Origin: Aneurinibacillus soli
GTDB lineage: Bacteria; Bacillota; Bacilli; Aneurinibacillales; Aneurinibacillaceae
Assembly: GCF_002355375.1 (NCBI RefSeq)
Contig: NZ_AP017312.1
Location: 3,596,501 to 3,660,500, forward strand
DNA: 64,000 nucleotides
Direction: 5' to 3'
The notes below the pieces were generated by a model. It was not told the DNA's origin. It saw nothing but the letters and a program-made list of their open reading frames with translations, and made no database searches. A program made the position numbers and the translations under genes. Positions 1-64,000 of this stretch are shown here, piece by piece (position 1 is the stretch's first letter; every line of letters begins with the position of its first letter).

Positions 1-453
1 AATGGCTTCCGCTACAGCAGCAAGCGGGATTTCGAGCTGCAGCAGCACGACATCTGCCTGCTTAATCGCAGCTTCTGCCTGTCGGACTTTTTCAGGTGTT
101 ACTGCATGATTGGCACCCGGCACTACAATAATTGAATTGTCTCCATTCTCTACCACGATAGAAGCGATGCCAGTCGCTGTGTGTGTAATCGGTTCCACAT
201 AGTCGACATTTACGTTTTCTTCCTGCAAACGTTGAACGAGTTCTGCTCCGAATCCGTCGTTTCCGACACAGCCGACCATGGTGACATGTGCACCAAGCCG
301 GGCACATGCTACCGCTTGATTGGCTCCCTTCCCACCAGGAAGCGTGGAGAAGCCCGTTCCGAGCACGGTTTCTCCAATAGCCGGAACGCGCGGTGTTTCC
401 GTCACCAGGTCCATATTGATGCTTCCAATGACTGTAATACGTGGTTGTTTCAC
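1..453 (-). CDS. rbsK: Ribokinase, N-terminal part (cut by window edge)
   Basis: The first 151 residues of a PfkB-family sugar kinase are in the window; the rest lies before base 1. It phosphorylates ribose to ribose-5-phosphate in the cytoplasm after import. The N-terminus shows the family signature: the GSINMDLV strand, then GGKGANQAVACARLGA, the sugar-binding glycine-rich motif, and GNDGFG. The start is GTG at 453, chosen because AAGGAAGGGG lies about 7 bases upstream and no ATG fits. The preceding rbsR stops 4 bases before this start, so the two are co-transcribed and probably translationally coupled. The PfkB family is certain; ribokinase rather than another kinase rests on the rbsR neighbour. 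Confidence 0.93.
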   Translation of the reverse strand, partial: MKQPRITVIGSINMDLVTETPRVPAIGETVLGTGFSTLPGGKGANQAVACARLGAHVTMVGCVGNDGFGAELVQRLQEENVNVDYVEPITHTATGIASIVVENGDNSIIVVPGANHAVTPEKVRQAEAAIKQADVVLLQLEIPLAAVAEAI

Positions 454-457
454 AAAA

Positions 458-1444
458 CTACCCCTTCCTTGTTGTACCCCGTTCCACCATCTGAACATCG
501 AGACAGTAATGAAGTGAATCAAGCGGCTGTTTTTCAATCTGCTTAATCAGCATACGAGCCGCCAATGCCCCCATATCATAGATCGGCTGGGCAATCGTTG
601 TCAGTTCCGGGAATACAATCTCACTGAGTGCGATCCCGTCATATCCGACAATCTCGATCTCATACGGAATCGTCCGCCCCAGTACCTGCACGGCTCGCAT
701 CGCACCAATCGCCATCATATCATTTCCAGCAAAGATTCCATCCACATCGGGATGTGTTCGAAGCAGTTCAAGCGTCGCTTCCATCGCCCGTTTCATTTCA
801 TACTTACCCGAAACAATCAGACTTCTGTCAAACCAGTCTATATCCTGTACAACATCAAGATATCCCTGACACCGTTCTTCCGCGTTCAGGAGATGCTCCG
901 GTCCCCGGATATGAGCAATTTTTCGACAGCCCTGGCCGAGTAAAAACTCAGTCGCCATCTGCGCCCCTTTTCGGTTATCTGACATGACAGTCGGAATCGT
1001 ATCTCCTTCAATCAATCGGTCTACCACGACAACCGGCATGTCAAATTCCCGAACATCTTCTACAGATAAGGCATTCGAGGCTACAATCATTCCATCGATG
1101 TATTTTTGCTTTAGAACGTCAATATAGTGTTTCTCTTTCGAAGCACTTTCATCCGAATTGCATAAAATAACGGTATAGCCATACAACTGCATGACATCTT
1201 CCACCGCACGTGCAAGTTCAGGAAAGAACGGGTTCGTAATATCAGGCACCAGCAGGCCGATCGTGCTCGTCTTTTTGTTGGACAGGCTACGTGCTACGAA
1301 ATTCGGTGTATAATTCAGCGCCTTGATTGCGTGTAGCACCTTTTGTTCCGTATCCGTATGTACATATCCGCTTCGGTTTAATACACGGGAGACTGTCGCT
1401 ACCGATACACCTGCGAGCTTCGATACGTCCTTAATCGTCGCCAT
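458..1444 (-). CDS. rbsR: LacI-family ribose operon repressor
   Basis: A 328-residue LacI/GalR repressor. Residues about 2-24 form the helix-turn-helix (ATIKDVSKLAGVSVATVSR), followed by the hinge region (ALNYTPNFVARSLS), then a periplasmic-binding-protein-like effector domain beginning GLLVPDITNPFF. The length is normal for the family. ATG at 1444 is preferred over an upstream in-frame ATG because GGGGAAG sits 5-6 bases ahead of it. Being the first gene of an operon that continues with ribokinase, it most likely binds ribose and represses its own operon through the two palindromes just upstream (1461-1480 and 1518-1537). Ligand identity is inferred from the neighbour only. Confidence 0.9.
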   Translation of the reverse strand: MATIKDVSKLAGVSVATVSRVLNRSGYVHTDTEQKVLHAIKALNYTPNFVARSLSNKKTSTIGLLVPDITNPFFPELARAVEDVMQLYGYTVILCNSDESASKEKHYIDVLKQKYIDGMIVASNALSVEDVREFDMPVVVVDRLIEGDTIPTVMSDNRKGAQMATEFLLGQGCRKIAHIRGPEHLLNAEERCQGYLDVVQDIDWFDRSLIVSGKYEMKRAMEATLELLRTHPDVDGIFAGNDMMAIGAMRAVQVLGRTIPYEIEIVGYDGIALSEIVFPELTTIAQPIYDMGALAARMLIKQIEKQPLDSLHYCLDVQMVERGTTRKG

Positions 1445-1460
1445 TATTTCTTCCCCTCTC

Positions 1461-1567
1461 ATGTGAAATCGGTTACACATGACATAGATAAAACCTTATA
1501 TAAATAAGGTTTCTCTCATGCGTAACCGATTACACATACTATAAAACGAAAACGAGTTATGTGTCAA
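1461..1567 (-). promoter_or_regulatory. rbs promoter with two RbsR/CcpA-type operators and a hairpin
   Basis: On the minus strand a sigma-A promoter reads TTGACA (1562-1567), 18-base spacer, TATAGT (1538-1543). Immediately downstream, at the expected start point, lies operator ATGTGTAATCGGTTACGCAT (1518-1537). A second near-identical operator, ATGTGAAATCGGTTACACAT, lies at 1461-1480, 57 bases away centre to centre. Both fit the LacI-family palindrome with a central CG, and the promoter-distal one also matches the cre consensus. Between them a perfect 9-bp inverted repeat with a 4-base loop (1491-1512) could form a leader hairpin. Spacing suits DNA looping by a tetrameric or paired repressor, which is inference. 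Confidence 0.8.
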
Positions 1568-1582
1568 TCTCCAAACTCGTCC

Positions 1583-2065
1583 TCATTCTGTATGAGATTC
1601 TCCATACCAGGCCTGAACCAGTCGAGCTTCCGATGAAAATGCATCCGTCTCATACTGCTGGATACTCTGAATAATCCGACGGGACTCTTCTACAAGTATC
1701 CGGATACCGCGCAACAGTGTCCGACTTTGACGGCGCCGCACCTCTTCTGGAAGTGCCGCATACGGCGTAAGAAGGCGTGGGATATCTTCTCCGACGATAT
1801 GAACAATCCGGGTGCAAAGCGGCTGTGGCATAACGAGCGCATACGGAACAAGCAGTTCAGCATGCCACAGCAAGTGTCGGCATGCGTCTGCCACATCATG
1901 ATCTATTTCACTTCGATCCCGCATCACACTGACCAGTCGCTGCCATCTCTTTACGGTATGAGACAGCTCATATGTATGATCCGGTGCGTGAAACTCGGAT
2001 ACACGTAGTGCAATATTTGCACCATAACACCTACGATTCTTCCAAGCTTGCCACCATTTTTTCAT
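1583..2065 (-). CDS. Hypothetical protein, 160 residues
   Basis: Not recognised. A cytoplasmic, helix-rich protein without signal peptide or membrane segment, rich in Arg, His and Glu. The start ATG at 2065 has AAAGGAG spaced 7 bases away. It begins MKKWWQAWKNRR and has several Trp and His residues in the first half. It is transcribed away from the Spo0E-like gene and toward the rbs promoter, with no operon partner. Coding is supported by the ribosome binding site and a long frame; function is unknown. Confidence 0.6.
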   Translation of the reverse strand: MKKWWQAWKNRRCYGANIALRVSEFHAPDHTYELSHTVKRWQRLVSVMRDRSEIDHDVADACRHLLWHAELLVPYALVMPQPLCTRIVHIVGEDIPRLLTPYAALPEEVRRRQSRTLLRGIRILVEESRRIIQSIQQYETDAFSSEARLVQAWYGESHTE

Positions 2066-2251
2066 CCGAATTCTCCTTTCTTCTGCCTTTTTCTTTCTAT
2101 TACAGTATTTCCTGTTTGTCCGTTCCTCTTACCTATTTGTAGCAAATTGTCGAACGATTACACTTGTCAAATCCCATAAAATTACCAATAATAGTGTAGT
2201 GTTTGTTAACCGTGAACAATGCAAAACCAAGATAAAGGCGGTCTAAACAAA

Positions 2252-2419
2252 ATGGAAACTGAACACAACTTGCCGGATAAAATCGAAGAACTGAAACATG
2301 TTCTTGTTTTAACAGCAACCAAACATGATTTTGATTTCCAAAATCCACGTGTACTCCATCTAAGTCGAAAACTGGACACTCTTATTCTGAAATCGATGAG
2401 AGAAACCTATTCTTCATAA
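2252..2419 (+). CDS. Spo0E-like aspartyl-phosphate phosphatase
   Basis: A 55-residue protein of the Spo0E family, small helical-hairpin phosphatases that dephosphorylate Spo0A~P and so delay sporulation. The second helix carries LSRKLDTLI, matching the family signature S-x-x-x-D in which the Asp takes part in catalysis. The first helix is IEELKHVLVLTA. The ATG at 2252 is preferred over an ATG at 2219 because AAAGGCGG lies about 10 bases ahead of it and the upstream codon has no ribosome binding site. It stands alone and is followed by a strong terminator. Whether its target is Spo0A here cannot be told from sequence. Confidence 0.85.
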   Translation: METEHNLPDKIEELKHVLVLTATKHDFDFQNPRVLHLSRKLDTLILKSMRETYSS

Positions 2420-2442
2420 TCGAGATCTCCGGCACGCAAATG

Positions 2443-2475
2443 AAAAAGAACCTGCCATAGTGGCAGGTTCTTTTT
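2443..2475. terminator. Bidirectional intrinsic terminator
   Basis: A perfect 15-bp stem with a 3-base loop (arms 2443-2457 and 2461-2475); A-run on the left and T-run on the right make it work on both strands. It ends the Spo0E-like gene (+) and the 2486-2668 gene (-). Confidence 0.93.
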
Positions 2476-2485
2476 CGTGTCCATA

Positions 2486-2668
2486 TTATTGCTCACCGTC
2501 ACTAAGCTTCATATCGCCCATGTTCTCCATTGTGGACGCATTCATCGCTTCACCGCTCGGAGACGGCTTCGCAGGCTTGTTCGCATCGCCCATATATGGC
2601 GTGTCCTCGACATGGCGATGATACGCCGGGTCCTGATGAGGGTAATTGCGCACTGTTCGTTCTCCCAT
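2486..2668 (-). CDS. Small hydrophilic hypothetical protein, 60 residues
   Basis: Not recognised. The protein is polar and Pro/Met/Gly/Ser-rich, with no predicted membrane segment, and looks disordered. Coding is supported by a very good ribosome binding site, AAGGAGG, spaced 8 bases before ATG 2668, and by the terminator directly after its stop. The character resembles many small spore-associated or stress proteins of Bacillales, but no family motif is visible, so no function is assigned. Confidence 0.55.
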   Translation of the reverse strand: MGERTVRNYPHQDPAYHRHVEDTPYMGDANKPAKPSPSGEAMNASTMENMGDMKLSDGEQ

Positions 2669-2880
2669 ATGGATATCCTCCTTGTATAAGAATGAAGTAA
2701 GCGCTTCTAGTTTTCACCGCACCTTCCACCATTATTCTTTGTCTTATTTTACCTTCTTAGTTTTGTTAGAAACTTTGTTACAAAAATAGAACCATTTCGT
2801 TTTGCCCAGAAAAAAAGAAGGTTTTTCTGTTATAAAGGGAGAAGTAGTCTATATTACATAAAAAACGAGGGGATTATGTC

Positions 2881-3480
2881 ATGAAACCACGAATCCAATC
2901 ATTACTTGTCGCTTTTTGTCTCGTTTTCGGTTTTCAGACCGTCCTACATACCCCGGCAGAAGCTGCTAAAAGCACCAGGACCTTAGTCCAGAAAAAAACG
3001 GTACCTACCGTTGCCATTTCTGGTGATAAGACATTTATAGCACATACTAAGGCCGCGCTTGCTTTGTTGAAAGAAAAATCTCCGGATGACTATGCTTTAG
3101 TCGTTCAATATGTCGGCCTTATTAAGCAAGATGCCTTCAGCGGCATGGCTGCCTATGAAAAAATCCCAACATATAAAGTCGGGGCTACGACATCGTCTTC
3201 AACAACAACATGGTATGCCAGCACTATTGTGCATGATGCATATCATTCCAAGCTATATAACGACTATGCCCGCACAAAAAAAACAGCGGTCCCCGATGAC
3301 ATATGGACCGGCATGAAAGCAGAAATGCAATGCCTCACACGCCAGACCGAGGCGTTAAAAAAAATAAAAGCACCTTTATCGGAACAGAAATACGCCCAAT
3401 CCTTACAAAACCAGAACTGGTGGGATAGCAACGGAGACGGCCTTTATACAGAAGAAGATGAACGTATGAGAAGCTGGTAA
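2881..3480 (+). CDS. Secreted protein with EF-hand-like calcium loop
   Basis: A 199-residue exported protein. Residues 1-28 are a classic Sec signal peptide (basic start, hydrophobic core, cleavage after AEA). The mature part has a central stretch with STTTWYASTIVHDAYHS, in which the HDAYH motif could bind metal, and a C-terminal DSNGDGLYTEED segment that fits the 12-residue EF-hand calcium-binding loop pattern D-x-N-x-D-G. GAGGGGA precedes the ATG. It stands alone, upstream of psd by about 60 bases. The family is not recognised. HDAYH together with a conserved Trp-rich tail suggests an extracellular enzyme or adhesion factor, but this is speculation. Confidence 0.75.
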   Translation: MKPRIQSLLVAFCLVFGFQTVLHTPAEAAKSTRTLVQKKTVPTVAISGDKTFIAHTKAALALLKEKSPDDYALVVQYVGLIKQDAFSGMAAYEKIPTYKVGATTSSSTTTWYASTIVHDAYHSKLYNDYARTKKTAVPDDIWTGMKAEMQCLTRQTEALKKIKAPLSEQKYAQSLQNQNWWDSNGDGLYTEEDERMRSW

Positions 3481-3542
3481 TGTGTGATAGAATATAATGA
3501 TACGCATTGATTCTGTACCTTATGAAAGGACCATATACAAAC

Positions 3543-4376
3543 GTGATAGATTCGCTAGCCAAACATATCATGACCGCGCTACCGCAAAACGCTATTTCTC
3601 GTGCGGTTGGCAGCCTGGCTCGTTCGCCGTTTAGTCGATATGTAATAAAACCTTATATTTCACTTTTTAATGTCAATGTCGAGGAGATTGAAAAACCACT
3701 CTCTGATTATCCGCATCTGACCGCCTTCTTCACCCGCCAGCTGAAATCAGGGGCACGTCCGATCTGCCCGGATGCTAACGCACTGGTTAGCCCGGTTGAC
3801 GGTCGTGTTGCCCAGTTTGGAACGATTACAGACGGCACGCTCATTCAAGCGAAGGGCATCAACTATACCGTAGAGCAGCTGCTTGGTTGTACGCCGGAGC
3901 AAGCTGAACGCTATGAGGGCGGTGTATTTCTTACAATTTATCTCAGCCCTCGCGATTATCACCGGATTCATATGCCACTTGCAGGTAAACTGACACACGC
4001 CACGTACTTGCCGGGCCGCTTGTTCCCTGTCAACCGTATCGGTGTCCATCATGTACCAGGTCTATTCACGAAAAATGAGCGTCTCATTACATATGCAGAT
4101 ACGCCAGCTGGTGAGATGGCCCTCGTAAAAGTTGGAGCGTTTGTTGTAGGAAGTGTGCAAGTTCCGTATGGCAATCATACAACGAATGTCCGAAACGGAC
4201 GTGCCTACTCAATGGAGTTGTCAGAACTTCCTTATGAGAAAGGGCAGGAAGTCGGACTTTTTGAATTCGGCTCCACGGTTGTCCTGCTTTTTGAAAAAGA
4301 CCGTATTACGTTTAACAATCGTATTCAGCCCGATGCCTATTTACAATACGGTGAACGCATCGGGGTATTCCGTTAA
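3543..4376 (+). CDS. psd: Phosphatidylserine decarboxylase
   Basis: Converts phosphatidylserine to phosphatidylethanolamine at the membrane. The proenzyme cleaves itself to create a pyruvoyl cofactor; the cleavage motif FGSTVVLLFEK (Gly-Ser-Thr) is near residue 245. Other family marks are LVSPVDGRV, YLSPRDYHRIHMP, and FPVNRIGVHHVPGLFTKNER. At 277 residues it has the usual length for the short Bacillus form. Start choice: GTG at 3543 has AAAGGA 12 bases upstream and gives the same N-terminal length as Bacillus homologues; an in-frame ATG at 3522 and TTG at 3507 exist but have no ribosome binding site. No pssA neighbour is seen in the window. Confidence 0.93.
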   Translation: MIDSLAKHIMTALPQNAISRAVGSLARSPFSRYVIKPYISLFNVNVEEIEKPLSDYPHLTAFFTRQLKSGARPICPDANALVSPVDGRVAQFGTITDGTLIQAKGINYTVEQLLGCTPEQAERYEGGVFLTIYLSPRDYHRIHMPLAGKLTHATYLPGRLFPVNRIGVHHVPGLFTKNERLITYADTPAGEMALVKVGAFVVGSVQVPYGNHTTNVRNGRAYSMELSELPYEKGQEVGLFEFGSTVVLLFEKDRITFNNRIQPDAYLQYGERIGVFR

Positions 4377-4397
4377 TCTCTCTACAAGCGAAAAAAC

Positions 4398-4440
4398 AAG
4401 GCTGTCTCCATAGCTGTAATACAGCTATGGAGACAGCCTT
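4398..4440. terminator. Large terminator hairpin, GGCTGTCTC family
   Basis: A perfect 20-bp inverted repeat (4398-4417 and 4421-4440) with a 3-base loop, between convergent psd and the 4446-5198 gene. Its outer stem AGGCTGTCTC and inner GCTGTAAYACAGC recur in other terminators of the window. Confidence 0.85.
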
Positions 4441-4445
4441 ATGCT

Positions 4446-5198
4446 TTATGTATGCGTATTTAGATAGCGCCCAAATCGGTCCATCACCCACAAGTGGATG
4501 AGTGCCTGCGTCAGCCGATACAGCGGCCACGGAAGACGGGGCACAAAATTATGAAGTGCAGTGATGATCTCTCCAGTCCCGACTATCTCTCGAAACTCAA
4601 GCCGTCCCATACGCGCGTTTGTTTCCTTTTGATTTGCTAGCAAGCCACCTGTAATGCGGTATACGTGACAGCCCAACATACTCTCTTCTGCATCATACTG
4701 TAGAATAAGCAGCGAGAGCGGAATGTACATAGCCCGAAAGTGAAAAACACCTGCTTCTTTTGCTTGCACCTGCACAAACGGAGCCAACTCTTTTGGAAGC
4801 CAGTTCATATAGACGTCCCCTACCCACGCCGCATCCCGGTTAGGTGGAAGACGAAAGCGCTGAATAGAGGATACTGTATTCCCATCTTGCCACTGGCTGG
4901 GCTCAAGCGTTACCTCCCCCTCGCCCTCCTCTCCTTCTCTAACGGAAACGCCATACGCTTCCAGAATGCGAGGAAGTTCTGGACGGATTCCCGGATGCGT
5001 AATACAAGATGCTCCTGTAAGCGCCGCCGCCCGACCAACTGTATCAGCATACAAAACAGCCCTATCTTCCACGCTCCCCTGTACAAGTCGGGCGGAACGG
5101 GAAGATACACCGCCGCTGTAATAAATAGATGATTTCCCCTGAATTACTTCTCTTGTTTCTGCAATGGAAAACAAATCGATATATTTTTTGCAATTCAT
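4446..5198 (-). CDS. Hypothetical protein, 250 residues
   Basis: Not recognised with confidence. A soluble protein without signal peptide. The C-terminal half contains GRLEFREIVGTGEIITALHNF and ends with an aromatic helix (PWPLYRLTQALIHLWVMDRF), features also seen in uncharacterised polyketide-cyclase-like or DUF2867-like proteins, though I would not assign it to either. ATG 5198 was chosen because GAGGA lies 8 bases upstream; an upstream in-frame start at 5261 has no ribosome binding site. It is divergent from the 5312-6019 gene with a shared 113-base promoter region, and convergent with psd. Confidence 0.7.
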   Translation of the reverse strand: MNCKKYIDLFSIAETREVIQGKSSIYYSGGVSSRSARLVQGSVEDRAVLYADTVGRAAALTGASCITHPGIRPELPRILEAYGVSVREGEEGEGEVTLEPSQWQDGNTVSSIQRFRLPPNRDAAWVGDVYMNWLPKELAPFVQVQAKEAGVFHFRAMYIPLSLLILQYDAEESMLGCHVYRITGGLLANQKETNARMGRLEFREIVGTGEIITALHNFVPRLPWPLYRLTQALIHLWVMDRFGRYLNTHT

Positions 5199-5311
5199 GA
5201 CCTTTGTCCTCAATAAACTTCTTATTTTTTGTCTGAAATGACCTTCAAAAAAGATAAACAATATGCGAATATTATATAAAGAAAACTGTTCGAACGAAAG
5301 GAAGCTTTACT

Positions 5312-6019
5312 ATGAAAAAATGGATGCAATCTCCGATGCGTATTAAACGCATATATTTGCTTGCCGCAGTAGGGATCGTTGTAATTCTAATCGGCATAGT
5401 CGCCACCCTATTCTCTAAGTCTGACAGCCCGACAGCAGCTCCACAAACTGTACAGCCTGCTCCAGATGCTACTCAAGCTGTCGCTTCCTCTGCTGATGCA
5501 GCGGACTCAAATGTAACGCAGGTACCCCTTAACAAAACCCGGGAGGAAGCCCAGGCGGAAGGTTTGCTAGATGATGAAGAAACTGTTTCAAAATCTTCAA
5601 AGCACAATCGAACCTCTACTTCTTCGGAGTCTTCCGACAAACAGACAGTCGACAAAACGAGCGTTACTCCAAACACTCCATCTGTCACGCCCCCAGCAGT
5701 AACTAGCAACGCTACTACTTCTGTACAGACAGGAACTGGACTAGATGCTACTACTGTGAGCCAGCTTCGCAGCTACGGCATTCGAGAAGGAGACCTGTCC
5801 AAAATCGACAAAATGGTTGCGGATGGTTTTGATCCAAAAGAAATCGCTCAATCACTGCGCAAGAACGGCAATAACAATCTTGCCTCTGTAATCGATCAAG
5901 TTCCACGGCGTCCGAAAGCAGAACCTGCACCGCAGGATAAGAAGAAGGACGAAAAAGTAGAAAAACAGCTGAAAAAAGAAGAGAAGAAGCAAGATCAGCA
6001 AGACAAACAAAACAACTAA
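5312..6019 (+). CDS. Membrane-anchored, low-complexity hypothetical protein
   Basis: A 235-residue protein with one N-terminal membrane segment (about residues 15-35, YLLAAVGIVVILIGIVATLF) preceded by positive charges, so the rest is probably outside the cell. Residues 40-150 are Ser/Thr/Pro/Gln-rich and likely disordered. A compact segment near 150-195 (SQLRSYGIREGDLSKIDKMVADG) may be a small helical domain. The tail is a Lys/Glu/Gln coiled-coil-like region with a highly charged end. AAAGGAAG precedes the ATG. No family recognised. Confidence 0.7.
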   Translation: MKKWMQSPMRIKRIYLLAAVGIVVILIGIVATLFSKSDSPTAAPQTVQPAPDATQAVASSADAADSNVTQVPLNKTREEAQAEGLLDDEETVSKSSKHNRTSTSSESSDKQTVDKTSVTPNTPSVTPPAVTSNATTSVQTGTGLDATTVSQLRSYGIREGDLSKIDKMVADGFDPKEIAQSLRKNGNNNLASVIDQVPRRPKAEPAPQDKKKDEKVEKQLKKEEKKQDQQDKQNN

Positions 6020-6020
6020 A

Positions 6021-6073
6021 AAAGAGGCTGTCTCAAACGCTGTAACACAGCGACTGAGGCGGCCTCTTCTTGT
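6021..6073. terminator. Terminator hairpin, GGCTGTCTC family
   Basis: Nested stem: outer AGAGGCTGTCTCA pairs with the TGAGGCGGCCTCT side, inner CGCTGT pairs with ACAGCG. It lies between convergent genes and has an A-run on the left and a T-rich right side. Confidence 0.8.
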
Positions 6074-6074
6074 C

Positions 6075-6497
6075 TTATTTGCGGCGTACAAGCAAAGCAT
6101 GATCAACTTTAATGCACTGGTCCATAATGACCGTAATGCCTGCTTCCTGCGCTTTCTGGGCCGCTTCTTCATTATACACACCCTGCTGCAACCAGATCGC
6201 TTTTGGGTTCAGCTTGATTGCCTCTTCGATAACAGGACCTACTTCTTCACTGCGGCGGAATACATTCACGATATCCACCGGCACAGCAACCTCCGTAAGT
6301 GATGCAGCGGCTTTCTCACCGAGCGCTTCTTCAATCGTCGGATTCACCGGAATAATTTTGTACCCGTTGTTCTGCATCGCAGCAGAAACCATATAACTTG
6401 TCCGATCCGGTTTATTAGACAGACCGACTACCGCGATCGTCTTCGCATTCTCAAGTAGTTCTCGGCGTTCATCCGCGGACGGATTCATAAATGTCAT
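6075..6497 (-). CDS. CoA-binding protein (YccU-type)
   Basis: A 140-residue single Rossmann-fold CoA-binding domain (CoA_binding_2). Visible marks are the nucleotide loop KTIAVVGLSNKPDRTSY near residues 19-35, IIPVNPTIEEALGE, DIVNVFRRSEEV, and the final AIWLQQGVYNEEA / MDQCIKVDHALL. Proteins of this type resemble the N-terminal CoA-binding domain of acetyl-CoA synthetases; their physiological role is unsettled. GGAGGAG precedes ATG 6497. It is convergent with the preceding membrane protein and divergent from the methyltransferase at 6651. Confidence 0.87.
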   Translation of the reverse strand: MTFMNPSADERRELLENAKTIAVVGLSNKPDRTSYMVSAAMQNNGYKIIPVNPTIEEALGEKAAASLTEVAVPVDIVNVFRRSEEVGPVIEEAIKLNPKAIWLQQGVYNEEAAQKAQEAGITVIMDQCIKVDHALLVRRK

Positions 6498-6650
6498 AAC
6501 AATCTCCTCCTTCTTGTATGTACCTCTTTATTTTCTTCGCGATGAAAGTAAATAATCCCTTTTTCTTTATTACTTTTTGACATATCGATGCATTTGGTGT
6601 ATCTTTCGCTTATTGCTATAGATAAAAAGCATTCACAAAAGGAGAAAACC

Positions 6651-7244
6651 ATGGAGAAATTACTTTTCCTGTACAAGTTTTTGCGTTCACCCAAAAGCAT
6701 AGGAAGCATCACCCCCAGCTCTCGTTTTCTCACCCGCGCTATGATGCAGTCGATTGATTGGTCCCATGTTCGCACGATTGCAGAGCTTGGCCCTGGAACA
6801 GGTGTGTTTACCCAGTATATCGCTGACCATAAGCAGCCTGACTGCCATGTATATGTATTTGAAAAAGATGATAGCATGCGCAAGCGACTTGAACATCTCT
6901 ACCCATCGTTCAACTTCTATGAAAGCGCGTCGAACATTAATGCAATCCCAGACATTCAGAATCGAGGAGGTCTTGACTGTATTATCTCGGGCCTGCCGTT
7001 TATGAATTTCCCGCAAGACTTGCGTAACCATATTATGCAGGGAGTAGAAGAAGCTCTTGCTCCAGGTGGACTTTTTATCGCCTTTCAATATTCCACTCAG
7101 ATGCGTCGCCAGCTTGATGAACGATTAGAAAGGCGATCAATCCGTTTTGTGCCATTGAATCTTCCACCTGCTTTCGTATACTGCTACCGCAAACCACTCT
7201 CCTCTTCGCAGCATCAGGTACAACAGAAGCTATCGGGTTTATAA
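6651..7244 (+). CDS. Class I SAM-dependent methyltransferase (phospholipid methyltransferase-like)
   Basis: A 197-residue methyltransferase. The SAM-binding motif I is AELGPGTGVFTQYI at about residue 45, motif II is the acidic VFEKDD, and a post-I region CIISGLPFMNF corresponds to motif IV. The N-terminal segment SPKSIGSITPSSRFLTRAM is typical of phosphatidylethanolamine N-methyltransferase-like and rRNA-dimethylase-like proteins of Bacillota. Substrate cannot be deduced; lipid is the best guess. ATG 6651 is chosen over an upstream start because AAAGGAG lies 7-8 bases before it. It is followed by a strong terminator. Confidence 0.82.
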   Translation: MEKLLFLYKFLRSPKSIGSITPSSRFLTRAMMQSIDWSHVRTIAELGPGTGVFTQYIADHKQPDCHVYVFEKDDSMRKRLEHLYPSFNFYESASNINAIPDIQNRGGLDCIISGLPFMNFPQDLRNHIMQGVEEALAPGGLFIAFQYSTQMRRQLDERLERRSIRFVPLNLPPAFVYCYRKPLSSSQHQVQQKLSGL

Positions 7245-7254
7245 AAACAGCACA

Positions 7255-7288
7255 AAAACGGCTGACATGTTAATGTCAGCCGTTTTTT
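7255..7288. terminator. Bidirectional intrinsic terminator
   Basis: AAAACGGCTGACAT and its complement flank a 4-base loop; T-run on the plus strand and A-run on the left serve both the methyltransferase (+) and rplT (-). Confidence 0.92.
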
Positions 7289-7304
7289 ATCGGAAAGCGT
7301 GAAA

Positions 7305-7664
7305 TTACGCGTTCAGTTTTTCTTTTGCAGTAGTAGCAAGTTGAGCAAAAGCTGCTTTATCGTTCACAGCCATGTCAGCAAGCATTTTGCGGTTTACTTC
7401 GATACCTGCTTCTTTCAGACCGAACATGAAACGGCTGTAAGACAGGCCATTGATACGAGCTGCTGCATTAATACGAGTGATCCACAGTTTGCGGAAATCA
7501 CGTTTTACCTGACGACGGTCACGGTATGCGTACAGCAGGGATTTCATAACCTGTGCGTTAGCAGATTTAAACAGACGGTGTTTAGAACCGAAATAACCTT
7601 TAGCAAGCTTTAATACTTTTTTGCGGCGATTGCGCGCAACATTTCCACCTTTAACTCTTGGCAT
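7305..7664 (-). CDS. rplT: 50S ribosomal protein L20
   Basis: A 119-residue basic protein, usual length, that binds 23S rRNA early in 50S assembly. Typical start ([15 protein letters not shown]) and [31 protein letters not shown] precedes the ATG. It is the last gene of the infC-rpmI-rplT operon; in Bacillota L20 also represses this operon by binding the leader upstream of infC. Confidence 0.98.
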
Positions 7665-7712
7665 TGATGTTCTCCTCCTAAATCAATTCGATCAGCTTAT
7701 CCGAAAAAATTA

Positions 7713-7910
7713 TTACAAATATGTCAGCATAGAAGCAATACGTTTTTGATCGCCGCTAGAAACAACTGCGCCTTTACGCAGGTTACGTTTGCGCTTCGGA
7801 GATTTTTTCTCCAGGATATGGCTTGTGTAAGCATGGGAGCGTTTCAGTTTGCCGCTTCCAGTTTTTTTGAAACGCTTTGCAGCGCCACGGTGAGTTTTCA
7901 TTTTAGGCAT
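7713..7910 (-). CDS. rpmI: 50S ribosomal protein L35
   Basis: 65 residues, very basic, with the standard L35 pattern [20 protein letters not shown] and a conserved KRNLRK segment. It lies between infC and rplT with short gaps (23 and 48 bases) and GGAGGAT in front of its ATG. Confidence 0.98.
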
Positions 7911-7933
7911 CGTACAAATCCTCCAATCAGAAA

Positions 7934-8449
7934 TTACTTGTCTGTTTTCGGGGCGAGAATCATAATCATGCTACGCCCTTCAATTTTCGGCTTACGTTCA
8001 ACCGCACACAGATGCTCCACTTCTTTAGCGAGCTTCTCCATTACCTGCTGACCAATCTCAGCATGTGTAATGGCACGTCCACGGAAACGAATCGTCAGCT
8101 TCACTTTATTTCCATTTTCAAGAAACTTCACAGCATTGCGCAGCTTCGTTTGGAAATCATGTTCTTCAATGGTTGGAGAAAGCCGAACTTCTTTAATCTC
8201 CACCACTTTCTGGTTTTTACGAGATTCTTTTTCCTTCTTCTGCTGTTCATACCGGAACTTACCGTAATCCATGATCCGGCACACTGGCGGCTTTGCGGTA
8301 GGCGCTATGTTCACCAGATCGAGTTCTTTTTCTTGCGCCAAGCGAAGCGCTTCACGTAACGGTACAATCCCTGCCTGCTGGCCTTCCGAATCAATCAAAC
8401 GAACCTCACGAGCACGGATTTCCTCGTTGACTAAATGCTCCTTGCTAAT
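7934..8449 (-). CDS. infC: Translation initiation factor IF-3 (ATT start)
   Basis: A 171-residue IF-3, which binds the 30S subunit and checks start codons. N-terminal domain contains [18 protein letters not shown], the linker is lysine-rich ([12 protein letters not shown]), and the C-terminal domain has [18 protein letters not shown]. No ATG, GTG or TTG gives the family's N-terminus. The codon ATT at 8449 lies 6 bases after a strong GGAGGTGG and gives [11 protein letters not shown], the expected start. The use of AUU in infC is conserved in bacteria and lets IF-3 repress its own translation by discriminating against non-standard start codons. Confidence 0.95.
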
Positions 8450-8667
8450 AACCTGCCACCTCCAAAGGAATTTGGACCAAAGCAAAAAAATGCGGACGCA
8501 CTGCGCCCGCATGTATCAATCATTCCATAATGTTACAACTATGGAAGTATCAGATACCTGCTGACAGCTCATCGTGCGTCACGCAGGTGAGAAGCGGGTG
8601 CTCCTGCTTTGGATTCCGTTATTCATTGCACTTTTCATAGTATAGCGCATGATATATGTCACGTCAA
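8450..8667 (-). promoter_or_regulatory. infC operon promoter and attenuating leader (L20-type)
   Basis: A near-consensus promoter: TTGACG (8662-8667), 17-base spacer, TATACT (8639-8644). The ~185-base untranslated leader contains several inverted repeats and, at 8490-8512, a strong GC stem followed by seven Us (8483-8489) well before the infC start. This is the layout of the L20 leader of Bacillota, in which excess ribosomal protein L20 favours premature termination. The terminator and promoter are seen directly; L20 as effector is from the known family. Confidence 0.85.
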
Positions 8668-8687
8668 GGTTTGCCTCAAAAATATTT

Positions 8688-10940
8688 TTAGTGCGGCATG
8701 GACTGTGCCAGCTCGCAGTCTTCTACAAAAGAAGTCCCCGAAATTTGTTTTGCCGCTTTTTTAACTTTCGCTGCCATTTCTGCTACTTGATTCGCCGTGC
8801 TGTATTTTCCCGGCTCGCATCGAACAGCAGCAAGTGAGATCGATAGCACCGGTTTCCCCCCTTCCCCTCGCTGTTCAAACTCCACAAAATGCGAAGAGAA
8901 GTATTCTAAAATGTATGCTACGATTCCTTCAATCTCAGCCGGTGGACCTATCAGAATGAAATCATCTCCACCAATATGACCGAGAAAGCTCCCCTTGCTC
9001 CCGGTCACCCGGATCGCCGTCGCCATCATCTGTGCAGTCCGGCGAATGATCTCATCCCCTGTCTCAAAACCGTACTGGTCATTAAACCACTTGAATTTAT
9101 CCAGGTCACAGTACAGTACCATAAACAGTTCTGCCTGACTAAGTCGGGATGCGATTTCTCTTTCGATCCGGAGATTGCCAGGAAGACCCGTCAGCGGATT
9201 GGACACCGCCGCAATCTCCAGCCGAGCTTTGGCCAGTCTGTCAAGCAAACTCTGGACCGATACCACTCCGATATAGTTCTCCTTCTCTGTTACAATAATG
9301 ACATCATACAAATGGAACGACTCCCGTTCCATCGACAGCTTGGCTACCTTCTCAATATTTTGTCGGCTATCTACCACAAGCGGACTATTGTTCATAATTT
9401 GTGCAACCGATTTCTCATAGTACAGCGGTACGCCATATTGGCCCCCTAACACACGGTACAGCTGAAAGCGCATAATCAGCCCCTTCGGCTTCTGTCCATC
9501 CAGCACAACAATGCTGTCAATCCTCGTATTCCGTTCCAAAATGTGATGAACCTCCCGTACGGAAGCCTCCTTATTTACACAAATCGTGCTCATGACAATA
9601 TCTCCGACCCGATTTGTTGATTCATCCAATACAATCGGCTGACGCTCCTGTTCGAGCTCCCTAATTTTGTTAATGGCTTCGTCATTAGTAGGCGCAAATT
9701 CTCGCTTCGGGCGTCCAAGCCAGTATCCCTGCCCATAGTCAACACCGAGCTGAATAAGTGTTTCCAGTTCTTTTTCCGTCTCAATTCCCTCGCCAATAAT
9801 CCGGCATTTGACTTTATTGGCGAACTGGACAAATGTCTCGACAAGCGCCTGTTTAACCGGGTCGCTGTCAATGTTGCGGATAAGCGCCATATCGAGCTTA
9901 ATATAATCTGGATAAATCTCCGCAATCGCTTCAAGGCTTGAATAACCTGCCCCCGCATCATCTACTGCAATCAAGTAGCCCTTCTTACGGTATTCCTGAA
10001 TCACCGTACGAAACGATTCGAAATTTTTGATCGCATGCCGCTCTGTAATTTCAAATACGATATTATGTGGATTCAGTTGATATTCTTCCATCAACTTGAA
10101 TACATGCCCCCGTAGCAAAAATGGATCATCAATGCTTCTCGCATCAAGATTAATAAATAACTTGGCAGACGGATGCATCTCCTGTAGACGATCAATCGCT
10201 TTGCGCCGACACATCGATTCCAGCTGAAAGCTGCGCCCTGTCTGTTCAGCAAATGAAAACAACGGTCCTGGCGAATAAAAAGGCGAGCCTTCTGGACCAC
10301 GTACAAGCGATTCCCATCCAAGCGGCACACCTGTTTTCAGTGACACAATCGGCTGTAGTACCGTATGAATGTCTTCCTTCTCCATGATCGTACGGAACTG
10401 CTGCATATGTTTGAACTCATTAGACATCAATTCATATTTTGCCATCTGGCTGGCAAATTTTACAGAAGAATACATCTCTTTGGACAGTTCAGCTCCCGAG
10501 ACATTCGCATATCCGATATGTACGGAAACTTCGCTCATATGCGAATAGGTAAGTTGGCGATTCAGCTCCCTTTCTACTTCCTGCTTTAAATCTACACATA
10601 GCCCGTGTAAAAATATATCGCTCACTTCGTGTTTAGCCGAGATGTAGACCGCATAATCGTCTCCCCATAGCTTTTGAACCGCAATCAGCCGCACAGGCGG
10701 TTCCATAACTTGGCGGCAAGCTGCGAGCAGTGCATGGTCCATCTGTTGCAGAACCCGACTCGTAACCAGTTGACCAAATTTGGCTTCAATCTCAGATAAT
10801 TTAATGATATCGAGATACAGAAGCACAACATGGCGTGACTGCGCCAATTCGGCTTCCAATAACTTTTTGACCTGCATCCGCTGGTCTGTATAGACAAATG
10901 GATTTGCTTTTTTGCGCAAACGTTTTAAAAAAGGCAGCAT
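8688..10940 (-). CDS. GGDEF(degenerate)-EAL-CBS-CBS-GGDEF signalling protein
   Basis: A 750-residue cytoplasmic c-di-GMP-type protein. Domains in order: residues ~30-165, a degenerate GGDEF-like domain (YLDIIKLSEIE and WGDDYAVY in place of GGDEF); ~190-430, an EAL phosphodiesterase domain with QPIV, ESLVRGP in place of EALVR, FINLDA, FEITERHA, AVDDAGAGYSS and IKLDM; ~445-560, a CBS pair; ~585-745, a C-terminal GGDEF domain with CDLDKFKWFNDQYG and GGDDF in place of GGDEF. EAL metal ligands appear largely retained, so phosphodiesterase activity is plausible; cyclase activity of GGDDF is uncertain. CBS pairs usually bind adenylates, giving an energy input. ATG 10940 has AGGAGGGG upstream. Adjacent, divergent chemoreceptor suggests a motility link. 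Confidence 0.9.
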   Translation of the reverse strand: MLPFLKRLRKKANPFVYTDQRMQVKKLLEAELAQSRHVVLLYLDIIKLSEIEAKFGQLVTSRVLQQMDHALLAACRQVMEPPVRLIAVQKLWGDDYAVYISAKHEVSDIFLHGLCVDLKQEVERELNRQLTYSHMSEVSVHIGYANVSGAELSKEMYSSVKFASQMAKYELMSNEFKHMQQFRTIMEKEDIHTVLQPIVSLKTGVPLGWESLVRGPEGSPFYSPGPLFSFAEQTGRSFQLESMCRRKAIDRLQEMHPSAKLFINLDARSIDDPFLLRGHVFKLMEEYQLNPHNIVFEITERHAIKNFESFRTVIQEYRKKGYLIAVDDAGAGYSSLEAIAEIYPDYIKLDMALIRNIDSDPVKQALVETFVQFANKVKCRIIGEGIETEKELETLIQLGVDYGQGYWLGRPKREFAPTNDEAINKIRELEQERQPIVLDESTNRVGDIVMSTICVNKEASVREVHHILERNTRIDSIVVLDGQKPKGLIMRFQLYRVLGGQYGVPLYYEKSVAQIMNNSPLVVDSRQNIEKVAKLSMERESFHLYDVIIVTEKENYIGVVSVQSLLDRLAKARLEIAAVSNPLTGLPGNLRIEREIASRLSQAELFMVLYCDLDKFKWFNDQYGFETGDEIIRRTAQMMATAIRVTGSKGSFLGHIGGDDFILIGPPAEIEGIVAYILEYFSSHFVEFEQRGEGGKPVLSISLAAVRCEPGKYSTANQVAEMAAKVKKAAKQISGTSFVEDCELAQSMPH

Positions 10941-11277
10941 CACACACTCCCCTCCTCTTCCCTCCATTATGCCAACGAAATTTTAAGACTGTGTAAATCT
11001 CATGTAAATAACGAGAAAATATACCCATTACATTTTGATTATTTTTTTCGAATGGTTTTTCTCTAATAAAAAACATCTTCAAATGATGCAAATTAGCATT
11101 TTGATGCAAAAAAACATTTTGTGTTATAATTCGTTTTTTTACTATCTTCATGTTGTTTTTTCCATATACATACAATGCTAATACGCATTGTAATTCTCAA
11201 GATTTCCCTCTCTCTCCTTTGGCACACTGTTTGCTTACAATAATAAGCCTATATACCAGGAGGAAAAGGAATACACT
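10941..11277 (+). promoter_or_regulatory. AT-rich divergent intergenic region
   Basis: No gene is seen. It holds a candidate sigma-A promoter for the chemoreceptor, TTGATG (11101-11106), 18-base spacer, TATAAT (11125-11130). Nearer the gene is GCCTATAT (11247-11254), close to the sigma-D -10 element GCCGATAT often found at chemotaxis genes, but no TAAA box lies at the right distance. A 7-bp inverted repeat ACAATGC/GCATTGT is at about 11171-11191. Confidence 0.5.
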
Positions 11278-13248
11278 ATGCAAAAACGGCTGCAATTATC
11301 TATTAAAAAAAGACTAAATATTTCATTTTTAATCCTACTTCTCATTCCAAGCCTAGCCATTGGCCTTCTTTCGTATCAAACAGCCCGACAGAAGGTGCAA
11401 GATCAAGTGCTCGATCAAGCGAAAGGAAACACCCATCTTTTGGACCAGCTCGTCATACGACTGATTGAACCTGAGCTACAAAATGTCACCCTGCTGGCCG
11501 AAAACGTAAATGCTAACATGTATGCCGGGCGGCAAAGCCCACGGGTTATGGAAATGATTCATCAATTCCAACGGCTCCATCCCGAAATTGCCTCCGCATA
11601 TGTCGGCACAGAAGCTGGATTTCTTATTATGGATGGTTCTGAGAAACTGGAAGCTGATTATGATGTGCGTAAACGTCCCTGGTACCAGCAGGGGCGCCAG
11701 AGTGACACAAAACCGGTCATTACCGATCCATATGTCGATAAGATAACCGGCCAAACTGTTGTGAGCCTCCTTAAGAAAACAAAAGACGGTTCCGGTGTAG
11801 TAGGAATTGACCTGAATTTATCCAAGCTTGCGGAAATGACGAGTTCTATTAAAATTGGCAAACAAGGCTACGTTTTTATGATAGACCAACAGAAAAAAAT
11901 TCTCGTTCACCCATCTAGCAAAAACGGGGCTGATGCACCAAAAGAAATCGTCGCACAGCTATTCAGTAAACCATCCGGCAGTTATGACACAAGAAACAAT
12001 ACTGAAACAACTCGAACGTTTTTTGTGACAAATGAGCTAACAGGCTGGAAGCTGGGCGGCACGATTAATATGGCAGAAGTAACAGCAGAGGCGAATCCGA
12101 TTTTTACAACGACAGTAGTGGTCATCACAGCAGCACTTCTACTCGGTGGATTGCTTGTATACGTTGTAATTTCCTCGATTACCCGTCCCCTCCGTCTACT
12201 TGACCATGCTTCCGAAGTGATCAGCAGCGGAGACTTAACAGAGCGGGTTCTGATCACATCCAACGACGAGCTTGGACAACTGGGCCAACGCTTTAATCAG
12301 ATGGGAGAATCATTGCAGCATGTACTGCATGATGTCAGAGAAAAAGCAGAGCATCTTGCAGCTGCTTCTGAAGAATTGATGCAAGGCGCAAAAGAAACAA
12401 GCCATGCGGTTGAGCATGTGTCGACTACGATTCAAGAAATTGCCGCTGGCTCCGAACAACAAGTGCAAAGTGTGGAAGATACCTCAAACACCATCATTCG
12501 TATGTCAGGGTCGATGCAGCAAATCGCTGAACATGCACAGCAAACCTCTGCTTCTGTTGCCGAAACATCCGATGTTGCGGCGAATGGGACCGAAGCGATT
12601 CAACTAGCGATTCAACAGATGGACTTGATTCATACCAAAATAACACGTCTTTCTGATACAATTAGCAGTCTGGAAGAGCGCTCACATGAGATTGAGAACT
12701 TCGTCGGGATTATTACCGGAATTGCAGCGCAGACAAATCTTCTGTCTTTAAATGCCGCTATCGAAGCAGCACGTGCAGGTGAACAAGGACGTGGCTTCGC
12801 CGTTGTGGCTGATGAAGTCCGCCAGTTAGCTGAGCAATCTTCACAGTCAGCAAATCACATTACGTCTCTAATTCAGACGATTCAGAACGAGACAAAAGCG
12901 GCCGTTGATTTTATGGAAGACGGGGTTCAGGAAGTGAAGAAAGGAATCGATGCGGTATATGTCGCAGGACAGTCATTCCAGTCTATCCGCGAATCGATTG
13001 AGCATGCGGCCGAGCAAGTATATGAAGTCTCTTCCTCTGCTCAGGAGATGTCAGCCGGAGCCGAAACAGTAGCCCGGTCTATTGAGATTATCTCTGAGAT
13101 TGCAGAGCGTTCCGCTTCGGGCATGGAGACAGCTTCTGCGAGTACAGAAGAACAACTCGCTTCGATGGAGGAAATATCTGCATCTGCTGAGGCACTTGCT
13201 CATATGGCAGAAGGGTTGGAAGAAGTGATTCAACGTTTTAATGTGTAG
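11278..13248 (+). CDS. Methyl-accepting chemotaxis protein with extracellular Cache-type sensor
   Basis: A 656-residue chemoreceptor. Membrane segment 1 at about 17-35, an extracellular ~240-residue sensor containing the dCache-like [20 protein letters not shown] and [22 protein letters not shown], segment 2 at about 278-300, a HAMP domain ([20 protein letters not shown]), then a long methyl-accepting coiled coil. The signalling tip [21 protein letters not shown] and [18 protein letters not shown] is perfectly conserved, so it should couple to CheA/CheW. The sensor type generally binds amino acids or organic acids; the ligand is not predictable. AGGAGGAAAAGG precedes the ATG. Monocistronic, ending in the terminator at 13259. 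Confidence 0.94.
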
Positions 13249-13258
13249 TAGGGAAAAT

Positions 13259-13311
13259 GGAGGATATCTCAAAAGCTGTAACACCGCGGCTGAGGTAGCC
13301 TCTTTTTTCTG
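13259..13311 (+). terminator. Chemoreceptor terminator, GGCTGTCTC family (diverged)
   Basis: Nested stem: GAGGATATCTCA with TGAGGTAGCCTC outside, AGCTGT with GCGGCT inside, then six Ts. The composite repeat of locus A begins 15 bases later. Confidence 0.75.
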
Positions 13312-13995
13312 GGTGGAGGTTTTCGCCAAAGCATAGTGGAGGAGCGGGATCGGGCGGGACCCCGTCACTTCGGTACGCTTACAGAGAAGCTGGGACTGTC
13401 CGCTCCAGGTGCCAGGCGAACTCGCCCACAAAAGGTGTCCGCGATGAAATTGCATCGAAGCATTGTGGGCAAAAGCCCGTTCGCCTGTCTCCTTCCGCTG
13501 GGGAATCGCATACAGGCGTTCCGTTGCCCCGCCCGATCCCGCTCCTGACACAGTTTGGATAAAAACCATCAAGCAATATCAAGAGGCTGAGCTTTGCTAT
13601 GCAGGTAAAAAATAAGGAAGCGATCTTGCGAAAAGCCAGTGGCTACCGAGCAAATCCTTTCTGGCGTTGCATGTTTTTTGTAAACCGAAACGTTGTGCGG
13701 GGAGTGGGAGAAGGAAGGAGTAAGAGAGCGCCTGTACGCGCCTACTCAGTGGAGGGAGAACGACGAACGAGCCTTTGCCCGCAATCCTTCGGTGAATCAA
13801 CATCGTAGGCTTTTCTTACGATTAGTCAAGTGAATCATAATGATTTTGAGTGATTATTTTGTAAGTAACAGGGGGAGGAAGCGGAGAGAAAATAACAGGT
13901 TTCACAGAAAGTATGGATGTTGACATACCAAATAAACCTAGGGTGTTTTTATTTTTTGCTAGGTTTATTTGGTATATGGTATGATAGAAATTGCA

Positions 13996-15213
13996 TTATG
14001 ATCTGGTGGCACACTGGTACTCATAGTGCTGATTGTGTGTAATAAGGTAGAAGAGGCACTTCAAGAGCTTATTTACACAAGCGATCGACGCAACTTTATG
14101 ACACTTGTTATAAGGTTGCGTTTTTACTTTGTCATAGTACTCAACGAGATGGTTGTTCCCGAAACGACGCTGTTTAATCATATTCTGAATGACAAGGTAA
14201 AGCAGTTTACGCAGGTGCTTGTTTCCGCGCTTATTGATTTTATCCTGGAAAAAGGTTTTACCGGACTGGAACCGTCGGATATCAATCCCTGCAAAGGCGT
14301 TGAGCTGTTTCGGATTGTCGAAGCGGCGGATGTCTCCGATTTCGGCGAGTAAACGCACCGCTGTATTTACCCCAATGCCCGGAAAGCTGAGAAGAACTTG
14401 ATAGTCCTCTCGATGCATGCTCATTTCCTCCATTTGCCGAATCAGAGCTTCTCGTTGGCGAAGAATCTCCAAATAACGTTTGACATAGATGCGTAGCTGG
14501 TCACAAAGAACATCGGTTGCGGAAACCGCCGGATACGAGTTCTGTGCGGCTTCAAGCAACTGGATGGCTTTCTTCTCAGCGGTACCTGCCGATAACTTTT
14601 TGTCGGTACTCTTGAGAATCCGGTTTCTGATTACGGTTTTGGAAAGACCGTTCACGAGATCGGGATGTGGAAATAACTGAATGACATGTAAACAGAGCTC
14701 CGATCGGCTTGTAAAGATCGTTTCCAGTTCGGAAAAGGTCAGTTGAATGACTTTATGCATCCGATTGCGAAGAGTAGAAAGTTCTCCGTCTAATTCTTGG
14801 TAAAACCGAGAGAGAGACTTTAGCTGCTGGAAGAAGTCATTGGGTACTTCTTTTTCTCTTCGAGAGACCGTGAAATGAGTCAACGCCAGCCGATGAGCGT
14901 CACTTCGATCCGTTTTATGCATCCGCATAGAAGCGGACTGCAGTTTGGCTTCAAGCGGGTTTAACAGGCAATAGGTGTACTGATGATCTTGCATAAAGCG
15001 TTCCAGTTGTCTGGAGTATACGCCCGTAGCTTCGAAAACAATGGACGGTTGTTCCCCATCTTGCTCGATCAGCTTCTCCATGCAGGCATGCAACCCTTCA
15101 AAATCGGAACGGGTATGCCGGATTTCTCCTTCAAACTCACAGTGCCGGTCGGCATTGTACACCACCCAATAGCTCTTTCCCATACTTACATCAAATGCGA
15201 CTACATGTTTCAT
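13996..15213 (-). CDS. IS110-family transposase (DEDD recombinase), copy A
   Basis: 405 residues. The N-terminal RuvC-like DEDD domain shows Asp8 (AFDVSMGKSYW), Glu61 (VFEATGVYSR), Asp102 and Asp105 (KTDRSDAHRLAL). The C-terminal Transposase_20 domain has SFPGIGVNTAVRLLAEIGD, then RFQSGKTFF with the presumed catalytic serine, and KINKRGNKHLRK. All catalytic positions are present, so the protein should be active. ATG 15213 is chosen over 15252 since AGGAGGAG lies 7 bases upstream. Family members insert with an RNA guide and leave no long target duplication. Confidence 0.95.
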   Translation of the reverse strand: MKHVVAFDVSMGKSYWVVYNADRHCEFEGEIRHTRSDFEGLHACMEKLIEQDGEQPSIVFEATGVYSRQLERFMQDHQYTYCLLNPLEAKLQSASMRMHKTDRSDAHRLALTHFTVSRREKEVPNDFFQQLKSLSRFYQELDGELSTLRNRMHKVIQLTFSELETIFTSRSELCLHVIQLFPHPDLVNGLSKTVIRNRILKSTDKKLSAGTAEKKAIQLLEAAQNSYPAVSATDVLCDQLRIYVKRYLEILRQREALIRQMEEMSMHREDYQVLLSFPGIGVNTAVRLLAEIGDIRRFDNPKQLNAFAGIDIRRFQSGKTFFQDKINKRGNKHLRKLLYLVIQNMIKQRRFGNNHLVEYYDKVKTQPYNKCHKVASIACVNKLLKCLFYLITHNQHYEYQCATRS

Positions 15214-15458
15214 GGTTGTTCTCCTCCTGATGTTCGTTGTAGAAGCCTTCACGCATCCTTATCGATTCCCTTTTCTTATACACGATCTCAATGGATCCAA
15301 CATACTGAAGCTGATTCAAATAAGGGCAGTGAAGTTGGCCTGTTTCTTTGACGGATTCAAGATCCCGAAGCCCACTCGGCCTGTTTCTTCACTTCTACCA
15401 CAAAAAAATAGTAGCACAAACCGTGGCCTTGGTCTGTGCTACTAATCTTAGTATGTTT
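15214..15458 (-). ncRNA. Candidate bridge RNA in the IS110 leader, copy A
   Basis: The 245 bases between the element end and the transposase start are too long for a simple leader and strongly structured. At the 5' end is a 36-base hairpin (15409-15444) with arms TAGTAGCACA and TGTGCTACTA. Next is a stem GTGAAG/CTTCAC enclosing two copies of GAAACAGGCC (complement at 15337-15347 and 15378-15387). The 10-mer TGTTTCTTTG (15341-15350) recurs exactly across the right junction (15454-15463). IS110 elements of one subgroup encode a guide RNA here; the assignment is inference. Confidence 0.45.
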
Positions 15459-15609
15459 CTTTGCGGGCACGTTCGCCGGGCTCCCGTAGCGGACAGCCAC
15501 CACTTCCCTGCAAGCGTACCGAAGCGAACGGCTCCTTCCTTCTCCCACTCCCTCCCCCCACACGTTGTCGATATCACGAAAAAGCTGTCTCACTTTCCAT
15601 GAAATTTAT

Positions 15610-16296
15610 CTAATCTCCAAAAATGACCTGTTCTAGTTTTTCTATACTACCAATCATAATTTTCTTTTTTTCAATATGAATAAGCTTCTCATCTTGCAGC
15701 TCGAGCAAAATTTTTGTAACCGTTTCTCGCACCGTTCCGGTCATATCAGCCATCTGCTGATGTGTTAATTTGAGATTGATTAGAATCCCATCTTTGCGCT
15801 GAGTTCCATGCTGTCCTGCTAAGCGTAAGAGCATTCTGATCACTCTGGTACGAGCATCAAGTATCGTCAAATTGGTGATCAATTCATTCGCTTTACGCAA
15901 CCGATCAAGCGTCGTTTTTAGAATCTTCATGGAAATGTTCGGGTTTCGATTGAGCAGCGACATAAAGTCCTGTCGCTTAAGGGCATACAATACGGACTTT
16001 TCCATCGTTTTCGCACTGGCAGACCGAACTTGTTCATTTTCTAATACGGCCATCTCCCCAAAAAAATCACCATCCCCAAAAATCGCCAGAATAATCTCTC
16101 TTGCTTCATCAATGCGATAAATATTGATCACGCCGGATTTAATCATATAAAGCTCGTCGCCTTTTTCCCCTTCTAAAAATACAGTTCTTCCTTTTTCATA
16201 CGTGCGAGTTATAAACATAGAAGAAATTTCTCGTAAGTCTGCTTCCTCTAACTCTTCAAAAAAAGGAAAATAACATAGAAAGCGCCAATCTATCAC
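15610..16296 (-). CDS. Crp/Fnr-family transcription regulator
   Basis: A 228-residue regulator: cyclic-nucleotide-binding fold (residues ~10-125, with GDFFGEMAVLENEQVRSASA) and a C-terminal winged helix (~150-225, LTHQQMADMTGTVRETVTKIL) with the E-x-x-R-like recognition helix. The CNB pocket keeps GEMA but not the full cAMP phosphate motif, and the N-terminus has no cysteine cluster, so it is neither a clear Crp nor an Fe-S Fnr. Start: GTG 16296 follows GGGGG by 9 bases; upstream ATGs at 16305 and 16320 have no spaced ribosome binding site. It is next to repeat locus A and a structured intergenic region. Ligand and targets are unknown. Confidence 0.85.
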   Translation of the reverse strand: MIDWRFLCYFPFFEELEEADLREISSMFITRTYEKGRTVFLEGEKGDELYMIKSGVINIYRIDEAREIILAIFGDGDFFGEMAVLENEQVRSASAKTMEKSVLYALKRQDFMSLLNRNPNISMKILKTTLDRLRKANELITNLTILDARTRVIRMLLRLAGQHGTQRKDGILINLKLTHQQMADMTGTVRETVTKILLELQDEKLIHIEKKKIMIGSIEKLEQVIFGD

Positions 16297-16334
16297 AATG
16301 AACATCCCCCATTTGTTCATGTTTTAATAAAAAA

Positions 16335-16451
16335 TACCCCTTAATACATACAGTGGTTTAACCCAATTAAGGACCATTGTATGTGTTAAAGGGTATAAAT
16401 GCTAGCACTTAAGTACAATACACTTATTTTGTAGTACGAGTAAGTGTGTAC
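16335..16451. other. Two adjacent long hairpins of unknown role
   Basis: Hairpin 1 (16335-16395) pairs TACCCCTTAATACATACA with TGTATGTGTTAAAGGGTA around a 20-base core that itself carries TTAACCC. Hairpin 2 (16413-16451) pairs GTACAATACACTTA with TAAGTGTGTAC. Neither is followed by a T-run on the minus strand, so they are not plain terminators. They fill the gap between the lipoprotein gene and the Crp/Fnr gene and may be a leader structure or a small non-autonomous element. Confidence 0.5.
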
Positions 16452-16464
16452 ACTATCACTTCTA

Positions 16465-17034
16465 TCAGTTTCCTTTTTTACTCATATCAACATTATATTT
16501 CTTTGTCATATCTTGCAGTTCAGAATTAGCTTGTTTGTTTAATTCTTGTGCTTCTTTAAGTAAGTCATCCGCAGCAACTATTTTTGCCATGTCCTCTGAC
16601 TCGAAAGCAGTAATGATCTCAGTAACACCTATCACGTTCTTATCAGCCATCTTAATTCTTTTTTCATGCATTGCGCTTAGTTCTTTGTCAGGTGTGATCG
16701 CTTTGAGTTTTTCTTGTACTTCTTTAGCTTTCGGCAAAAGTCCCGTCTTTAGTTTTTCGGCCTTCTGTGCATCCGTTAGCTTATCATATTCAGGGTTATT
16801 GTTAAGATCGTTGATCTGTTTTACAAACTCCGCATTTGCCTCTTGGGCAGGCTGTACTGCTTCAAGATACTTAACTAACGCCTCTTTTCCTGCATCCTCT
16901 TTTGGTTGGGCTGCCTGTTGTTGCGTATTCGTTTGTGGCGCAGTTGCATTTGCTGGTTTTTCACTCTTGCTTCCGCATCCATATAAAGAAATCGACAACA
17001 CCACTAATCCTGCAAGCAATGCTTCTTTCTTCAT
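16465..17034 (-). CDS. Lipoprotein, helical, function unknown
   Basis: 189 residues. The N-terminus is a lipoprotein signal (KKEALLAGLVVLSISLYGC) with the lipobox LYGC, so Cys19 is lipidated and the protein sits on the outer face of the membrane. A Gln/Thr/Pro-rich linker (about 22-45) is followed by a Lys/Glu-rich all-helical domain. ATG 17034 has AAGGGGG upstream; earlier in-frame starts lack one. No family recognised; such small helical lipoproteins are common in Bacillales. Confidence 0.8.
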   Translation of the reverse strand: MKKEALLAGLVVLSISLYGCGSKSEKPANATAPQTNTQQQAAQPKEDAGKEALVKYLEAVQPAQEANAEFVKQINDLNNNPEYDKLTDAQKAEKLKTGLLPKAKEVQEKLKAITPDKELSAMHEKRIKMADKNVIGVTEIITAFESEDMAKIVAADDLLKEAQELNKQANSELQDMTKKYNVDMSKKGN

Positions 17035-17195
17035 AATAAATCCCCCTTCTCTTTTTGAATATATGAAGTAAATTACTCCTATATCGTAATTGTTCAGCTT
17101 ACGGATGAAATGGATAAGCCATGAACATTGTATATTTATGAGAGGGTATAAGGACTTATGAATGTTTCTATTCCTGCTGGTCACTAGCTACTAAA

Positions 17196-17405
17196 TCAAA
17201 GTTGACCCGCAACTTGTTCCAATTTCTCCTCATTCCGTTCACCTTCTGCGTTTTGCTCAGGCACGATGAGAAATCGCTCTCCTTTTTCGTTCTCTTCTAT
17301 TTTAAGGTTGAGACCTTGCGAGAAGTTCAGCCCTGCCAGCTCCTTAACGACTTCGTTCAAATTTGTCAGAGACAGTGTTCGAAACTGTGTGATCGTTGGA
17401 TTCAT
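17196..17405 (-). CDS. Small hypothetical protein, 69 residues
   Basis: Not recognised. A short acidic protein, MNPTITQFRTLSLTNLNEV.., with a charged Glu/Asn/Gln tail. ATG 17405 has GGGAGGA 10 bases upstream. It lies between the lipoprotein gene and the thrS terminator region, on the same strand as both; coding is supported mainly by the ribosome binding site and amphipathic pattern. Confidence 0.6.
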   Translation of the reverse strand: MNPTITQFRTLSLTNLNEVVKELAGLNFSQGLNLKIEENEKGERFLIVPEQNAEGERNEEKLEQVAGQL

Positions 17406-17520
17406 TCCGAAGATTCCTCCCTTCACAGCCAGTATACATCGTTTCTTCTTGGAGGAACTGTGATTGAGATTACACTTCTGAACATTTATCTTTTCTGTGA
17501 AAATCGATGAAGAAAGATGA

Positions 17521-17574
17521 AGAGGCTGCCCCACTCGCCATAACATGACGCTTGAGACAGCCTCTTTATATCAT
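17521..17574 (-). terminator. Terminator after thrS, GGCTGTC family
   Basis: AGAGGCTGCCCCACT pairs imperfectly with the side ending GAGACAGCCTCTT; an inner CGCCAT..ATGACG forms a second stem. Same family as the hairpins at 23206 and 63264. Confidence 0.7.
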
Positions 17575-17575
17575 A

Positions 17576-19495
17576 CTAGAATTTTTTCGTCGCAATCTCA
17601 TCCAGGATTGCACTAATTACATCATCCACTTTTTGCGAACCAAGATCTCCTTGGCCGTGGCGGCGGACAGCTAATTCGCCATTTTCCATTTCTTTGTCAC
17701 CGATGACAAGCATGAACGGAATTTTGCGCAGCTGTGCTTCACGGATTTTATAACCAATCTTCTCATTGCGCGTATCAAGCTCCACACGGATACCCATTTT
17801 CGCCATTTTTTCTTTCACTTCTTCCGCGTATTTCACATGCGGCTCAGCAATTGTCATGATACGAGCTTGCACTGGCGCAATCCATGTCGGGAACGCCCCT
17901 GCGAAGTGCTCGGTCAGAATGCCAATGAAGCGGTCAATCGAACCGTAGATCGCACGGTGAATAACGACTGGACGGTGCTTCTGATTGTCTTCGCCCACAT
18001 ACGTAAGGTCGAATTTCTCTGGCATCTGGAAATCAAGCTGGATCGTCGCGCATTGGTGGCTACGCTTGATCGCATCTTTAATATGGAAGTCGATTTTTGG
18101 GCCGTAGAAAGCGCCATCGCCTTCATTAACACTATACGGCACGCCAAGTCCATCGAGTACGTTCTGAAGCGAACGCTCCGCCGATTCCCACAACTCATCG
18201 CTTCCCATGGAATCTTCTGGACGAGTAGACAGCTCAATGCTGTATTGGAAGCCGAATACACCGTACATTTTGTCGATCAACTCAATTACATTTTTGATCT
18301 CGGATTCAATTTGATCCGGGCGAACGAACAAGTGTGCATCATCCTGTGTAAACGTACGTACGCGGATCATGCCGTTCAACGCGCCAGAGAATTCGTGACG
18401 GTGTACTTGACCGAATTCGGACATACGGATTGGCAGGTCGCGGTACGATTTGATCTGACCTTTGTAGATGAGCATATGGCCCGGGCAGTTCATCGGTTTC
18501 AAAGCAAACTTAGTGTTATCTACTTCTGTGAAGTACATATTCTCATGGTAGTGATCCCAGTGGCCGGATTGCTCCCACAGGCGCTGGTTCATCATGAGTG
18601 GTGTACGAACTTCTTCGTAGTCGCGCTCTTGATGCAAGCCGCGCTCATACGCTTCGAGTTCGTTACGAATGACCATACCATTCGGCAGATAGAACGGCAT
18701 GCCCGGTGCTTCCTCAGAGAACATGAACAGTTCGAGTTCTTTGCCAAGCTTGCGGTGGTCGCGCTTGCGTGCTTCTTCCAGGAAGTGCAGATACTCATCC
18801 TGGTCTGCTTTTTTCGCCCAGCATGTACCGTAAATACGTTGAAGCATCTGACGATCAGAATCCCCGCGCCAGTACGCGCCCGCTACACTCATCAGCTTGA
18901 ACGCTTTGATTTTGCCAGTAGACGGCACATGCGGTCCACGGCACAGGTCGAAAAAGTCGCCCTGATGGTACATCGAAATCTCTTCGCCTTCTGGTAGTTC
19001 GGAGATGATTTCTGTTTTTAAATGGTCATTTAATTTTTCATAGATTGCCAGTGCTTCTTCTCGCGTTACGACTTTACGCTCAATGGACAGGTTTTCTTTG
19101 ACGATCTTATTCATTTCTTTTTCGATATCCGCAAGCATTTCCGGTGTGATCGTTACAGCTGTATCAATATCGTAATAGAAGCCATCTTGAATAACCGGAC
19201 CGATCCCCAGCCGAACATTCGCATCGCCCAGGATACGCTTGATCGCCTGTGCCATCAAGTGCGCACAGCTATGACGCAGCACTTCGAGTGCATCTTCGCT
19301 GTCTTCTGTAATGAGTTCAACCGCTGCATCGTGTGGGATGACCGCTTTCAGATCAACGGTCTTGCCATCTATTTTACCGGCGATTGATTTTTTGCGCAGG
19401 CTTGGACTGATCGAAGCTGCGACATCTTCAATCGTTGCACCGGCTTCGTACTCACGCTTCGAGCCATCCGGCAGTGTAATTGTTAGAACTGACAT
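17576..19495 (-). CDS. thrS: Threonyl-tRNA synthetase
   Basis: 639 residues, usual length. Domains: TGS (1-62, MSVLTITLPDGSKREYEAG), editing domain (HSCAHLMAQAIKRI, with the catalytic histidines), class II catalytic core (MNCPGHMLIYK, RMSEFGQVHRHEFSGAL, RVRTFTQDDAHLF, HRAIYGSIDRFIGIL) and anticodon-binding domain (from about 540, WIAPVQARIM). It charges tRNA-Thr and hydrolyses Ser-tRNA-Thr. ATG 19495 has GGAGGG upstream. Control is by the T-box at 19530-19815. Essential, and lying between two identical direct IS110 copies. Confidence 0.98.
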   Translation of the reverse strand: MSVLTITLPDGSKREYEAGATIEDVAASISPSLRKKSIAGKIDGKTVDLKAVIPHDAAVELITEDSEDALEVLRHSCAHLMAQAIKRILGDANVRLGIGPVIQDGFYYDIDTAVTITPEMLADIEKEMNKIVKENLSIERKVVTREEALAIYEKLNDHLKTEIISELPEGEEISMYHQGDFFDLCRGPHVPSTGKIKAFKLMSVAGAYWRGDSDRQMLQRIYGTCWAKKADQDEYLHFLEEARKRDHRKLGKELELFMFSEEAPGMPFYLPNGMVIRNELEAYERGLHQERDYEEVRTPLMMNQRLWEQSGHWDHYHENMYFTEVDNTKFALKPMNCPGHMLIYKGQIKSYRDLPIRMSEFGQVHRHEFSGALNGMIRVRTFTQDDAHLFVRPDQIESEIKNVIELIDKMYGVFGFQYSIELSTRPEDSMGSDELWESAERSLQNVLDGLGVPYSVNEGDGAFYGPKIDFHIKDAIKRSHQCATIQLDFQMPEKFDLTYVGEDNQKHRPVVIHRAIYGSIDRFIGILTEHFAGAFPTWIAPVQARIMTIAEPHVKYAEEVKEKMAKMGIRVELDTRNEKIGYKIREAQLRKIPFMLVIGDKEMENGELAVRRHGQGDLGSQKVDDVISAILDEIATKKF

Positions 19496-19529
19496 GTTAT
19501 TTTCCCTCCAAATCATTCCAATAGAAATA

Positions 19530-19850
19530 AAAAAACGCGCATCATCCCAATAGGGACGAGCGCGCTGTTCTCGTGGTACCACCCTGGTTCAGCACGGTCT
19601 GTTCTGCTTATATAAGCTGATCTCACAGTCTGTGCCCTCCATGAACAATAACGGATGTCTTCCGGTCGTTCTTACTAGCGCAAGGCGCGTTCCGAACGGC
19701 AGCTAAAGGGGGTAATCGCAAGTCTCGTGCTGGAAAGCTTACAGCCTATGGCTTTCCTCTCTGGGAACCGGTTGACTTTGATCGTATCCTTTTCATTGCT
19801 TTTGCATATGAAGCTATCTCGATTATAGTAGTGCCGTTTCAGTAAGTCAA
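19530..19850 (-). promoter_or_regulatory. thrS promoter and T-box riboswitch
   Basis: Promoter: TTGACT (19845-19850), 17-base spacer, TATAAT (19822-19827); its -35 box overlaps the end of ytxC. The leader carries the T-box signature AGGGTGGTACCACG (19572-19585), preceded by the long Stem I region with AGAGAGGAAAGC near 19760. The terminator GCGCGCTCGTCCC/GGGATGATGCGCG plus seven Us is at 19528-19566. Uncharged tRNA-Thr should pair with the leader and permit read-through. An ACC triplet at 19664-19666 may be the threonine specifier, which is tentative. Confidence 0.93.
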
Positions 19851-20734
19851 GTATCCTCTGCCATCCGAATCAGCGGATATTCCCCTGATAGTATCAGCCT
19901 GCCCGTAAATAAGCGAGTAATCATCAAAATGATTGGGGCTCGCGGCTGTTCCGTATATAAGAGCAAGGTACCTGGCGCAAAAGCAGCAAGCGTGCGCACA
20001 ACGTCCGCTTCCGCCAATACGTATGGCAGCTCTGCCTCCACCGGAAAAGCAAGCGTACGCGAAGGATCAAGGCGTTCCCACTCTTCATTATAATACGTAA
20101 ACGACGTACCACCTTCATGCACAATGCGAAGCAGCTCCGTACGCACCGTCTGCCCGGCCAGAAACGCACGCAATCGCCTGACAACCATTTCATACTCTTC
20201 TTCCGCAAAATATTCTTCAATATACATATCAACCATCAACCGAAGTTCATACAGCCTCTCTTTCAGCCGAAAACGGAAAAAACCATCCAGATGAAGGTCG
20301 TGTTCCTGCTGCAAATAGTCAAACACCATGCGCTCTACATTGGATGTCAGCTCACTTGTTCGAGATACAGCCCTCCCTGCTTCTTTTCCTGCCAGGTGAT
20401 ACAACACATACCCGAGCAGACCGTCTTTTTCTTGCACGCGTTCATAAGCAGGATGGTCGCGCACAAGCCGCTCGATATATCGTTCTTCTTTCCATGTCAC
20501 ATACGCTCCCACCGCGTGAGCAATCGCACATGGGACTCCTTCATACGCTTCTACCGTATACTCCTGTTCCACCCAGCTCTCAATCATAAAACAGCAAGCG
20601 TGCTTCTGTTGTTGTTCATACAGCCGAAGCTGAAGCAGAGGACGAATGTTATTCAGTTCCTCACGCAGCACTTCTCGAAACGAATCCAGCAAGTCCCGGT
20701 CTCGAAACGGTACATATAATTTCATCACACGCAC
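19847..20734 (-). CDS. ytxC: Sporulation protein YtxC
   Basis: 295 residues, soluble, YtxC family. The call rests on its place directly upstream of thrS, as in Bacillus, and on the family-like pattern: ESWVEQEY..IAHAV, a helical middle with LKERLYELRLMVDMYIEEYFAEEEYEMVVRRL split around residues 155-195, and the C-terminal LFTGRLILS. Molecular function is unknown; the family is linked to sporulation. Start GTG 20734 follows GGAGGAAGG; an ATG 9 bases inside is too far from it. In Bacillus dnaI sits next to ytxC, but here about 8 kb of other DNA separates them. Confidence 0.82.
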   Translation of the reverse strand: MRVMKLYVPFRDRDLLDSFREVLREELNNIRPLLQLRLYEQQQKHACCFMIESWVEQEYTVEAYEGVPCAIAHAVGAYVTWKEERYIERLVRDHPAYERVQEKDGLLGYVLYHLAGKEAGRAVSRTSELTSNVERMVFDYLQQEHDLHLDGFFRFRLKERLYELRLMVDMYIEEYFAEEEYEMVVRRLRAFLAGQTVRTELLRIVHEGGTSFTYYNEEWERLDPSRTLAFPVEAELPYVLAEADVVRTLAAFAPGTLLLYTEQPRAPIILMITRLFTGRLILSGEYPLIRMAEDT

Positions 20735-20814
20735 GATTTCACCTTCCTCCGGCCTTTTCTCTCATGTATATGAAAAAACTCGTAGAATCTGATAAAATAT
20801 TTAGAAAATAACTA

Positions 20815-20843
20815 TTGATAACGCTTTCATTATGTCTTATAAT
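20815..20843 (+). promoter_or_regulatory. Promoter with overlapping cre (CcpA) site
   Basis: TTGATA (20815-20820), 17-base spacer, TATAAT (20838-20843). The sequence TGATAACGCTTTCA at 20816-20829 fits the cre consensus TGWNANCGNTNWCA at every position and covers the -35 box and spacer, a position where CcpA represses. It drives the RNA at 20850-20941. Confidence 0.72.
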
Positions 20844-20849
20844 AACAGT

Positions 20850-20941
20850 AACCCCCTTAAACGGGTTGACACCTCCTGGAATTGAATTAATCTCTCCACT
20901 CCTACCTTGGGCTCGCTGCTCTGCAGCGGGCCACTTTTTTG
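20850..20941 (+). ncRNA. Candidate CcpA-controlled small regulatory RNA
   Basis: About 92 nt from the predicted start to an intrinsic terminator (stem 20910-20932, GGCTCGCTGC / GCAGCGGGCC, then six Ts). The 5' end can form AACCC/GGGTT with a C-rich loop. The unpaired middle contains CACCTCCTGG and CTCTCCACTCCTACC, that is, several anti-Shine-Dalgarno CCUCC-like motifs as in RoxS/RsaE-type RNAs. There is no start codon with a ribosome binding site and no ORF. Sequence identity with a known RNA is not claimed. Confidence 0.55.
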
Positions 20942-21621
20942 TCTTTTTTACATGCGTTCTCCAAAGTGTGGTGGAGGAGCGGGAGCGGGCGAGGCCTCGT
21001 CACTTCGGTACGCTTACAGAGAAGTGGGAACTGTCCGCTTCAGGTGCCAGACGAACTCGCCCACAAAAGGTGCCTACGATGTATTTCAGAAGAAGCATTG
21101 TGGGCAAAAGCCCGTTTACCTGTCCCCTTCCGCTGGGGAGTCGCGTACAGGCGTTCCGTTGCCCCGCCCGATCCCACTCCTGACACAGTTTGGATGAAAC
21201 TCTTCAAGCATAATCAAGAGGGTGCAGCAGACAAAAAAATAAGGAAGCCTTCTTTCAAAAAGCCAGTGGCAATCGAGCAAATCCGTTCTGGCGTCCGTGT
21301 TTTTTGTAAACCGAAACGTTGTGCGGGGAGCGGGAGAAGGAAGGAGTAAGAGAGCGCCTGTACGCGCCTACTCAGCGGAGGGAGAACGGCGAACAAGCCT
21401 TTGCCCGCAATCCTTCGGTGAATCAACATCGCGGGCTTTTCTTACGATTAGTCAAGTGAATCATAATGATTTTGAGTGATTATTTTGTAAGTAACAGGGG
21501 GAGGAAGCGGAGAGAAAATAACAGGTTTCACAGAAAGTATGGATGTTGACATACCAAATAAACCTAGGGTGTTTTTATTTTTTGCTAGGTTTATTTGGTA
21601 TATGGTATGATAGAAATTGCA

Positions 21622-22839
21622 TTATGATCTGGTGGCACACTGGTACTCATAGTGCTGATTGTGTGTAATAAGGTAGAAGAGGCACTTCAAGAGCTTATTT
21701 ACACAAGCGATCGACGCAACTTTATGACACTTGTTATAAGGTTGCGTTTTTACTTTGTCATAGTACTCAACGAGATGGTTGTTCCCGAAACGACGCTGTT
21801 TAATCATATTCTGAATGACAAGGTAAAGCAGTTTACGCAGGTGCTTGTTTCCGCGCTTATTGATTTTATCCTGGAAAAAGGTTTTACCGGACTGGAACCG
21901 TCGGATATCAATCCCTGCAAAGGCGTTGAGCTGTTTCGGATTGTCGAAGCGGCGGATGTCTCCGATTTCGGCGAGTAAACGCACCGCTGTATTTACCCCA
22001 ATGCCCGGAAAGCTGAGAAGAACTTGATAGTCCTCTCGATGCATGCTCATTTCCTCCATTTGCCGAATCAGAGCTTCTCGTTGGCGAAGAATCTCCAAAT
22101 AACGTTTGACATAGATGCGTAGCTGGTCACAAAGAACATCGGTTGCGGAAACCGCCGGATACGAGTTCTGTGCGGCTTCAAGCAACTGGATGGCTTTCTT
22201 CTCAGCGGTACCTGCCGATAACTTTTTGTCGGTACTCTTGAGAATCCGGTTTCTGATTACGGTTTTGGAAAGACCGTTCACGAGATCGGGATGTGGAAAT
22301 AACTGAATGACATGTAAACAGAGCTCCGATCGGCTTGTAAAGATCGTTTCCAGTTCGGAAAAGGTCAGTTGAATGACTTTATGCATCCGATTGCGAAGAG
22401 TAGAAAGTTCTCCGTCTAATTCTTGGTAAAACCGAGAGAGAGACTTTAGCTGCTGGAAGAAGTCATTGGGTACTTCTTTTTCTCTTCGAGAGACCGTGAA
22501 ATGAGTCAACGCCAGCCGATGAGCGTCACTTCGATCCGTTTTATGCATCCGCATAGAAGCGGACTGCAGTTTGGCTTCAAGCGGGTTTAACAGGCAATAG
22601 GTGTACTGATGATCTTGCATAAAGCGTTCCAGTTGTCTGGAGTATACGCCCGTAGCTTCGAAAACAATGGACGGTTGTTCCCCATCTTGCTCGATCAGCT
22701 TCTCCATGCAGGCATGCAACCCTTCAAAATCGGAACGGGTATGCCGGATTTCTCCTTCAAACTCACAGTGCCGGTCGGCATTGTACACCACCCAATAGCT
22801 CTTTCCCATACTTACATCAAATGCGACTACATGTTTCAT
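21622..22839 (-). CDS. IS110-family transposase (DEDD recombinase), copy B
   Basis: 405 residues, identical to the protein at 13996-15213: Asp8, Glu61, Asp102, Asp105 and the C-terminal QSG serine motif are all present, with no frameshift. ATG 22839 follows AGGAGGAG. The identity points to recent movement. Confidence 0.95.
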   Translation of the reverse strand: MKHVVAFDVSMGKSYWVVYNADRHCEFEGEIRHTRSDFEGLHACMEKLIEQDGEQPSIVFEATGVYSRQLERFMQDHQYTYCLLNPLEAKLQSASMRMHKTDRSDAHRLALTHFTVSRREKEVPNDFFQQLKSLSRFYQELDGELSTLRNRMHKVIQLTFSELETIFTSRSELCLHVIQLFPHPDLVNGLSKTVIRNRILKSTDKKLSAGTAEKKAIQLLEAAQNSYPAVSATDVLCDQLRIYVKRYLEILRQREALIRQMEEMSMHREDYQVLLSFPGIGVNTAVRLLAEIGDIRRFDNPKQLNAFAGIDIRRFQSGKTFFQDKINKRGNKHLRKLLYLVIQNMIKQRRFGNNHLVEYYDKVKTQPYNKCHKVASIACVNKLLKCLFYLITHNQHYEYQCATRS

Positions 22840-23084
22840 GGTTGTTCTCCTCCTGATGTTCGTTGTAGAAGCCTTCACGCATCCTTATCGATTCCCTTTT
22901 CTTATACACGATCTCAATGGATCCAACATACTGAAGCTGATTCAAATAAGGGCAGTGAAGTTGGCCTGTTTCTTTGACGGATTCAAGATCCCGAAGCCCA
23001 CTCGGCCTGTTTCTTCACTTCTACCACAAAAAAATAGTAGCACAAACCGTGGCCTTGGTCTGTGCTACTAATCTTAGTATGTTT
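22840..23084 (-). ncRNA. Candidate bridge RNA in the IS110 leader, copy B
   Basis: Same 245-base structured leader as in copy A, with the 36-base hairpin at 23035-23070 and the two GAAACAGGCC repeats. The junction 10-mer TGTTTCTTTG occurs again both in the leader and across the right end (23080-23089). Confidence 0.42.
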
Positions 23085-23205
23085 CTTTGCGGGCACGTTC
23101 GCCGGGCTCCCGAAGCGGACAGTATCCGCTTCTCTGCAAGCATACCGAAGCCGAACGGCTCCTTCCTTCTCCCACTCCCTCACCACCAAACGTTGTCGAT
23201 TCTAC

Positions 23206-23256
23206 AAAAAAGAGGCCGTCCCGTTCGCCATGTTCTGGCTTTTAGGACAGCCTGTT
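23206..23256 (-). terminator. Terminator hairpin after the cysA remnant
   Basis: AGAGGCCGTCCCG pairs with the TTAGGACAGCCTG side; A-run at 23206-23211 gives the U-tract on the minus strand. Same family as 17521 and 63264. Confidence 0.7.
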
Positions 23257-23269
23257 TCTTGATTACTGC

Positions 23270-24145
23270 TTATGCATATACCGAAGCCTGTCGTGCTTCC
23301 GACTGTTCCTCTCCAAACACTTTTGCTTTTTGCATATCGAGCCAGACAGCTTTTCCGGGTACGAGTTCATGAGCTAGCCGCGAATCTGCGGCGATATGCA
23401 CTTCGAGCGGCACATCTTTTTTCGTAACGACTTCTATTGTAATGAATGGTCCGGCTGTCTGTACCTTTTGAATCACCGCTGCTTCAGAAGCCGTACTAGA
23501 AGGGCGCAGCTGAACATCAAACTCATGCGGACGAATAAATTTTGTCCGTTCAGAATGCGTAGGCACGTCTAAACGATTGGTTTTACCGATGAACTCACAT
23601 ACAAATGGCGTCGTCGGTTCGTGATACACTTCGGTCGGACTTCCAATCTGCTCGATTTGTCCCTGATTCATCACCACTACACGGTCCGCGATTTCCAATG
23701 CTTCTTCCTGATCATGTGTCACAAATACCGTTGTGATTTTCAGTTCGTCATGTACCCGTCGCACCCAGCGGCGAAGCTCATGGCGCACTTTAGCATCGAG
23801 GGCACCGAATGGTTCATCCAGCAACAACAGATTCGGTTCAATAGCGAGTGCACGTGCCAGAGCAACCCGCTGACGCTGACCACCTGACAACTGGGACGGA
23901 TAGCGATCACCCAACCCTTCCAACTGTATAAAATGAAGCAAATTCGCCACCCGCTCCTTAATCTCAGACCGTGATGGACGATTGCGGCGTGGTCGTACCG
24001 TCAGCCCGAACGCGATGTTATCTGCAACCGTCATATGGCGAAATAACGCGTAATTCTGAAATACAAACCCGATCCGAAGCGCTTCTTCCCGACCATGCTC
24101 CGCTATATCGGTCTGAATGTATCCGGCATCTGCCGCCTCCAACCC
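23270..24145 (-). pseudogene. cysA: Sulfate ABC transporter ATPase, 5'-truncated remnant
   Basis: About 290 codons of a CysA-type ATPase survive in frame: Q-loop [12 protein letters not shown], signature [15 protein letters not shown], Walker [13 protein letters not shown], switch His in [11 protein letters not shown], and a C-terminal regulatory (TOBE-like) domain with [12 protein letters not shown]. The first ~45 codons, including the Walker A lysine, are gone. At 24134-24145 the frame runs directly into a fragment of the sulfate-binding-protein gene; the join is at a Gly-Leu-Glu-Ala coding sequence that both genes possess. It cannot bind ATP properly, so it is inactive even if translated from an internal start. 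Confidence 0.88.
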
Positions 24146-24259
24146 GTCTATTACCGACCGTGCCTGTTTACCTGATCAACCCTGTGATTGTTTGATCGTC
24201 ACATCTTACCCGGTTTTTTGCTTCCAGTAGGCAGCGAATTCTTTGTTATAGTCCTGATA

Positions 24260-24430
24260 CAGTTCACGTGTCGGATCATGTCAACTACTCACGACTAAAA
24301 TCGCGAGCTTGTAACTACCCAGAAGTTCAATCAGTTCTCCCGAACCTCCTTCCTTAGCATGGTGTTACTATAGGCAGGCTGACAGCTACCCAACTACACA
24401 AGTCATGCTTGTGTAGTTACTTCGGCGATG
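24260..24430 (-). ncRNA. Candidate omega RNA with its guide
   Basis: By position and form: the tnpB 3' end and the 122 bases after its stop give hairpins ACTACACAAGCATGACTTGT.., a GGTTCGGGAGAACTGA segment and the terminal CTCGCGAT/GTCGTGAG hairpin ending at 24280. The next ~20 bases (24279 down to 24260) would be the guide; they are the sbp sequence beginning ATGATCCGACACG. The 5' limit is a guess. Confidence 0.5.
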
Positions 24431-25702
24431 TACTCAATTCCTTTTCGCTGAAGATTCATCGCCCCGATACGGTCATCATTTGATGTATATCTGCAAGTCT
24501 TACAACTAAACATATGCTTTTTCTTGTTGCGGTTTTCCTTCTCTGTATGTCCACATTTCGGACAGGTTTGCGAAGTATATCTCGGGTCAACCGCAATCAC
24601 TTTAGATCCACTCATTAGAGCTTTATATTCAAGCATTGTGCGGAGTTGGTAGAATGCCCAGGAAACCGTCTCGTAGCGATTTTTAATTCTTACACGTTCC
24701 GTTACATTGCGAATATCGGTTAAGTCCTCAACAACAAACAAAGTATTGGCTCCATATCGTTTAACGAGTGCCTTTGATACCTGATGATTCACATCAGCCA
24801 TCCAACGGTTTTCTCTCCCACCGATTCGCTTCAACTTTCTGCGAGAAGAAGCCGTACCTAGTTGTTGTAGTTGCTTACGCAAGTGCTTATACTTCGAGCG
24901 CTTATTTTTTATCGATCGTCCGTTGAAAAATAATGGTTTTCCATGAGAATCATAGCTGACCGCTACAAAGTTAATGCCCATATCGATTCCGACTACTTGA
25001 CGAATGGTATGTTCAGATGCTTCTTTGATTTCTTTTGTCATAGGAATATGCAGAAAGAACTTGCCATACTTGTTGACGAGCTTTGCTGTACCAAAAGACC
25101 ATATTCCGTCAAAGTATTGTTCCATCCCTTTCGTTTCAAATGGCACTTTGATCCGACCGCTAAGGGTATTAATCGAAAATAACCCTTTAATAAGGGAATA
25201 GTCTCGATTCCATACAAGGTCATATTCAGATTTCTTGAATTGTACTCTTGTCCAATCGTGACCGTTGCTTTTTAAAGATTGATAGCGAGCAATTACGGTT
25301 TTCATAACGGACTGTGCCATTTGAGAACGCAAAGAAAAGCGGGAACGTAAGCTTTCGTAGGTCATTTTGTGAAGTTTCGCTTGTGCTAATTGCTTTGTGC
25401 CGAACACAAGGTCTGATACAAAATTGCAGCCTGAACGATAAGCGTCAAGTGTGGTTCTTAACAAGTCCATTTGCTCATAGGTTGGATTGATCTTAATCTT
25501 AGCGGTAATTGTAATATCCATTAGATATCACCTCACTTTCACTAAGTTTATTATATCGAAATTTTCAGTGAAATAAAAACAAAAAAGAGGGGGAGAGTAA
25601 AGGAGTCCAAGTAATACAGGCTCATTGACGTACCGAAAGGCACGCCTGTGCCTAGCGCAAATTCCTCTCACGACTGAAGTCACGAGTGTCCTTTGCGCAA
25701 AT
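24280..25702 (-). mobile_element. IS200/IS605-type element carrying only tnpB
   Basis: 1,423 bp. Boundaries come from the interrupted sbp gene: joining GTTTCAT (25703-25709) to ATGATCCG (24272-24279) restores the frame V-S-Y-D-P exactly with nothing duplicated, as expected for this family. The 5' end has a hairpin GCGCAAA/TTTGCGC enclosing CTCGTGAC/GTCGTGAG, and the 3' end has CTCGCGAT/GTCGTGAG followed by TAGTTGAC. No Y1 transposase gene is present, so movement needs tnpA in trans. Two bases (AT) at the borders are ambiguous. Confidence 0.9.
24403..25521 (-). CDS. tnpB: TnpB RNA-guided nuclease
   Basis: 372 residues, full length. RuvC-like catalytic residues are Asp180 (VGIDMGINF), Glu265 (FVVEDLTDI) and Asp350 (NDDRIGAMN), all present. 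A zinc ribbon is formed by Cys320/Cys323 (TCPKCG) and Cys340/Cys343 (SCKTC). The N-terminal helix-turn-helix-like region is intact. ATG 25521 has GAGGTGAT 6-7 bases upstream. TnpB cuts DNA next to a short element-specific motif, guided by an RNA from the 3' end of its own element, which keeps the element in the population. Nothing suggests inactivation. Confidence 0.95.
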   Translation of the reverse strand: MDITITAKIKINPTYEQMDLLRTTLDAYRSGCNFVSDLVFGTKQLAQAKLHKMTYESLRSRFSLRSQMAQSVMKTVIARYQSLKSNGHDWTRVQFKKSEYDLVWNRDYSLIKGLFSINTLSGRIKVPFETKGMEQYFDGIWSFGTAKLVNKYGKFFLHIPMTKEIKEASEHTIRQVVGIDMGINFVAVSYDSHGKPLFFNGRSIKNKRSKYKHLRKQLQQLGTASSRRKLKRIGGRENRWMADVNHQVSKALVKRYGANTLFVVEDLTDIRNVTERVRIKNRYETVSWAFYQLRTMLEYKALMSGSKVIAVDPRYTSQTCPKCGHTEKENRNKKKHMFSCKTCRYTSNDDRIGAMNLQRKGIEYIAEVTTQA

Positions 25703-25876
25703 ATGAAACATTGAGCAGTTGCACTGCTTTCGGCTGTTCTGTTTTAGTTTTTGCTGCTTCCTTTGGTTCTCCCGCTGTCGAGCATCCTGCCACGCCCAGC
25801 GCTAGACTACTCGCAAGCAAAATATTTACCCATTTGTGTGATTTCCTCATTGTTTTTTCCCCCTTGTATTTTTTCT

Positions 25877-25937
25877 AAAAAAAGAGGCCCCTAGAAAACC
25901 GACAGTTCATGGCAAACTGCGGAATTCTAAGGGCCTC
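25877..25937 (-). terminator. Terminator or attenuator between yezD-like gene and sbp
   Basis: GAGGCCCTTAGAATTCCGCAGTT pairs (with mismatches) with the arm ending CTAGGGGCCTC, followed by seven Us on the minus strand. It lies 25-90 bases before the sbp start, so it would reduce read-through into the sulfate genes. Confidence 0.75.
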
Positions 25938-25963
25938 CGGTGGTCCGGTCAGCACCTGACACA

Positions 25964-26209
25964 TTATCGAGCTTTCTTTTCTGTCGCAAATCTTTTTTTC
26001 TCTGTGCGGTCAATTTGTACAACCTGGCCATCGTGAACGATAATCTCCAGCGAACCGTATTCCAGATCTTTCAGCGCCTCCAGAATTTGTTCTACCTTTC
26101 CTACAGGCTTCTGCCGCTCCTTCTCTTCCACTCTTACATCCCCCTTCTTCCGAATTTCGAGGTTATGAATGCTTCTGGTGTACACATCTGCCTGATGCAA
26201 ATACTTCAT
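25964..26209 (-). CDS. DUF2292 (YezD-like) small protein, first gene after SAM riboswitch
   Basis: 81 residues. The C-terminal half shows the DUF2292 pattern: VEQILEALKDLEYGSLEIIVHDGQVVQIDRTEK. The family is small, often found at the head of sulfate or sulfur-assimilation operons in Bacillota, function unknown. ATG 26209 is chosen because a perfect AGGAGG lies 7 bases upstream; a GTG at 26131 with GGGGG would give a 55-residue form closer to the family length, so the extra N-terminus may be read in error. Downstream are the sulfate transporter remnants; upstream is the S-box. Probably the only surviving product of this operon. Confidence 0.8.
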   Translation of the reverse strand: MKYLHQADVYTRSIHNLEIRKKGDVRVEEKERQKPVGKVEQILEALKDLEYGSLEIIVHDGQVVQIDRTEKKRFATEKKAR

Positions 26210-26230
26210 ACGCACACCTCCTGATAAAAT

Positions 26231-26400
26231 AAAAAGCGACCCCTATTGAGATAAGAGGTCGCCCGCAATAAACAATGTCGGTTCTCCCTCTTATCTATCG
26301 GATTGTGCATCCGCTGGAATTAGCACCTTTTGAATCATCAATGGTTGCCGAGGCTTCGTCGGGCCAGTCCCTCCGCCTCTCTGGATAAGAGTCTTGCTAG
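26231..26400 (-). promoter_or_regulatory. SAM-I (S-box) riboswitch with terminator
   Basis: Aptamer 26288-26391: P1 arms CTCTTATC and GATAAGAG, core AGAGGCGGAGGGACTGGCCC, GAAGCCTCGGCAACC, AAGGTGCTAATTCCAGC, all matching the S-box consensus. The terminator is GCGACC..GGTCGC with five Us (26231-26262). Its 5' half contains CCTCTTATC, which can pair instead with GATAAGAGG of P1 to form the antiterminator. High S-adenosylmethionine should turn the operon off. Confidence 0.95.
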
Positions 26401-26473
26401 ATATACAATTTTTCTTATCTTCATCATAATACCTATTAATCAAAGTAGTCAACTACGTTTTTAATTTTTTTTC

Positions 26474-27112
26474 TTACATGGTTGATCGTTTACGATTTTC
26501 TAACTGTTTAGCAAAACAGAACCGTACAATTTTATCTCGATGCCCTTCCGCAATTTGTGTAAAGCGCAGCGGGACTTTCAGTAAACCGTTATCTTGCGGT
26601 ATGGGTTGACGTACGAGTTCGACTTTAGCTGCAATATCCTGATCCGGGAGATGAATAGTAGTCGGAAACGCAGCTTCTGGAAATACGAGATTCGGCTTAC
26701 ATAACAGCAAAATCCCTCCTCCGCTAATGTCGATGGACATGGCAGAGTGTTTCGTATTTTCAATCGTAAAATCTACGTTTAGCATTACAGGTACACGCAC
26801 GTAGTTTCGGCGCTGGATTTTGCGAATATCCTTCAGCTCGGGCTTTCGAAGCTGTAACAGCGGGATGTTATCTTTCATACGACGTACAATTTCAGAAGAA
26901 AACTCATACTGATTGCCATCCTGATTCATGTAGCTTACATACACAGCCTGCCGGTCTAGAAGCACAGCTGTTCGGCCTGTCTGCTCATCAATCGGATACG
27001 TGATCATAATCATGTCATTGGACAAATCTGCTACTGTTGCTTTGTACTGTTTGGCTTCTTCCTTCTCCTCAAAAGAAATCAGCCGTATGTGCTGGTTGAC
27101 TGATGGAAACAT
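26474..27112 (-). CDS. PilZ-domain c-di-GMP-binding protein (flagellar brake type)
   Basis: 212 residues. An N-terminal YcgR-like beta domain (1-100) is followed by a PilZ domain (about 103-205). The c-di-GMP-binding signature is present: basic RKIQRRNYVRVPV (R-x-x-x-R) and DISGGGILL (D-x-S-x-x-G). In Bacillus the similar YpfA/DgrA slows flagellar rotation when c-di-GMP rises. It would therefore be a possible effector for the signalling protein at 8688. GAGGGG precedes ATG 27112. Single gene; promoter region at 27113-27317 is AT-rich with TATAAT near 27200. Confidence 0.88.
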   Translation of the reverse strand: MFPSVNQHIRLISFEEKEEAKQYKATVADLSNDMIMITYPIDEQTGRTAVLLDRQAVYVSYMNQDGNQYEFSSEIVRRMKDNIPLLQLRKPELKDIRKIQRRNYVRVPVMLNVDFTIENTKHSAMSIDISGGGILLLCKPNLVFPEAAFPTTIHLPDQDIAAKVELVRQPIPQDNGLLKVPLRFTQIAEGHRDKIVRFCFAKQLENRKRSTM

Positions 27113-27317
27113 GATGCTCGCCCCTCTCCCTACCCTATTTTCCTTAAATTCTCTTTTGGATTATATTTAAAAATCGTAAAATGTAATATGATTACTTATT
27201 ATACACCAAATAGACTAATGAAAAAATAAACACAAAATTATAAGTAGTTACTATTACACTGTTTTTATGTGACTTTTGATTCTTTTATGCTTTGGAATCT
27301 GCTATTCCTCCGAAAGA

Positions 27318-27376
27318 CAAAAAACGCTTATCCATACCATTTACCTTCAACGTAAATGAAGTATAGATAAGCGTAC
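27318..27376 (-). terminator. mqnC terminator
   Basis: ACGCTTATC/GATAAGCGT flank a 33-base loop with further pairing (GTATAG..), followed by six Us on the minus strand. Confidence 0.85.
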
Positions 27377-27381
27377 TGTTT

Positions 27382-28503
27382 CTAATTCTGCATCACAAAG
27401 TCAGCTTCCATGCTCTCGCCTTCTTTGAAGACACGCAATGTCTTATAATGCGTATTGCGCTGCGCCGGAATCTTGCCCGCTTCACGGATGAGTTCGAGAA
27501 TATGATTCGTGTTGACTTTGTATGTGCATGCGGCTGCCGACACAACGTTCTCCTCCATCATCGTCGAGCCGAAGTCGTTACAGCCATATGACAGCGATTT
27601 CTTGCCAATTTCCGGTCCCATGGTTACCCAGGATGACTGGAAGTTCGGGATATTATCGACCATCAGGCGGGAGATTGCCACGTTCTTCAGATACTGCTCT
27701 GGCGTCTGTTTCTCCGCCTTCATGTTCGTATTATCCGGTTGGAATGTCCAGGAGATGAATGCGAGGAAGCCTGGTCCTACCTCTTTCATCTCGTCCTGCG
27801 CTTCACGAATGCGCATCATATGCAGGACACGTTCTTCCATCGATTCACCGAAGCCAATAACCATCGTTGCCGTTGTCGACATGCCAACGCGGTTAGCGAT
27901 CTTCATCGTATCAATCCACTGCTGCCACGGTCCTTTAAGACGACTGATTTTTTGACGTGTGCGGTCATCGAGAATTTCAGCGCCCGCACCTGGTAAGGAA
28001 TCTAGTCCAGCGGCATGCAATTCACGCAGCACTTGCTCTACCGGAAGTTTTGACACTTCTGCGATTTTGAGCACTTCCGCTACCGATAGCGAATGCATAT
28101 GAATCGTCGGGAATCGCTTCTTAATGCCACGTAACAGATCGGTATAATAATCAAGCGGCAGATCCGGATTCGTTCCGCCCTGCATCAAAATCTCTGTTCC
28201 CTGCACATCGAGTGTTTCCTGGATTTTCTGGAACACGTCCTCATCCGGTAACACATACGCATCTTTTGAACCTGGCGCACGGTAAAAGGCGCAGAATCGG
28301 CAGTACGTATCACAAACGTTTGTATAGTTAATGTTCCGGCCAATGACAAATGTCGTAATCGGTTCCGGGTGCCACTTGAGCATGATTTGGTTGGCATAAT
28401 GCCCCATTTTCTCAATTTCATCGCTTTCATACAGGCGAAGTCCGTCTTCTAAGCCGAGACGTTCACCGGCAAGCGCACGTTCCAGTATGCGGTCAATTGA
28501 CAC
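27382..28503 (-). CDS. mqnC: Cyclic dehypoxanthinyl futalosine synthase
   Basis: 373-residue radical SAM enzyme of the futalosine pathway to menaquinone; it cyclises dehypoxanthine futalosine. The 4Fe-4S motif is CDTYCRFCAFYR (C-x3-C-x2-C); also GTEILMQGGTNPDLP, LPGAGAEIL and ISWTFQPDNT. GTG 28503 is chosen since GGAGGG lies 8 bases upstream; the extra 10 codons before it have no ribosome binding site. No other mqn genes are in the window. The enzyme implies that this organism does not rely on the classical Men pathway, at least not alone. Confidence 0.94.
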   Translation of the reverse strand: MSIDRILERALAGERLGLEDGLRLYESDEIEKMGHYANQIMLKWHPEPITTFVIGRNINYTNVCDTYCRFCAFYRAPGSKDAYVLPDEDVFQKIQETLDVQGTEILMQGGTNPDLPLDYYTDLLRGIKKRFPTIHMHSLSVAEVLKIAEVSKLPVEQVLRELHAAGLDSLPGAGAEILDDRTRQKISRLKGPWQQWIDTMKIANRVGMSTTATMVIGFGESMEERVLHMMRIREAQDEMKEVGPGFLAFISWTFQPDNTNMKAEKQTPEQYLKNVAISRLMVDNIPNFQSSWVTMGPEIGKKSLSYGCNDFGSTMMEENVVSAAACTYKVNTNHILELIREAGKIPAQRNTHYKTLRVFKEGESMEADFVMQN

Positions 28504-28550
28504 GCTGCATCCCTCCAAACACGGTGTAAACACTTCTTTTATGGTAACAT

Positions 28551-28590
28551 AAAGCCCCCTGCTTGCCTATACATACACGCAGGGGGCTTT
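28551..28590. terminator. Hairpin between the 28598 gene and mqnC
   Basis: AAAGCCCCCTGC and GCAGGGGGCTTT form a perfect 12-bp stem with a 16-base loop. Short A/T runs on both sides; likely terminator of the small gene at 28598. Confidence 0.8.
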
Positions 28591-28597
28591 GGCTTAT

Positions 28598-28819
28598 CTA
28601 TTCAGCGAATCCAATCTCTTCATACACTTCCGGCTGCCAGTGAATGACACAGCGCTCTATAGGAAGATTGATTTCTCGCATCCCATTCGGGCGTCCGTTA
28701 AAATAAATGATCTCAGACAGCACCACCCGGTTGTCCTTAATCTGCACTTCACCTTTCAGATGCTGCACCTTGCCGTCCATCCCATAAAAATGAACTTCTC
28801 CCGTTCCCAGTGTCTTCAT
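28598..28819 (-). CDS. Small hypothetical protein, 73 residues
   Basis: Not recognised. Predicted beta-rich (alternating hydrophobic strands: GEVHFYGMDGKVQHLKGEVQI, VVLSEIIYFNG), no membrane segment. GGGGAGGA lies 5-6 bases before ATG 28819, and a terminator follows the stop, so it is probably a real single gene. It lies downstream of dnaI on the same strand with a 109-base gap. Confidence 0.65.
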   Translation of the reverse strand: MKTLGTGEVHFYGMDGKVQHLKGEVQIKDNRVVLSEIIYFNGRPNGMREINLPIERCVIHWQPEVYEEIGFAE

Positions 28820-28928
28820 TCGTTCCTCCCCTGCCGCTTATGCGGACTTATGACTCATTACTTATCAACCGTACTATAATGACTATTATATCGGATAAAA
28901 TGGGAGTTTTTTCAATACTATTTTTTTA

Positions 28929-29873
28929 TCAGTTTTTCTTTTCTGTTCTGCCCAGACGGCGATTTCGTCCATCAACCCGATACGCATCTGTGTAATACCG
29001 AATGCGCTCCATGATTCGCATCGCTTTTAACTGCTCCACTCCTGCCTTCTGGGAGTAAGCCAGATGTTCTTCCAACTGGTCCGGCGTATAGTTCGAGGTG
29101 TATAACACCGGGAGATTCTCGCTGACACGATACTGAAGAATCGCGCCCAGTATCTCATCGCGCGCCCACGGTGAAAGCGTCTCGGCGCCGATATCATCAA
29201 GGATGAGCACGGGAACCTCTTTGAGCACCTGGATTTTTTCCTGTACCGTATTATCTTGCAGCGCATCTTTGATCTCACGGAAGAAGTCCGGTGTATATAC
29301 CATTAAAGAGGCAATCCCTCGCTCTGCCAGCTTCCGGGCAGCAGCGGCCATCATGTAGCTTTTGCCCACACCGAACGGGCCATAAAAATACAGGCCCTTT
29401 GTTCCTTCTTCACCCGGTTTCACACTTATACAGAAGGAGACAACTGCCCCAAACGCATCAATTCTTTCCTGGTCATGATCCAATTCTGCAAAGGAGGCGC
29501 CAAGTATTTCCCGTGGAATATGATGTGTGCGAATCAACCGGGACCGCTCCTGCTGTTCCTGCTCAACCACATACAATTGGCACGGCGCATGACGCACTTC
29601 AAGGGAACGGCCTGTCCAATCGAGCAGCGCCTGGTGTCCTCGCAGTAAATTCGGACAGGCCGCAAGCCCCGGACAGCTTCGGCAGGAAGCCGTTTCTTCC
29701 ACCGCCTGGCGTACCCGACTCAGTGAACGCACGATGTGAACGGTCTCAATTTCTGGGTGCTGCTTTCTAATCGCCCGCACTTCTTCCGTCTCCATCGCGT
29801 CCTGCACCATATCGTCAAACGATTGTCTACCCTGTGTGGGAAACGCGGACAACAATTTATTCAACTCCCGCAT
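28929..29873 (-). CDS. dnaI: Primosomal protein DnaI (helicase loader)
   Basis: 314-residue AAA+ ATPase that loads the replicative helicase onto DNA with DnaB and DnaD. N-terminal domain (1-130) has the zinc-binding cysteines of SCRSCPGLAACPN; the AAA+ part shows Walker A YGPFGVGKSYM (about residue 170), Walker B VLILDDIGAE, sensor 1 LYTSNYTPD and a C-terminal arginine-rich stretch. Length matches Bacillus DnaI. GGAGGAG precedes ATG 29873. It follows dnaB by 17 bases, so they form one operon. Confidence 0.96.
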   Translation of the reverse strand: MRELNKLLSAFPTQGRQSFDDMVQDAMETEEVRAIRKQHPEIETVHIVRSLSRVRQAVEETASCRSCPGLAACPNLLRGHQALLDWTGRSLEVRHAPCQLYVVEQEQQERSRLIRTHHIPREILGASFAELDHDQERIDAFGAVVSFCISVKPGEEGTKGLYFYGPFGVGKSYMMAAAARKLAERGIASLMVYTPDFFREIKDALQDNTVQEKIQVLKEVPVLILDDIGAETLSPWARDEILGAILQYRVSENLPVLYTSNYTPDQLEEHLAYSQKAGVEQLKAMRIMERIRYYTDAYRVDGRNRRLGRTEKKN

Positions 29874-29890
29874 CTATACTCCTCCTCCCA

Positions 29891-31378
29891 TTAGTCTTTT
29901 GATTGTTCCATTGCCTTTAGCATTTCTGCAATCCGCTGTTTTTTTCGTTCATATTCACCTTTATCGCTCGAAGATTCCACCGTCGCAGGCTGACTCACTT
30001 CTTTCTTCTGACGCTCCAGCTGTTCACGAATATGATCTGGCACGTCATCCTTACGCGTTTGATTGCGTTTGGCTGAAGCAGTCGTTCCCGCTTGTTTGCG
30101 AGTACTACGCGTACTGCGCGCACCGGACGCTTGCTTTCGTTCAAGATGCATCTGACGTGCCTGTTGCTGTGCTTCCTGCACGGTCGTAATACCGCTTCGC
30201 TTCCAGTGCCCGGCGATCTTGTAGATCAACTCTTTCGGCAACTGGCCGTTGTGCGTCATCATTACATACTCCAATAGCACATTCACCACACCCGGCGGCA
30301 GCTGATAGTTCGCAAGTAGCTCCTCGACGATTTTCTGATCAGCCGGAGCAATCTTTGCCCCCTTCTGGTACTTCTCCATCAGTTGGAATGGCGAAAGCGA
30401 GGACAGGCGTAGCGCATGGCTCTCACTCTGGGAAAGCATGGCCTGCGTTGCCTCCTTCTCTGCTTCCTCCACCGATTGGAGTGCTTCTTCATCACGCGAG
30501 ACAATACGAGGTGCACGACCCTGTTCACGGCGAAACCAGTCTTTTATAAGCCGACGCAGCTCGCCTATATCAATCTCATCGTATTCAATCACAGTAGGCT
30601 CCAACAGAAATCTTCCCATGATTTCACTATCTATGTTATAAAGAAACGCGAGGCTCGCCAGTTCGGTTCGTACAGCCGGAGTAAACAATTTTTCTTTCTT
30701 CACCATTTTCGGTAGGACAGCCGCCAAAAATTCATAATCAAGCTCTGTCTTCCGATATTCTCGACCAGCAGGCTCCTGTTCCCAAAATGTATCAAGCGGA
30801 CTCTCTTGCTCGGTTTGGTGCAGGAATTCGGCTGTTTCTGTACCGCTTCCTACGATCAGCTCACTCGGTGATACATGGTGAAATACTTCATCGAACGCTT
30901 TCGTAACGCGCACGCGCGCACGACCTGCGATACGATGTTCATCCGGTGGCGAGAAGCGGCGCCTAAGCTTACGATAATACTCTTTCCCAACACGATTCAA
31001 TAACATAATACCCAGCGTATCATCCTGAAAAAAGGCATGCGGCGCATACGGCGGCTGCAGTTCATATTCCAGCAGACGTTCTTCCTCATCCTCAGCTTTA
31101 TACACCTCCAGAAGCCCGATTGCTTCTAACTGATGACGCGCCTTTATAATCGTAGGAAGCGGTGTTCCCATTGTGACCATCAAACCGTAATGGCTGCTCT
31201 GTACCGACGTAAAATTCGCAGGAGAGCTCTGATGATACAGCGTCTGATACAGCGCAGCCGGAAGAGCCCCGAGTAACGGCTGATACAGGTGAACGACATA
31301 CCCAATCTCCGCTGCACTAATGGGGCGCTTCACCCGTACAACATAGGGATCTGCCGGGACCGTTTCTTTCCACTTCAC
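29891..31378 (-). CDS. dnaB: Replication initiation and membrane attachment protein DnaB
   Basis: 495 residues, the Bacillota-specific primosome protein (not the helicase). Two DnaB/DnaD-type helical domains are visible; the C-terminal DDBH2 motif appears at about 385-400 (LLEYVMMTHNGQLPKELIYKIA). The tail (420-495) is Lys/Arg/Gln-rich. It helps DnaI load the DNA helicase and ties the origin to the membrane. Start GTG 31378 follows GGAGGG by 7 bases. Transcribed with dnaI. Confidence 0.95.
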   Translation of the reverse strand: MKWKETVPADPYVVRVKRPISAAEIGYVVHLYQPLLGALPAALYQTLYHQSSPANFTSVQSSHYGLMVTMGTPLPTIIKARHQLEAIGLLEVYKAEDEEERLLEYELQPPYAPHAFFQDDTLGIMLLNRVGKEYYRKLRRRFSPPDEHRIAGRARVRVTKAFDEVFHHVSPSELIVGSGTETAEFLHQTEQESPLDTFWEQEPAGREYRKTELDYEFLAAVLPKMVKKEKLFTPAVRTELASLAFLYNIDSEIMGRFLLEPTVIEYDEIDIGELRRLIKDWFRREQGRAPRIVSRDEEALQSVEEAEKEATQAMLSQSESHALRLSSLSPFQLMEKYQKGAKIAPADQKIVEELLANYQLPPGVVNVLLEYVMMTHNGQLPKELIYKIAGHWKRSGITTVQEAQQQARQMHLERKQASGARSTRSTRKQAGTTASAKRNQTRKDDVPDHIREQLERQKKEVSQPATVESSSDKGEYERKKQRIAEMLKAMEQSKD

Positions 31379-31408
31379 TGCGTATCCCTCCCTACAACCA
31401 TTCTTTTA

Positions 31409-32812
31409 TTATACTAGCAGTTCAATGCTGTCAAATCGTTCTGGAATCACTGTTTCAAAACCAAGTTCTTCCTCGATTGTCTGGGCAAAAATCTTGCGCA
31501 CATCCGGCTCTCCATGAACAACAATGACCTTTTTTGGTTTTTGTATAAATCCGCCAAGCCAATCGAGCAACCCACCCCGGTCAGCATGAGCCGAAAATCC
31601 TTCGATCATATGAACATGGGCGGCCACCTTATAATCTCGGCCAAAAATACGAACATGTCGTGCTCCGTCTACAATGCGCCGCCCGAGTGTCCCTGGCGCC
31701 TGATAGCCAACAAACACAAGGTGCGACTTCGGGCGCCAAATATGATGACGCAAATGGTGCTTAATGCGACCCGCTTCACACATACCACTTGATGAGATAA
31801 TCATCGCCCCACTCGTTACCATGTTTAGACGTTGTGACTCTTCCTTCGTCTCGACGAATACAAGTCCGGGAAAAGCAAGCGGATCGGTACCGCGCTGAAT
31901 ATATACCTGACTTTCTTCATCAAACACATCCTCATGGTTACGGAACACCCGGGTCGCTTCAACCGCAAGCGGACTGTCGATAAACACTGGGAATGGTTTA
32001 ATTGTACCATGCGCCAGCAGCTCCGTAAGTTCGTAAATAATCTCCTGCGTTCGCCCCACAGCGAAGGATGGAACAATGATCGTACCACCTTCCTCCTGAA
32101 CGCGCTGTACAATACTGCTAAGCCTTTGTCTGCGGTCTATCTTGTGATCATGCAGACGATCTCCATATGTAGATTCAATAAACACATAATCCGCTTCAGC
32201 AATCCATGTCGGATCTTTCACAATTGCCTGCCCCCGACTTCCGAGATCACCGGAAAACACAACTTTACATGTCTTCCCTTCTTCCACTTCAACCCACAGC
32301 TCAATGATCGCCGAACCAAGCACATGCCCGGCATCTTGCAAGCGCACCTGTACCCCTGGTACGATCTCATGCATTTCGTCATAATCAATCCCAAAAAAAC
32401 GCGACAGGCAACGCCGTCCGTCTTCTTCCGTATAGAGTGGCCGGATATGACGAGCGACCCGTGTCCCCTTCTTCTTGCGGCTGCGCCGTTCCGCTTCCAT
32501 CTCCTGAATATGGCCACTATCGGGCAACAAAATGGAGCACAACTCCGCCGTAGAGTGCGTACAAATCACACGCCCGCGAAACCCGTCCCGACACAGCTTG
32601 GGAATCAATCCACTATGGTCGATGTGTGCATGCGTCAGCACGACGGCATCTATTTCACCTGGCTCGAACACAAACGGCTCCCGGTTGCGTTCCTCCATCT
32701 CCCCACTACCCTGAAACATCCCACAATCAACCAATACACGGTATTCACCAACTGCAAGCAAATAGCATGATCCGGTTACGGTACCGGCTGCCCCCAAACA
32801 CTGTATGTTCAT
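31409..32812 (-). CDS. Metallo-beta-lactamase-fold RNA-processing exonuclease
   Basis: 467 residues of the beta-CASP family (CPSF73-like). Motif 1-2 THAHIDHSG (H-x-H-x-D-H), motif 3 ..DAGHVLGSA, motif 4 FSGDLG; beta-CASP motifs A (FIESTYGD), B (EGFSAHAD) and C (VVHGEP) follow. RNases J lack this arrangement, so this is the archaeal/bacterial MBL exonuclease group; its substrate is RNA in characterised members. ATG 32812 gives the family start (NIQCLGAAGTVTGSC); a GTG 36 bases upstream lies inside a hairpin. It lies between nrdR and dnaB, where Bacillus has no such gene. Confidence 0.88.
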   Translation of the reverse strand: MNIQCLGAAGTVTGSCYLLAVGEYRVLVDCGMFQGSGEMEERNREPFVFEPGEIDAVVLTHAHIDHSGLIPKLCRDGFRGRVICTHSTAELCSILLPDSGHIQEMEAERRSRKKKGTRVARHIRPLYTEEDGRRCLSRFFGIDYDEMHEIVPGVQVRLQDAGHVLGSAIIELWVEVEEGKTCKVVFSGDLGSRGQAIVKDPTWIAEADYVFIESTYGDRLHDHKIDRRQRLSSIVQRVQEEGGTIIVPSFAVGRTQEIIYELTELLAHGTIKPFPVFIDSPLAVEATRVFRNHEDVFDEESQVYIQRGTDPLAFPGLVFVETKEESQRLNMVTSGAMIISSSGMCEAGRIKHHLRHHIWRPKSHLVFVGYQAPGTLGRRIVDGARHVRIFGRDYKVAAHVHMIEGFSAHADRGGLLDWLGGFIQKPKKVIVVHGEPDVRKIFAQTIEEELGFETVIPERFDSIELLV

Positions 32813-32857
32813 CCTGTCCCTGTCCTGTTCCAAAGAATGACCCTGCACACGGCAGGG

Positions 32858-33325
32858 TCATTCTTTCTTTTTATTATGTTTAAGCAACTCTTCCAGTTCT
32901 TTCACAAACACATTAATATCTTTGAACTGCCGGTACACAGACGCGAAGCGGACGTACGCCACCTCATCGACTTCATACAACGCATTCATGACCAATTCGC
33001 CCACATCCTTGCTTTGGACTTCTGCCTGGCCACAGTTACGTAGCTCTCGCTCGATTCGATCCACAATTCCTTCGAGCGTATCAAGTGGTACCGGGCGTTT
33101 CTCACAGGCACGAATCATCCCACGCAAAATTTTGTCCCGGCTGAATTCTTCCCGCACTCCGTCTTTTTTGATGACAAGAAGCGGTGTTTCTTCCACGACT
33201 TCAAACGTCGTAAAACGGCGCTGACACTCTTCGCACTCCCTGCGTCTGCGAATTGACTTGCTATCATTTACAGGACGTGAGTCAAGCACCCGCGTACCGT
33301 TATGCATACAGTATGGACATCGCAT
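32858..33325 (-). CDS. nrdR: Transcriptional repressor NrdR
   Basis: 155 residues. N-terminal zinc ribbon [17 protein letters not shown] and an ATP-cone domain (about 47-137). NrdR senses ATP/dATP and represses ribonucleotide reductase genes through NrdR boxes. ATG 33325 is taken since MRCPYC is the universal start; GGGG lies 8 bases upstream. The stop codon is inside a hairpin (32832-32866) whose U-tract is weak. In Bacillus nrdR is next to dnaB; here the exonuclease gene is between. Confidence 0.96.
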
Positions 33326-33402
33326 GTCATCAACCCCAGTATCATGGTACTTTCCCATTAGTTTGTCCCAGAAATTCGCTTACGTCAAGTGTATACCAAA
33401 AG

Positions 33403-33426
33403 AAAAGGGAGCCAAATTGGCTCCCT
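33403..33426 (-). terminator. gapB terminator
   Basis: GGGAGCCA/TGGCTCCC with a 3-base loop followed by TTTTCTTTT on the minus strand. Confidence 0.9.
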
Positions 33427-33442
33427 CGTGGCAACTATATGC

Positions 33443-34477
33443 TTACACAGTTACTTCCTGTTTTTTTTTCGCATTTACAGCTGCGGATACGTGCTTCGCA
33501 AGGTCGAGAACGCGGCAAGAATAACCCCACTCGTTGTCGTACCATGACAGAACTTTCACCTGACGAGTTCCCATTACCATCGTAGACAAGCCATCTACAA
33601 TCGAAGAGTTCTCATCTCCGTTGAAATCAGCCGATACGAGTGGCTCGTCTGTGTAACCAAGAATGCCGTTCATGCTACCTTCACTTGCTTCACGAAGCGC
33701 ACGATTCACATCTTCTGCTGTTACATCTTGCTTCACGTTTACCACAAGATCCACAACTGACACGTTCGGAGTCGGCACACGGAGCGAGAAGCCATTCAGT
33801 TTGCCTTGCAGTTGCGGAAGTACGAGGCCAACTGCACGTGCTGCTCCTGTAGAAGTCGGGATGATTGCCTGTCCGCACGCACGAGCACGGCGCAGATCTT
33901 TATGCGGATTATCGAGATTTTGCTGGTCGTTTGTATATGAGTGAATGGTTGTCATCATACCGGATTCAATGCCAAATGCCTGATCAAGAACTTTGGCTAC
34001 CGGTGCTAAGCAGTTCGTTGTGCACGACGCATTGGATACAATGCTATGCTTCTCATAGTCATATACCTCTTGGTTTACACCCATTACGATTGTCGCTTCC
34101 ACTTCTTTACCTGGAGCTGTAATCACAACTTTTTTCGCACCAGCTTGAATGTGCTTGCCTGCACCTTCCATATCTTTAAACTTGCCTGTCGCTTCGATTA
34201 CGATTTCAACATCAAGCGCTTTCCACGGGAGATTCGCCGGGTCACGGTCCGATACAACCTTTGTCACTTTTCCGTTCACGATGATTGTGTCATCTTTTGT
34301 TTCGACTTTATCGGCAATGTTGCCGTGAATTGTATCATACTTAATCAGGTGAGCAAGCGTCTCAACCGGATAGCTCGCATTAATCGCTACTACTTCAATC
34401 TCCGGATCATGGATGGCTTTACGAAATACCATCCGCCCAATACGTCCAAATCCATTAATGGCAATTTTTGTCGTCAT
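33443..34477 (-). CDS. gapB: Glyceraldehyde-3-phosphate dehydrogenase, gluconeogenic type
   Basis: 344 residues. Rossmann start [15 protein letters not shown], catalytic cysteine in [35 protein letters not shown], and [11 protein letters not shown]. The loop after the second strand reads [16 protein letters not shown], without the Asp that favours NAD and as in Bacillus GapB, which uses NADP+ in gluconeogenesis. Position between coaE and nrdR also matches gapB. Bacillus has speD between gapB and nrdR; it is absent here. GGAAGGGGA precedes ATG 34477. Confidence 0.93.
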
Positions 34478-34525
34478 TAATTATGTTCCCCTTCCGGATA
34501 TGTTCCACACTATTTACATGTCTTT

Positions 34526-34553
34526 ATTATAATAAGTATGTCACTATTTGCAA
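34526..34553 (-). promoter_or_regulatory. gapB promoter
   Basis: TTGCAA (34548-34553), 16-base spacer, TATAAT (34526-34531). In Bacillus gapB is repressed by CcpN during growth on sugars. AGTGACATAC and AAGACATGTA flank the -10 box and might be part of a CcpN site, which is unproven. Confidence 0.7.
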
Positions 34554-34601
34554 TACGTCCGCACAAATTCTTTAATTTAATAATTTTCTGAAAAATAAAG
34601 A

Positions 34602-34626
34602 GACCTTTCACAGTAAAGTGAAAGGA
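34602..34626 (-). terminator. Terminator after the transglycosylase gene
   Basis: CCTTTCAC/GTGAAAGG with a 6-base loop, then TCTCTTTATTTTTC on the minus strand; it starts right at the stop codon. Confidence 0.85.
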
Positions 34627-35190
34627 TCAAAATTCTCCATCATAAATCTTGGCGTACCGCTGCTGATAGTATACCGCACGCTGTACATAATGTCTCGTCT
34701 CCCCAAATGGGATGTTACTCACTGTTTCGAGGCGACCATCCCATCTTCCCTGGTCCAACCAGCGCTTCACATTGCCCGGTCCAGCATTATACGCTGCAAG
34801 TACCGCATATGGATTACGTTCAAACATCTCATACAAAAACGAAATGTACCACGTCCCAAGCATGATGTTTACATCCGGCTCGTCCAAATACTCAGACGCC
34901 ATCGGAGACAGCTTGGCCTGCTTGATCGCCCAATCCGCTGTGGCTGGCATGACCTGCATAAGTCCGACTGCACCCTTTTTGGAAATGCGCTTTTTGTCAA
35001 ACTTTGACTCAATCTGGATAACCGCCATAATCAAATACGGATCAACGTTATACTGACTGGCTGACTTCCGAATTTCTTCTTTATAATACACCGGGTACAT
35101 CAATTTCCACGTCCACGGCGCATCAAGCAAAATAAAAATCACCAGTAACGTAGCAAACAATGCCAGTTTTTTGCGTGTCATCCATTTCAT
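34627..35190 (-). CDS. Membrane-anchored lytic transglycosylase (SLT domain)
   Basis: 187 residues. One N-terminal membrane segment (about 7-25) then an SLT goose-lysozyme domain: catalytic Glu in AVIQIESKFDK (about residue 59), GAVGLMQVMPATADWA, YLDEPDVNIMLGTWY, AAYNAGPGNVKRWL. It cleaves the MurNAc-GlcNAc bond of peptidoglycan. Start ATG 35190 overlaps the coaE stop by 4 bases (ATGA), so it is translationally coupled to coaE. This operon pairing is common in Paenibacillaceae. Confidence 0.92.
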   Translation of the reverse strand: MKWMTRKKLALFATLLVIFILLDAPWTWKLMYPVYYKEEIRKSASQYNVDPYLIMAVIQIESKFDKKRISKKGAVGLMQVMPATADWAIKQAKLSPMASEYLDEPDVNIMLGTWYISFLYEMFERNPYAVLAAYNAGPGNVKRWLDQGRWDGRLETVSNIPFGETRHYVQRAVYYQQRYAKIYDGEF

Positions 35191-35795
35191 CTGTGCTGCT
35201 CGTCCTCTGTGCGTAGCCGCTCCACCAGTTCATTCACCTGTCGTTCTGTCTCTGTAAGCGTGCCACTGTTGTCAATCACATCATGCGCGCGTGCTACCTT
35301 TTCCGCGATGGGCATCTGCGAGGCGATTCGCCCTTGGGCATCCTCCTCTGAGAAGCCGTTACGCGCAATCAGACGCGCAAGTTGCTGCTCTTCCGTGCAC
35401 GATACAACCACAACACGCTCGACCATATACTCAAGCTTTGACTCATACAGCAGGGGAATATCGAGCACAATCAAACGAATACCTTCCCGATCCGCTTCCT
35501 CGGCCAGCTCCCGCATCCGACTTCGTACAGCCGGGTGAACAATCCCATTAAGCACGCGCCGCGCTTCTTCATCCGCAAAGACGATCTGTCCAAGCTTGAT
35601 ACGATCAATTTGCCGGTCGGGCAACAAAATATCCTGTCCAAAATAATCAATAATAAGAGACCAGGCAGCTTCGCCTGGCCGAACAACGTCACGTGCAATC
35701 ACGTCTGCATCAACGATACGAGCCCCGCGCTCTGCTAACATGCGAGACACGGTACTTTTGCCGCAGGCGATGCTCCCGGTCAATCCAATCCTCAT
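35187..35795 (-). CDS. coaE: Dephospho-CoA kinase
   Basis: 202 residues; last step of coenzyme A synthesis. P-loop GLTGSIACGKSTVSRML at residues 4-20, then GARIVDADVIARDVV, HPAVRSRM, LDIPLLYE. Length is normal. ATG 35795 was chosen as the family start; GAGAGAG/GAACG precedes it, with an earlier frame opening lacking a start signal. It sits between ytaF (17-base gap) and the transglycosylase gene. Confidence 0.96.
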   Translation of the reverse strand: MRIGLTGSIACGKSTVSRMLAERGARIVDADVIARDVVRPGEAAWSLIIDYFGQDILLPDRQIDRIKLGQIVFADEEARRVLNGIVHPAVRSRMRELAEEADREGIRLIVLDIPLLYESKLEYMVERVVVVSCTEEQQLARLIARNGFSEEDAQGRIASQMPIAEKVARAHDVIDNSGTLTETERQVNELVERLRTEDEQHR

Positions 35796-35811
35796 CGTTC
35801 TCCTCTCTCTC

Positions 35812-36480
35812 TTACAACAATTTAAAAAGTCCACACAAAATAAGCAGAATACCGGGCACATACGTCATCCGCTTCATCCACCCGGCATTCGAATAGACAA
35901 ATCCGAGTTTAAGGCCGGATAGAATAAACACACAGCTCGCCGCACCAATCAACAGCGCCGTTAGCCATGGTGTGTACCCCATCAAAGCAGCTCCAATTCC
36001 GGCCCCGAACGCATCTAGTGATAGCGCCAGCCCAAGAAACATCGCTTCTACCCCGGAAATCGTCCCAGAATGGTCAAGATCGGCTTTCGTAGGCCGTTTC
36101 AAAATTTGAATCACAAGCCCGAGAGATTTAATTTCAATCGCCAGTACAGACTGCGGGTTCATTCCCTCCACAGCAAGAATCGGCTCTTCCTCTGCTTCTG
36201 CACTGCTATTTTGCTGGCTTCGGATGTTATACATCGCCCACAGCCCGATTCCAATCAGAATCGCTCCTCCGATGTAATGCGTAACCGACGGTGCCAGAAA
36301 ATACGCCAGCCAGCCTCCAATATACATCGCGATTAGAATAACGAAAGCCGAACATGCAGTAATAATCACGACCGAATGCACCGGAATTTTGATCCGTCGC
36401 ATCCCATATGTGATGCCAACGCCGAATCCGTCAATACTGACGGCAATCGCAAGCATCAGTAGTGAGAAAATATGAAGCAC
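35812..36480 (-). CDS. ytaF: Sporulation membrane protein YtaF (MntP-like)
   Basis: 222 residues, six membrane segments in two related halves. Conserved acidic pairs lie in segment 1 (AVSIDGFGVG) and the mirrored segment (LALSLDAFGAGIG), as in MntP-type metal exporters. A variable hydrophilic loop (80-120) separates the halves. Start GTG 36480 follows GGGGGAA. Location between mutM and coaE is that of Bacillus ytaF, a gene linked to sporulation. Transport substrate is unknown; manganese is a guess from the family. Confidence 0.9.
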   Translation of the reverse strand: MLHIFSLLMLAIAVSIDGFGVGITYGMRRIKIPVHSVVIITACSAFVILIAMYIGGWLAYFLAPSVTHYIGGAILIGIGLWAMYNIRSQQNSSAEAEEEPILAVEGMNPQSVLAIEIKSLGLVIQILKRPTKADLDHSGTISGVEAMFLGLALSLDAFGAGIGAALMGYTPWLTALLIGAASCVFILSGLKLGFVYSNAGWMKRMTYVPGILLILCGLFKLL

Positions 36481-36563
36481 CTTTTGTTCCCCCTTCCCCG
36501 AATCAGCCTGGTTGTGTATAGGCGCTTCCTACACTATATGAAAAGGGGGAGAAGGGGTGCTTG

Positions 36564-37394
36564 TTAGTTTCGGGGCTGGCAGTTCGGGCAGGTATGGGTT
36601 CCTCGTCCGCCGACAACCGACTTTTCAATCGGTGCACCACAGACTACACACGGCTCACCGGTACGGCCATATGCTTTAAGCGTATGCTGGAAGTTCCCAG
36701 ATTCCCCCTGCCCGTTCACATACGACTTGATTGAGGACCCCCCCAGTTCAATCGACTGTTCGAGAATGACAATAATATGCTGATGCAGAAGCCTCCACTG
36801 CTCATCGGTCAGTTCAGTCGGAAGCTTCTCCGGATGCACGCCTGCTGCAAACAGCACCTCATCAACATATATATTCCCAAGTCCGACCACAATTTCCTGA
36901 TTTAGCAGAAGGGACTTAATTTTTGTCCGGCGGCGGATCATACGCTGCTTCAGCTCGTCCGGCGTGAAAGCTGGATCAAAGGGCTCTGGTCCAAGCTTAT
37001 GAAGCGGCGGTCCCGCTTCCTCTAAGCCAAGCGGGAACAAATGCATGGTGCCAAACGTCCGCACATCCCGATAACGCAGCTCGGTACCGTCTGTAAAATG
37101 AAAAATCACATGTGTATGCTTCTCTACTTCCTCATCTGCCCGATACAGTCCATAACGCCCTTCCATTCGCAAATGAGAGACGAGCACGACATGATCCATA
37201 TAAAACAGCAGAAACTTCCCACGGCGTCCAATATCGCGAATAGTCTGTCCCCGGAGCTCTTCGACAAACTGTCTGGCATCATCCGGCGCTTTAATCATAC
37301 GTGCAAGCCCGACCGTTACCTTCGCAATCTGCTTGCCCACTACAAGGCGGGCAAGCGTACGCCGGACGTTCTCTACTTCTGGTAATTCCGGCAT
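36564..37394 (-). CDS. mutM: Formamidopyrimidine-DNA glycosylase
   Basis: 276 residues. Catalytic Pro1-Glu2 (PELPEVENVRR after removal of Met), helix-two-turns-helix with NIYVDEVLFAAGVHP, and C-terminal zinc finger CVVCGAP..CPNCQ. It removes 8-oxoguanine and formamidopyrimidines. GAAGGA precedes ATG 37394; polA ends 18 bases upstream, so the two DNA-repair genes share an operon. Confidence 0.97.
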   Translation of the reverse strand: MPELPEVENVRRTLARLVVGKQIAKVTVGLARMIKAPDDARQFVEELRGQTIRDIGRRGKFLLFYMDHVVLVSHLRMEGRYGLYRADEEVEKHTHVIFHFTDGTELRYRDVRTFGTMHLFPLGLEEAGPPLHKLGPEPFDPAFTPDELKQRMIRRRTKIKSLLLNQEIVVGLGNIYVDEVLFAAGVHPEKLPTELTDEQWRLLHQHIIVILEQSIELGGSSIKSYVNGQGESGNFQHTLKAYGRTGEPCVVCGAPIEKSVVGGRGTHTCPNCQPRN

Positions 37395-37412
37395 GAGTAT
37401 CCTTCTTTCCTG

Positions 37413-40061
37413 TTATTTCGCTTCATACCAGCTTGGTCCATAGTTCACATCGACTTTAAGTGGAACGTCAAGCACAAGCGCACTCTCCATCACCTCAGGA
37501 ACGAGGCGGCACATCACGTCAAGTTCGTGCTCGGGCACTTCAAAGATAAGTTCATCGTGTACCTGAAGGAGCATCCGGCTTGCAAGCTGTGCCTCTTCCA
37601 TCCGCTTCGCCATGTTTACCATCGCTAGCTTAATAATATCGGCAGCGGTTCCTTGGATCGGTGTATTCATGGCCGTTCGTTCCGCAAAGCTGCGCAAATT
37701 GAAATTACGACTGTTAATGTCCGGCAGGTAGCGACGGCGTGAAAGCAATGTCGTCACATAACCGGCTTTTTTCGCTTCCAGCACACTTGTTTCCATATAA
37801 CGCTTTACTCCCTGGAATACAGCAAAATAGCGTTCAATAAACTCAGCGGCCTGCTTGCGGGTAATGTTCAGATTTTGCGACAATCCGTAGTCACTGATGC
37901 CATATACAATCCCGAAATTCACCGCCTTTGCCTGACGGCGCATGAGCGACGTCACGTCTTCCTGTGCCACACCGAATACATCAGCAGCTGTTCGGGTATG
38001 GATGTCCGCTCCTTCCTGGAACGCTTTGATCAAATTCTCATCTCGCGCAATGTGAGCCAGAATACGCAGTTCGATCTGCGAATAGTCGGCAGAAAGAATA
38101 TACCAGCCCGGCTCTGACGGCACGAATGCTTGCCGGATACGGCGGCCTTCTTCGAGCCGGATCGGGATGTTCTGCAAATTCGGCTCGGTACTGCTCAGGC
38201 GGCCCGTTGCCGTTACTGCCTGATTGAACGAAGTATGAATTTTGCTTGTATCCGGACGGATTTCTTTTTTCAGCCCCTCAATATATGTGGACTGTAACTT
38301 ACCCAGCTGGCGGAATTCAAGAATGAGCGGAATGATTTCATGTGTATGCTCAAGTTTCTCCAGCACATCCGCACTTGTGGAATAGCCAGTCTTTGTTTTT
38401 TTATAAACCGGAAGCTGCAGTTTATCAAACAAGATTTCACCTAATTGTTTTGGGGAATTAATGTTGAATTCCACGCCAGCCAGCTCATAAATGCCGACAG
38501 TCAGAGAAGACAGCTTCTCAAGAAGTACACGTCCCATCTCATCCAGACGTGCGCGCTCTACCTGTACACCGCGCTTCTCCATATCGCCCAGCACTGTCGC
38601 AAGCGGTAGTTCAAGATCATAAAATAGTTCGCACACGCTCTCTTCTTTCATCGCCTGCTCCATCCGGTCATGCAGGCGGTATACCGCATCCGCCTTGCGA
38701 ACGATGTGCAACCCAAGCTTATCCTCGTCTGGAATGCTACGCTTCGCACCCTTGCCGTATACTGCTTCATCGGACGGAAGTCCCATCTGATAGCGGGCTG
38801 CGATATCGCTCAGTTGATGGTTCGTCTCAGACGGATTGCTCACATATGAGGCAAGCATCGCATCAAAACAAATTCCTTCAAGGGTGATGTTCTGCCACGC
38901 AAGCGCTACCTGGCTGCGCTTAGCATCATATACCCACTTTTTCTGCGCGGAATCAGCTAACCAGTCCGTAAGCGTAGGCCAGTTCATCTCCGCAAATGGT
39001 ACATACAGGCGAACATCTTCTCCTGCAATTCCAATACCGAGCACAGGCGCGCCATGATAATTATCGCCATCTACTTCTACGACTACTGCCATCGGAGATA
39101 CGAGCTTTGCTCCCCACTCATCCCGATTCGCTTCGGTAATCGTTACGTACGCGATTTCCTCTCCGCTTGCTGCCCCACTCTCATTCGCTTCCGCTTCATT
39201 CATACCCAGACGCTCAAGCAACGATTTGAAAGCGAAGCGTTCAAACACAGGCGCGACTTTCTCTGCTACATATGCTGCATATGCTGTATTTTCCAGCGTA
39301 ATCGCAAGCGGTGCCTCGCGAAGAATCGTGGCCAGCTCTTTGCTCATACGTGCATCATCTGCATGCGCTGCGATTTTTTCCTGCAGTTTCTTTCCTTTCA
39401 CTTCGGATGCATGAGCGAGCACATCTTCCACTGTACCGAATTCATGCAACAGCTTGAGAGCCGTCTTCTCTCCTACCCCTGGAATACCCGGAATATTATC
39501 AGATGTATCACCCATTAGCCCTTTCAGATCAATAATCTGTACAGGTGTAAGCTGGTATTTGTCCATAATTTCCTGTGGAGAATACAGCTCGGTTTCACTA
39601 ATTCCCTTGCGTGTCAGGGCGACTTTCGTCCGATCAGACACAAGCTGTAGCATGTCTTTGTCACCCGATACAATGAGCGTACTATACCCGTTTGCTTCCG
39701 CCTGCGCGGACATCGTACCGATAATATCATCTGCTTCATAGCCTGGAAGCTCGTAATGTGCAATGCTGAATGCATCAAGTAACTCTTTCATAAGCGGGAA
39801 CTGCGCGGATAGCTCGCCCGGTGTTTTCTGACGTGTTCCTTTATAATCTTTATACCCCTCTGTACGGAACGTGACCTTACCTGCATCAAAGGCGACCAGT
39901 ACATGGGTAGGCTTTTCTTCTTCCAGTATACGCATGAGCATCATCGTAAATCCATATACTGCATTCGTATACAGTCCTTCGTTGTTCGTCAACAACGGAA
40001 GAGCATAGAACGCACGATTGGCAATGCTGTTCCCGTCAATAATAATTAATTTTTTTTCCAT
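37413..40061 (-). CDS. polA: DNA polymerase I
   Basis: 882 residues. N-terminal 5'-3' exonuclease (1-290: LIIIDGNSIANRAF, GYEADDIIGTM, SGDKDMLQL). The middle domain (300-470) is 3'-5' exonuclease-like but the metal-binding D-x-E motif is replaced (VVEVDGDNYHG), so proofreading is absent, as in Geobacillus Pol I. The polymerase domain has motif A SADYSQIELRILAHIA, the O helix RRQAKAVNFGIVYG and motif C LQVHDELIFEVP. Used in Okazaki fragment maturation and repair. Start ATG 40061 follows GGGACG weakly. Downstream: mutM. Confidence 0.97.
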   Translation of the reverse strand: MEKKLIIIDGNSIANRAFYALPLLTNNEGLYTNAVYGFTMMLMRILEEEKPTHVLVAFDAGKVTFRTEGYKDYKGTRQKTPGELSAQFPLMKELLDAFSIAHYELPGYEADDIIGTMSAQAEANGYSTLIVSGDKDMLQLVSDRTKVALTRKGISETELYSPQEIMDKYQLTPVQIIDLKGLMGDTSDNIPGIPGVGEKTALKLLHEFGTVEDVLAHASEVKGKKLQEKIAAHADDARMSKELATILREAPLAITLENTAYAAYVAEKVAPVFERFAFKSLLERLGMNEAEANESGAASGEEIAYVTITEANRDEWGAKLVSPMAVVVEVDGDNYHGAPVLGIGIAGEDVRLYVPFAEMNWPTLTDWLADSAQKKWVYDAKRSQVALAWQNITLEGICFDAMLASYVSNPSETNHQLSDIAARYQMGLPSDEAVYGKGAKRSIPDEDKLGLHIVRKADAVYRLHDRMEQAMKEESVCELFYDLELPLATVLGDMEKRGVQVERARLDEMGRVLLEKLSSLTVGIYELAGVEFNINSPKQLGEILFDKLQLPVYKKTKTGYSTSADVLEKLEHTHEIIPLILEFRQLGKLQSTYIEGLKKEIRPDTSKIHTSFNQAVTATGRLSSTEPNLQNIPIRLEEGRRIRQAFVPSEPGWYILSADYSQIELRILAHIARDENLIKAFQEGADIHTRTAADVFGVAQEDVTSLMRRQAKAVNFGIVYGISDYGLSQNLNITRKQAAEFIERYFAVFQGVKRYMETSVLEAKKAGYVTTLLSRRRYLPDINSRNFNLRSFAERTAMNTPIQGTAADIIKLAMVNMAKRMEEAQLASRMLLQVHDELIFEVPEHELDVMCRLVPEVMESALVLDVPLKVDVNYGPSWYEAK

Positions 40062-40150
40062 TCAACCACGTCCCATCTCTTTCCCATTCGAAAGTATGTA
40101 TGGTGTTATCATACCATACACTTTTTGTTGAATCGACCACGCTTGGATTC

Positions 40151-40198
40151 AAAAAAAGCGATCTCACTCGTCATCGTAGACGTTTGGAGATCGCTCTT
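40151..40198 (-). terminator. Terminator after the SPFH gene
   Basis: GAGCGATCTC and GAGATCGCT pair around a 20-base loop, followed by seven Us on the minus strand; it separates the SPFH gene from polA. Confidence 0.87.
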
Positions 40199-40209
40199 TC
40201 TCATGTTTC

Positions 40210-41037
40210 CTATTTCGTTACATTCACAAACGGTACAGCACCGCCTGTTGTGCTTGGTAGCTTGCCGTCCCATTTCTCGATGGCTTTTAATTGTGCTTCG
40301 ATCTCACGCAGCTTTACAAGCTCTGGCGTCACTTCCTGCTTCTGCAAGCGCAGGGCAGCAGCCGCTGCTTCTGCCTGTGTAATCGTCTGCTCTTTTTCAA
40401 TCTTAATGCGGTTAAGATCAAGATTTGATTTCAGTGCCTGTTGTTCAGCAATCTGCTTCTGTTCGATCGCTTTATTGAATTCATCGCTAAACTTAAATTC
40501 AGTAATATTAATTTCATCGAGTACCATATGATACGTAGCCAGTTTCTTTGCAAGAAGTTCTTTTACCTGCTGGCTTACTTCAGAACGCTTAGAGATGAGC
40601 TGTTCAGCCGTGTAGCGAGCTGTAACTGCCTTCAGCGCTTCCCCGATTGCCGGATCAACAATCCGACTTTTAAAATCAAGCCCAACATTTTGGTACAGCT
40701 TGTTGGCATGACTCGGGTCAATATGGAAGTTAACGGCCATTGTAGTCGTCACAATCTGTAAGTCTTTCGAAGCCGCTGATGCCTGGCTTTCGGCTTTTTG
40801 CACCCGCACTTCCATCGGAACAATCTCCTGGACAAACGGAATTTTAAAATGCAGCCCTTCTTCAAACAGCTTATCCTGTACCGCTCCGAGCTGAACAATA
40901 ATCCCTCTTGTGCCCGGTTGCACGACTGTAAATGCCTGCGAGAGCAATCCAAGCACAAGAACGAGAGGAATCCCCCACTTTATTGCTTTTGTAACTCCCG
41001 GTGGTCCCTCCATCTTCACGACATTACTGCTCATCAT
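40210..41037 (-). CDS. Prohibitin-like SPFH/Band 7 membrane protein
   Basis: 275 residues. One N-terminal membrane segment (about 18-40), the SPFH domain (QPGTRGIIVQLGAVQDKLFEEGLHF to ~200) and a coiled-coil tail rich in Ala/Glu/Gln (NKAIEQKQIAEQQALKS). Such proteins make rings in membrane microdomains and can modulate membrane proteases. The start MMSSN (ATG 41037 or 41034) follows GAGGGGGAT. It lies between phoR and polA, a place where Bacillus has no such gene. Confidence 0.88.
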   Translation of the reverse strand: MMSSNVVKMEGPPGVTKAIKWGIPLVLVLGLLSQAFTVVQPGTRGIIVQLGAVQDKLFEEGLHFKIPFVQEIVPMEVRVQKAESQASAASKDLQIVTTTMAVNFHIDPSHANKLYQNVGLDFKSRIVDPAIGEALKAVTARYTAEQLISKRSEVSQQVKELLAKKLATYHMVLDEINITEFKFSDEFNKAIEQKQIAEQQALKSNLDLNRIKIEKEQTITQAEAAAAALRLQKQEVTPELVKLREIEAQLKAIEKWDGKLPSTTGGAVPFVNVTK

Positions 41038-41093
41038 GCATCCCCCTCTATATTATGTCTTATGGATACATACGTGGGGATCTGGAAAAAGTT

Positions 41094-42872
41094 TCAGGAA
41101 TGTTCAATCTGGCGCTTTGGAAGTTGTACAGTGAATACCGTCCCTTCTTCTTCACGGCTCTCTACAGTGATCATGCCATGATGAGACTCGACCAGATGCT
41201 TGACGATTGCAAGACCAAGCCCTGTTCCACCTGACTCACGTGAGCGTGCCTTATCAACACGATAGAAGCGCTCAAAAATGCGAGTCAAATGCTCAGCCGG
41301 AATCCCAATCCCTGTATCACTCACTTTGAGCTCAACCTGGTTTACCCCGGCATCTTCTACTGTAATCGTCACTTCTCCGCCCTCCGGTGTATACAGAATG
41401 GCATTGCTGACGAGATTCAATACAACCTGCTGCAGACGATCCCGGTCTCCATCGAGTATACATGAAATGGAAAGCGGAAGATAAATCGTAATATCTCGAG
41501 CACGCGCTTCTTCCCGTACAAGGCGCACTGTCTCATGTACCAGTTGTACGAGGTCAACCGTTTCAAATTTAAGCGGCATTTTTTTCTGCTCGATTTTGGA
41601 CAGATCAAGAATATCTGTAACCAGACGATTCAAACGATCGCTTTCTTCATTGATAATCGTTAAGAAAGTACGACTGATCTCCGGGTCCTCCAACGCTCCA
41701 TCAAGAAGCGTCTCCGAAAATCCTTTAATAGACGTAATCGGCGTGCGCAGTTCATGCGACACATTTGCTACAAATTCACTGCGCATTTTCTCTAGGCGAC
41801 GAATGGACGTAATGTCATGAAGAAGCACAATGACGCCTTTCACATGCCCGTCTTCACTGGCATATGCCCCAAGGTGAACATCCAAAATGCGCTCTTCTGG
41901 ATAATACAGATGAATTTCTTCTCGCATCTTTCCCCCTGTTTCAAAACAGCGGTCAATAAACATACTAAGTCCGGAATTTTTGCCTACCTCTTGATGCAAG
42001 TGCCCGATATATTTCCGGACATCATGACCCAGAATTTCCTCGACTGCGACATTCATCATCACAATCCGACGCGTGTCACTAATGAGCATCACACCACTGA
42101 CCATGTTGTTCAGAATGCCTTCTAACCGCTTCTCGTTTTCCTGAATGGCCGACATCTGCTGTTCGAGGCTGAGCGCCATGGAATTGATTGCCTGCGCAAG
42201 CTGCCCGATCTCTCCCTTCGCACGGGTGGCAATTCGACTTCGGAATTGCTTGCGTGTAATATCACGGGCTACACGGGTAATCTCTTCGATTGGCTGTGTG
42301 ATACTTCTCGTAATGCGCGTACTAATAAAACTGTACAGCAGAAGCACAAGTACGAGTACCCCTGTAAGACTTAACCACAGATTGCGTACGGTTTCCTGCA
42401 CTTTCGTAATTTTAATCGCAATGCGAACAAGCCCTTCAAGCTTCCCGTTCTGCTTCAACGGAACCGCTACGTACATCATGTCGTAATTCATCGTTGCACT
42501 ATAACGGATCGCATGTCCGGTTCCCGTTCGAAGTGCTTCCCGAATCTCTGGCCGGTTCAGGTGATTCGGCAGTGTAGCCGGTGAATGATCAGAGTCAGAG
42601 AGTACTTTTCCGTTCTGTGCCAGCACAGTAATACGCGCTCCGAGCTGCTCCGCAAACTGCTTCATTCTGATGCCCAGCACATCTGGTTTCTTATACAGCT
42701 GACCATATACGATATCATCAGCAATTAGGTGAACTTCTGTTGTGAGGTGCTTTTCCAACACATCAATATAAATAGACTGCACCAGCTTCGCTGTATAAAG
42801 GCCAAGCGTTACTAAAAGCGATACAATAATTAATAAAAAAACAACGTTCAAGCGGATGCGAAAACTTTGCAT
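41094..42872 (-). CDS. phoR: Phosphate sensor histidine kinase PhoR
   Basis: 592 residues. Two membrane segments (about 10-30 and 165-185) with an extracytoplasmic sensor between, HAMP (ITQPIEEITRVARDI), PAS (about 245-345), HisKA with phosphoacceptor His in FVANVSHELRTPITSIKG, and HATPase with NLVSNAILYTPEGG, DTGIGIP, GTGLGLAIVKHL. It phosphorylates PhoP in phosphate limitation. Start ATG 42872 lies 1 base after the phoP stop. Identity rests on gene order (mdh-phoP-phoR-polA) as well as the domain plan. Confidence 0.92.
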   Translation of the reverse strand: MQSFRIRLNVVFLLIIVSLLVTLGLYTAKLVQSIYIDVLEKHLTTEVHLIADDIVYGQLYKKPDVLGIRMKQFAEQLGARITVLAQNGKVLSDSDHSPATLPNHLNRPEIREALRTGTGHAIRYSATMNYDMMYVAVPLKQNGKLEGLVRIAIKITKVQETVRNLWLSLTGVLVLVLLLYSFISTRITRSITQPIEEITRVARDITRKQFRSRIATRAKGEIGQLAQAINSMALSLEQQMSAIQENEKRLEGILNNMVSGVMLISDTRRIVMMNVAVEEILGHDVRKYIGHLHQEVGKNSGLSMFIDRCFETGGKMREEIHLYYPEERILDVHLGAYASEDGHVKGVIVLLHDITSIRRLEKMRSEFVANVSHELRTPITSIKGFSETLLDGALEDPEISRTFLTIINEESDRLNRLVTDILDLSKIEQKKMPLKFETVDLVQLVHETVRLVREEARARDITIYLPLSISCILDGDRDRLQQVVLNLVSNAILYTPEGGEVTITVEDAGVNQVELKVSDTGIGIPAEHLTRIFERFYRVDKARSRESGGTGLGLAIVKHLVESHHGMITVESREEEGTVFTVQLPKRQIEHS

Positions 42873-42873
42873 G

Positions 42874-43581
42874 TTAGCCCTCTAACTTATAGCCCAAGCC
42901 GCGCACGGTTTTTATGTATTTAGGCTGCTTGGTGTCTTCCTCAATTTTTTCCCGCAGATGACTGATATGTACGTCTACGATACGAGAATCTCCGACAAAA
43001 TCATAATTCCAGACCGCATTCAACAGCTGATCCCGCGTCATCACACGTCCTGGATGAGCAGCCATGTATTGCAGCAGTTCGAATTCTTTTGGTGTCAGTT
43101 CGAGGCGTCTGTCTCCAAAAAACACTTCGTATTTTTCCGGATAAATACGCAGCTGGCCGAGCATAATTCCCTCTTCGCCCGCATCATCCTGTACATCTTT
43201 TTCCTGCGGCTGGCTGCGGCGCAAAATGGCCTTAATACGCGCCACGACTTCACGCGGGCTAAACGGCTTCGTCATATAGTCGTCTGCACCGAGCTCAAGC
43301 CCCAGAATTTTATCGAATTCTTCATCTTTAGCTGTCAGCATAAGGACTGGTGTATTGATCTTTTCCATGCGCAGCGTCTTACATACTTCCATGCCATCCA
43401 TCCCAGGCAGCATGACATCCAGTACAATGAGATCAAAATTTTCCATTTTGGCCATTTTAACCGCTGTCAGTCCATCCATTGCCTTACTAACTTCGAATCC
43501 CGCTTTTTGCAAGTTGAATTCCAGCAACGTCAAAATCGACTGCTCATCATCTACAATTAATAATTTTCTCACACTCGACAC
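42874..43581 (-). CDS. phoP: Phosphate regulon response regulator PhoP
   Basis: 235 residues. Receiver domain with phosphoacceptor Asp in FDLIVLDVMLPGMDG (about residue 54) and Lys in PVLMLTAKDEEFDKILGLELGADDY; C-terminal OmpR-type winged helix (ELTPKEFELLQYMAAHPGRV, RIVDVHISHLREKIEED). Controls phosphate uptake and cell-wall teichoic acid genes in Bacillus. Precedes phoR with 1-base spacing. Confidence 0.93.
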   Translation of the reverse strand: MSSVRKLLIVDDEQSILTLLEFNLQKAGFEVSKAMDGLTAVKMAKMENFDLIVLDVMLPGMDGMEVCKTLRMEKINTPVLMLTAKDEEFDKILGLELGADDYMTKPFSPREVVARIKAILRRSQPQEKDVQDDAGEEGIMLGQLRIYPEKYEVFFGDRRLELTPKEFELLQYMAAHPGRVMTRDQLLNAVWNYDFVGDSRIVDVHISHLREKIEEDTKQPKYIKTVRGLGYKLEG

Positions 43582-43645
43582 CCTTAGTTTTCAAATTTCT
43601 CAAGCTCTTTCTCATGCTCATCATACCAATATTTTGGACAAGAAA

Positions 43646-43680
43646 AAAGAGCCCGGGTTTAATACCCAGACCCTTTATAT
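43646..43680 (-). terminator. mdh terminator
   Basis: AAGGGTCTGGGT with ACCCGGGCTCTT, loop ATTAA, and TTTTTTC on the minus strand; it separates mdh from phoP. Confidence 0.8.
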
Positions 43681-43688
43681 GGCAAGAT

Positions 43689-44627
43689 TTACGCCAGTAC
43701 TGCCATTACGTTGCGAACTGCGTCAGCAGATTTATCAAGTGCTGCTTTTTCGTCAGCAGTAAGGTCAAGTTCGTATACTTTTTCAATACCGTCTTTGCCG
43801 AGCAGTGTCGGTACGCCAAGGTACAGATCGTTGTAGCCATATTCGCCTTCAAGGTATGCGATTGTTGGCAGAATACGTTTCTGGTCTTTGATGATTGCTT
43901 CTGCCATTTCCACGAGGGAAGCAGCTGGAGCGTAGTAAGCAGAACCGTTACCAAGCAGGTTAACGATCTCAGCACCACCGTTACGAGCACGGTCAACGAT
44001 TTGATCCAGACGGTCTTTCGGAATAAGTGTTTCGAGCGGGATGCCGCCAGCATAAGAGTAACGTACAAGCGGAACCATTGTGTCGCCATGACCACCAAGT
44101 ACGAAACCTGTTACGTCTTTTACAGATACGTTGAGTTCCATTGCAACGAATGTACGGAAACGTCCTGTGTCAAGCACACCGGATTGACCGATTACACGGT
44201 TTTTCGGGAAGCCTGTTGTTTTGAACAGTGTGTATGTCATCGCATCTACCGGGTTGGAGAGTACGAGGATAGTCGAATTCGGAGCGTATTTTTTGATTTG
44301 CTCACCTACAGATTTCATGATGCCTGCGTTTGTGTTCACAAGGTCATCACGGCTCATACCTGGTTTACGAGCAATACCTGCTGTTACGATTACCATATCA
44401 GCATCTTTGATATCCTCATAGTTAGCAGTACCTGTTACGCTAGCGTCGAAGCCTTGAACAGGGCCAGCTTCTGCCATATCAAGTGCTTTACCTTTTGTAG
44501 AGCTTTCCATTTGAGGGATATCAACGAGAACAACATCACCCAGTTCTTTTTGTGCAAGAAGGAATGCAGCAGTAGCACCTGTGAAACCTGAACCAATAAC
44601 AGCGATTTTTTTACGTGTAAAAGACAT
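43689..44627 (-). CDS. mdh: Malate dehydrogenase
   Basis: 312 residues. NAD-binding [18 protein letters not shown], acidic [10 protein letters not shown], substrate Arg in [14 protein letters not shown], catalytic Asp/His in [16 protein letters not shown] (LDH-like type used in Bacillus). Oxidises malate to oxaloacetate in the TCA cycle. ATG 44627 has AGGAGG 7 bases upstream. Third gene of citZ-icd-mdh; a stem at 44688-44722 lies between icd and mdh. Confidence 0.97.
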
Positions 44628-44687
44628 AGTTTTTCGCCTCCTGGTTGAATGGTATATATAGAACAAATTCAAAACACATATAGCAAA

Positions 44688-44722
44688 GGGGAAACGTATG
44701 CCTGAACGGTATGCGTTTCCCC
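44688..44722 (-). other. Stem-loop between icd and mdh
   Basis: GGGGAAACGCATACC pairs with GGTATACGTTTCCCC-like arm (GGCATACGTTTCCCC) across TTCA; only TTT follows, so it is likely a partial terminator or an mRNA-stability stem that sets the mdh:icd ratio. Confidence 0.6.
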
Positions 44723-44743
44723 ATGTAAAAGTAAGGATATGAA

Positions 44744-46042
44744 TTACATGTTTTTGATCAATGCATCGCCAAACTCAGAGCACTTCAGCTCTGTAGCGCC
44801 GTCCATCAGACGTGCGAAGTCATACGTAACTTCCTTCGAAGAAATGGTTTTCTCGATGGAGTTAATGATCAAATCAGCCGCTTCTGTCCAGCCCATGTGA
44901 CGGAACATCATTTCGCCAGAAAGAATAACGGAAGATGGATTTACTTTATCAAGACCTGCATACTTCGGAGCTGTACCATGTGTTGCTTCGAAGATCGAGC
45001 GGCCTGTTACGTAGTTGATGTTAGCGCCCGGTGCGATACCGATACCGCCAACCTGTGCAGCGAGTGCATCGGATACATAGTCACCGTTCAGGTTCAGCGT
45101 AGCTACTACATCATACTCAGCTGGACGAGTCAGAATTTGTTGCAGGAATGCATCTGCAATCACATCTTTTACGATGATTTTGCCTGCTTCTTCTGCTTCT
45201 GCCTGCGCTTTGTTCGCAGCATCTTTGCCCTGCTCATCAGCAATACGATCATATTGTGCCCATGTAAATACTTTATCAGCAAATTCTTTTTCTGCCAACT
45301 CGTAGCCCCATGTTTTGAAAGCACCTTCTGTGAACTTCATGATATTTCCTTTATGAACAAGCGTTACGCTCTTACGTTTGTTCGCAACTGCATACTCGAT
45401 GGCAGCACGAACAAGACGGCTTGTTCCTTCTTTAGAAACAGGCTTTATGCCGATACCGGATGTTTCCGGGAAGCGGATTTTATTAACGCCCATTTCGTCT
45501 TGCAGGAAGCTGATCACTTTTTTCACTTCTTCGCTGCCTTCATTCCATTCAATACCTGCATAAATATCTTCCGTATTTTCACGGAAAATAACCATATCAG
45601 TTTGCTCTGGGTGTTTTACCGGAGAAGGCACGCCATCGAAATATTGAACCGGACGCACACATGCATACAGGTCAAGTTCTTGACGAAGTGCTACGTTAAT
45701 CGAGCGGATACCGCCGCCAACCGGAGTTGTTAACGGTCCTTTGATCGCTACCAGGTATTCATTGATTGCAGTCAGCGTATCTTTTGGCAGCCATTCACCA
45801 TACGTATTGAATGCTTTTTCCCCTGCAAATACTTCGTACCAAGCGATTTTTTTCTCACCGTTGTACGCTTTCTCTACAGCAGCATCCAGAACGCGAACAG
45901 ACGAATTCCAAATATCAGGACCTGTACCGTCACCTTCAATGAATGGAACGATCGGATTGTTTGGAACGTTCAACTTACCTGTGCTGTCAACCGTGATTTT
46001 CTCACCATGCGTCGGCATTTCGTACTTTTCAAAAATGGACAC
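44744..46042 (-). CDS. icd: Isocitrate dehydrogenase (NADP-dependent)
   Basis: 432 residues. Isocitrate-binding region SIxxxR ([23 protein letters not shown]), [14 protein letters not shown], and metal-binding Asp residues in [25 protein letters not shown]. Bacterial NADP type by length and lysine/tyrosine pattern (cofactor specificity inferred). Start GTG 46042 follows GGGAGGGG by 5 bases. Follows citZ; a hairpin (46115-46148) lies between them. Confidence 0.95.
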
Positions 46043-46114
46043 CTTTACCCCTCCCAAAGTATGTACTTATCGCCGTTCGAACAGCTCTCTTGTCTGAACA
46101 GCGACTATAAAATG

Positions 46115-46148
46115 AAACAGGAGAGGGTAAAAAAACCCTCACCTGTTT
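46115..46148 (-). other. Stem-loop between citZ and icd
   Basis: AAACAGGTGAGGGT pairs with ACCCTCTCCTGTTT (one mismatch), loop of seven Us. The run of Us is in the loop, not after the stem, so it is not a usual terminator; may be a processing or stabilising element. Confidence 0.6.
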
Positions 46149-46161
46149 GCAAACGGTAAAA

Positions 46162-47274
46162 TTAGCGTTCGCTCACCGGTACATATTTAACATTCACCGG
46201 ACCTACATAGTCCGCACGCGGACGGATCAGGCGGTTGTTTTCATACTGTTCAAGGATGTGTGCAGTCCAGCCAGACATACGGCTGATCGCAAAGATCGGT
46301 GTGAACAGGTCACGCGGGATGTTCAGGCTGTGATATACGGACGCAGAATAGAAATCTACGTTCGGTTTCAGACCTTTTTCACCTGTTACCATCTCATGGA
46401 TCTTTACAGACATTTCATACCACTGCGGCTGTCCTGTAAGCTTAGTAAGCTTCTCGGACATTTTGCACAGGTGTTTTGCACGTGGGTCGCCATCCTTGTA
46501 TACACGGTGACCAAAGCCCATAATTTTTACTTTTTGATCCAGCTTCTCGCGGATATAGCTTTCCACGTTTGCTGGGTCTTTGATTTCTTCAAGCATCGCC
46601 ATAACCGCTTCGTTCGCACCACCGTGGAGCGGACCTTTAAGTGCGCCGATTGCAGATGTGATACCAGAATAAATATCAGATAGCGTTGCTACTGTAACAC
46701 GTGCCGCGAATGTAGAAGCGTTCAGCTCGTGGTCAGCGTGCAGAACAAGCGCTGTATCAAGTGCGTCAATTGCAATTGGATCCGGTTCTTCACCGTTAAG
46801 CATATATAAGAAATTTTGCGCGAGGCCGAAATCTTTGCGCGGAGCTACTGGCTCCTTACCTTGACGGATGCGGCTGAATGCAGCAATTACTGTGCCAACT
46901 TTTGCTTGAAGACGGATTGCCTTACGAAGATTCGCTTCGCGAGACATATCCTGTGCTTCTGTGTCGTGCAGAGCAAGCGCAGAGATTGCTGTGCGCAATA
47001 CTGCCATCGGATGGTTACCCTCCGGAGCAGCTTTCAGGATGTCGATAATATTTTGCGGGATTTCCGCATTTTCTGCAAGTTCTTTCTTAAGGTTGTCCAG
47101 TTCATCTGCTTTTGGCAGACGTGTGTGCCAGAGCAAGTAGACAACTTCCTCAAATGAAGCGTTCTCTGCGAGTTCATCAATATTGATTCCTGCGTACGTC
47201 AACACGCCGTCAATAATGGAGCTGATGGAAGATTGTGCTGCTACAATGCCTTCTAAACCTTTAGTTGCTGACAT
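46162..47274 (-). CDS. citZ: Citrate synthase
   Basis: 370 residues. Catalytic histidines in LHADHELNASTFAARV and GPLHGGANEAVM; GFGHRVYKDGDPRAK and the Asp in NVDFYSASVYHSLNIPRDL. Joins oxaloacetate and acetyl-CoA. Normal length for type II citrate synthases of Bacillota. AAAGGAGAG precedes ATG 47274. First gene of the citZ-icd-mdh operon. Confidence 0.97.
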   Translation of the reverse strand: MSATKGLEGIVAAQSSISSIIDGVLTYAGINIDELAENASFEEVVYLLWHTRLPKADELDNLKKELAENAEIPQNIIDILKAAPEGNHPMAVLRTAISALALHDTEAQDMSREANLRKAIRLQAKVGTVIAAFSRIRQGKEPVAPRKDFGLAQNFLYMLNGEEPDPIAIDALDTALVLHADHELNASTFAARVTVATLSDIYSGITSAIGALKGPLHGGANEAVMAMLEEIKDPANVESYIREKLDQKVKIMGFGHRVYKDGDPRAKHLCKMSEKLTKLTGQPQWYEMSVKIHEMVTGEKGLKPNVDFYSASVYHSLNIPRDLFTPIFAISRMSGWTAHILEQYENNRLIRPRADYVGPVNVKYVPVSER

Positions 47275-47391
47275 AGTATTATCTCTCCTTTATCCCAAAT
47301 ATGTCTGTTGGACGCTTCTGAAGATATCCTCCATCTTTTTCAGAGCTCCCCATAGGGTATAAAGAAAGAGGATACTTCTTAAGTCAGAATA

Positions 47392-47420
47392 ATTATAGAA
47401 TACTTCACTGTATTTGTGAA
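47392..47420 (-). promoter_or_regulatory. citZ promoter with dyad
   Basis: TTCACA (47415-47420), 17-base spacer, TATAAT (47392-47397). The spacer is itself a palindrome, AATAC-agtgaa-GTATT, a good candidate operator. In Bacillus citZ is repressed by CcpC and CcpA; which one binds here is unknown. Confidence 0.72.
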
Positions 47421-47548
47421 TGTTTTATTAACAAACTGTGAAAGATTGTGTAACAATGGGGAAAGCTTGCTTTTTTCTCCATAGTTATCATACCCTAAAA
47501 AAGAAAATTAAGAAAGTACAAATCAATCCAAATAATGGAGGAGGCTGT

Positions 47549-48688
47549 ATGAACACCACAATTTTGTATCATAGAATATTCCAGATGCTCCGATTCATCC
47601 TTGTACTTGTCGGTCTGTATGTGATTTACAAAGCCCTTGTATTTACTACACCGTTACTGTACCCCTTTTTAATCGGGTTTATTATCGCCTATATGATCAA
47701 TCGCCCGGTGAACGCACTGGAAGAACGGTTCCATTGGCCACGCTGGCTAGCAATTTCCGCCCTGCTTGTTGTGGTCATAATCATTATTCTCGGTATTGCT
47801 ACGCTTCTTGTTACACAAGTAGTAATCGAGATTGGCAAACTAACGGAGATGCTGCCCATCTATATTGACCAGCTTTCCACCTATGCGAAAAACTTCTTCA
47901 CCCAAAGTATTCAATCCAGCTTGTATGAGCGATTTGTTAGTCTATACAGCAGTCTCGATGCAAGCTACCAAGAAAAAATTCATGACACAATCGGGCGTAC
48001 TATGTCAGGACTTGCAACAGCTGGAACGAACCTGACCAAAATAATATTGGCCGGTATTCAGGGGATTCTTTCCTCTCTGCCGAACGCCGCTACGGTTATG
48101 GTGATCTCGATCATGTCAGCGTTTTTCATCAGCAAAGATTATGACAAAATCACCGGGAAATTTCGCGCTCTTCTTCCTGATGAATACTCGATTAAAGGAC
48201 GCCGTGTCGCTGACGATCTGCGTAAAGCTCTGATCGGTTTTGTCAAAGCACAACTTACATTGATCACGATTACGGCTGTAATCGTGATTATCGGCCTGCT
48301 CGTCCTGCAAGTTCGCTACGCCGTATCAATTGGTCTTCTGGCTGGATTAGTCGATTTAATGCCGTATCTTGGGACGGGCACTGTATTTGTGCCATGGATT
48401 GCATATTCCGTATTTGATCACGATTATAAACTAGTGATTGGGCTTTCTGTTCTATATGCCATCGTCATTATTCAGCGCCAGATTATGGAACCAAAAATTG
48501 TCGCCACGAATGTTGGACTCGATCCGCTTCTTACACTAATTGCCCTATTTGTTGGTCTTAAGTTGTTTGGATTTATCGGATTAATTGCAGGTCCTGTTCT
48601 GCTTGTTGTCATCAATGCTTTGCAAAACGCGGGGGTGTTCCGCGATACGTGGGAATTTATTAAAGGGCAGCCACCATCTACACCATAA
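47549..48688 (+). CDS. ytvI: Sporulation membrane protein YtvI (AI-2E transporter family)
   Basis: 379 residues, about seven to eight membrane segments and a central cytoplasmic or extracytoplasmic amphipathic region (130-220), the plan of the AI-2E transporter/PerM family. Conserved LLYPFLIGFIIAYMINRPV near the start and GLVDLMPYLGTGTVFVPW (about 265-285). ATG 47549 has GGAGGAGG 5-6 bases upstream. The only plus-strand gene of this block; divergent from citZ. YtvI is linked to sporulation in Bacillus; transported substance unknown. Confidence 0.88.
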   Translation: MNTTILYHRIFQMLRFILVLVGLYVIYKALVFTTPLLYPFLIGFIIAYMINRPVNALEERFHWPRWLAISALLVVVIIIILGIATLLVTQVVIEIGKLTEMLPIYIDQLSTYAKNFFTQSIQSSLYERFVSLYSSLDASYQEKIHDTIGRTMSGLATAGTNLTKIILAGIQGILSSLPNAATVMVISIMSAFFISKDYDKITGKFRALLPDEYSIKGRRVADDLRKALIGFVKAQLTLITITAVIVIIGLLVLQVRYAVSIGLLAGLVDLMPYLGTGTVFVPWIAYSVFDHDYKLVIGLSVLYAIVIIQRQIMEPKIVATNVGLDPLLTLIALFVGLKLFGFIGLIAGPVLLVVINALQNAGVFRDTWEFIKGQPPSTP

Positions 48689-48716
48689 TAAATGTCTACA
48701 TTAATACGGTAAAAAA

Positions 48717-48755
48717 GAAAAAAAGCAGATAAGCGACAGCTTTCTGCTTTTTTCT
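48717..48755. terminator. Bidirectional terminator
   Basis: AAAAAAGCAGA and TCTGCTTTTTT enclose a 13-base loop; serves ytvI (+) and fxsA (-). Confidence 0.87.
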
Positions 48756-48761
48756 TTATAT

Positions 48762-49166
48762 TTATGAAAAGCGATTGAAATTAAAAATCCGAAACTGACC
48801 TGTTTGTATTTTCCTATATAACCAGCTTTTAAGGAGTCGTCGCGCGATGATACGTGTGCCGGGGAAAAGCAGGAAGAACCCAAAAATATCTGTAAGAAAT
48901 CCAGGCGTTAGCAGTAAAAGTCCCCCGGCAAAAACACAGATCCCATCAAGAATCGCATCTCCCGGAAGTTGCCCCTGACTCATCTGCACTTGCGCCATCC
49001 GAAATACTCGCAGCCCCTGCTGACGCGCAAGCCATGCCCCTCCGACTCCGGTCAAAATACAGAAAAGGATCGTCGGAATCCAGCCAATTCCTTGTCCGGC
49101 TTTAACAAACAGCCAGATCTCAAGCGTCGGAATAACGAGCAGCAGTACAATCAAAATACGCAGCAT
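48762..49166 (-). CDS. fxsA: FxsA family membrane protein
   Basis: 134 residues with three to four membrane segments (LRILIVLLLVIPTLEIWLFV, TILFCILTGVGGAWLA, GGLLLLTPGFLTDIFGFFLLF) and the family signature of GxxxARxxG plus LLLTPGF-x-TD. In E. coli it suppresses F-plasmid exclusion of phage T7; native role unknown. AAGGAGGA precedes ATG 49166. Bacillus has it near pyk, as here. Confidence 0.92.
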   Translation of the reverse strand: MLRILIVLLLVIPTLEIWLFVKAGQGIGWIPTILFCILTGVGGAWLARQQGLRVFRMAQVQMSQGQLPGDAILDGICVFAGGLLLLTPGFLTDIFGFFLLFPGTRIIARRLLKSWLYRKIQTGQFRIFNFNRFS

Positions 49167-49184
49167 ACGTTTTCCTCCTTGTTT

Positions 49185-49619
49185 TTATACCCGTTCATAC
49201 CGTTTCATGATCTCATATAGTTCAGGCATTTTCTTCTCAATTCGAACCGGCTTAAGTTCAGTCGTCGTCCAAATATGGTGCGTTTCACCTGTTACGAGCA
49301 GTTCATGATCAGACAAGCGGCGAATCTCATACCCAAAAACAAGTCGTACCCCTTCACATTTGACAACCTGTGTCCGTATCAGTAGCTCTTCATCATAGCG
49401 AGCTGCTTTTTTGTATTTCAAGTTTGTCTCAGACAACGGAAGCATGAAGCCAAGATCTTCGAAGCGGCGATATGCGTACCCGATGTCTCGAATCATCTCG
49501 GTGCGCCCAACTTCGAACCAGATCAAATAATTGGAATGATACACGACCTGCATCTGGTCTGTGTCCGCATACCGCACACGAACCGTCGTTTCAAACCATT
49601 TTCCATTCTCTTCTGTCAT
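49185..49619 (-). CDS. Acyl-CoA thioesterase (hot-dog fold, YbgC-like)
   Basis: 144 residues. 4HBT signature with catalytic Asp: RYADTDQMQVVYHSNYLIWFE (residues ~15-35, Asp19 in YADTDQ), then VFGYEIRR and GETHHIWT. It hydrolyses acyl-CoA esters; substrate length is unknown. Gap to pyk is 18 bases and to fxsA 18 bases, so all are in one transcript. Confidence 0.9.
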   Translation of the reverse strand: MTEENGKWFETTVRVRYADTDQMQVVYHSNYLIWFEVGRTEMIRDIGYAYRRFEDLGFMLPLSETNLKYKKAARYDEELLIRTQVVKCEGVRLVFGYEIRRLSDHELLVTGETHHIWTTTELKPVRIEKKMPELYEIMKRYERV

Positions 49620-49637
49620 GGTTTCTCCGTGTCCCTT

Positions 49638-51389
49638 TTACAAAATACGAGCGAAGCCGGAATAAATATGGCCCGTCATCGCATCCACCGTTACTTCATC
49701 GCCATCCGCAAACAAATCAGCCGCATTATGTACACCGACAACGACCGGAATGCCAACATTCAGCCCGACAACTGCCGCATGTGACGTTAACCCGCCTTCT
49801 TCTACAATCAGCGCACTCGCTTTTTCAATCAATGGCATCATCTCACGGTCTGTGCTAGTGGCAACAAGTATGAATGGTCTTTCTGGAAGTGGTGGAAGTT
49901 CAGCATTTGCTTTCACATTCAATACATGTCCCGTTGCCGCTTTCCGGCCAATGCCCTGTCCGCGTGCTGTTACATCACCAACAACGTGAACTTTGAGCAA
50001 GTTCGTCGTACCTGGCTCCCGTACTGGAACACCTGCCGTAATGATAACAAGGTCCCCACTCTTCACCAGACCGGCTTGCATCGCTGTTTTCACTGATGTA
50101 TCCAGCATTTCATCCGTTGTACCGGATGCTTGTGATTGCACCGGGATGACGCCCCAGACAAGCGCTAGCTTGCGGCATACATGAGCATGTGGTGTAACCG
50201 CAACGATTGGCGCTTTCGGACGGAACTTAGATACCATACGTGCTGTATGTCCACTCTCTGTTGCCGTAATAATCGCCTGTGCATCCAGATCAAATGCGAC
50301 ATTAGCAACTGCTTGACTAAGCGCATCTGGAATAAGCACCTGTTTGCGGCTTGATTGCGTATGAAGAATTTCGTGGTACGCAAGTGCAGCTTCGGTCCGC
50401 TCCGCGATCCGGTTCATTGTTTGGACGGCTTCCACCGGATATTTACCAGCGGCTGTCTCGCCTGACAGCATAATGGCGTCCGTTCCATCAAAAATTGCAT
50501 TCGCCACATCGCTTGCTTCCGCCCGTGTCGGGCGCGGATTACGCTGCATAGAATCAAGCATTTGTGTCGCTGTAATAACTGGCTTGCCAACTTGATTGCA
50601 TGTATAGATGAGTTCTTTCTGCACAAGCGGCACTTCTTCCGCCGGAATCTCAACACCAAGATCGCCACGAGCTACCATCAGGCCGTTCGATACGGCCAAG
50701 ATATCTGCCGCATTTTTAACCCCTTCATGGTTTTCAATTTTGGAGATGATTTGAATCGAAGCGCCATGACGTTCCAAAATTTTACGGATGTCCAACACAT
50801 CTTCTGGCTTACGTACGAATGATGCTGCAATAATGTCGACATTCTGTGCAATCCCAAATTCGATATCCTGCGCATCTTTCTCCGTAATACCCGGCAGACC
50901 AATCTGTACACCTGGCACATTGACCCCTTTGCGATCTTTCAGCGTACCGCCATTAAGAATGCGGCAGTGAATGTCCGGTCCTTCTACTTTTTCAACTGTT
51001 AGTCCGATAAGACCGTCATCAATAAGAATCGTAGACCCTGGGTGCACATCATTTGGCAGCCCTTCATACGTAATGGAAACACGCTTCTCATTGCCACGAA
51101 TCTCTTCGGCTGTAAGGACGATCATTTCCCCTTCTTTCAGTTCCACCGATGGCTGATCAAGAAGGCCAGTGCGAATTTCCGGGCCTTTTGTATCGAGTAG
51201 AATGGCAATGTTTTTGCCGAGTTCGGATGCTGCCTGACGAATCGCTGTAATACGCGCCGCATGCTCTTCATGTGTGCCATGGGAGAAATTTAGACGGGCG
51301 ACGTTCATTCCGGCCTTCATCAATTCTTTCAGGGTGTCAATCGATTCACTTGCTGGACCAATGGTGCAGACGATCTTCGTTTTTCGCAT
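49638..51389 (-). CDS. pyk: Pyruvate kinase with C-terminal PEP-utilising domain
   Basis: 583 residues. Barrel domain with [35 protein letters not shown], catalytic Lys and metal ligands in [22 protein letters not shown], and TATQMLDSM. The C-terminal extension (from about 475) has the [21 protein letters not shown] motif found in PEP-synthase and PTS enzyme I phosphohistidine domains and typical of Bacillus and Geobacillus Pyk; the His is present. It forms pyruvate and ATP from PEP. Follows accA by 18 bases. Confidence 0.97.
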
Positions 51390-51407
51390 GGTTTGTTTCG
51401 GACCTCC

Positions 51408-52373
51408 CTAGATAGATTGTGTTACAGCATATTGTCCTATCGCTTTATATTTGTTGTAGCGATCCACTACTCGTTCCTCACGATTCATTATATCAAGTTC
51501 TGCAAGATGACGGGCGATCACTTCACGCAGAGCCGATGCAGTCTGTTCCAGATTACGGTGCGCTCCGCCAAGAGGTTCGGGCACAATCTCATCTACAACC
51601 CCCAGTTCACGCAAATCACGGGCCGTAATTTTCATCGTCTCCGCCGCACGCTGTGCCTGGGATGCATCCTTCCAAAGCAGGGCAGCCGCACCTTCTGGAG
51701 AGATGACCGAGTAAAAGGAGTTCTCAAGCATTAACAAGCGGTTACCCACGCCAAGCGCAAGTGCACCACCGCTTCCCCCTTCCCCAGTTACGATGCAGAT
51801 GATGGGAACACCGAATGACGCCATCTCACGCAGATTACGAGCAATCGCTTCACTCTGACCACGTTCTTCCGCCGCCATACCCGGATATGCACCTGTCGTG
51901 TTAATGAAGCAGATAATTGGACGGTCGAATTTATCCGCTTGCTGCATAAGACGAAGTGCCTTGCGATACCCTTCCGGATGTGGCATCCCGAAGTTACGAG
52001 CGATATTATCCTTCGTATCTTTCCCCTTCTGATGACCCATTACGGTAACCGGGCGACCGTTAAACTTGGCAATGCCGGCAACAATAGCCGCATCATCCCC
52101 ATACAGTCGGTCTCCATGTAACTCGATAAAATCCGTACATAATGCGTTAATAAAATCCAGCGTGGTCGGACGTTCCGGGTGGCGTGCCACCTGTACCCGC
52201 TGCCACGGAGTAAGGCCTTCGTATATGTCCTGCGCCAATGTTTTTGCCCGCGCTTCAAGTTTCGTAATCTCGTCGCTTAAATCAATATCTTTCTCACGGG
52301 TGAAGCGGCGCAGCTCTTCAATTTTGGCATTCAGCTCGAGGAGTGGTTTTTCAAAAGGAAGTTCTCCAGCCAT
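51408..52373 (-). CDS. accA: Acetyl-CoA carboxylase carboxyltransferase, alpha subunit
   Basis: 321 residues, ACCT alpha: [61 protein letters not shown] split across 110-145, oxyanion glycines in [18 protein letters not shown]. With AccD it carboxylates acetyl-CoA to malonyl-CoA. ATG 52373 overlaps the accD stop (TAATG), coupling the two subunits. Confidence 0.97.
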
Positions 52374-53254
52374 TAGTGTGTCCTCCTTACTGTATGCATA
52401 TCGAGAATTTTACCAAGTGTATCACGCATCTCTTTGCGTGGGATGATCCGGTCAAGCTGTCCCTTCTTCAACAGGAATTCTGCTGTCTGGAAATCTGGCG
52501 GCAGTTCCTGACGAATCGTCTGTTCAATGATACGGCGTCCTGCGAATCCAATCAGTGCACCTGGCTCTGCGAAGTTGTAGTCGCCAAGCGATGCGAAGCT
52601 TGCGGATACACCACCTGTTGTCGGATTGGTCATGATGGAAATATACAGTCCACCTTCTGCGCTTAATCTGGCAAGTCCTGCACTTGTCTTGGCCATCTGC
52701 ATCAAGCTCAAAACGCCTTCCTGCATGCGCGCGCCGCCTGATGCGGAGAACAGGAGGAACGGATATTTTTTCTCAATTGCCTGTTCGATGGCACGGGCAA
52801 TTTTCTCCCCAACAACAGACCCCATGCTCCCCATCCGGAAGCGGGAATCCATAACAGCGATGACAACCGGATACCCCTTGATTGTACCTTCTCCAGTCAG
52901 AATGGCTTCAGACAGACCCGATTTCTCCCGATCCTTGTCCAATTTATCCGCATAATCCGGGAATCCGAGCGGATCCGCTGATAGAAGATCGGCATCATAT
53001 TCAAAGAAGTGCCCTTCATCCAGCATGGTCGCAATTCTTTCAAATGCATTCATCGGAAAGTGATGGGCACATGCCTGACATACTTTCAGATTTTTTTCAA
53101 GTTCGCGTGTGTACATGATGGCACCGCATTTCGGGCATTTCACCATTAGCCCTTCCGGCACTTCTTTCTGCTCGACCTTATGAATCTCATCCGCTACTTG
53201 TCCGGTCTGTATAGTCGCGTAGCGTCGTTTTTTAGAGAAAATATCTTTTAACAT
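52373..53254 (-). CDS. accD: Acetyl-CoA carboxylase carboxyltransferase, beta subunit
   Basis: 293 residues. N-terminal zinc ribbon [22 protein letters not shown] (two C-x2-C pairs), then crotonase-like core with [19 protein letters not shown] and [15 protein letters not shown]-like segment. Forms the heterotetramer with AccA and binds its own mRNA in E. coli through the zinc domain. Operon accD-accA-pyk. Confidence 0.97.
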
Positions 53255-53337
53255 TACCTAACACCTCTCTTATAGCATTCCCGAAGAATGAAGCCTGATA
53301 GCCTGTCACCTTTGTTACCAAATATATGCCGCCTCGT

Positions 53338-54009
53338 CTATAGAATGCTGTTTTCCAAGTGAAGCGCCATATGCATGACCGCTAGATTCTCATCTCCCGC
53401 TCGAATGGCCGCTAGAATCGCCCGATGTTCCTCGAGCGCTTCCTCGACGCGCCCTTCACGAGAAAGCGAGTTCTCTCGCACAGTCTTGCTGTATTCGACA
53501 AGCGGCACCCAGATGCGGTGCAGAACCGAGTTACGACTGGAGCGGCAGATTGTCCGGTGGAATAAGTAATCTTCCTCTGTCGGAATCCGCCCGTCCGCCA
53601 TCGCCTGCTCAGCAGACTGGATAATTCGATCCATCTCCCGGAAGTGACGCTCACTTCCCCGCCGGCAGGCCAGCCGCACCGCATCAAGCTCCAGAATCGT
53701 GCGCATCTCTACTACATCATTTCTTGTCTTAAAGTCCTTTAATACATACGCGCCAATGAGATCAATCAATTTATTATGACGATAATGCTGCAAAAATGTA
53801 CCTTCGCCCCTGCGTGTTGTAATCAACCCGAGCAGTTCAAGCGCCCGGAGTGCTTCTCGCACAGAAGAGCGGCCAACAGCAAGCCGGTCAGACAATTCTC
53901 GTTCTGATGGAAGCTTATCCCCTGGCTTTATGCCATCCTCTTTAATAATGCGGTTAATCTCAAGCAAAATCTCTTGATAAACTTTGCGTTTTTCCGGAAG
54001 CAGCGGCAT
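53338..54009 (-). CDS. GntR/FadR-family transcriptional regulator
   Basis: 223 residues. Winged helix at 10-75 (DKLPSERELSDRLAVGRSSVREALRALELLGLI) and an FCD effector domain (95-215) with metal-binding Asp/His (RTILELDAVRLACRR, HRTICRSS, HRAILAAIRAGD). FadR-like proteins of this type sense organic acids. It lies just before accD and after the malic enzyme gene on the same strand, so malate/lactate or fatty-acid control is plausible but unproven. GGAGGGAA precedes ATG 54009. Confidence 0.88.
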   Translation of the reverse strand: MPLLPEKRKVYQEILLEINRIIKEDGIKPGDKLPSERELSDRLAVGRSSVREALRALELLGLITTRRGEGTFLQHYRHNKLIDLIGAYVLKDFKTRNDVVEMRTILELDAVRLACRRGSERHFREMDRIIQSAEQAMADGRIPTEEDYLFHRTICRSSRNSVLHRIWVPLVEYSKTVRENSLSREGRVEEALEEHRAILAAIRAGDENLAVMHMALHLENSIL

Positions 54010-54088
54010 CCGCCTTCCCTCCTCTTCCGTATGATCCTATTTCAGAAACAGCAAAAAGGAGGAAGAATCCCCCCTTCTGCCAGCTTGC

Positions 54089-55318
54089 TTATCGCGTGCT
54101 TTCAGCCTGCATTTTTTGTTGTAACTGCTTCGGATCAATCTCCTGCTGTGCTACTCCTGTCTCGATCGCCGCCTTAGCGACAGCTGCCGCTACACGTGGG
54201 GCTACTCGCGTATCAAATGGCGACGGAATGATGTATTCCGCTGACAGCTCTTCTTCACTGATGAGCTCCGCAATCGCATGGACAGCAGCCAGCTTCATCG
54301 CCTCGTTAATGTCTGTTGCCCTCACTTCAAGCGCACCACGGAAGATGCCCGGAAATGCAAGTACGTTGTTCACCTGATTTGGGAAGTCAGAACGACCCGT
54401 TCCGACAACAGCGGCTCCCGCTTCCCGCGCCAGTTCTGGCATAATTTCTGGAACCGGATTTGCCATCGCAAAAATGATTGGATTCTCATTCATATCCTTT
54501 ACCATTTCCGATGTAACCGAACCAGCTACTGATACGCCAATGAATACGTCTGCGCCTTTCATCACATCCTCAAGTGTACCCTCTGCTTGTTTATGGTTCG
54601 TAATACGGGCGATGCTATCCTTGATCGGGTTCATACCGAACGGACGCCCTTCATAAATCGCTCCCTTAGAGTCACACATGATAACGTCTTTGACGCCCAT
54701 CGACAGCAGAAGCTTGATAATGGCAATCCCTGCCGCACCTGCGCCATTTGCCACAACCATGATGTCTTCCATCTTCTTGCCAGTAAGCTTAAGTGCATTG
54801 AGAAGACCGGCTGCTGTTACGATAGCTGTCCCATGCTGATCATCATGAAACACCGGAATGCTCAGTTCTTTTTTCAGACGTTCCTCAATCTCAAAGCAGT
54901 TCGGAGCTGCAATATCTTCCAGATTAATTCCGCCGAATGTCGGCTCGAGATATTTCACAGTCCGAATGATTTCTTCCGGGTCCTGCGTATTTAAGCAGAT
55001 CGGGAACGCATCCACCCCTGCGAATGATTTAAACAGTACGGCCTTACCCTCCATCACTGGCAGTGCGCCTTCTGGTCCAATATTGCCGAGACCGAGCACG
55101 GCTGTTCCGTCTGACACGACTGCTACCATGTTGCCTTTAGACGTATAATCGTATACTTTTTTCGGATTATCAAAAATATCTTTACACGGCTCGGCAACTC
55201 CCGGCGAATATGCAAGGCTCAGATCATATGCGCTCTCAAGCGGTACTTTGGATTCTACACGGATTTTCCCACGATTCTCTATATGCAACTGCAATGCTTC
55301 TTCTCTCATGTTTGGCAT
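54089..55318 (-). CDS. NAD(P)-dependent malic enzyme
   Basis: 409 residues. LSLAYSPGVAEPCKDI, catalytic Tyr/Lys region DYTSKGNMVAVVSDGTAVLGLGNIGP, metal-binding HDDQHGTAIVTAAGLLNAL and NAD loop VANGAGAAGIAIIKLL. It decarboxylates malate to pyruvate. Short-form (ytsJ-like) length. ATG 55318 follows AAGGAG by about 10 bases; 30 codons upstream in frame lack start signals and overlap the promoter at 55388-55415. Confidence 0.93.
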   Translation of the reverse strand: MPNMREEALQLHIENRGKIRVESKVPLESAYDLSLAYSPGVAEPCKDIFDNPKKVYDYTSKGNMVAVVSDGTAVLGLGNIGPEGALPVMEGKAVLFKSFAGVDAFPICLNTQDPEEIIRTVKYLEPTFGGINLEDIAAPNCFEIEERLKKELSIPVFHDDQHGTAIVTAAGLLNALKLTGKKMEDIMVVANGAGAAGIAIIKLLLSMGVKDVIMCDSKGAIYEGRPFGMNPIKDSIARITNHKQAEGTLEDVMKGADVFIGVSVAGSVTSEMVKDMNENPIIFAMANPVPEIMPELAREAGAAVVGTGRSDFPNQVNNVLAFPGIFRGALEVRATDINEAMKLAAVHAIAELISEEELSAEYIIPSPFDTRVAPRVAAAVAKAAIETGVAQQEIDPKQLQQKMQAESTR

Positions 55319-55387
55319 CTTCTGAACACTCCTTCTCACACGATCCTGATTAGCAGTGGTCTGACCACTTGTTTTTGATATGTCCCC

Positions 55388-55415
55388 ATTATACCAGAAG
55401 GTTTGCATCTGTAAA
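55388..55415 (-). promoter_or_regulatory. Malic enzyme promoter
   Basis: TTTACA (55410-55415), 16-base spacer, TATAAT (55388-55393), sited just after the dnaE terminator. Confidence 0.65.
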
Positions 55416-55429
55416 CATGAGAGAAGGCA

Positions 55430-55450
55430 GCCCCGAAAGCTTCTCGGGGC
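55430..55450 (-). terminator. dnaE terminator
   Basis: GCCCCGA/TCGGGGC stem 5 bases after the dnaE stop; a weak T-tract (CTGCCTTCTCT) follows. Confidence 0.65.
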
Positions 55451-55454
55451 AAAT

Positions 55455-58400
55455 CTACCTGGTTTTGACGACTACTAGGCCTTCTCCTGCAATTTTCTCA
55501 ATATTTCTAATTATTTCGCTTGTCACGGACGTTTTATAGTCATCAGAAAGGCGAACCGTACGTTTGGAAGCAGCATAATACAGCAGCACTTCCGCATTGC
55601 CTGGATGCTCGTGGAGCTGATCACGCAGTTCGATCATACGGGACGGTTCAGCTTCCATTTCCGGGGTAATTTTGATAAATATCGTTTGTTTTTCTGTGCC
55701 ATGTGAAGGCATTTGCATTACGACATCTACCAGTTTCGAGATGCGATCCGCAATACATTTTGTTTCATTGCCCTGGTGCTCTACTTTTCCTTCAACAAGC
55801 AGAATCTCTCCTCGCCCCAGCACAGATACAGCATGGTGATACACACCAGGAAATACAACTACCTCCACACGAGAATGCCAATCTTCCATCTGAACAAACG
55901 CCATTGGTTTTCCTTTTTTGGTTGTGATGTGCCGAGTGGAGACCACAATCCCCGCAAGCCGGACTGGCTTCTTACTCGGTATGTCTACGAGTTGATGCAG
56001 CGGGGTAATGCTCGGATGCAAGCATAATTCCCGATATTCATCAAGCGGGTGTCCGGACAGATGAAGGCCAAGCAACTCTTTTTCCTGCTCAAGCATCTCC
56101 TGACGTGTCCATGGCGGAACATCTGGCAGCTCAGAAGGCAGATCGGAAGTCTGTTCGTCTCCCGTGCCAAGAAGGTTCATCTGCTCGCCTGCTTCTACAA
56201 GTCTCCGTCTGCGTGCACTCCATTCAAGTGCCGCATCCAATCCTTCTACTAAGGCCGCACGGTGATGACCCGAAAGACTGTCCAGTGCCCCAGAACGGAT
56301 AAGTGCTTCAAGAACGCGGCGGTTGCACACACGAACATCGAGCCTGCTGCATACATCCACCAGACTAATAAATTGTCCATTCTCACGCTCCGCTAAAATA
56401 TGCCGAATCGCTTGTACGCCCACATTTTTAATTGCGGTTAGTCCGAAACGAATTCCCCCGTTCTCTACCCGAAAGCCGCTTCCGCTTCGATTCACATCCG
56501 GGGGCAGTACAGGAATCGACCGACGCTTGCACTCCTCGATGTATTCAGCCACTTTGTCGGTGTTTCCTTGCGCCATCGTTAGCAGGGCTGCCAGAAACGC
56601 AACCGGGTAATTTACCTTCACATACGCCATCCGGTAGGAAATAAGTGCATACGCTGCGCTATGACTCCGGTTAAAACCATAATCCGCGAACCGGACGATC
56701 AAATCATACAGTTCATGTGCCAGCTCTTCCTCATAGCCGTTCGTGACAGCACCTGCTACGAATGCCGTACGCTGTTCAGCCAGCAACTCTCGCTTCTTCT
56801 TGCTCACCGCCCGACGCAGAAGATCCGCTTCGCCCAGCGTAAATCCGGCGACCGCCGATGCGATCTGCATAATTTGTTCCTGATACAAAATATAGCCGTA
56901 CGTATGCTGCAAGATCGGTTCAAGCACCGGATGCAAATACACAACTGCCCGCTCCCCATGCTTCGTTGCTGCGAAATCAGGAATAAACTCCATCGGCCCC
57001 GGACGGAACAGCGCCAGAACGGCGACAACATCTTCAAATTCAGACGGTTTCACTATACGCAGCGCATGGCGCATGCCAGATGACTCAAGCTGAAAGACAC
57101 CCGCTGTATCTGCCGCAGCCAACATCTCGTATGTACGCGCATCATCAAGCGGAATAGAGGTAAGATCCAGAACGATCCCTTCTTGTTCTTCGATCATCTG
57201 AACCGCCTGTTCAAGGAGCGTTAGATTGCGCAATCCAAGAAAATCCATTTTAAGAAGACCAATGTCTTCAAGCGACTCCATCGCATACTGTGTCAGGGCG
57301 GTTCCGCCATTCCCTTCCTGCAGCGGCACATACCGCGTCAGCGGTTCGCGTGAAATGACAACACCTGCTGCATGCGTAGAGGCGTGACGTGGCAACCCCT
57401 CCAGCGCTTGCGCCCAGGCAAGCAGTTTCTCTACTTGCGAATGCTCATCCATCATGCTGCGAAGTGCTTTTGTTTTTGTAATGGCGGCATCGAGTGTAAT
57501 CCCCGGTTCATTTGGGATCAATTTGGCTACTTTATCTACCGTTGCATTCGGAAGCCCGAGCGCTCGTCCGACATCACGCACTGCTGCCCGTGCCGCCAGC
57601 GTGCCGAATGTGACAATCTGGGCGACCCGATCCGCTCCGTATTTCTCCACAACGTACGCAATCACTTCATCACGCCGATCATAACTAAAATCAACATCAA
57701 TATCCGGCATGCTAATGCGTTCTGGGTTCAGAAATCGCTCAAATAACAACTGGTAGTGCACCGGATCAATGTCTGTAATGCGCAGCACATAGGCAACAAG
57801 ACTCCCCGCTGCTGATCCACGGCCTGGCCCAACGGCAATCCCCTGCTCCCTAGCAAATCTGATAAAATCCCAGACAATCAGGAAGTAGTCTGCAAATCCC
57901 ATGCGATTGATCACACCAAGCTCATACGCAAGCCGCTCCTGCACATGTGCATCAGGTTGTATGCCGTACCGTTCCCGCAACCCTTCCTCACACCGCTCTC
58001 GCAAATAATCGACTGCCTCTACTTCTTTCGGCAATGGAAACTTCGGAAGCACCGTCTCGCCGAGCGGAATCTCCACCTGGCAACGTTCTGCAATGCGTAC
58101 GGTATTCTCAAGCGCCTCGGTTAGAAACACAAACATCTCACTCATTTCCGCTGCGCTTTTCAAATAATACTCCCGTGTCAGATAACGTTCCCGACTATCA
58201 TCTGTCACCGTCTTGCCCTGTCCAATGCACAGCAGTACATCGAATGCCGCTGCATCTTCCGCAGCCACATACCGCACATCATTCGTTGCCACAAGCGGAA
58301 TCCCGGTCATACGACTCAGTTCCGTTAAGCGATAGTTCACGATCTTCTGCTCTTCCAAAAGATGATCTTGAATCTCCAAATAGAAGTTCTCCGGTCCAAA

Positions 58401-58883
58401 CCAATCTTTGTAACGCTGTGCCACTGCAGCCGCTCCCGATGTATCACCTGCTGAGAGCAGCTTGCTAATCAGCCCCCTGCTGCCGCCACTCAGCACAATG
58501 ATCCCCCCTGCGAATTCCACAAGCCGCGACTCTTGAATAGCTGGACTGCGATAGCCGGATAGATGAGCGACTGACAGCAGGCGCATGATAGAACGGTAAC
58601 CTTCCAGCGTTTCAGCCAAAAGTATTAGCTCATGCCCATCTACAGGCTTCATTTCTGCCCCTGGCAGCACCGTAATCTGTACCCCGATAATCGGCTGAAT
58701 GCCCGCTTTACGGCACGCTTTATAAAATGGAATCCCCCCGTACATGACAGATGTGTCCGTGATCGCGAGCGCCGACATCCCTAATTCCTGCGCCCGGCTC
58801 ACAAGACTTTCCACACGGGCCGTACTTTCAAGCAGGCTGTACTCACTATGTACATGCAAGTGGACAAATGTTCCGGTCTGCAT
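55455..58883 (-). CDS. dnaE: DNA polymerase III alpha subunit DnaE
   Basis: 1142 residues, the DnaE (not PolC) type. PHP domain 1-200 (HLHVHSEYSLLES), catalytic core 280-830 with metal-binding Asp residues in PDIDVDFSYDRRDEVI, GRGSAAGSLVAYVL, thumb and beta-clamp regions, helix-hairpin-helix, and OB domain near 990-1070 (LAGIVVSTRHITTKKGK). In Bacillota DnaE extends primers for PolC on the lagging strand. GGAGGAG precedes ATG 58883. Upstream divergent ytrH-ytrI as in Bacillus. Confidence 0.97.
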   Translation of the reverse strand: MQTGTFVHLHVHSEYSLLESTARVESLVSRAQELGMSALAITDTSVMYGGIPFYKACRKAGIQPIIGVQITVLPGAEMKPVDGHELILLAETLEGYRSIMRLLSVAHLSGYRSPAIQESRLVEFAGGIIVLSGGSRGLISKLLSAGDTSGAAAVAQRYKDWFGPENFYLEIQDHLLEEQKIVNYRLTELSRMTGIPLVATNDVRYVAAEDAAAFDVLLCIGQGKTVTDDSRERYLTREYYLKSAAEMSEMFVFLTEALENTVRIAERCQVEIPLGETVLPKFPLPKEVEAVDYLRERCEEGLRERYGIQPDAHVQERLAYELGVINRMGFADYFLIVWDFIRFAREQGIAVGPGRGSAAGSLVAYVLRITDIDPVHYQLLFERFLNPERISMPDIDVDFSYDRRDEVIAYVVEKYGADRVAQIVTFGTLAARAAVRDVGRALGLPNATVDKVAKLIPNEPGITLDAAITKTKALRSMMDEHSQVEKLLAWAQALEGLPRHASTHAAGVVISREPLTRYVPLQEGNGGTALTQYAMESLEDIGLLKMDFLGLRNLTLLEQAVQMIEEQEGIVLDLTSIPLDDARTYEMLAAADTAGVFQLESSGMRHALRIVKPSEFEDVVAVLALFRPGPMEFIPDFAATKHGERAVVYLHPVLEPILQHTYGYILYQEQIMQIASAVAGFTLGEADLLRRAVSKKKRELLAEQRTAFVAGAVTNGYEEELAHELYDLIVRFADYGFNRSHSAAYALISYRMAYVKVNYPVAFLAALLTMAQGNTDKVAEYIEECKRRSIPVLPPDVNRSGSGFRVENGGIRFGLTAIKNVGVQAIRHILAERENGQFISLVDVCSRLDVRVCNRRVLEALIRSGALDSLSGHHRAALVEGLDAALEWSARRRRLVEAGEQMNLLGTGDEQTSDLPSELPDVPPWTRQEMLEQEKELLGLHLSGHPLDEYRELCLHPSITPLHQLVDIPSKKPVRLAGIVVSTRHITTKKGKPMAFVQMEDWHSRVEVVVFPGVYHHAVSVLGRGEILLVEGKVEHQGNETKCIADRISKLVDVVMQMPSHGTEKQTIFIKITPEMEAEPSRMIELRDQLHEHPGNAEVLLYYAASKRTVRLSDDYKTSVTSEIIRNIEKIAGEGLVVVKTR

Positions 58884-59001
58884 CGTATCTCCTCCCTGGC
58901 CTATTATTCTGCTTTCTATTATACGCTACACGAAGCATAGAGACAGGCACTCATATTTGTCCTACCCTTCCCATACATATAACAAAAGAGGAGGGGGACG
59001 G

Positions 59002-59346
59002 ATGAATCAAGAGATGATTGCCAGGCTGATCTCCGGTATGGTCATGCATTTTTTTGTGGCATATGGCATTGTACTCGGCGGATCACTCATGGCCGGGATG
59101 GCAGCGGTGCTCACCAGACAGCCACCATTTCAGGAGATTGCCGACTATGCACTCAAGCTCAAGATCTGGGGACTTGTCGGAGCGCTTGGCGGCACATTCG
59201 ATTCGTTCTTGCAGATTGAAAAAGTGTTTGCTGCCGGAAGTATGTCACCTGTTATTCGGCAAATTATTTTTATTCTGAGCGCATTTATGGGAGCAGACAC
59301 ATGCACCCGTATGGTTCGGTGGCTTGTGCATGGCGATGCGTTGTGA
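59002..59346 (+). CDS. ytrH: Sporulation membrane protein YtrH
   Basis: 114 residues with three membrane segments (MVMHFFVAYGIVLGGSLMAGM, LKIWGLVGALGGTF, IIFILSAFMGADTC). In Bacillus YtrH and YtrI are made in the mother cell late in sporulation and needed for resistant spores. GAGGAGGGGG lies 5 bases before ATG 59002. The gene overlaps ytrI by 4 bases (GTGA). Confidence 0.93.
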   Translation: MNQEMIARLISGMVMHFFVAYGIVLGGSLMAGMAAVLTRQPPFQEIADYALKLKIWGLVGALGGTFDSFLQIEKVFAAGSMSPVIRQIIFILSAFMGADTCTRMVRWLVHGDAL

Positions 59347-59828
59347 GAGTTCCATCAGCCCGTTTGTTTAGCCGTTATATCCAGTTTATTATTTTGTTCC
59401 TATTTGGCGTTCTCGCTGGTATGAGCGCATTTCTCCTATTGCTTGGGAATGAACTAGATACACTGCATCTCAAAACACGTAAGCTAGAAAATCAAAATGT
59501 ATTGTACGCAGAACGGATTACTGAATTAGAAGAAGCCGAACGAAATATGATTCAAAAACAAAAAAATGTCGTAAAAGATATTGTCGTTCATCTATCCGCT
59601 CCCAATGAATTCGTCAAAGCAGATCTTGATAAACGGCTTATGGCTGATTTATTTTTTCTGAAAGGGAAACCATTAGACTATGTTGCCGGTTTTCATGAAG
59701 GCATCATTCGTATGATTACAGAGCGGACATACGCCATCGAAGCGAAAGGATATAAAATCCAGGTAACGACACTTGTTGTCACTCCTACTGTTCACATCTA
59801 CCTAACAGCTCATGAAGAAAAAGGATAG
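59343..59828 (+). CDS. ytrI: Sporulation membrane protein YtrI
   Basis: 161 residues. One membrane segment (about 11-33, QFIILFLFGVLAGMSAFLLLL), then a coiled coil (LDTLHLKTRKLENQNVLYAERI) and a C-terminal domain. GTG 59343 gives the family's start VRVPSARLFSRY (compare MRIPP in Bacillus) and overlaps the ytrH stop. Partner of YtrH. Confidence 0.9.
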   Translation: MRVPSARLFSRYIQFIILFLFGVLAGMSAFLLLLGNELDTLHLKTRKLENQNVLYAERITELEEAERNMIQKQKNVVKDIVVHLSAPNEFVKADLDKRLMADLFFLKGKPLDYVAGFHEGIIRMITERTYAIEAKGYKIQVTTLVVTPTVHIYLTAHEEKG

Positions 59829-59909
59829 TACTCGCAAATGAACAAAATTTTTTGTAAAATAATAAACATCGGGTGCTATACGATCTAAAAATGTGAAGGA
59901 GGAGTTCAT

Positions 59910-60113
59910 ATGATTATCAGCGGTAGAGAAGTGGCTCGCGCTAAAGTCGAAAAATTAAAAAATGGTTTTTCCGCGTTCTCTGAAACACAGGAAGTAACCG
60001 AACTGATAGAACGATACATCAAACAGGAAAATCTTAATGTTCACATAGACAAAACCACACTCGGCTGCTGGTTTATTCCGGCAGACAAAACAAATGAGCA
60101 TACCTCACAGTAA
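59910..60113 (+). CDS. Small hypothetical protein, 67 residues
   Basis: Not recognised with certainty. MIISGREVARAKVEKLKNG.. is helical and charged, with no membrane segment. AAGGAGGAG precedes the ATG and a terminator follows the stop, so it is probably real. Position after ytrI suggests a sporulation-time gene, which is inference. Confidence 0.65.
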   Translation: MIISGREVARAKVEKLKNGFSAFSETQEVTELIERYIKQENLNVHIDKTTLGCWFIPADKTNEHTSQ

Positions 60114-60125
60114 CATATATCCTAT

Positions 60126-60157
60126 GCGCCGCATCTAACCGGATGCGGCGTTTCTTT
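60126..60157 (+). terminator. Terminator of the 59910 gene
   Basis: CGCCGCATC/GATGCGGCG with a 6-base loop followed by TTTCTTT; it overlaps the stop of the convergent epimerase gene. Confidence 0.85.
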
Positions 60158-61259
60158 ACGCATCCGTTATCTCCTCCTCTCCGCTTTGTACAGCCTGAAT
60201 GCCCAGCCCCGGCACGTCTGGCAGTGTCATCATACTTCCTGCATATTCCACTCCGCCCACAATACAGTCATGGCACAGCATAAGGGGAGCGTCAAAATCA
60301 AAACGGGTGACGTTTCGTTTCGCCCCCGCGAAATGCGCCGCTGCGGTCACAGCCAGGCGCGATTCAATCATGCCGCCCATCATGCATTCCATACCGCTTT
60401 CTTCCGCCATCGCATTAATGATCTGTGCCTTATAGATGCCACCTGTTTTCATTAGCTTCAGGTTCAGCATATCTGCCGCACGCATCTGAATAATTTCAAA
60501 TGCTTGCTGTGGTGTAAAAATACTCTCATCCGCCATCACTGGTGTATCAACGGCATCCGTGACTACCTTCATTCCCACAAGATCATACGCCTTTACTGGC
60601 TGCTCCACAATCTCGATATCAAGCCCCATATCTTCCATTTTGCGAATCGAACGGATCGCTTTTTTCACTTCCCAGCCTTGATTAGCATCCAAACGGATTT
60701 TGATGTCCTTCCCGATCCGGCGGCGAACCTCCTTGATCCGCTTCACATCACGCTCAATATCATCCTTGCCGACTTTAATTTTTAATGTCGTAAATCCCTG
60801 GCGCACATACTCTTCTGCATCATCGCCCATTTCGTTTGGCTCATTTACACTTACTGTATAATCTGTATCGATCTGTTTTTTGTGACCACCAAGGAACTGA
60901 TATAGCGGGAGATTGCACCGCTGGGCGATCAAATCGTATAGCGCCATATCCACTGCCGCTTTCGCACTGCTATTGCCCACCATTGTCTGATTCAGTAAAT
61001 GAAATACCCGCTCATACGCAAGCAAACTTTGCCCAATCAGCTGGGGGCGAATGGTATGCATAATGGCAGATTCAATGCTTGCGAGACTATCACCCGTAAT
61101 GACAACAGTCGCCGGTGCTTCGCCAAAGCCTGTGCGTCCACAGTCTGTCTTCACTTGCACAATGATGGATTCTGCGTGAGTGGCTGTACGAAGTGCTGTT
61201 TTGAAAGGTTTTTTCAATGGAACTGACTGACGCCGCATCTGAATATCTGTAAGTATCAT
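60156..61259 (-). CDS. L-Ala-D/L-Glu dipeptide epimerase
   Basis: 367 residues of the enolase superfamily, muconate-lactonising subgroup. Capping domain 1-125 (VPLKKPFKTALRTATHAES), barrel with the KxK pair (TTLKIKVGK), metal ligands Asp (IRLDANQGW), Glu (IEIVEQPV), Asp (PVMADES) and the second general base in LNLKLMKTGG. The MGGMIESRLA and FDFDAPL segments are typical of dipeptide epimerases acting on murein peptides (YkfB-like). No ykf operon partners in the window. AAGGGGGAA precedes ATG 61259. Confidence 0.9.
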   Translation of the reverse strand: MILTDIQMRRQSVPLKKPFKTALRTATHAESIIVQVKTDCGRTGFGEAPATVVITGDSLASIESAIMHTIRPQLIGQSLLAYERVFHLLNQTMVGNSSAKAAVDMALYDLIAQRCNLPLYQFLGGHKKQIDTDYTVSVNEPNEMGDDAEEYVRQGFTTLKIKVGKDDIERDVKRIKEVRRRIGKDIKIRLDANQGWEVKKAIRSIRKMEDMGLDIEIVEQPVKAYDLVGMKVVTDAVDTPVMADESIFTPQQAFEIIQMRAADMLNLKLMKTGGIYKAQIINAMAEESGMECMMGGMIESRLAVTAAAHFAGAKRNVTRFDFDAPLMLCHDCIVGGVEYAGSMMTLPDVPGLGIQAVQSGEEEITDA

Positions 61260-61405
61260 GGCTTATTCCCCCTTACTGCAGAATGTATATGCCTTGTTGT
61301 TGGAAGATACATCTCATCTCTCGATAATCGCCAGCTGAACTCTGGGGGCTTTTATGATAAAATACTTTTCTTGGGAAATAAAACAATCAGAGGAGATTCC
61401 CTATT

Positions 61406-62629
61406 ATGGAAGCAACTGCAACTTCAAAAAACGAACGCCTATTTTCTCTTGATAGTATCCGTGGATTCGCTCTGCTCGGAATTTTTCTTGTGAACATGCC
61501 CGCTTTTCATTCACCTGATTTTATTCGACAACTATATACACTGCCCGAGCACCTTTCCCCACTTGACCAGGAAATTCGGTTATTCTTTGACCTTTTTATT
61601 CAAACAAAATTTTATACGATCTTCTCATTTTTATTCGGCCTTGGTTTCTATATTTTCATGAATCGTGCCGAACAGCGCGGCAACAACATGTACAAGCTGT
61701 TTTCCCGCCGTCTGTGTATTCTGCTTGTTTTCGGCCTGGCTCATCTTATTTTTCTCTGGTTCGGGGATATTCTTCATCTGTATGCGCTGGTTGGATTTTT
61801 ACTGATATTGTTTTACAAGCGAAGTAATGCAACCATTCTTGGCTGGGCATTCGGTCTATTGATTTTGTATTATGGACTATTCTCACTTCAACTACTTATT
61901 GATCCAGCTTCCCTTCTCGCATCGCAGAAAGCAGGCGCCAAGAAGCTGGTGGAAGCCGTACGGATGTATCAGGATGCCTCCTATACGGAGTGGTTAGCTT
62001 ATCGGATAAACACAGAAGTTCTCTATATTCTGGATGGCGTTCTACTACAGATTCCAGCCATTCTTCCGCTGTTTTTATTTGGCTTGTATGCCGGACGGCG
62101 CAGAATTTTTCAGGAACCGGCCCGCAATCAAACATTTGTGAAACGGGTCTGGGCAGTAAGCTTTCTGCTCAGCGTACCTTTTACGATCTGGGCTGCACTT
62201 GTTCATACGGGTTTCTTCGGTGGCACAACACAGCCGTTCCTACAAGATTTAACCATTAGCCTGAACGGGTTACCCCTTTGCTTCTTTTACATGTCATCAC
62301 TTGTTCTACTGCTGGATAAACAGCGCTGGCAGAAGTGGCTTCGTCCGCTTGGATTCACCGGACAGATGGCACTAACCAACTATTTGATGCAAACCGTTCT
62401 GTCTTTAGCTATCATATTCGGGTTCGGGCTGTTTAACCGCATGAGTCTGACAGCAGGTCTTCTGCTCTGTCTTGTTTTGTATGCTGGAGAAGTCTGGTTC
62501 AGTTCGTTCTGGCTCAGACGTTTTTATTTCGGTCCGGCCGAATGGCTCTGGCGTACGCTGACATACGGGCAGATACAGCCATTCAGGCGTCCGCATGTAA
62601 TAGGGGAAGAAAAAGCGGAGAGGACGTAG
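61406..62629 (+). CDS. DUF418-family membrane protein
   Basis: 407 residues, about ten membrane segments. N-terminal SLDSIRGFALLGIFLVNMPAF and the C-terminal DUF418 region (GFTGQMALTNYLMQTVLSLAII, PFRRP) identify the family; it is related to acyltransferase-3-like membrane proteins such as YeiB/YxaH. Function unknown. GAGGAGA precedes the ATG. The stop overlaps the left part of a terminator-like sequence, and repeat locus C begins 40 bases later. Confidence 0.9.
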   Translation: MEATATSKNERLFSLDSIRGFALLGIFLVNMPAFHSPDFIRQLYTLPEHLSPLDQEIRLFFDLFIQTKFYTIFSFLFGLGFYIFMNRAEQRGNNMYKLFSRRLCILLVFGLAHLIFLWFGDILHLYALVGFLLILFYKRSNATILGWAFGLLILYYGLFSLQLLIDPASLLASQKAGAKKLVEAVRMYQDASYTEWLAYRINTEVLYILDGVLLQIPAILPLFLFGLYAGRRRIFQEPARNQTFVKRVWAVSFLLSVPFTIWAALVHTGFFGGTTQPFLQDLTISLNGLPLCFFYMSSLVLLLDKQRWQKWLRPLGFTGQMALTNYLMQTVLSLAIIFGFGLFNRMSLTAGLLLCLVLYAGEVWFSSFWLRRFYFGPAEWLWRTLTYGQIQPFRRPHVIGEEKAERT

Positions 62630-62655
62630 CGACTGAGACAGCCTCTGCTTTCTTG
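62619..62655 (+). terminator. Degenerate terminator, GGCTGTCTC family
   Basis: Only the right half, GCGACTGAGACAGCCTCTGCTTTC, matches the family; the left half is replaced by the end of the DUF418 frame. The surviving stem is AGAGG/CCTCT, so termination is doubtful. Confidence 0.4.
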
Positions 62656-62668
62656 GTGGAAGATTTAT

Positions 62669-63258
62669 CCAAAGTGTGGTGGAGGAGTAGGATCGGGCGG
62701 GACCTCGTCACTTCGGTACGCTCGCTAAGGGGTGAGACTGTCCGCTCCAGGTGCCAGACGAACTTGCCCACAAAAGGTGCCCGCGATGTATTTGCAGCGA
62801 AGTATTGTGGGCAAAAGCCCGTTCGCCTGGCGCCTTCCTCTGGGGAGTCACGTACAGGCGTTCCGTTGCCCCGCCCGATCCCACTCCTGACACCGTTTGG
62901 ATGAAAAGCCTCAAGCATAATCAAGAGGCTGAGCTTTGCTATGCAGGAATAAAGGAAGCCGTCTTTCAAAAAAAAGTCAGTTGCGACCCGAGCAAATCCG
63001 TTCTGGCGGTGAGTGGCGAAACGTTGTGCGGGGAGCGGGAGAAGGAAGGAGTAAGAGAGCGCCTGTACGCGCTTACTCAGCGGAGGGAGAACGGCGAATG
63101 AGCCTTTGCCCGCAATCCTTCGGTGAATCAACATCGTAGGCTTTTCTTAGCGGGCACGTTCGCCGGGCTCCCGGAGCGGACAGCCATCGCTTCCCTGCAA
63201 GCGTACCGAAGCGAACAGCTCCTTCCTTCTCACGCTCCCTCACCACTACACGTTGTCG
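62669..63258. repeat. Composite palindromic repeat, locus C (uninterrupted)
   Basis: Unit 1 is 62669-62900 (232 bp), spacer 116 bases, unit 2 is 63017-63258 (242 bp). Unit 2 is the same element as unit 1 turned round: its complement shares the CTTCGGTACGCTT..CAG..GAAGC and CTGTCCGCTC segments with the left arm of unit 1. This copy has no insertion: CATCGTAGGCTTTTCTTA runs directly into GCGGGCACGTTCGCC at 63148-63149, the point where copies A and B hold IS110. It lies between convergent DUF418 (+) and pirin (-) genes. Confidence 0.87.
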
Positions 63259-63263
63259 ATACC

Positions 63264-63312
63264 ACGAAAAGTCTGTCCTGTTCGCCATGTTCTGACTTGT
63301 GGGACAGCCTTT
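63264..63312 (-). terminator. Terminator hairpin after the pirin gene
   Basis: GTCTGTCC..TTCGCCATGTTCTGACTT..GGGACAGCC nested stem; same family as 17521 and 23206. Confidence 0.6.
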
Positions 63313-63340
63313 GTACATAGACTAAAGCGAACCCGTATTC

Positions 63341-64000
63341 TTACGGCAAATCAATCAGCATGAAGTGCGCGTCTGCATTCGCCTCGATTTTCAAGTCTGA
63401 TACCTCGGTAATTCTAGCTGAATCCCGTTTGTTCATTCTAGTTTGCCCATTCAACGTCAATGCCCCTTCTATCACAAACAAAAAGATCCGGCGGTTTGCT
63501 TCTTGTTGAAAGGATACTGTTTGATTGGCTTCTACTTCAGAAAGGTAAAGCGTTAGGTCCTGATGAATAAAAGCGATATTGTCTGACTTGATACGATTCG
63601 AAACAACAGGCAGCAATTTATTTTTCATCGCCGCCTGATCGTACGCCTTTTGCTCATACGAAGGCGTAAGCCCTCTTGCTTCTGGCATAAACCAAAGCTG
63701 CAGGAAATTCACTTCCTCTGTATCAGACGGATTAAATTCAGAGTGAACCACTCCGGTTCCCGCTGTCATCCGTTGAATTTCACCTGGACGAAGCACTTCC
63801 GAACCACCCGTACTATCCTGGTGCTTCAGCTGGCCTTTTAGAACAATGCTTACAATCTCCATGTCACGATGTGGATGGGCTCCGAATCCATTGTCCGGTG
63901 CAACAAAATCATCGTTTAATACCCGAAGTGGCCCGAATTGCAAATTGTTCGGATCATAGTAATCAGCAAATGAAAAACTGTGGGATGTTTGTAACCACCC
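63341..64000 (-). CDS. Pirin-family protein (start beyond window)
   Basis: 219 residues in the window; the frame is open to base 64000, starting TSHSFSFADYYDP, so a few N-terminal residues are missing. The pirin N-terminal cupin has the metal ligands GFGAHPHRDMEIVSIVL (H-x-H) and GEIQRMTAGTGVVHSEFNP (H..E). The C-terminal cupin is shorter. Some pirins are quercetin dioxygenases or regulators; the substrate here is unknown. Convergent with DUF418 across repeat locus C. Confidence 0.92.
   Translation of the reverse strand, partial: GWLQTSHSFSFADYYDPNNLQFGPLRVLNDDFVAPDNGFGAHPHRDMEIVSIVLKGQLKHQDSTGGSEVLRPGEIQRMTAGTGVVHSEFNPSDTEEVNFLQLWFMPEARGLTPSYEQKAYDQAAMKNKLLPVVSNRIKSDNIAFIHQDLTLYLSEVEANQTVSFQQEANRRIFLFVIEGALTLNGQTRMNKRDSARITEVSDLKIEANADAHFMLIDLP

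Follow-up and report, generated by a model that had tools for sequence, protein, structure and literature searches.

REP/BIME elements bind gyrase or other nucleoid proteins, and how REP-type repeats persist at the 3′ ends of genes in many bacteria is an unsettled question that the repeat described here addresses. Single REP units are 20–40 bp long, and the part of the literature drawn on here describes REP/BIME as inverted palindromic units that are intergenic, lie mostly between tandem or convergent genes and are found near 3′ ends (PMC3733652). REPINs, as presented in the sections used of a second source, are non-autonomous inverted doublets with a spacer that form a hairpin in single-stranded DNA (ssDNA) or mRNA (PMC3116915), and they are linked to a RAYT tyrosine transposase. 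Other stem-loop repeat families, such as bcr1, are dispersed, structured, lineage-restricted and intergenic; 67 of 92 such families are 31–200 bp long, and no paired plan with terminators was found for them in the sections used of PMC2267715. The repeat studied here shares the inverted, intergenic, behind-gene units of REP/BIME, the hairpin-forming doublet of REPINs and the dispersal of the stem-loop families. However, its units of ∼235 bp are far longer than those of REPs and REPINs, they are paired, and two-way terminators lie at its ends. By unit size the repeat is not a member of REP/BIME, and by the missing RAYT link it is not a REPIN.

The window, a stretch of 64,000 nucleotides, covers positions 3,596,501–3,660,500 of the 4,116,770-bp chromosome of Aneurinibacillus soli (G000), which was compared with the genome of a sister species (G006). 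Its locus C (62669–63258) consists of two imperfect palindromes with a spacer between them. The minus strand is the favoured folded strand of the first, P1 (62669–62901), as indicated by the palindrome, folding and wobble bias, while the plus strand is favoured in the second, P2 (63018–63258), where compensatory changes add to the same kinds of evidence; the spacer (62902–63017) has a mean column conservation of 0.86. Across the family, P1 and P2 of ∼235 bp each are arranged in inverted order around a conserved spacer of ∼120 bp, which gives a core of ∼600 bp. Since P1 is 62–64% identical to the reverse complement of P2, the two units are homologous and inverted. When folded as ssDNA, each half of locus C reached a z-score of −5.3 (0 of 200 shuffles as good), and the 590 bases folded as RNA reached −10.3 (0 of 100 shuffles as good). 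Per-column conservation of the core was 0.86–0.92 in an alignment made without the divergent copy 2149069. The preliminary description of this DNA had recognised two ∼235-bp imperfect palindromes with a conserved spacer at three loci, A, B and C, and had seen no credible protein in them. Both points are borne out: A and B match C, no reading frame is conserved, and the longest run between two stop codons, for which 50 copies give a median of 111 aa, does not go beyond the expectation from shuffled copies (102 aa), which disposes of a protein-coding explanation. Neither locus C nor the core matched a known structured RNA family in Rfam up to an E-value of 1, and a consensus search of the spacer of locus C revealed no sigma-70-like promoter. 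Plasmid or phage cargo was dropped as an explanation because the repeat had no match in either the plasmid or the phage collection, collections that may omit near records.

When 29 full copies were aligned together with 60 bp of either flank, most were seen to extend outward into a hairpin with a T-run. This hairpin, TERM, has the form GAGGCTGTCYC...GRGACAGCCTC followed by a T-run, occurs at both ends and serves the neighbour on each side; judged by its sequence, TERM is a two-way intrinsic terminator, and the full plan of the element is TERM–P1–spacer–P2–TERM. The plus- and minus-strand terminators that had been noted on either side of the repeat are thus present, but they are mostly the repeat's own TERMs and not separate from it. 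At locus C the flanking genes are convergent (DUF418 on the plus strand, pirin on the minus strand). Its left TERM is represented by the right half, arm and T-run (62629–62653, plus strand; assigned from the sequence and the 29-copy alignment), and is devoid of the left arm where the DUF418 gene ends. The right TERM hairpin (63271–63309, minus strand) is the predicted terminator of the pirin gene, as indicated by the sequence, the alignment and the TERM pattern. A TERM profile, built like the mutual-information analysis below without copy 2149069, detected 66 TERMs in 370 kb of A. soli and 62 in 605 kb of the sister species, of which 59 and 50, respectively, lie near a core. Per locus, TERM was present on both sides at 21, on one side at 15 and on neither side at 9 of the 45 A. 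soli loci examined (36 with at least one), and at 14, 17 and 15 of 46 loci in the sister species (31 with at least one). A 27-base TERM pattern had 65 matches in A. soli and 44 in the sister species, and nine further genomes of the family gave no match, so TERM and core share their distribution. One TERM in the window stands alone, without a core (6021–6066).

The repeat had been reported as occurring three times, whereas by our count the 4.12-Mb chromosome carries it at about 88 loci, and the sister species has many copies too. A first set of 45 loci was obtained by scoring 40 of 141 candidates from a genome search and reading around these. In addition, A. soli has 159 matches, with at most one mismatch, to a 14-base piece that P1 and P2 share (reversed control: 0). 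Reading 37 more stretches, most of them around listed matches to this piece outside the first set, yielded 47 segments; merging three pairs split by an IS110 element and dropping one segment already counted left 43 loci, a second set that was thus taken from among the matches listed. Hits below 74–76% identity were dropped. The sister species had 107 matches and at least 46 loci that were read, counts that are lower bounds because about 40 candidates were scored per genome. Elsewhere in the genus there were 1, 3 and 5 matches in G001, G002 and G003, respectively, and none in G004 and G005; 700 bases of G002 recur without a difference in a contig of A. danicus NBRC 102444. In an order-wide search of 15 genomes from 7 genera, matches at E 1e-5 were confined to Aneurinibacillus (4 of the 15 genomes). 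Of two pattern searches of genome contigs, the first returned no stretches and the second four, three from A. danicus and one from Clostridiales, the last of which was read as a chance match. Among the papers listed by searches of an open-licence library, we recognised none as describing this paired repeat.

Loci A and B are 85% identical to C over ∼500 bases, and 84–88% over the last ∼150. They are 2.2 kb long because an identical 1,642-bp IS110 element interrupts P2 in each. Locus A comprises a left TERM (13260–13309, plus strand), P1 (13326–13559, minus), the spacer (13560–13687) and P2 in two parts (13688–13816 and 15459–15570, plus) around the IS110 element (13817–15458, transposase on the minus strand). 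Locus B comprises P1 (20961–21195, minus), the spacer (21196–21314), P2 (21315–21442 and 23085–23198, plus) around the second IS110 copy (21443–23084, minus) and a right TERM (23212–23253, minus); P1 and spacer of both loci were assigned by their match to C. For the genes at A and B we keep the names given in the earlier reading. At locus B, the nearest left ORF that we found is on the minus strand, and the plus strand has only a putative small RNA. This candidate (20820–20945) has a promoter-like TTGATA...TATAAT and a strong terminator, is closely kept in the sister species and is without an Rfam match.

The search for IS110 covered stretches that had been chosen around the repeat. Those of A. 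soli contain seven identical copies, each inserted at the same position within P2, whereas those read from the sister species contain none. Their surroundings suggest that insertion occurs at CT. The 5′ non-coding part of the element has two 8-base matches to the lower strand of the P2 target and its 3′ part one 8-base match to the upper strand; these three guide candidates were discounted as too short to count. Site-specific insertion into a palindromic repeat is known behaviour of IS110 types that target REPs, namely IS621, ISPa11 and ISPpu9/10, according to the sections used of PMC1525189 and PMC11187229. This likeness bears on the insertion sequence inside loci A and B and not on the repeat itself. 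Seven identical copies at a single point of P2 do offer a ready-made case for testing whether IS110 targeting is guided.

The position of the repeat relative to genes was determined with a simple ORF caller based on codon usage, which classed 44 of 45 first-set and 37 of 43 second-set loci and which errs at times (locus C came out as convergent in one run and as tandem in another, convergent being right). The stop codon nearest to the core lay at a median distance of 71 bp for 89 loci of both species, and of 62 bp for 36 second-set segments. In the first set 17 loci were convergent, 26 tandem, 1 divergent and 1 unclear; in the second set, with split segments merged, the numbers were 14, 19, 4 and 6, and in the sister species 15 loci were convergent, 31 tandem and none divergent. 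Intergenic length in the stretches read predicts 14% convergent and 23% divergent sites. Compared with this expectation, the pooled A. soli loci (n = 81 classed; 45 tandem) showed a convergent excess (31/81, P-value 2.6e-8) and a divergent deficit (5/81, P-value 3.4e-5), both of which were also seen in the second set alone (P-values 2e-4 and 0.04). The repeat was thus enriched at convergent gene ends, but the claim that it always lies between convergent transcripts did not hold: it follows closely on the end of a gene, and convergent sites are more frequent than expected. The comparison with BIME/REP made in the preliminary description is supported by the inverted pairs, the loci that look like P1/P1 or P2/P2 pairs, the behind-gene sites and the targeting by IS110, and the high copy number, the convergent enrichment and the lack of a conserved frame all agree with it; strictly convergent placement and separate terminators do not stand.

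Selection on the folded structure was studied in alignments of 46 full copies. In P2, 97.9% of cells were paired, a figure that is inflated as the structure was taken from the same alignment. Changes on both sides were found for 15 of 47 P2 pairs, compared to 5.8 in shuffled alignments, and there were 44 double-change cells versus 11.4 after shuffling and 6–14 when the structure was slid. For P1, RNAalifold gave a weaker and different consensus fold with 5 double-change pairs, so the covariance of the palindromes is well supported for P2 and less so for P1. Wobble pairs were counted in the Watson-Crick structure of each consensus, at pairs that were at least 80% paired. In P2, G-T combinations exceeded A-C (115 versus 43 cells; 32 versus 13 pairs, P-value 0.007), whereas in P1 the bias was reversed (45 versus 101 cells; 10 versus 34 pairs, P-value 0.0004), and the direction was the same in A. 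soli and the sister species taken singly. It thus seems that the strand under selection, as a folded single strand, is the plus strand in P2 and the minus strand in P1, as expected of two homologous hairpins in inverted order. Mutational bias is thought to be an unlikely cause, since unpaired sites were unbiased in P2 and only weakly biased in P1 (G>A 0.115, C>T 0.088), where A>G versus T>C runs against the trend. The wobble bias fits RNA and ssDNA equally. Of the options raised earlier for this DNA, both a mobile element and a structure formed by a single strand (RNA or ssDNA) have gained support.

Site comparison for the 45 first-set loci showed that 17 are occupied in the sister species and 18 empty, while 10 were not located in the stretches fetched. 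Among the shared sites 16 of 17 have the same orientation, and one is flipped (L053 at 2072304 in G000 versus L085 at 1615314 in G006). The clearest empty site is that of locus B (3617461), where the sister species reads from GTTCT directly into CAAAAAA and A. soli has the core in between, at the A-run of TERM; from these sequences the insertion looks clean. At 3148420, 2771662, 2773818 and 2470317 the sister species has, as seen by eye, an unrelated hairpin terminator and no visible scar, and at 2183328 and 3018389 no terminator was seen by eye. Other sequence and an unrelated terminator take the place of locus C in the sister species. At 3430823, 1995304, 2049015 and 2800755 the sister species has one TERM and no core, so that loss and gain are indistinguishable there. 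For 3430823, inspection by eye of the outgroups G002, G004 and G005 showed that each has an unrelated two-way terminator of its own a short way past the stop codon, which makes the TERM family a newcomer at that site; as judged by eye, the right terminator of the element fits the local terminator in its outer arm and the common TERM in its inner arm. The reverse situation occurs in the window at 40074–40184, a probable scar where both boundary motifs are joined and followed by a TERM-like hairpin. Without gaps, this hairpin agrees at 26 of 37 bases with the TERM of the sister species, where a full copy occupies the site. No clear or consistent target duplication was seen by eye at the insertion sites inspected. 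At G006 2672604–2673066 (L091), an ORF, glyoxalase-like by eye only, replaces the copy found at 3202056 in A. soli, and only the boundary motif and TERM on its right are retained.

Several copies stop near the start of P2 or miss its inner part, and others are without P1. In the one case inspected (G006 1607530), P2 is flanked by ACGTTGT direct repeats, and the deletion runs from one to the other. A few loci (1180792, 1052791 and 2908508) look like P1/P1 or P2/P2 pairs, although at 70–90% identity one of the two may be a diverged unit of the opposite type. Sequence similarity between copies was compared for 50 copies of 480–640 bp with >79% identity. Mean core identity was 0.859 for orthologous copies, 0.839 for non-orthologous copies between species and 0.847 within A. 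soli; four of nine orthologous core pairs ranked first or second, and the other five ranked 18 to 43 of 49. The 75-bp flanks behaved differently, with 0.843 identity for orthologous versus 0.641 for other left flanks (rank 1 in 9 of 14) and 0.815 versus 0.657 for right flanks (rank 1 in 8 of 11). The sites are thus inherited, yet the cores are mostly no more alike between orthologues. Mutual information between variable columns was 0.156 at 1–5 bp (null 0.052), 0.050 at 80–160 bp (null 0.044) and no higher than the null beyond 160 bp. Short-tract conversion among copies would explain both the mixing of cores and the short range of the mutual information; alternatively, free sites may be saturated under strong constraint.

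In the relatives G001–G003 only single units or parts were found, outside the paired plan. The end of an A. danicus unit matches a degenerate ISL3 element of the sister species with 86% identity over 36 bp (E 4.6e-5; small search set), and unit ends of G002 and G003 agree with the ISL3-like end at 22 and 23 of 27 bases. The paired A. soli elements have no clear ISL3 ends on their outside, so for them the likely descent from an ISL3-type MITE is deduced from the single units of the relatives. ISL3 elements make 8-bp target duplications. Unlike what is expected of ISL3 MITEs, no autonomous partner was found: A. soli had no match for an ISL3 transposase, and the only match in the sister species is broken by stops. 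An ISL3 gene near a palindrome in G002 (L167) was discarded as a candidate, as the palindrome is a separate unit nearby and no inverted repeats were found around the gene. A RAYT partner was likewise rejected, since the two Y1_Tnp genes of A. soli and the one of the sister species have no repeat unit within ∼1.5 kb on either side. At four loci of G002/A. danicus (L065, L070, L114 and L116) a hairpin around GAAAAAGGCCTTCGCCTTTTTC is inserted in the apex of a single unit, forming a nested repeat.

With a probability of about 0.5, we regard the repeat as a giant, non-autonomous REPIN/BIME-like element that is wrapped in TERMs, homogenised by recombination and tolerated as a supply of terminators, with no demonstrated host function. 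Its units would descend from an ISL3-type MITE, and in this lineage they would have become a paired, terminator-wrapped element that replaces ordinary terminators at gene ends. Each unit would be, or have been, used in folded single-stranded form by a trans-acting factor, either as ssDNA in transposition or as RNA, while short ectopic gene conversion would keep the copies alike. Bringing its own two-way terminators to gene ends would make such an element nearly harmless and explain why its insertion there is tolerated. Against this reading it counts that the searches for an enzyme and for a clear target duplication found neither, that P1 has a weaker fold and a slight bias at its unpaired sites too, and that four second-set loci are divergent, and the four orthologous cores that do rank first or second count against core mixing. 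The outward direction of the favoured strands from the conserved spacer, together with the compensatory changes and G-U tolerance of P2, would also suit a pair of structured RNAs that function as transcripts, one read leftward and the other rightward out of the spacer. This is unlikely, as locus C has no sigma-70-like consensus promoter, Rfam gave no match up to E 1, units are deleted in several copies, and ssDNA accounts for the wobble bias equally well.

The history of the sites bears on the remaining explanations. We consider it quite unlikely that the repeat spreads from terminator to terminator by recombination and not by a transposase, with TERMs as the homology for ectopic conversion, host terminators being swapped and the units kept as folded single strands of opposite polarity; this would predict the hybrid right terminator at 3430823, the flipped shared site and the mixing of cores. 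The sharing of 17 sites, all but one with unchanged orientation, and the many deletion forms (P2 lost between ACGTTGT repeats, lone TERMs as scars) could be taken as signs of a static family that was formed before the species split and is now decaying by deletion while recombination homogenises it. The clean insertion at 3617461 and the four sister sites with an unrelated terminator and no scar make this very doubtful. Least probable among the readings weighed here is a host-selected two-way insulator or supercoil-relief site between transcription units, along the lines of the gyrase idea for BIMEs. Placement behind genes with a convergent excess, retention of the shared sites, all but one in the same orientation, and the per-column conservation of the core agree with it, but 18 of 35 located sites are empty in the sister species, where plain terminators serve at several of them, as they do in the outgroups at the one site checked, and the wobble asymmetry favours single strands over duplex DNA. 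Under the preferred reading of a tolerated, terminator-wrapped element, this is a Firmicute repeat with the logic of REPs and units several times longer, in which strand-specific selection, scars, deletions and conversion can be read. As the two sister species have many sites in common and many that only one of them occupies, gain, loss and conversion can be measured. Besides the repeat, Rfam searches of the window detected an ordinary SAM riboswitch (26288–26391) and an ordinary L20 leader (8478–8615), both on the minus strand.
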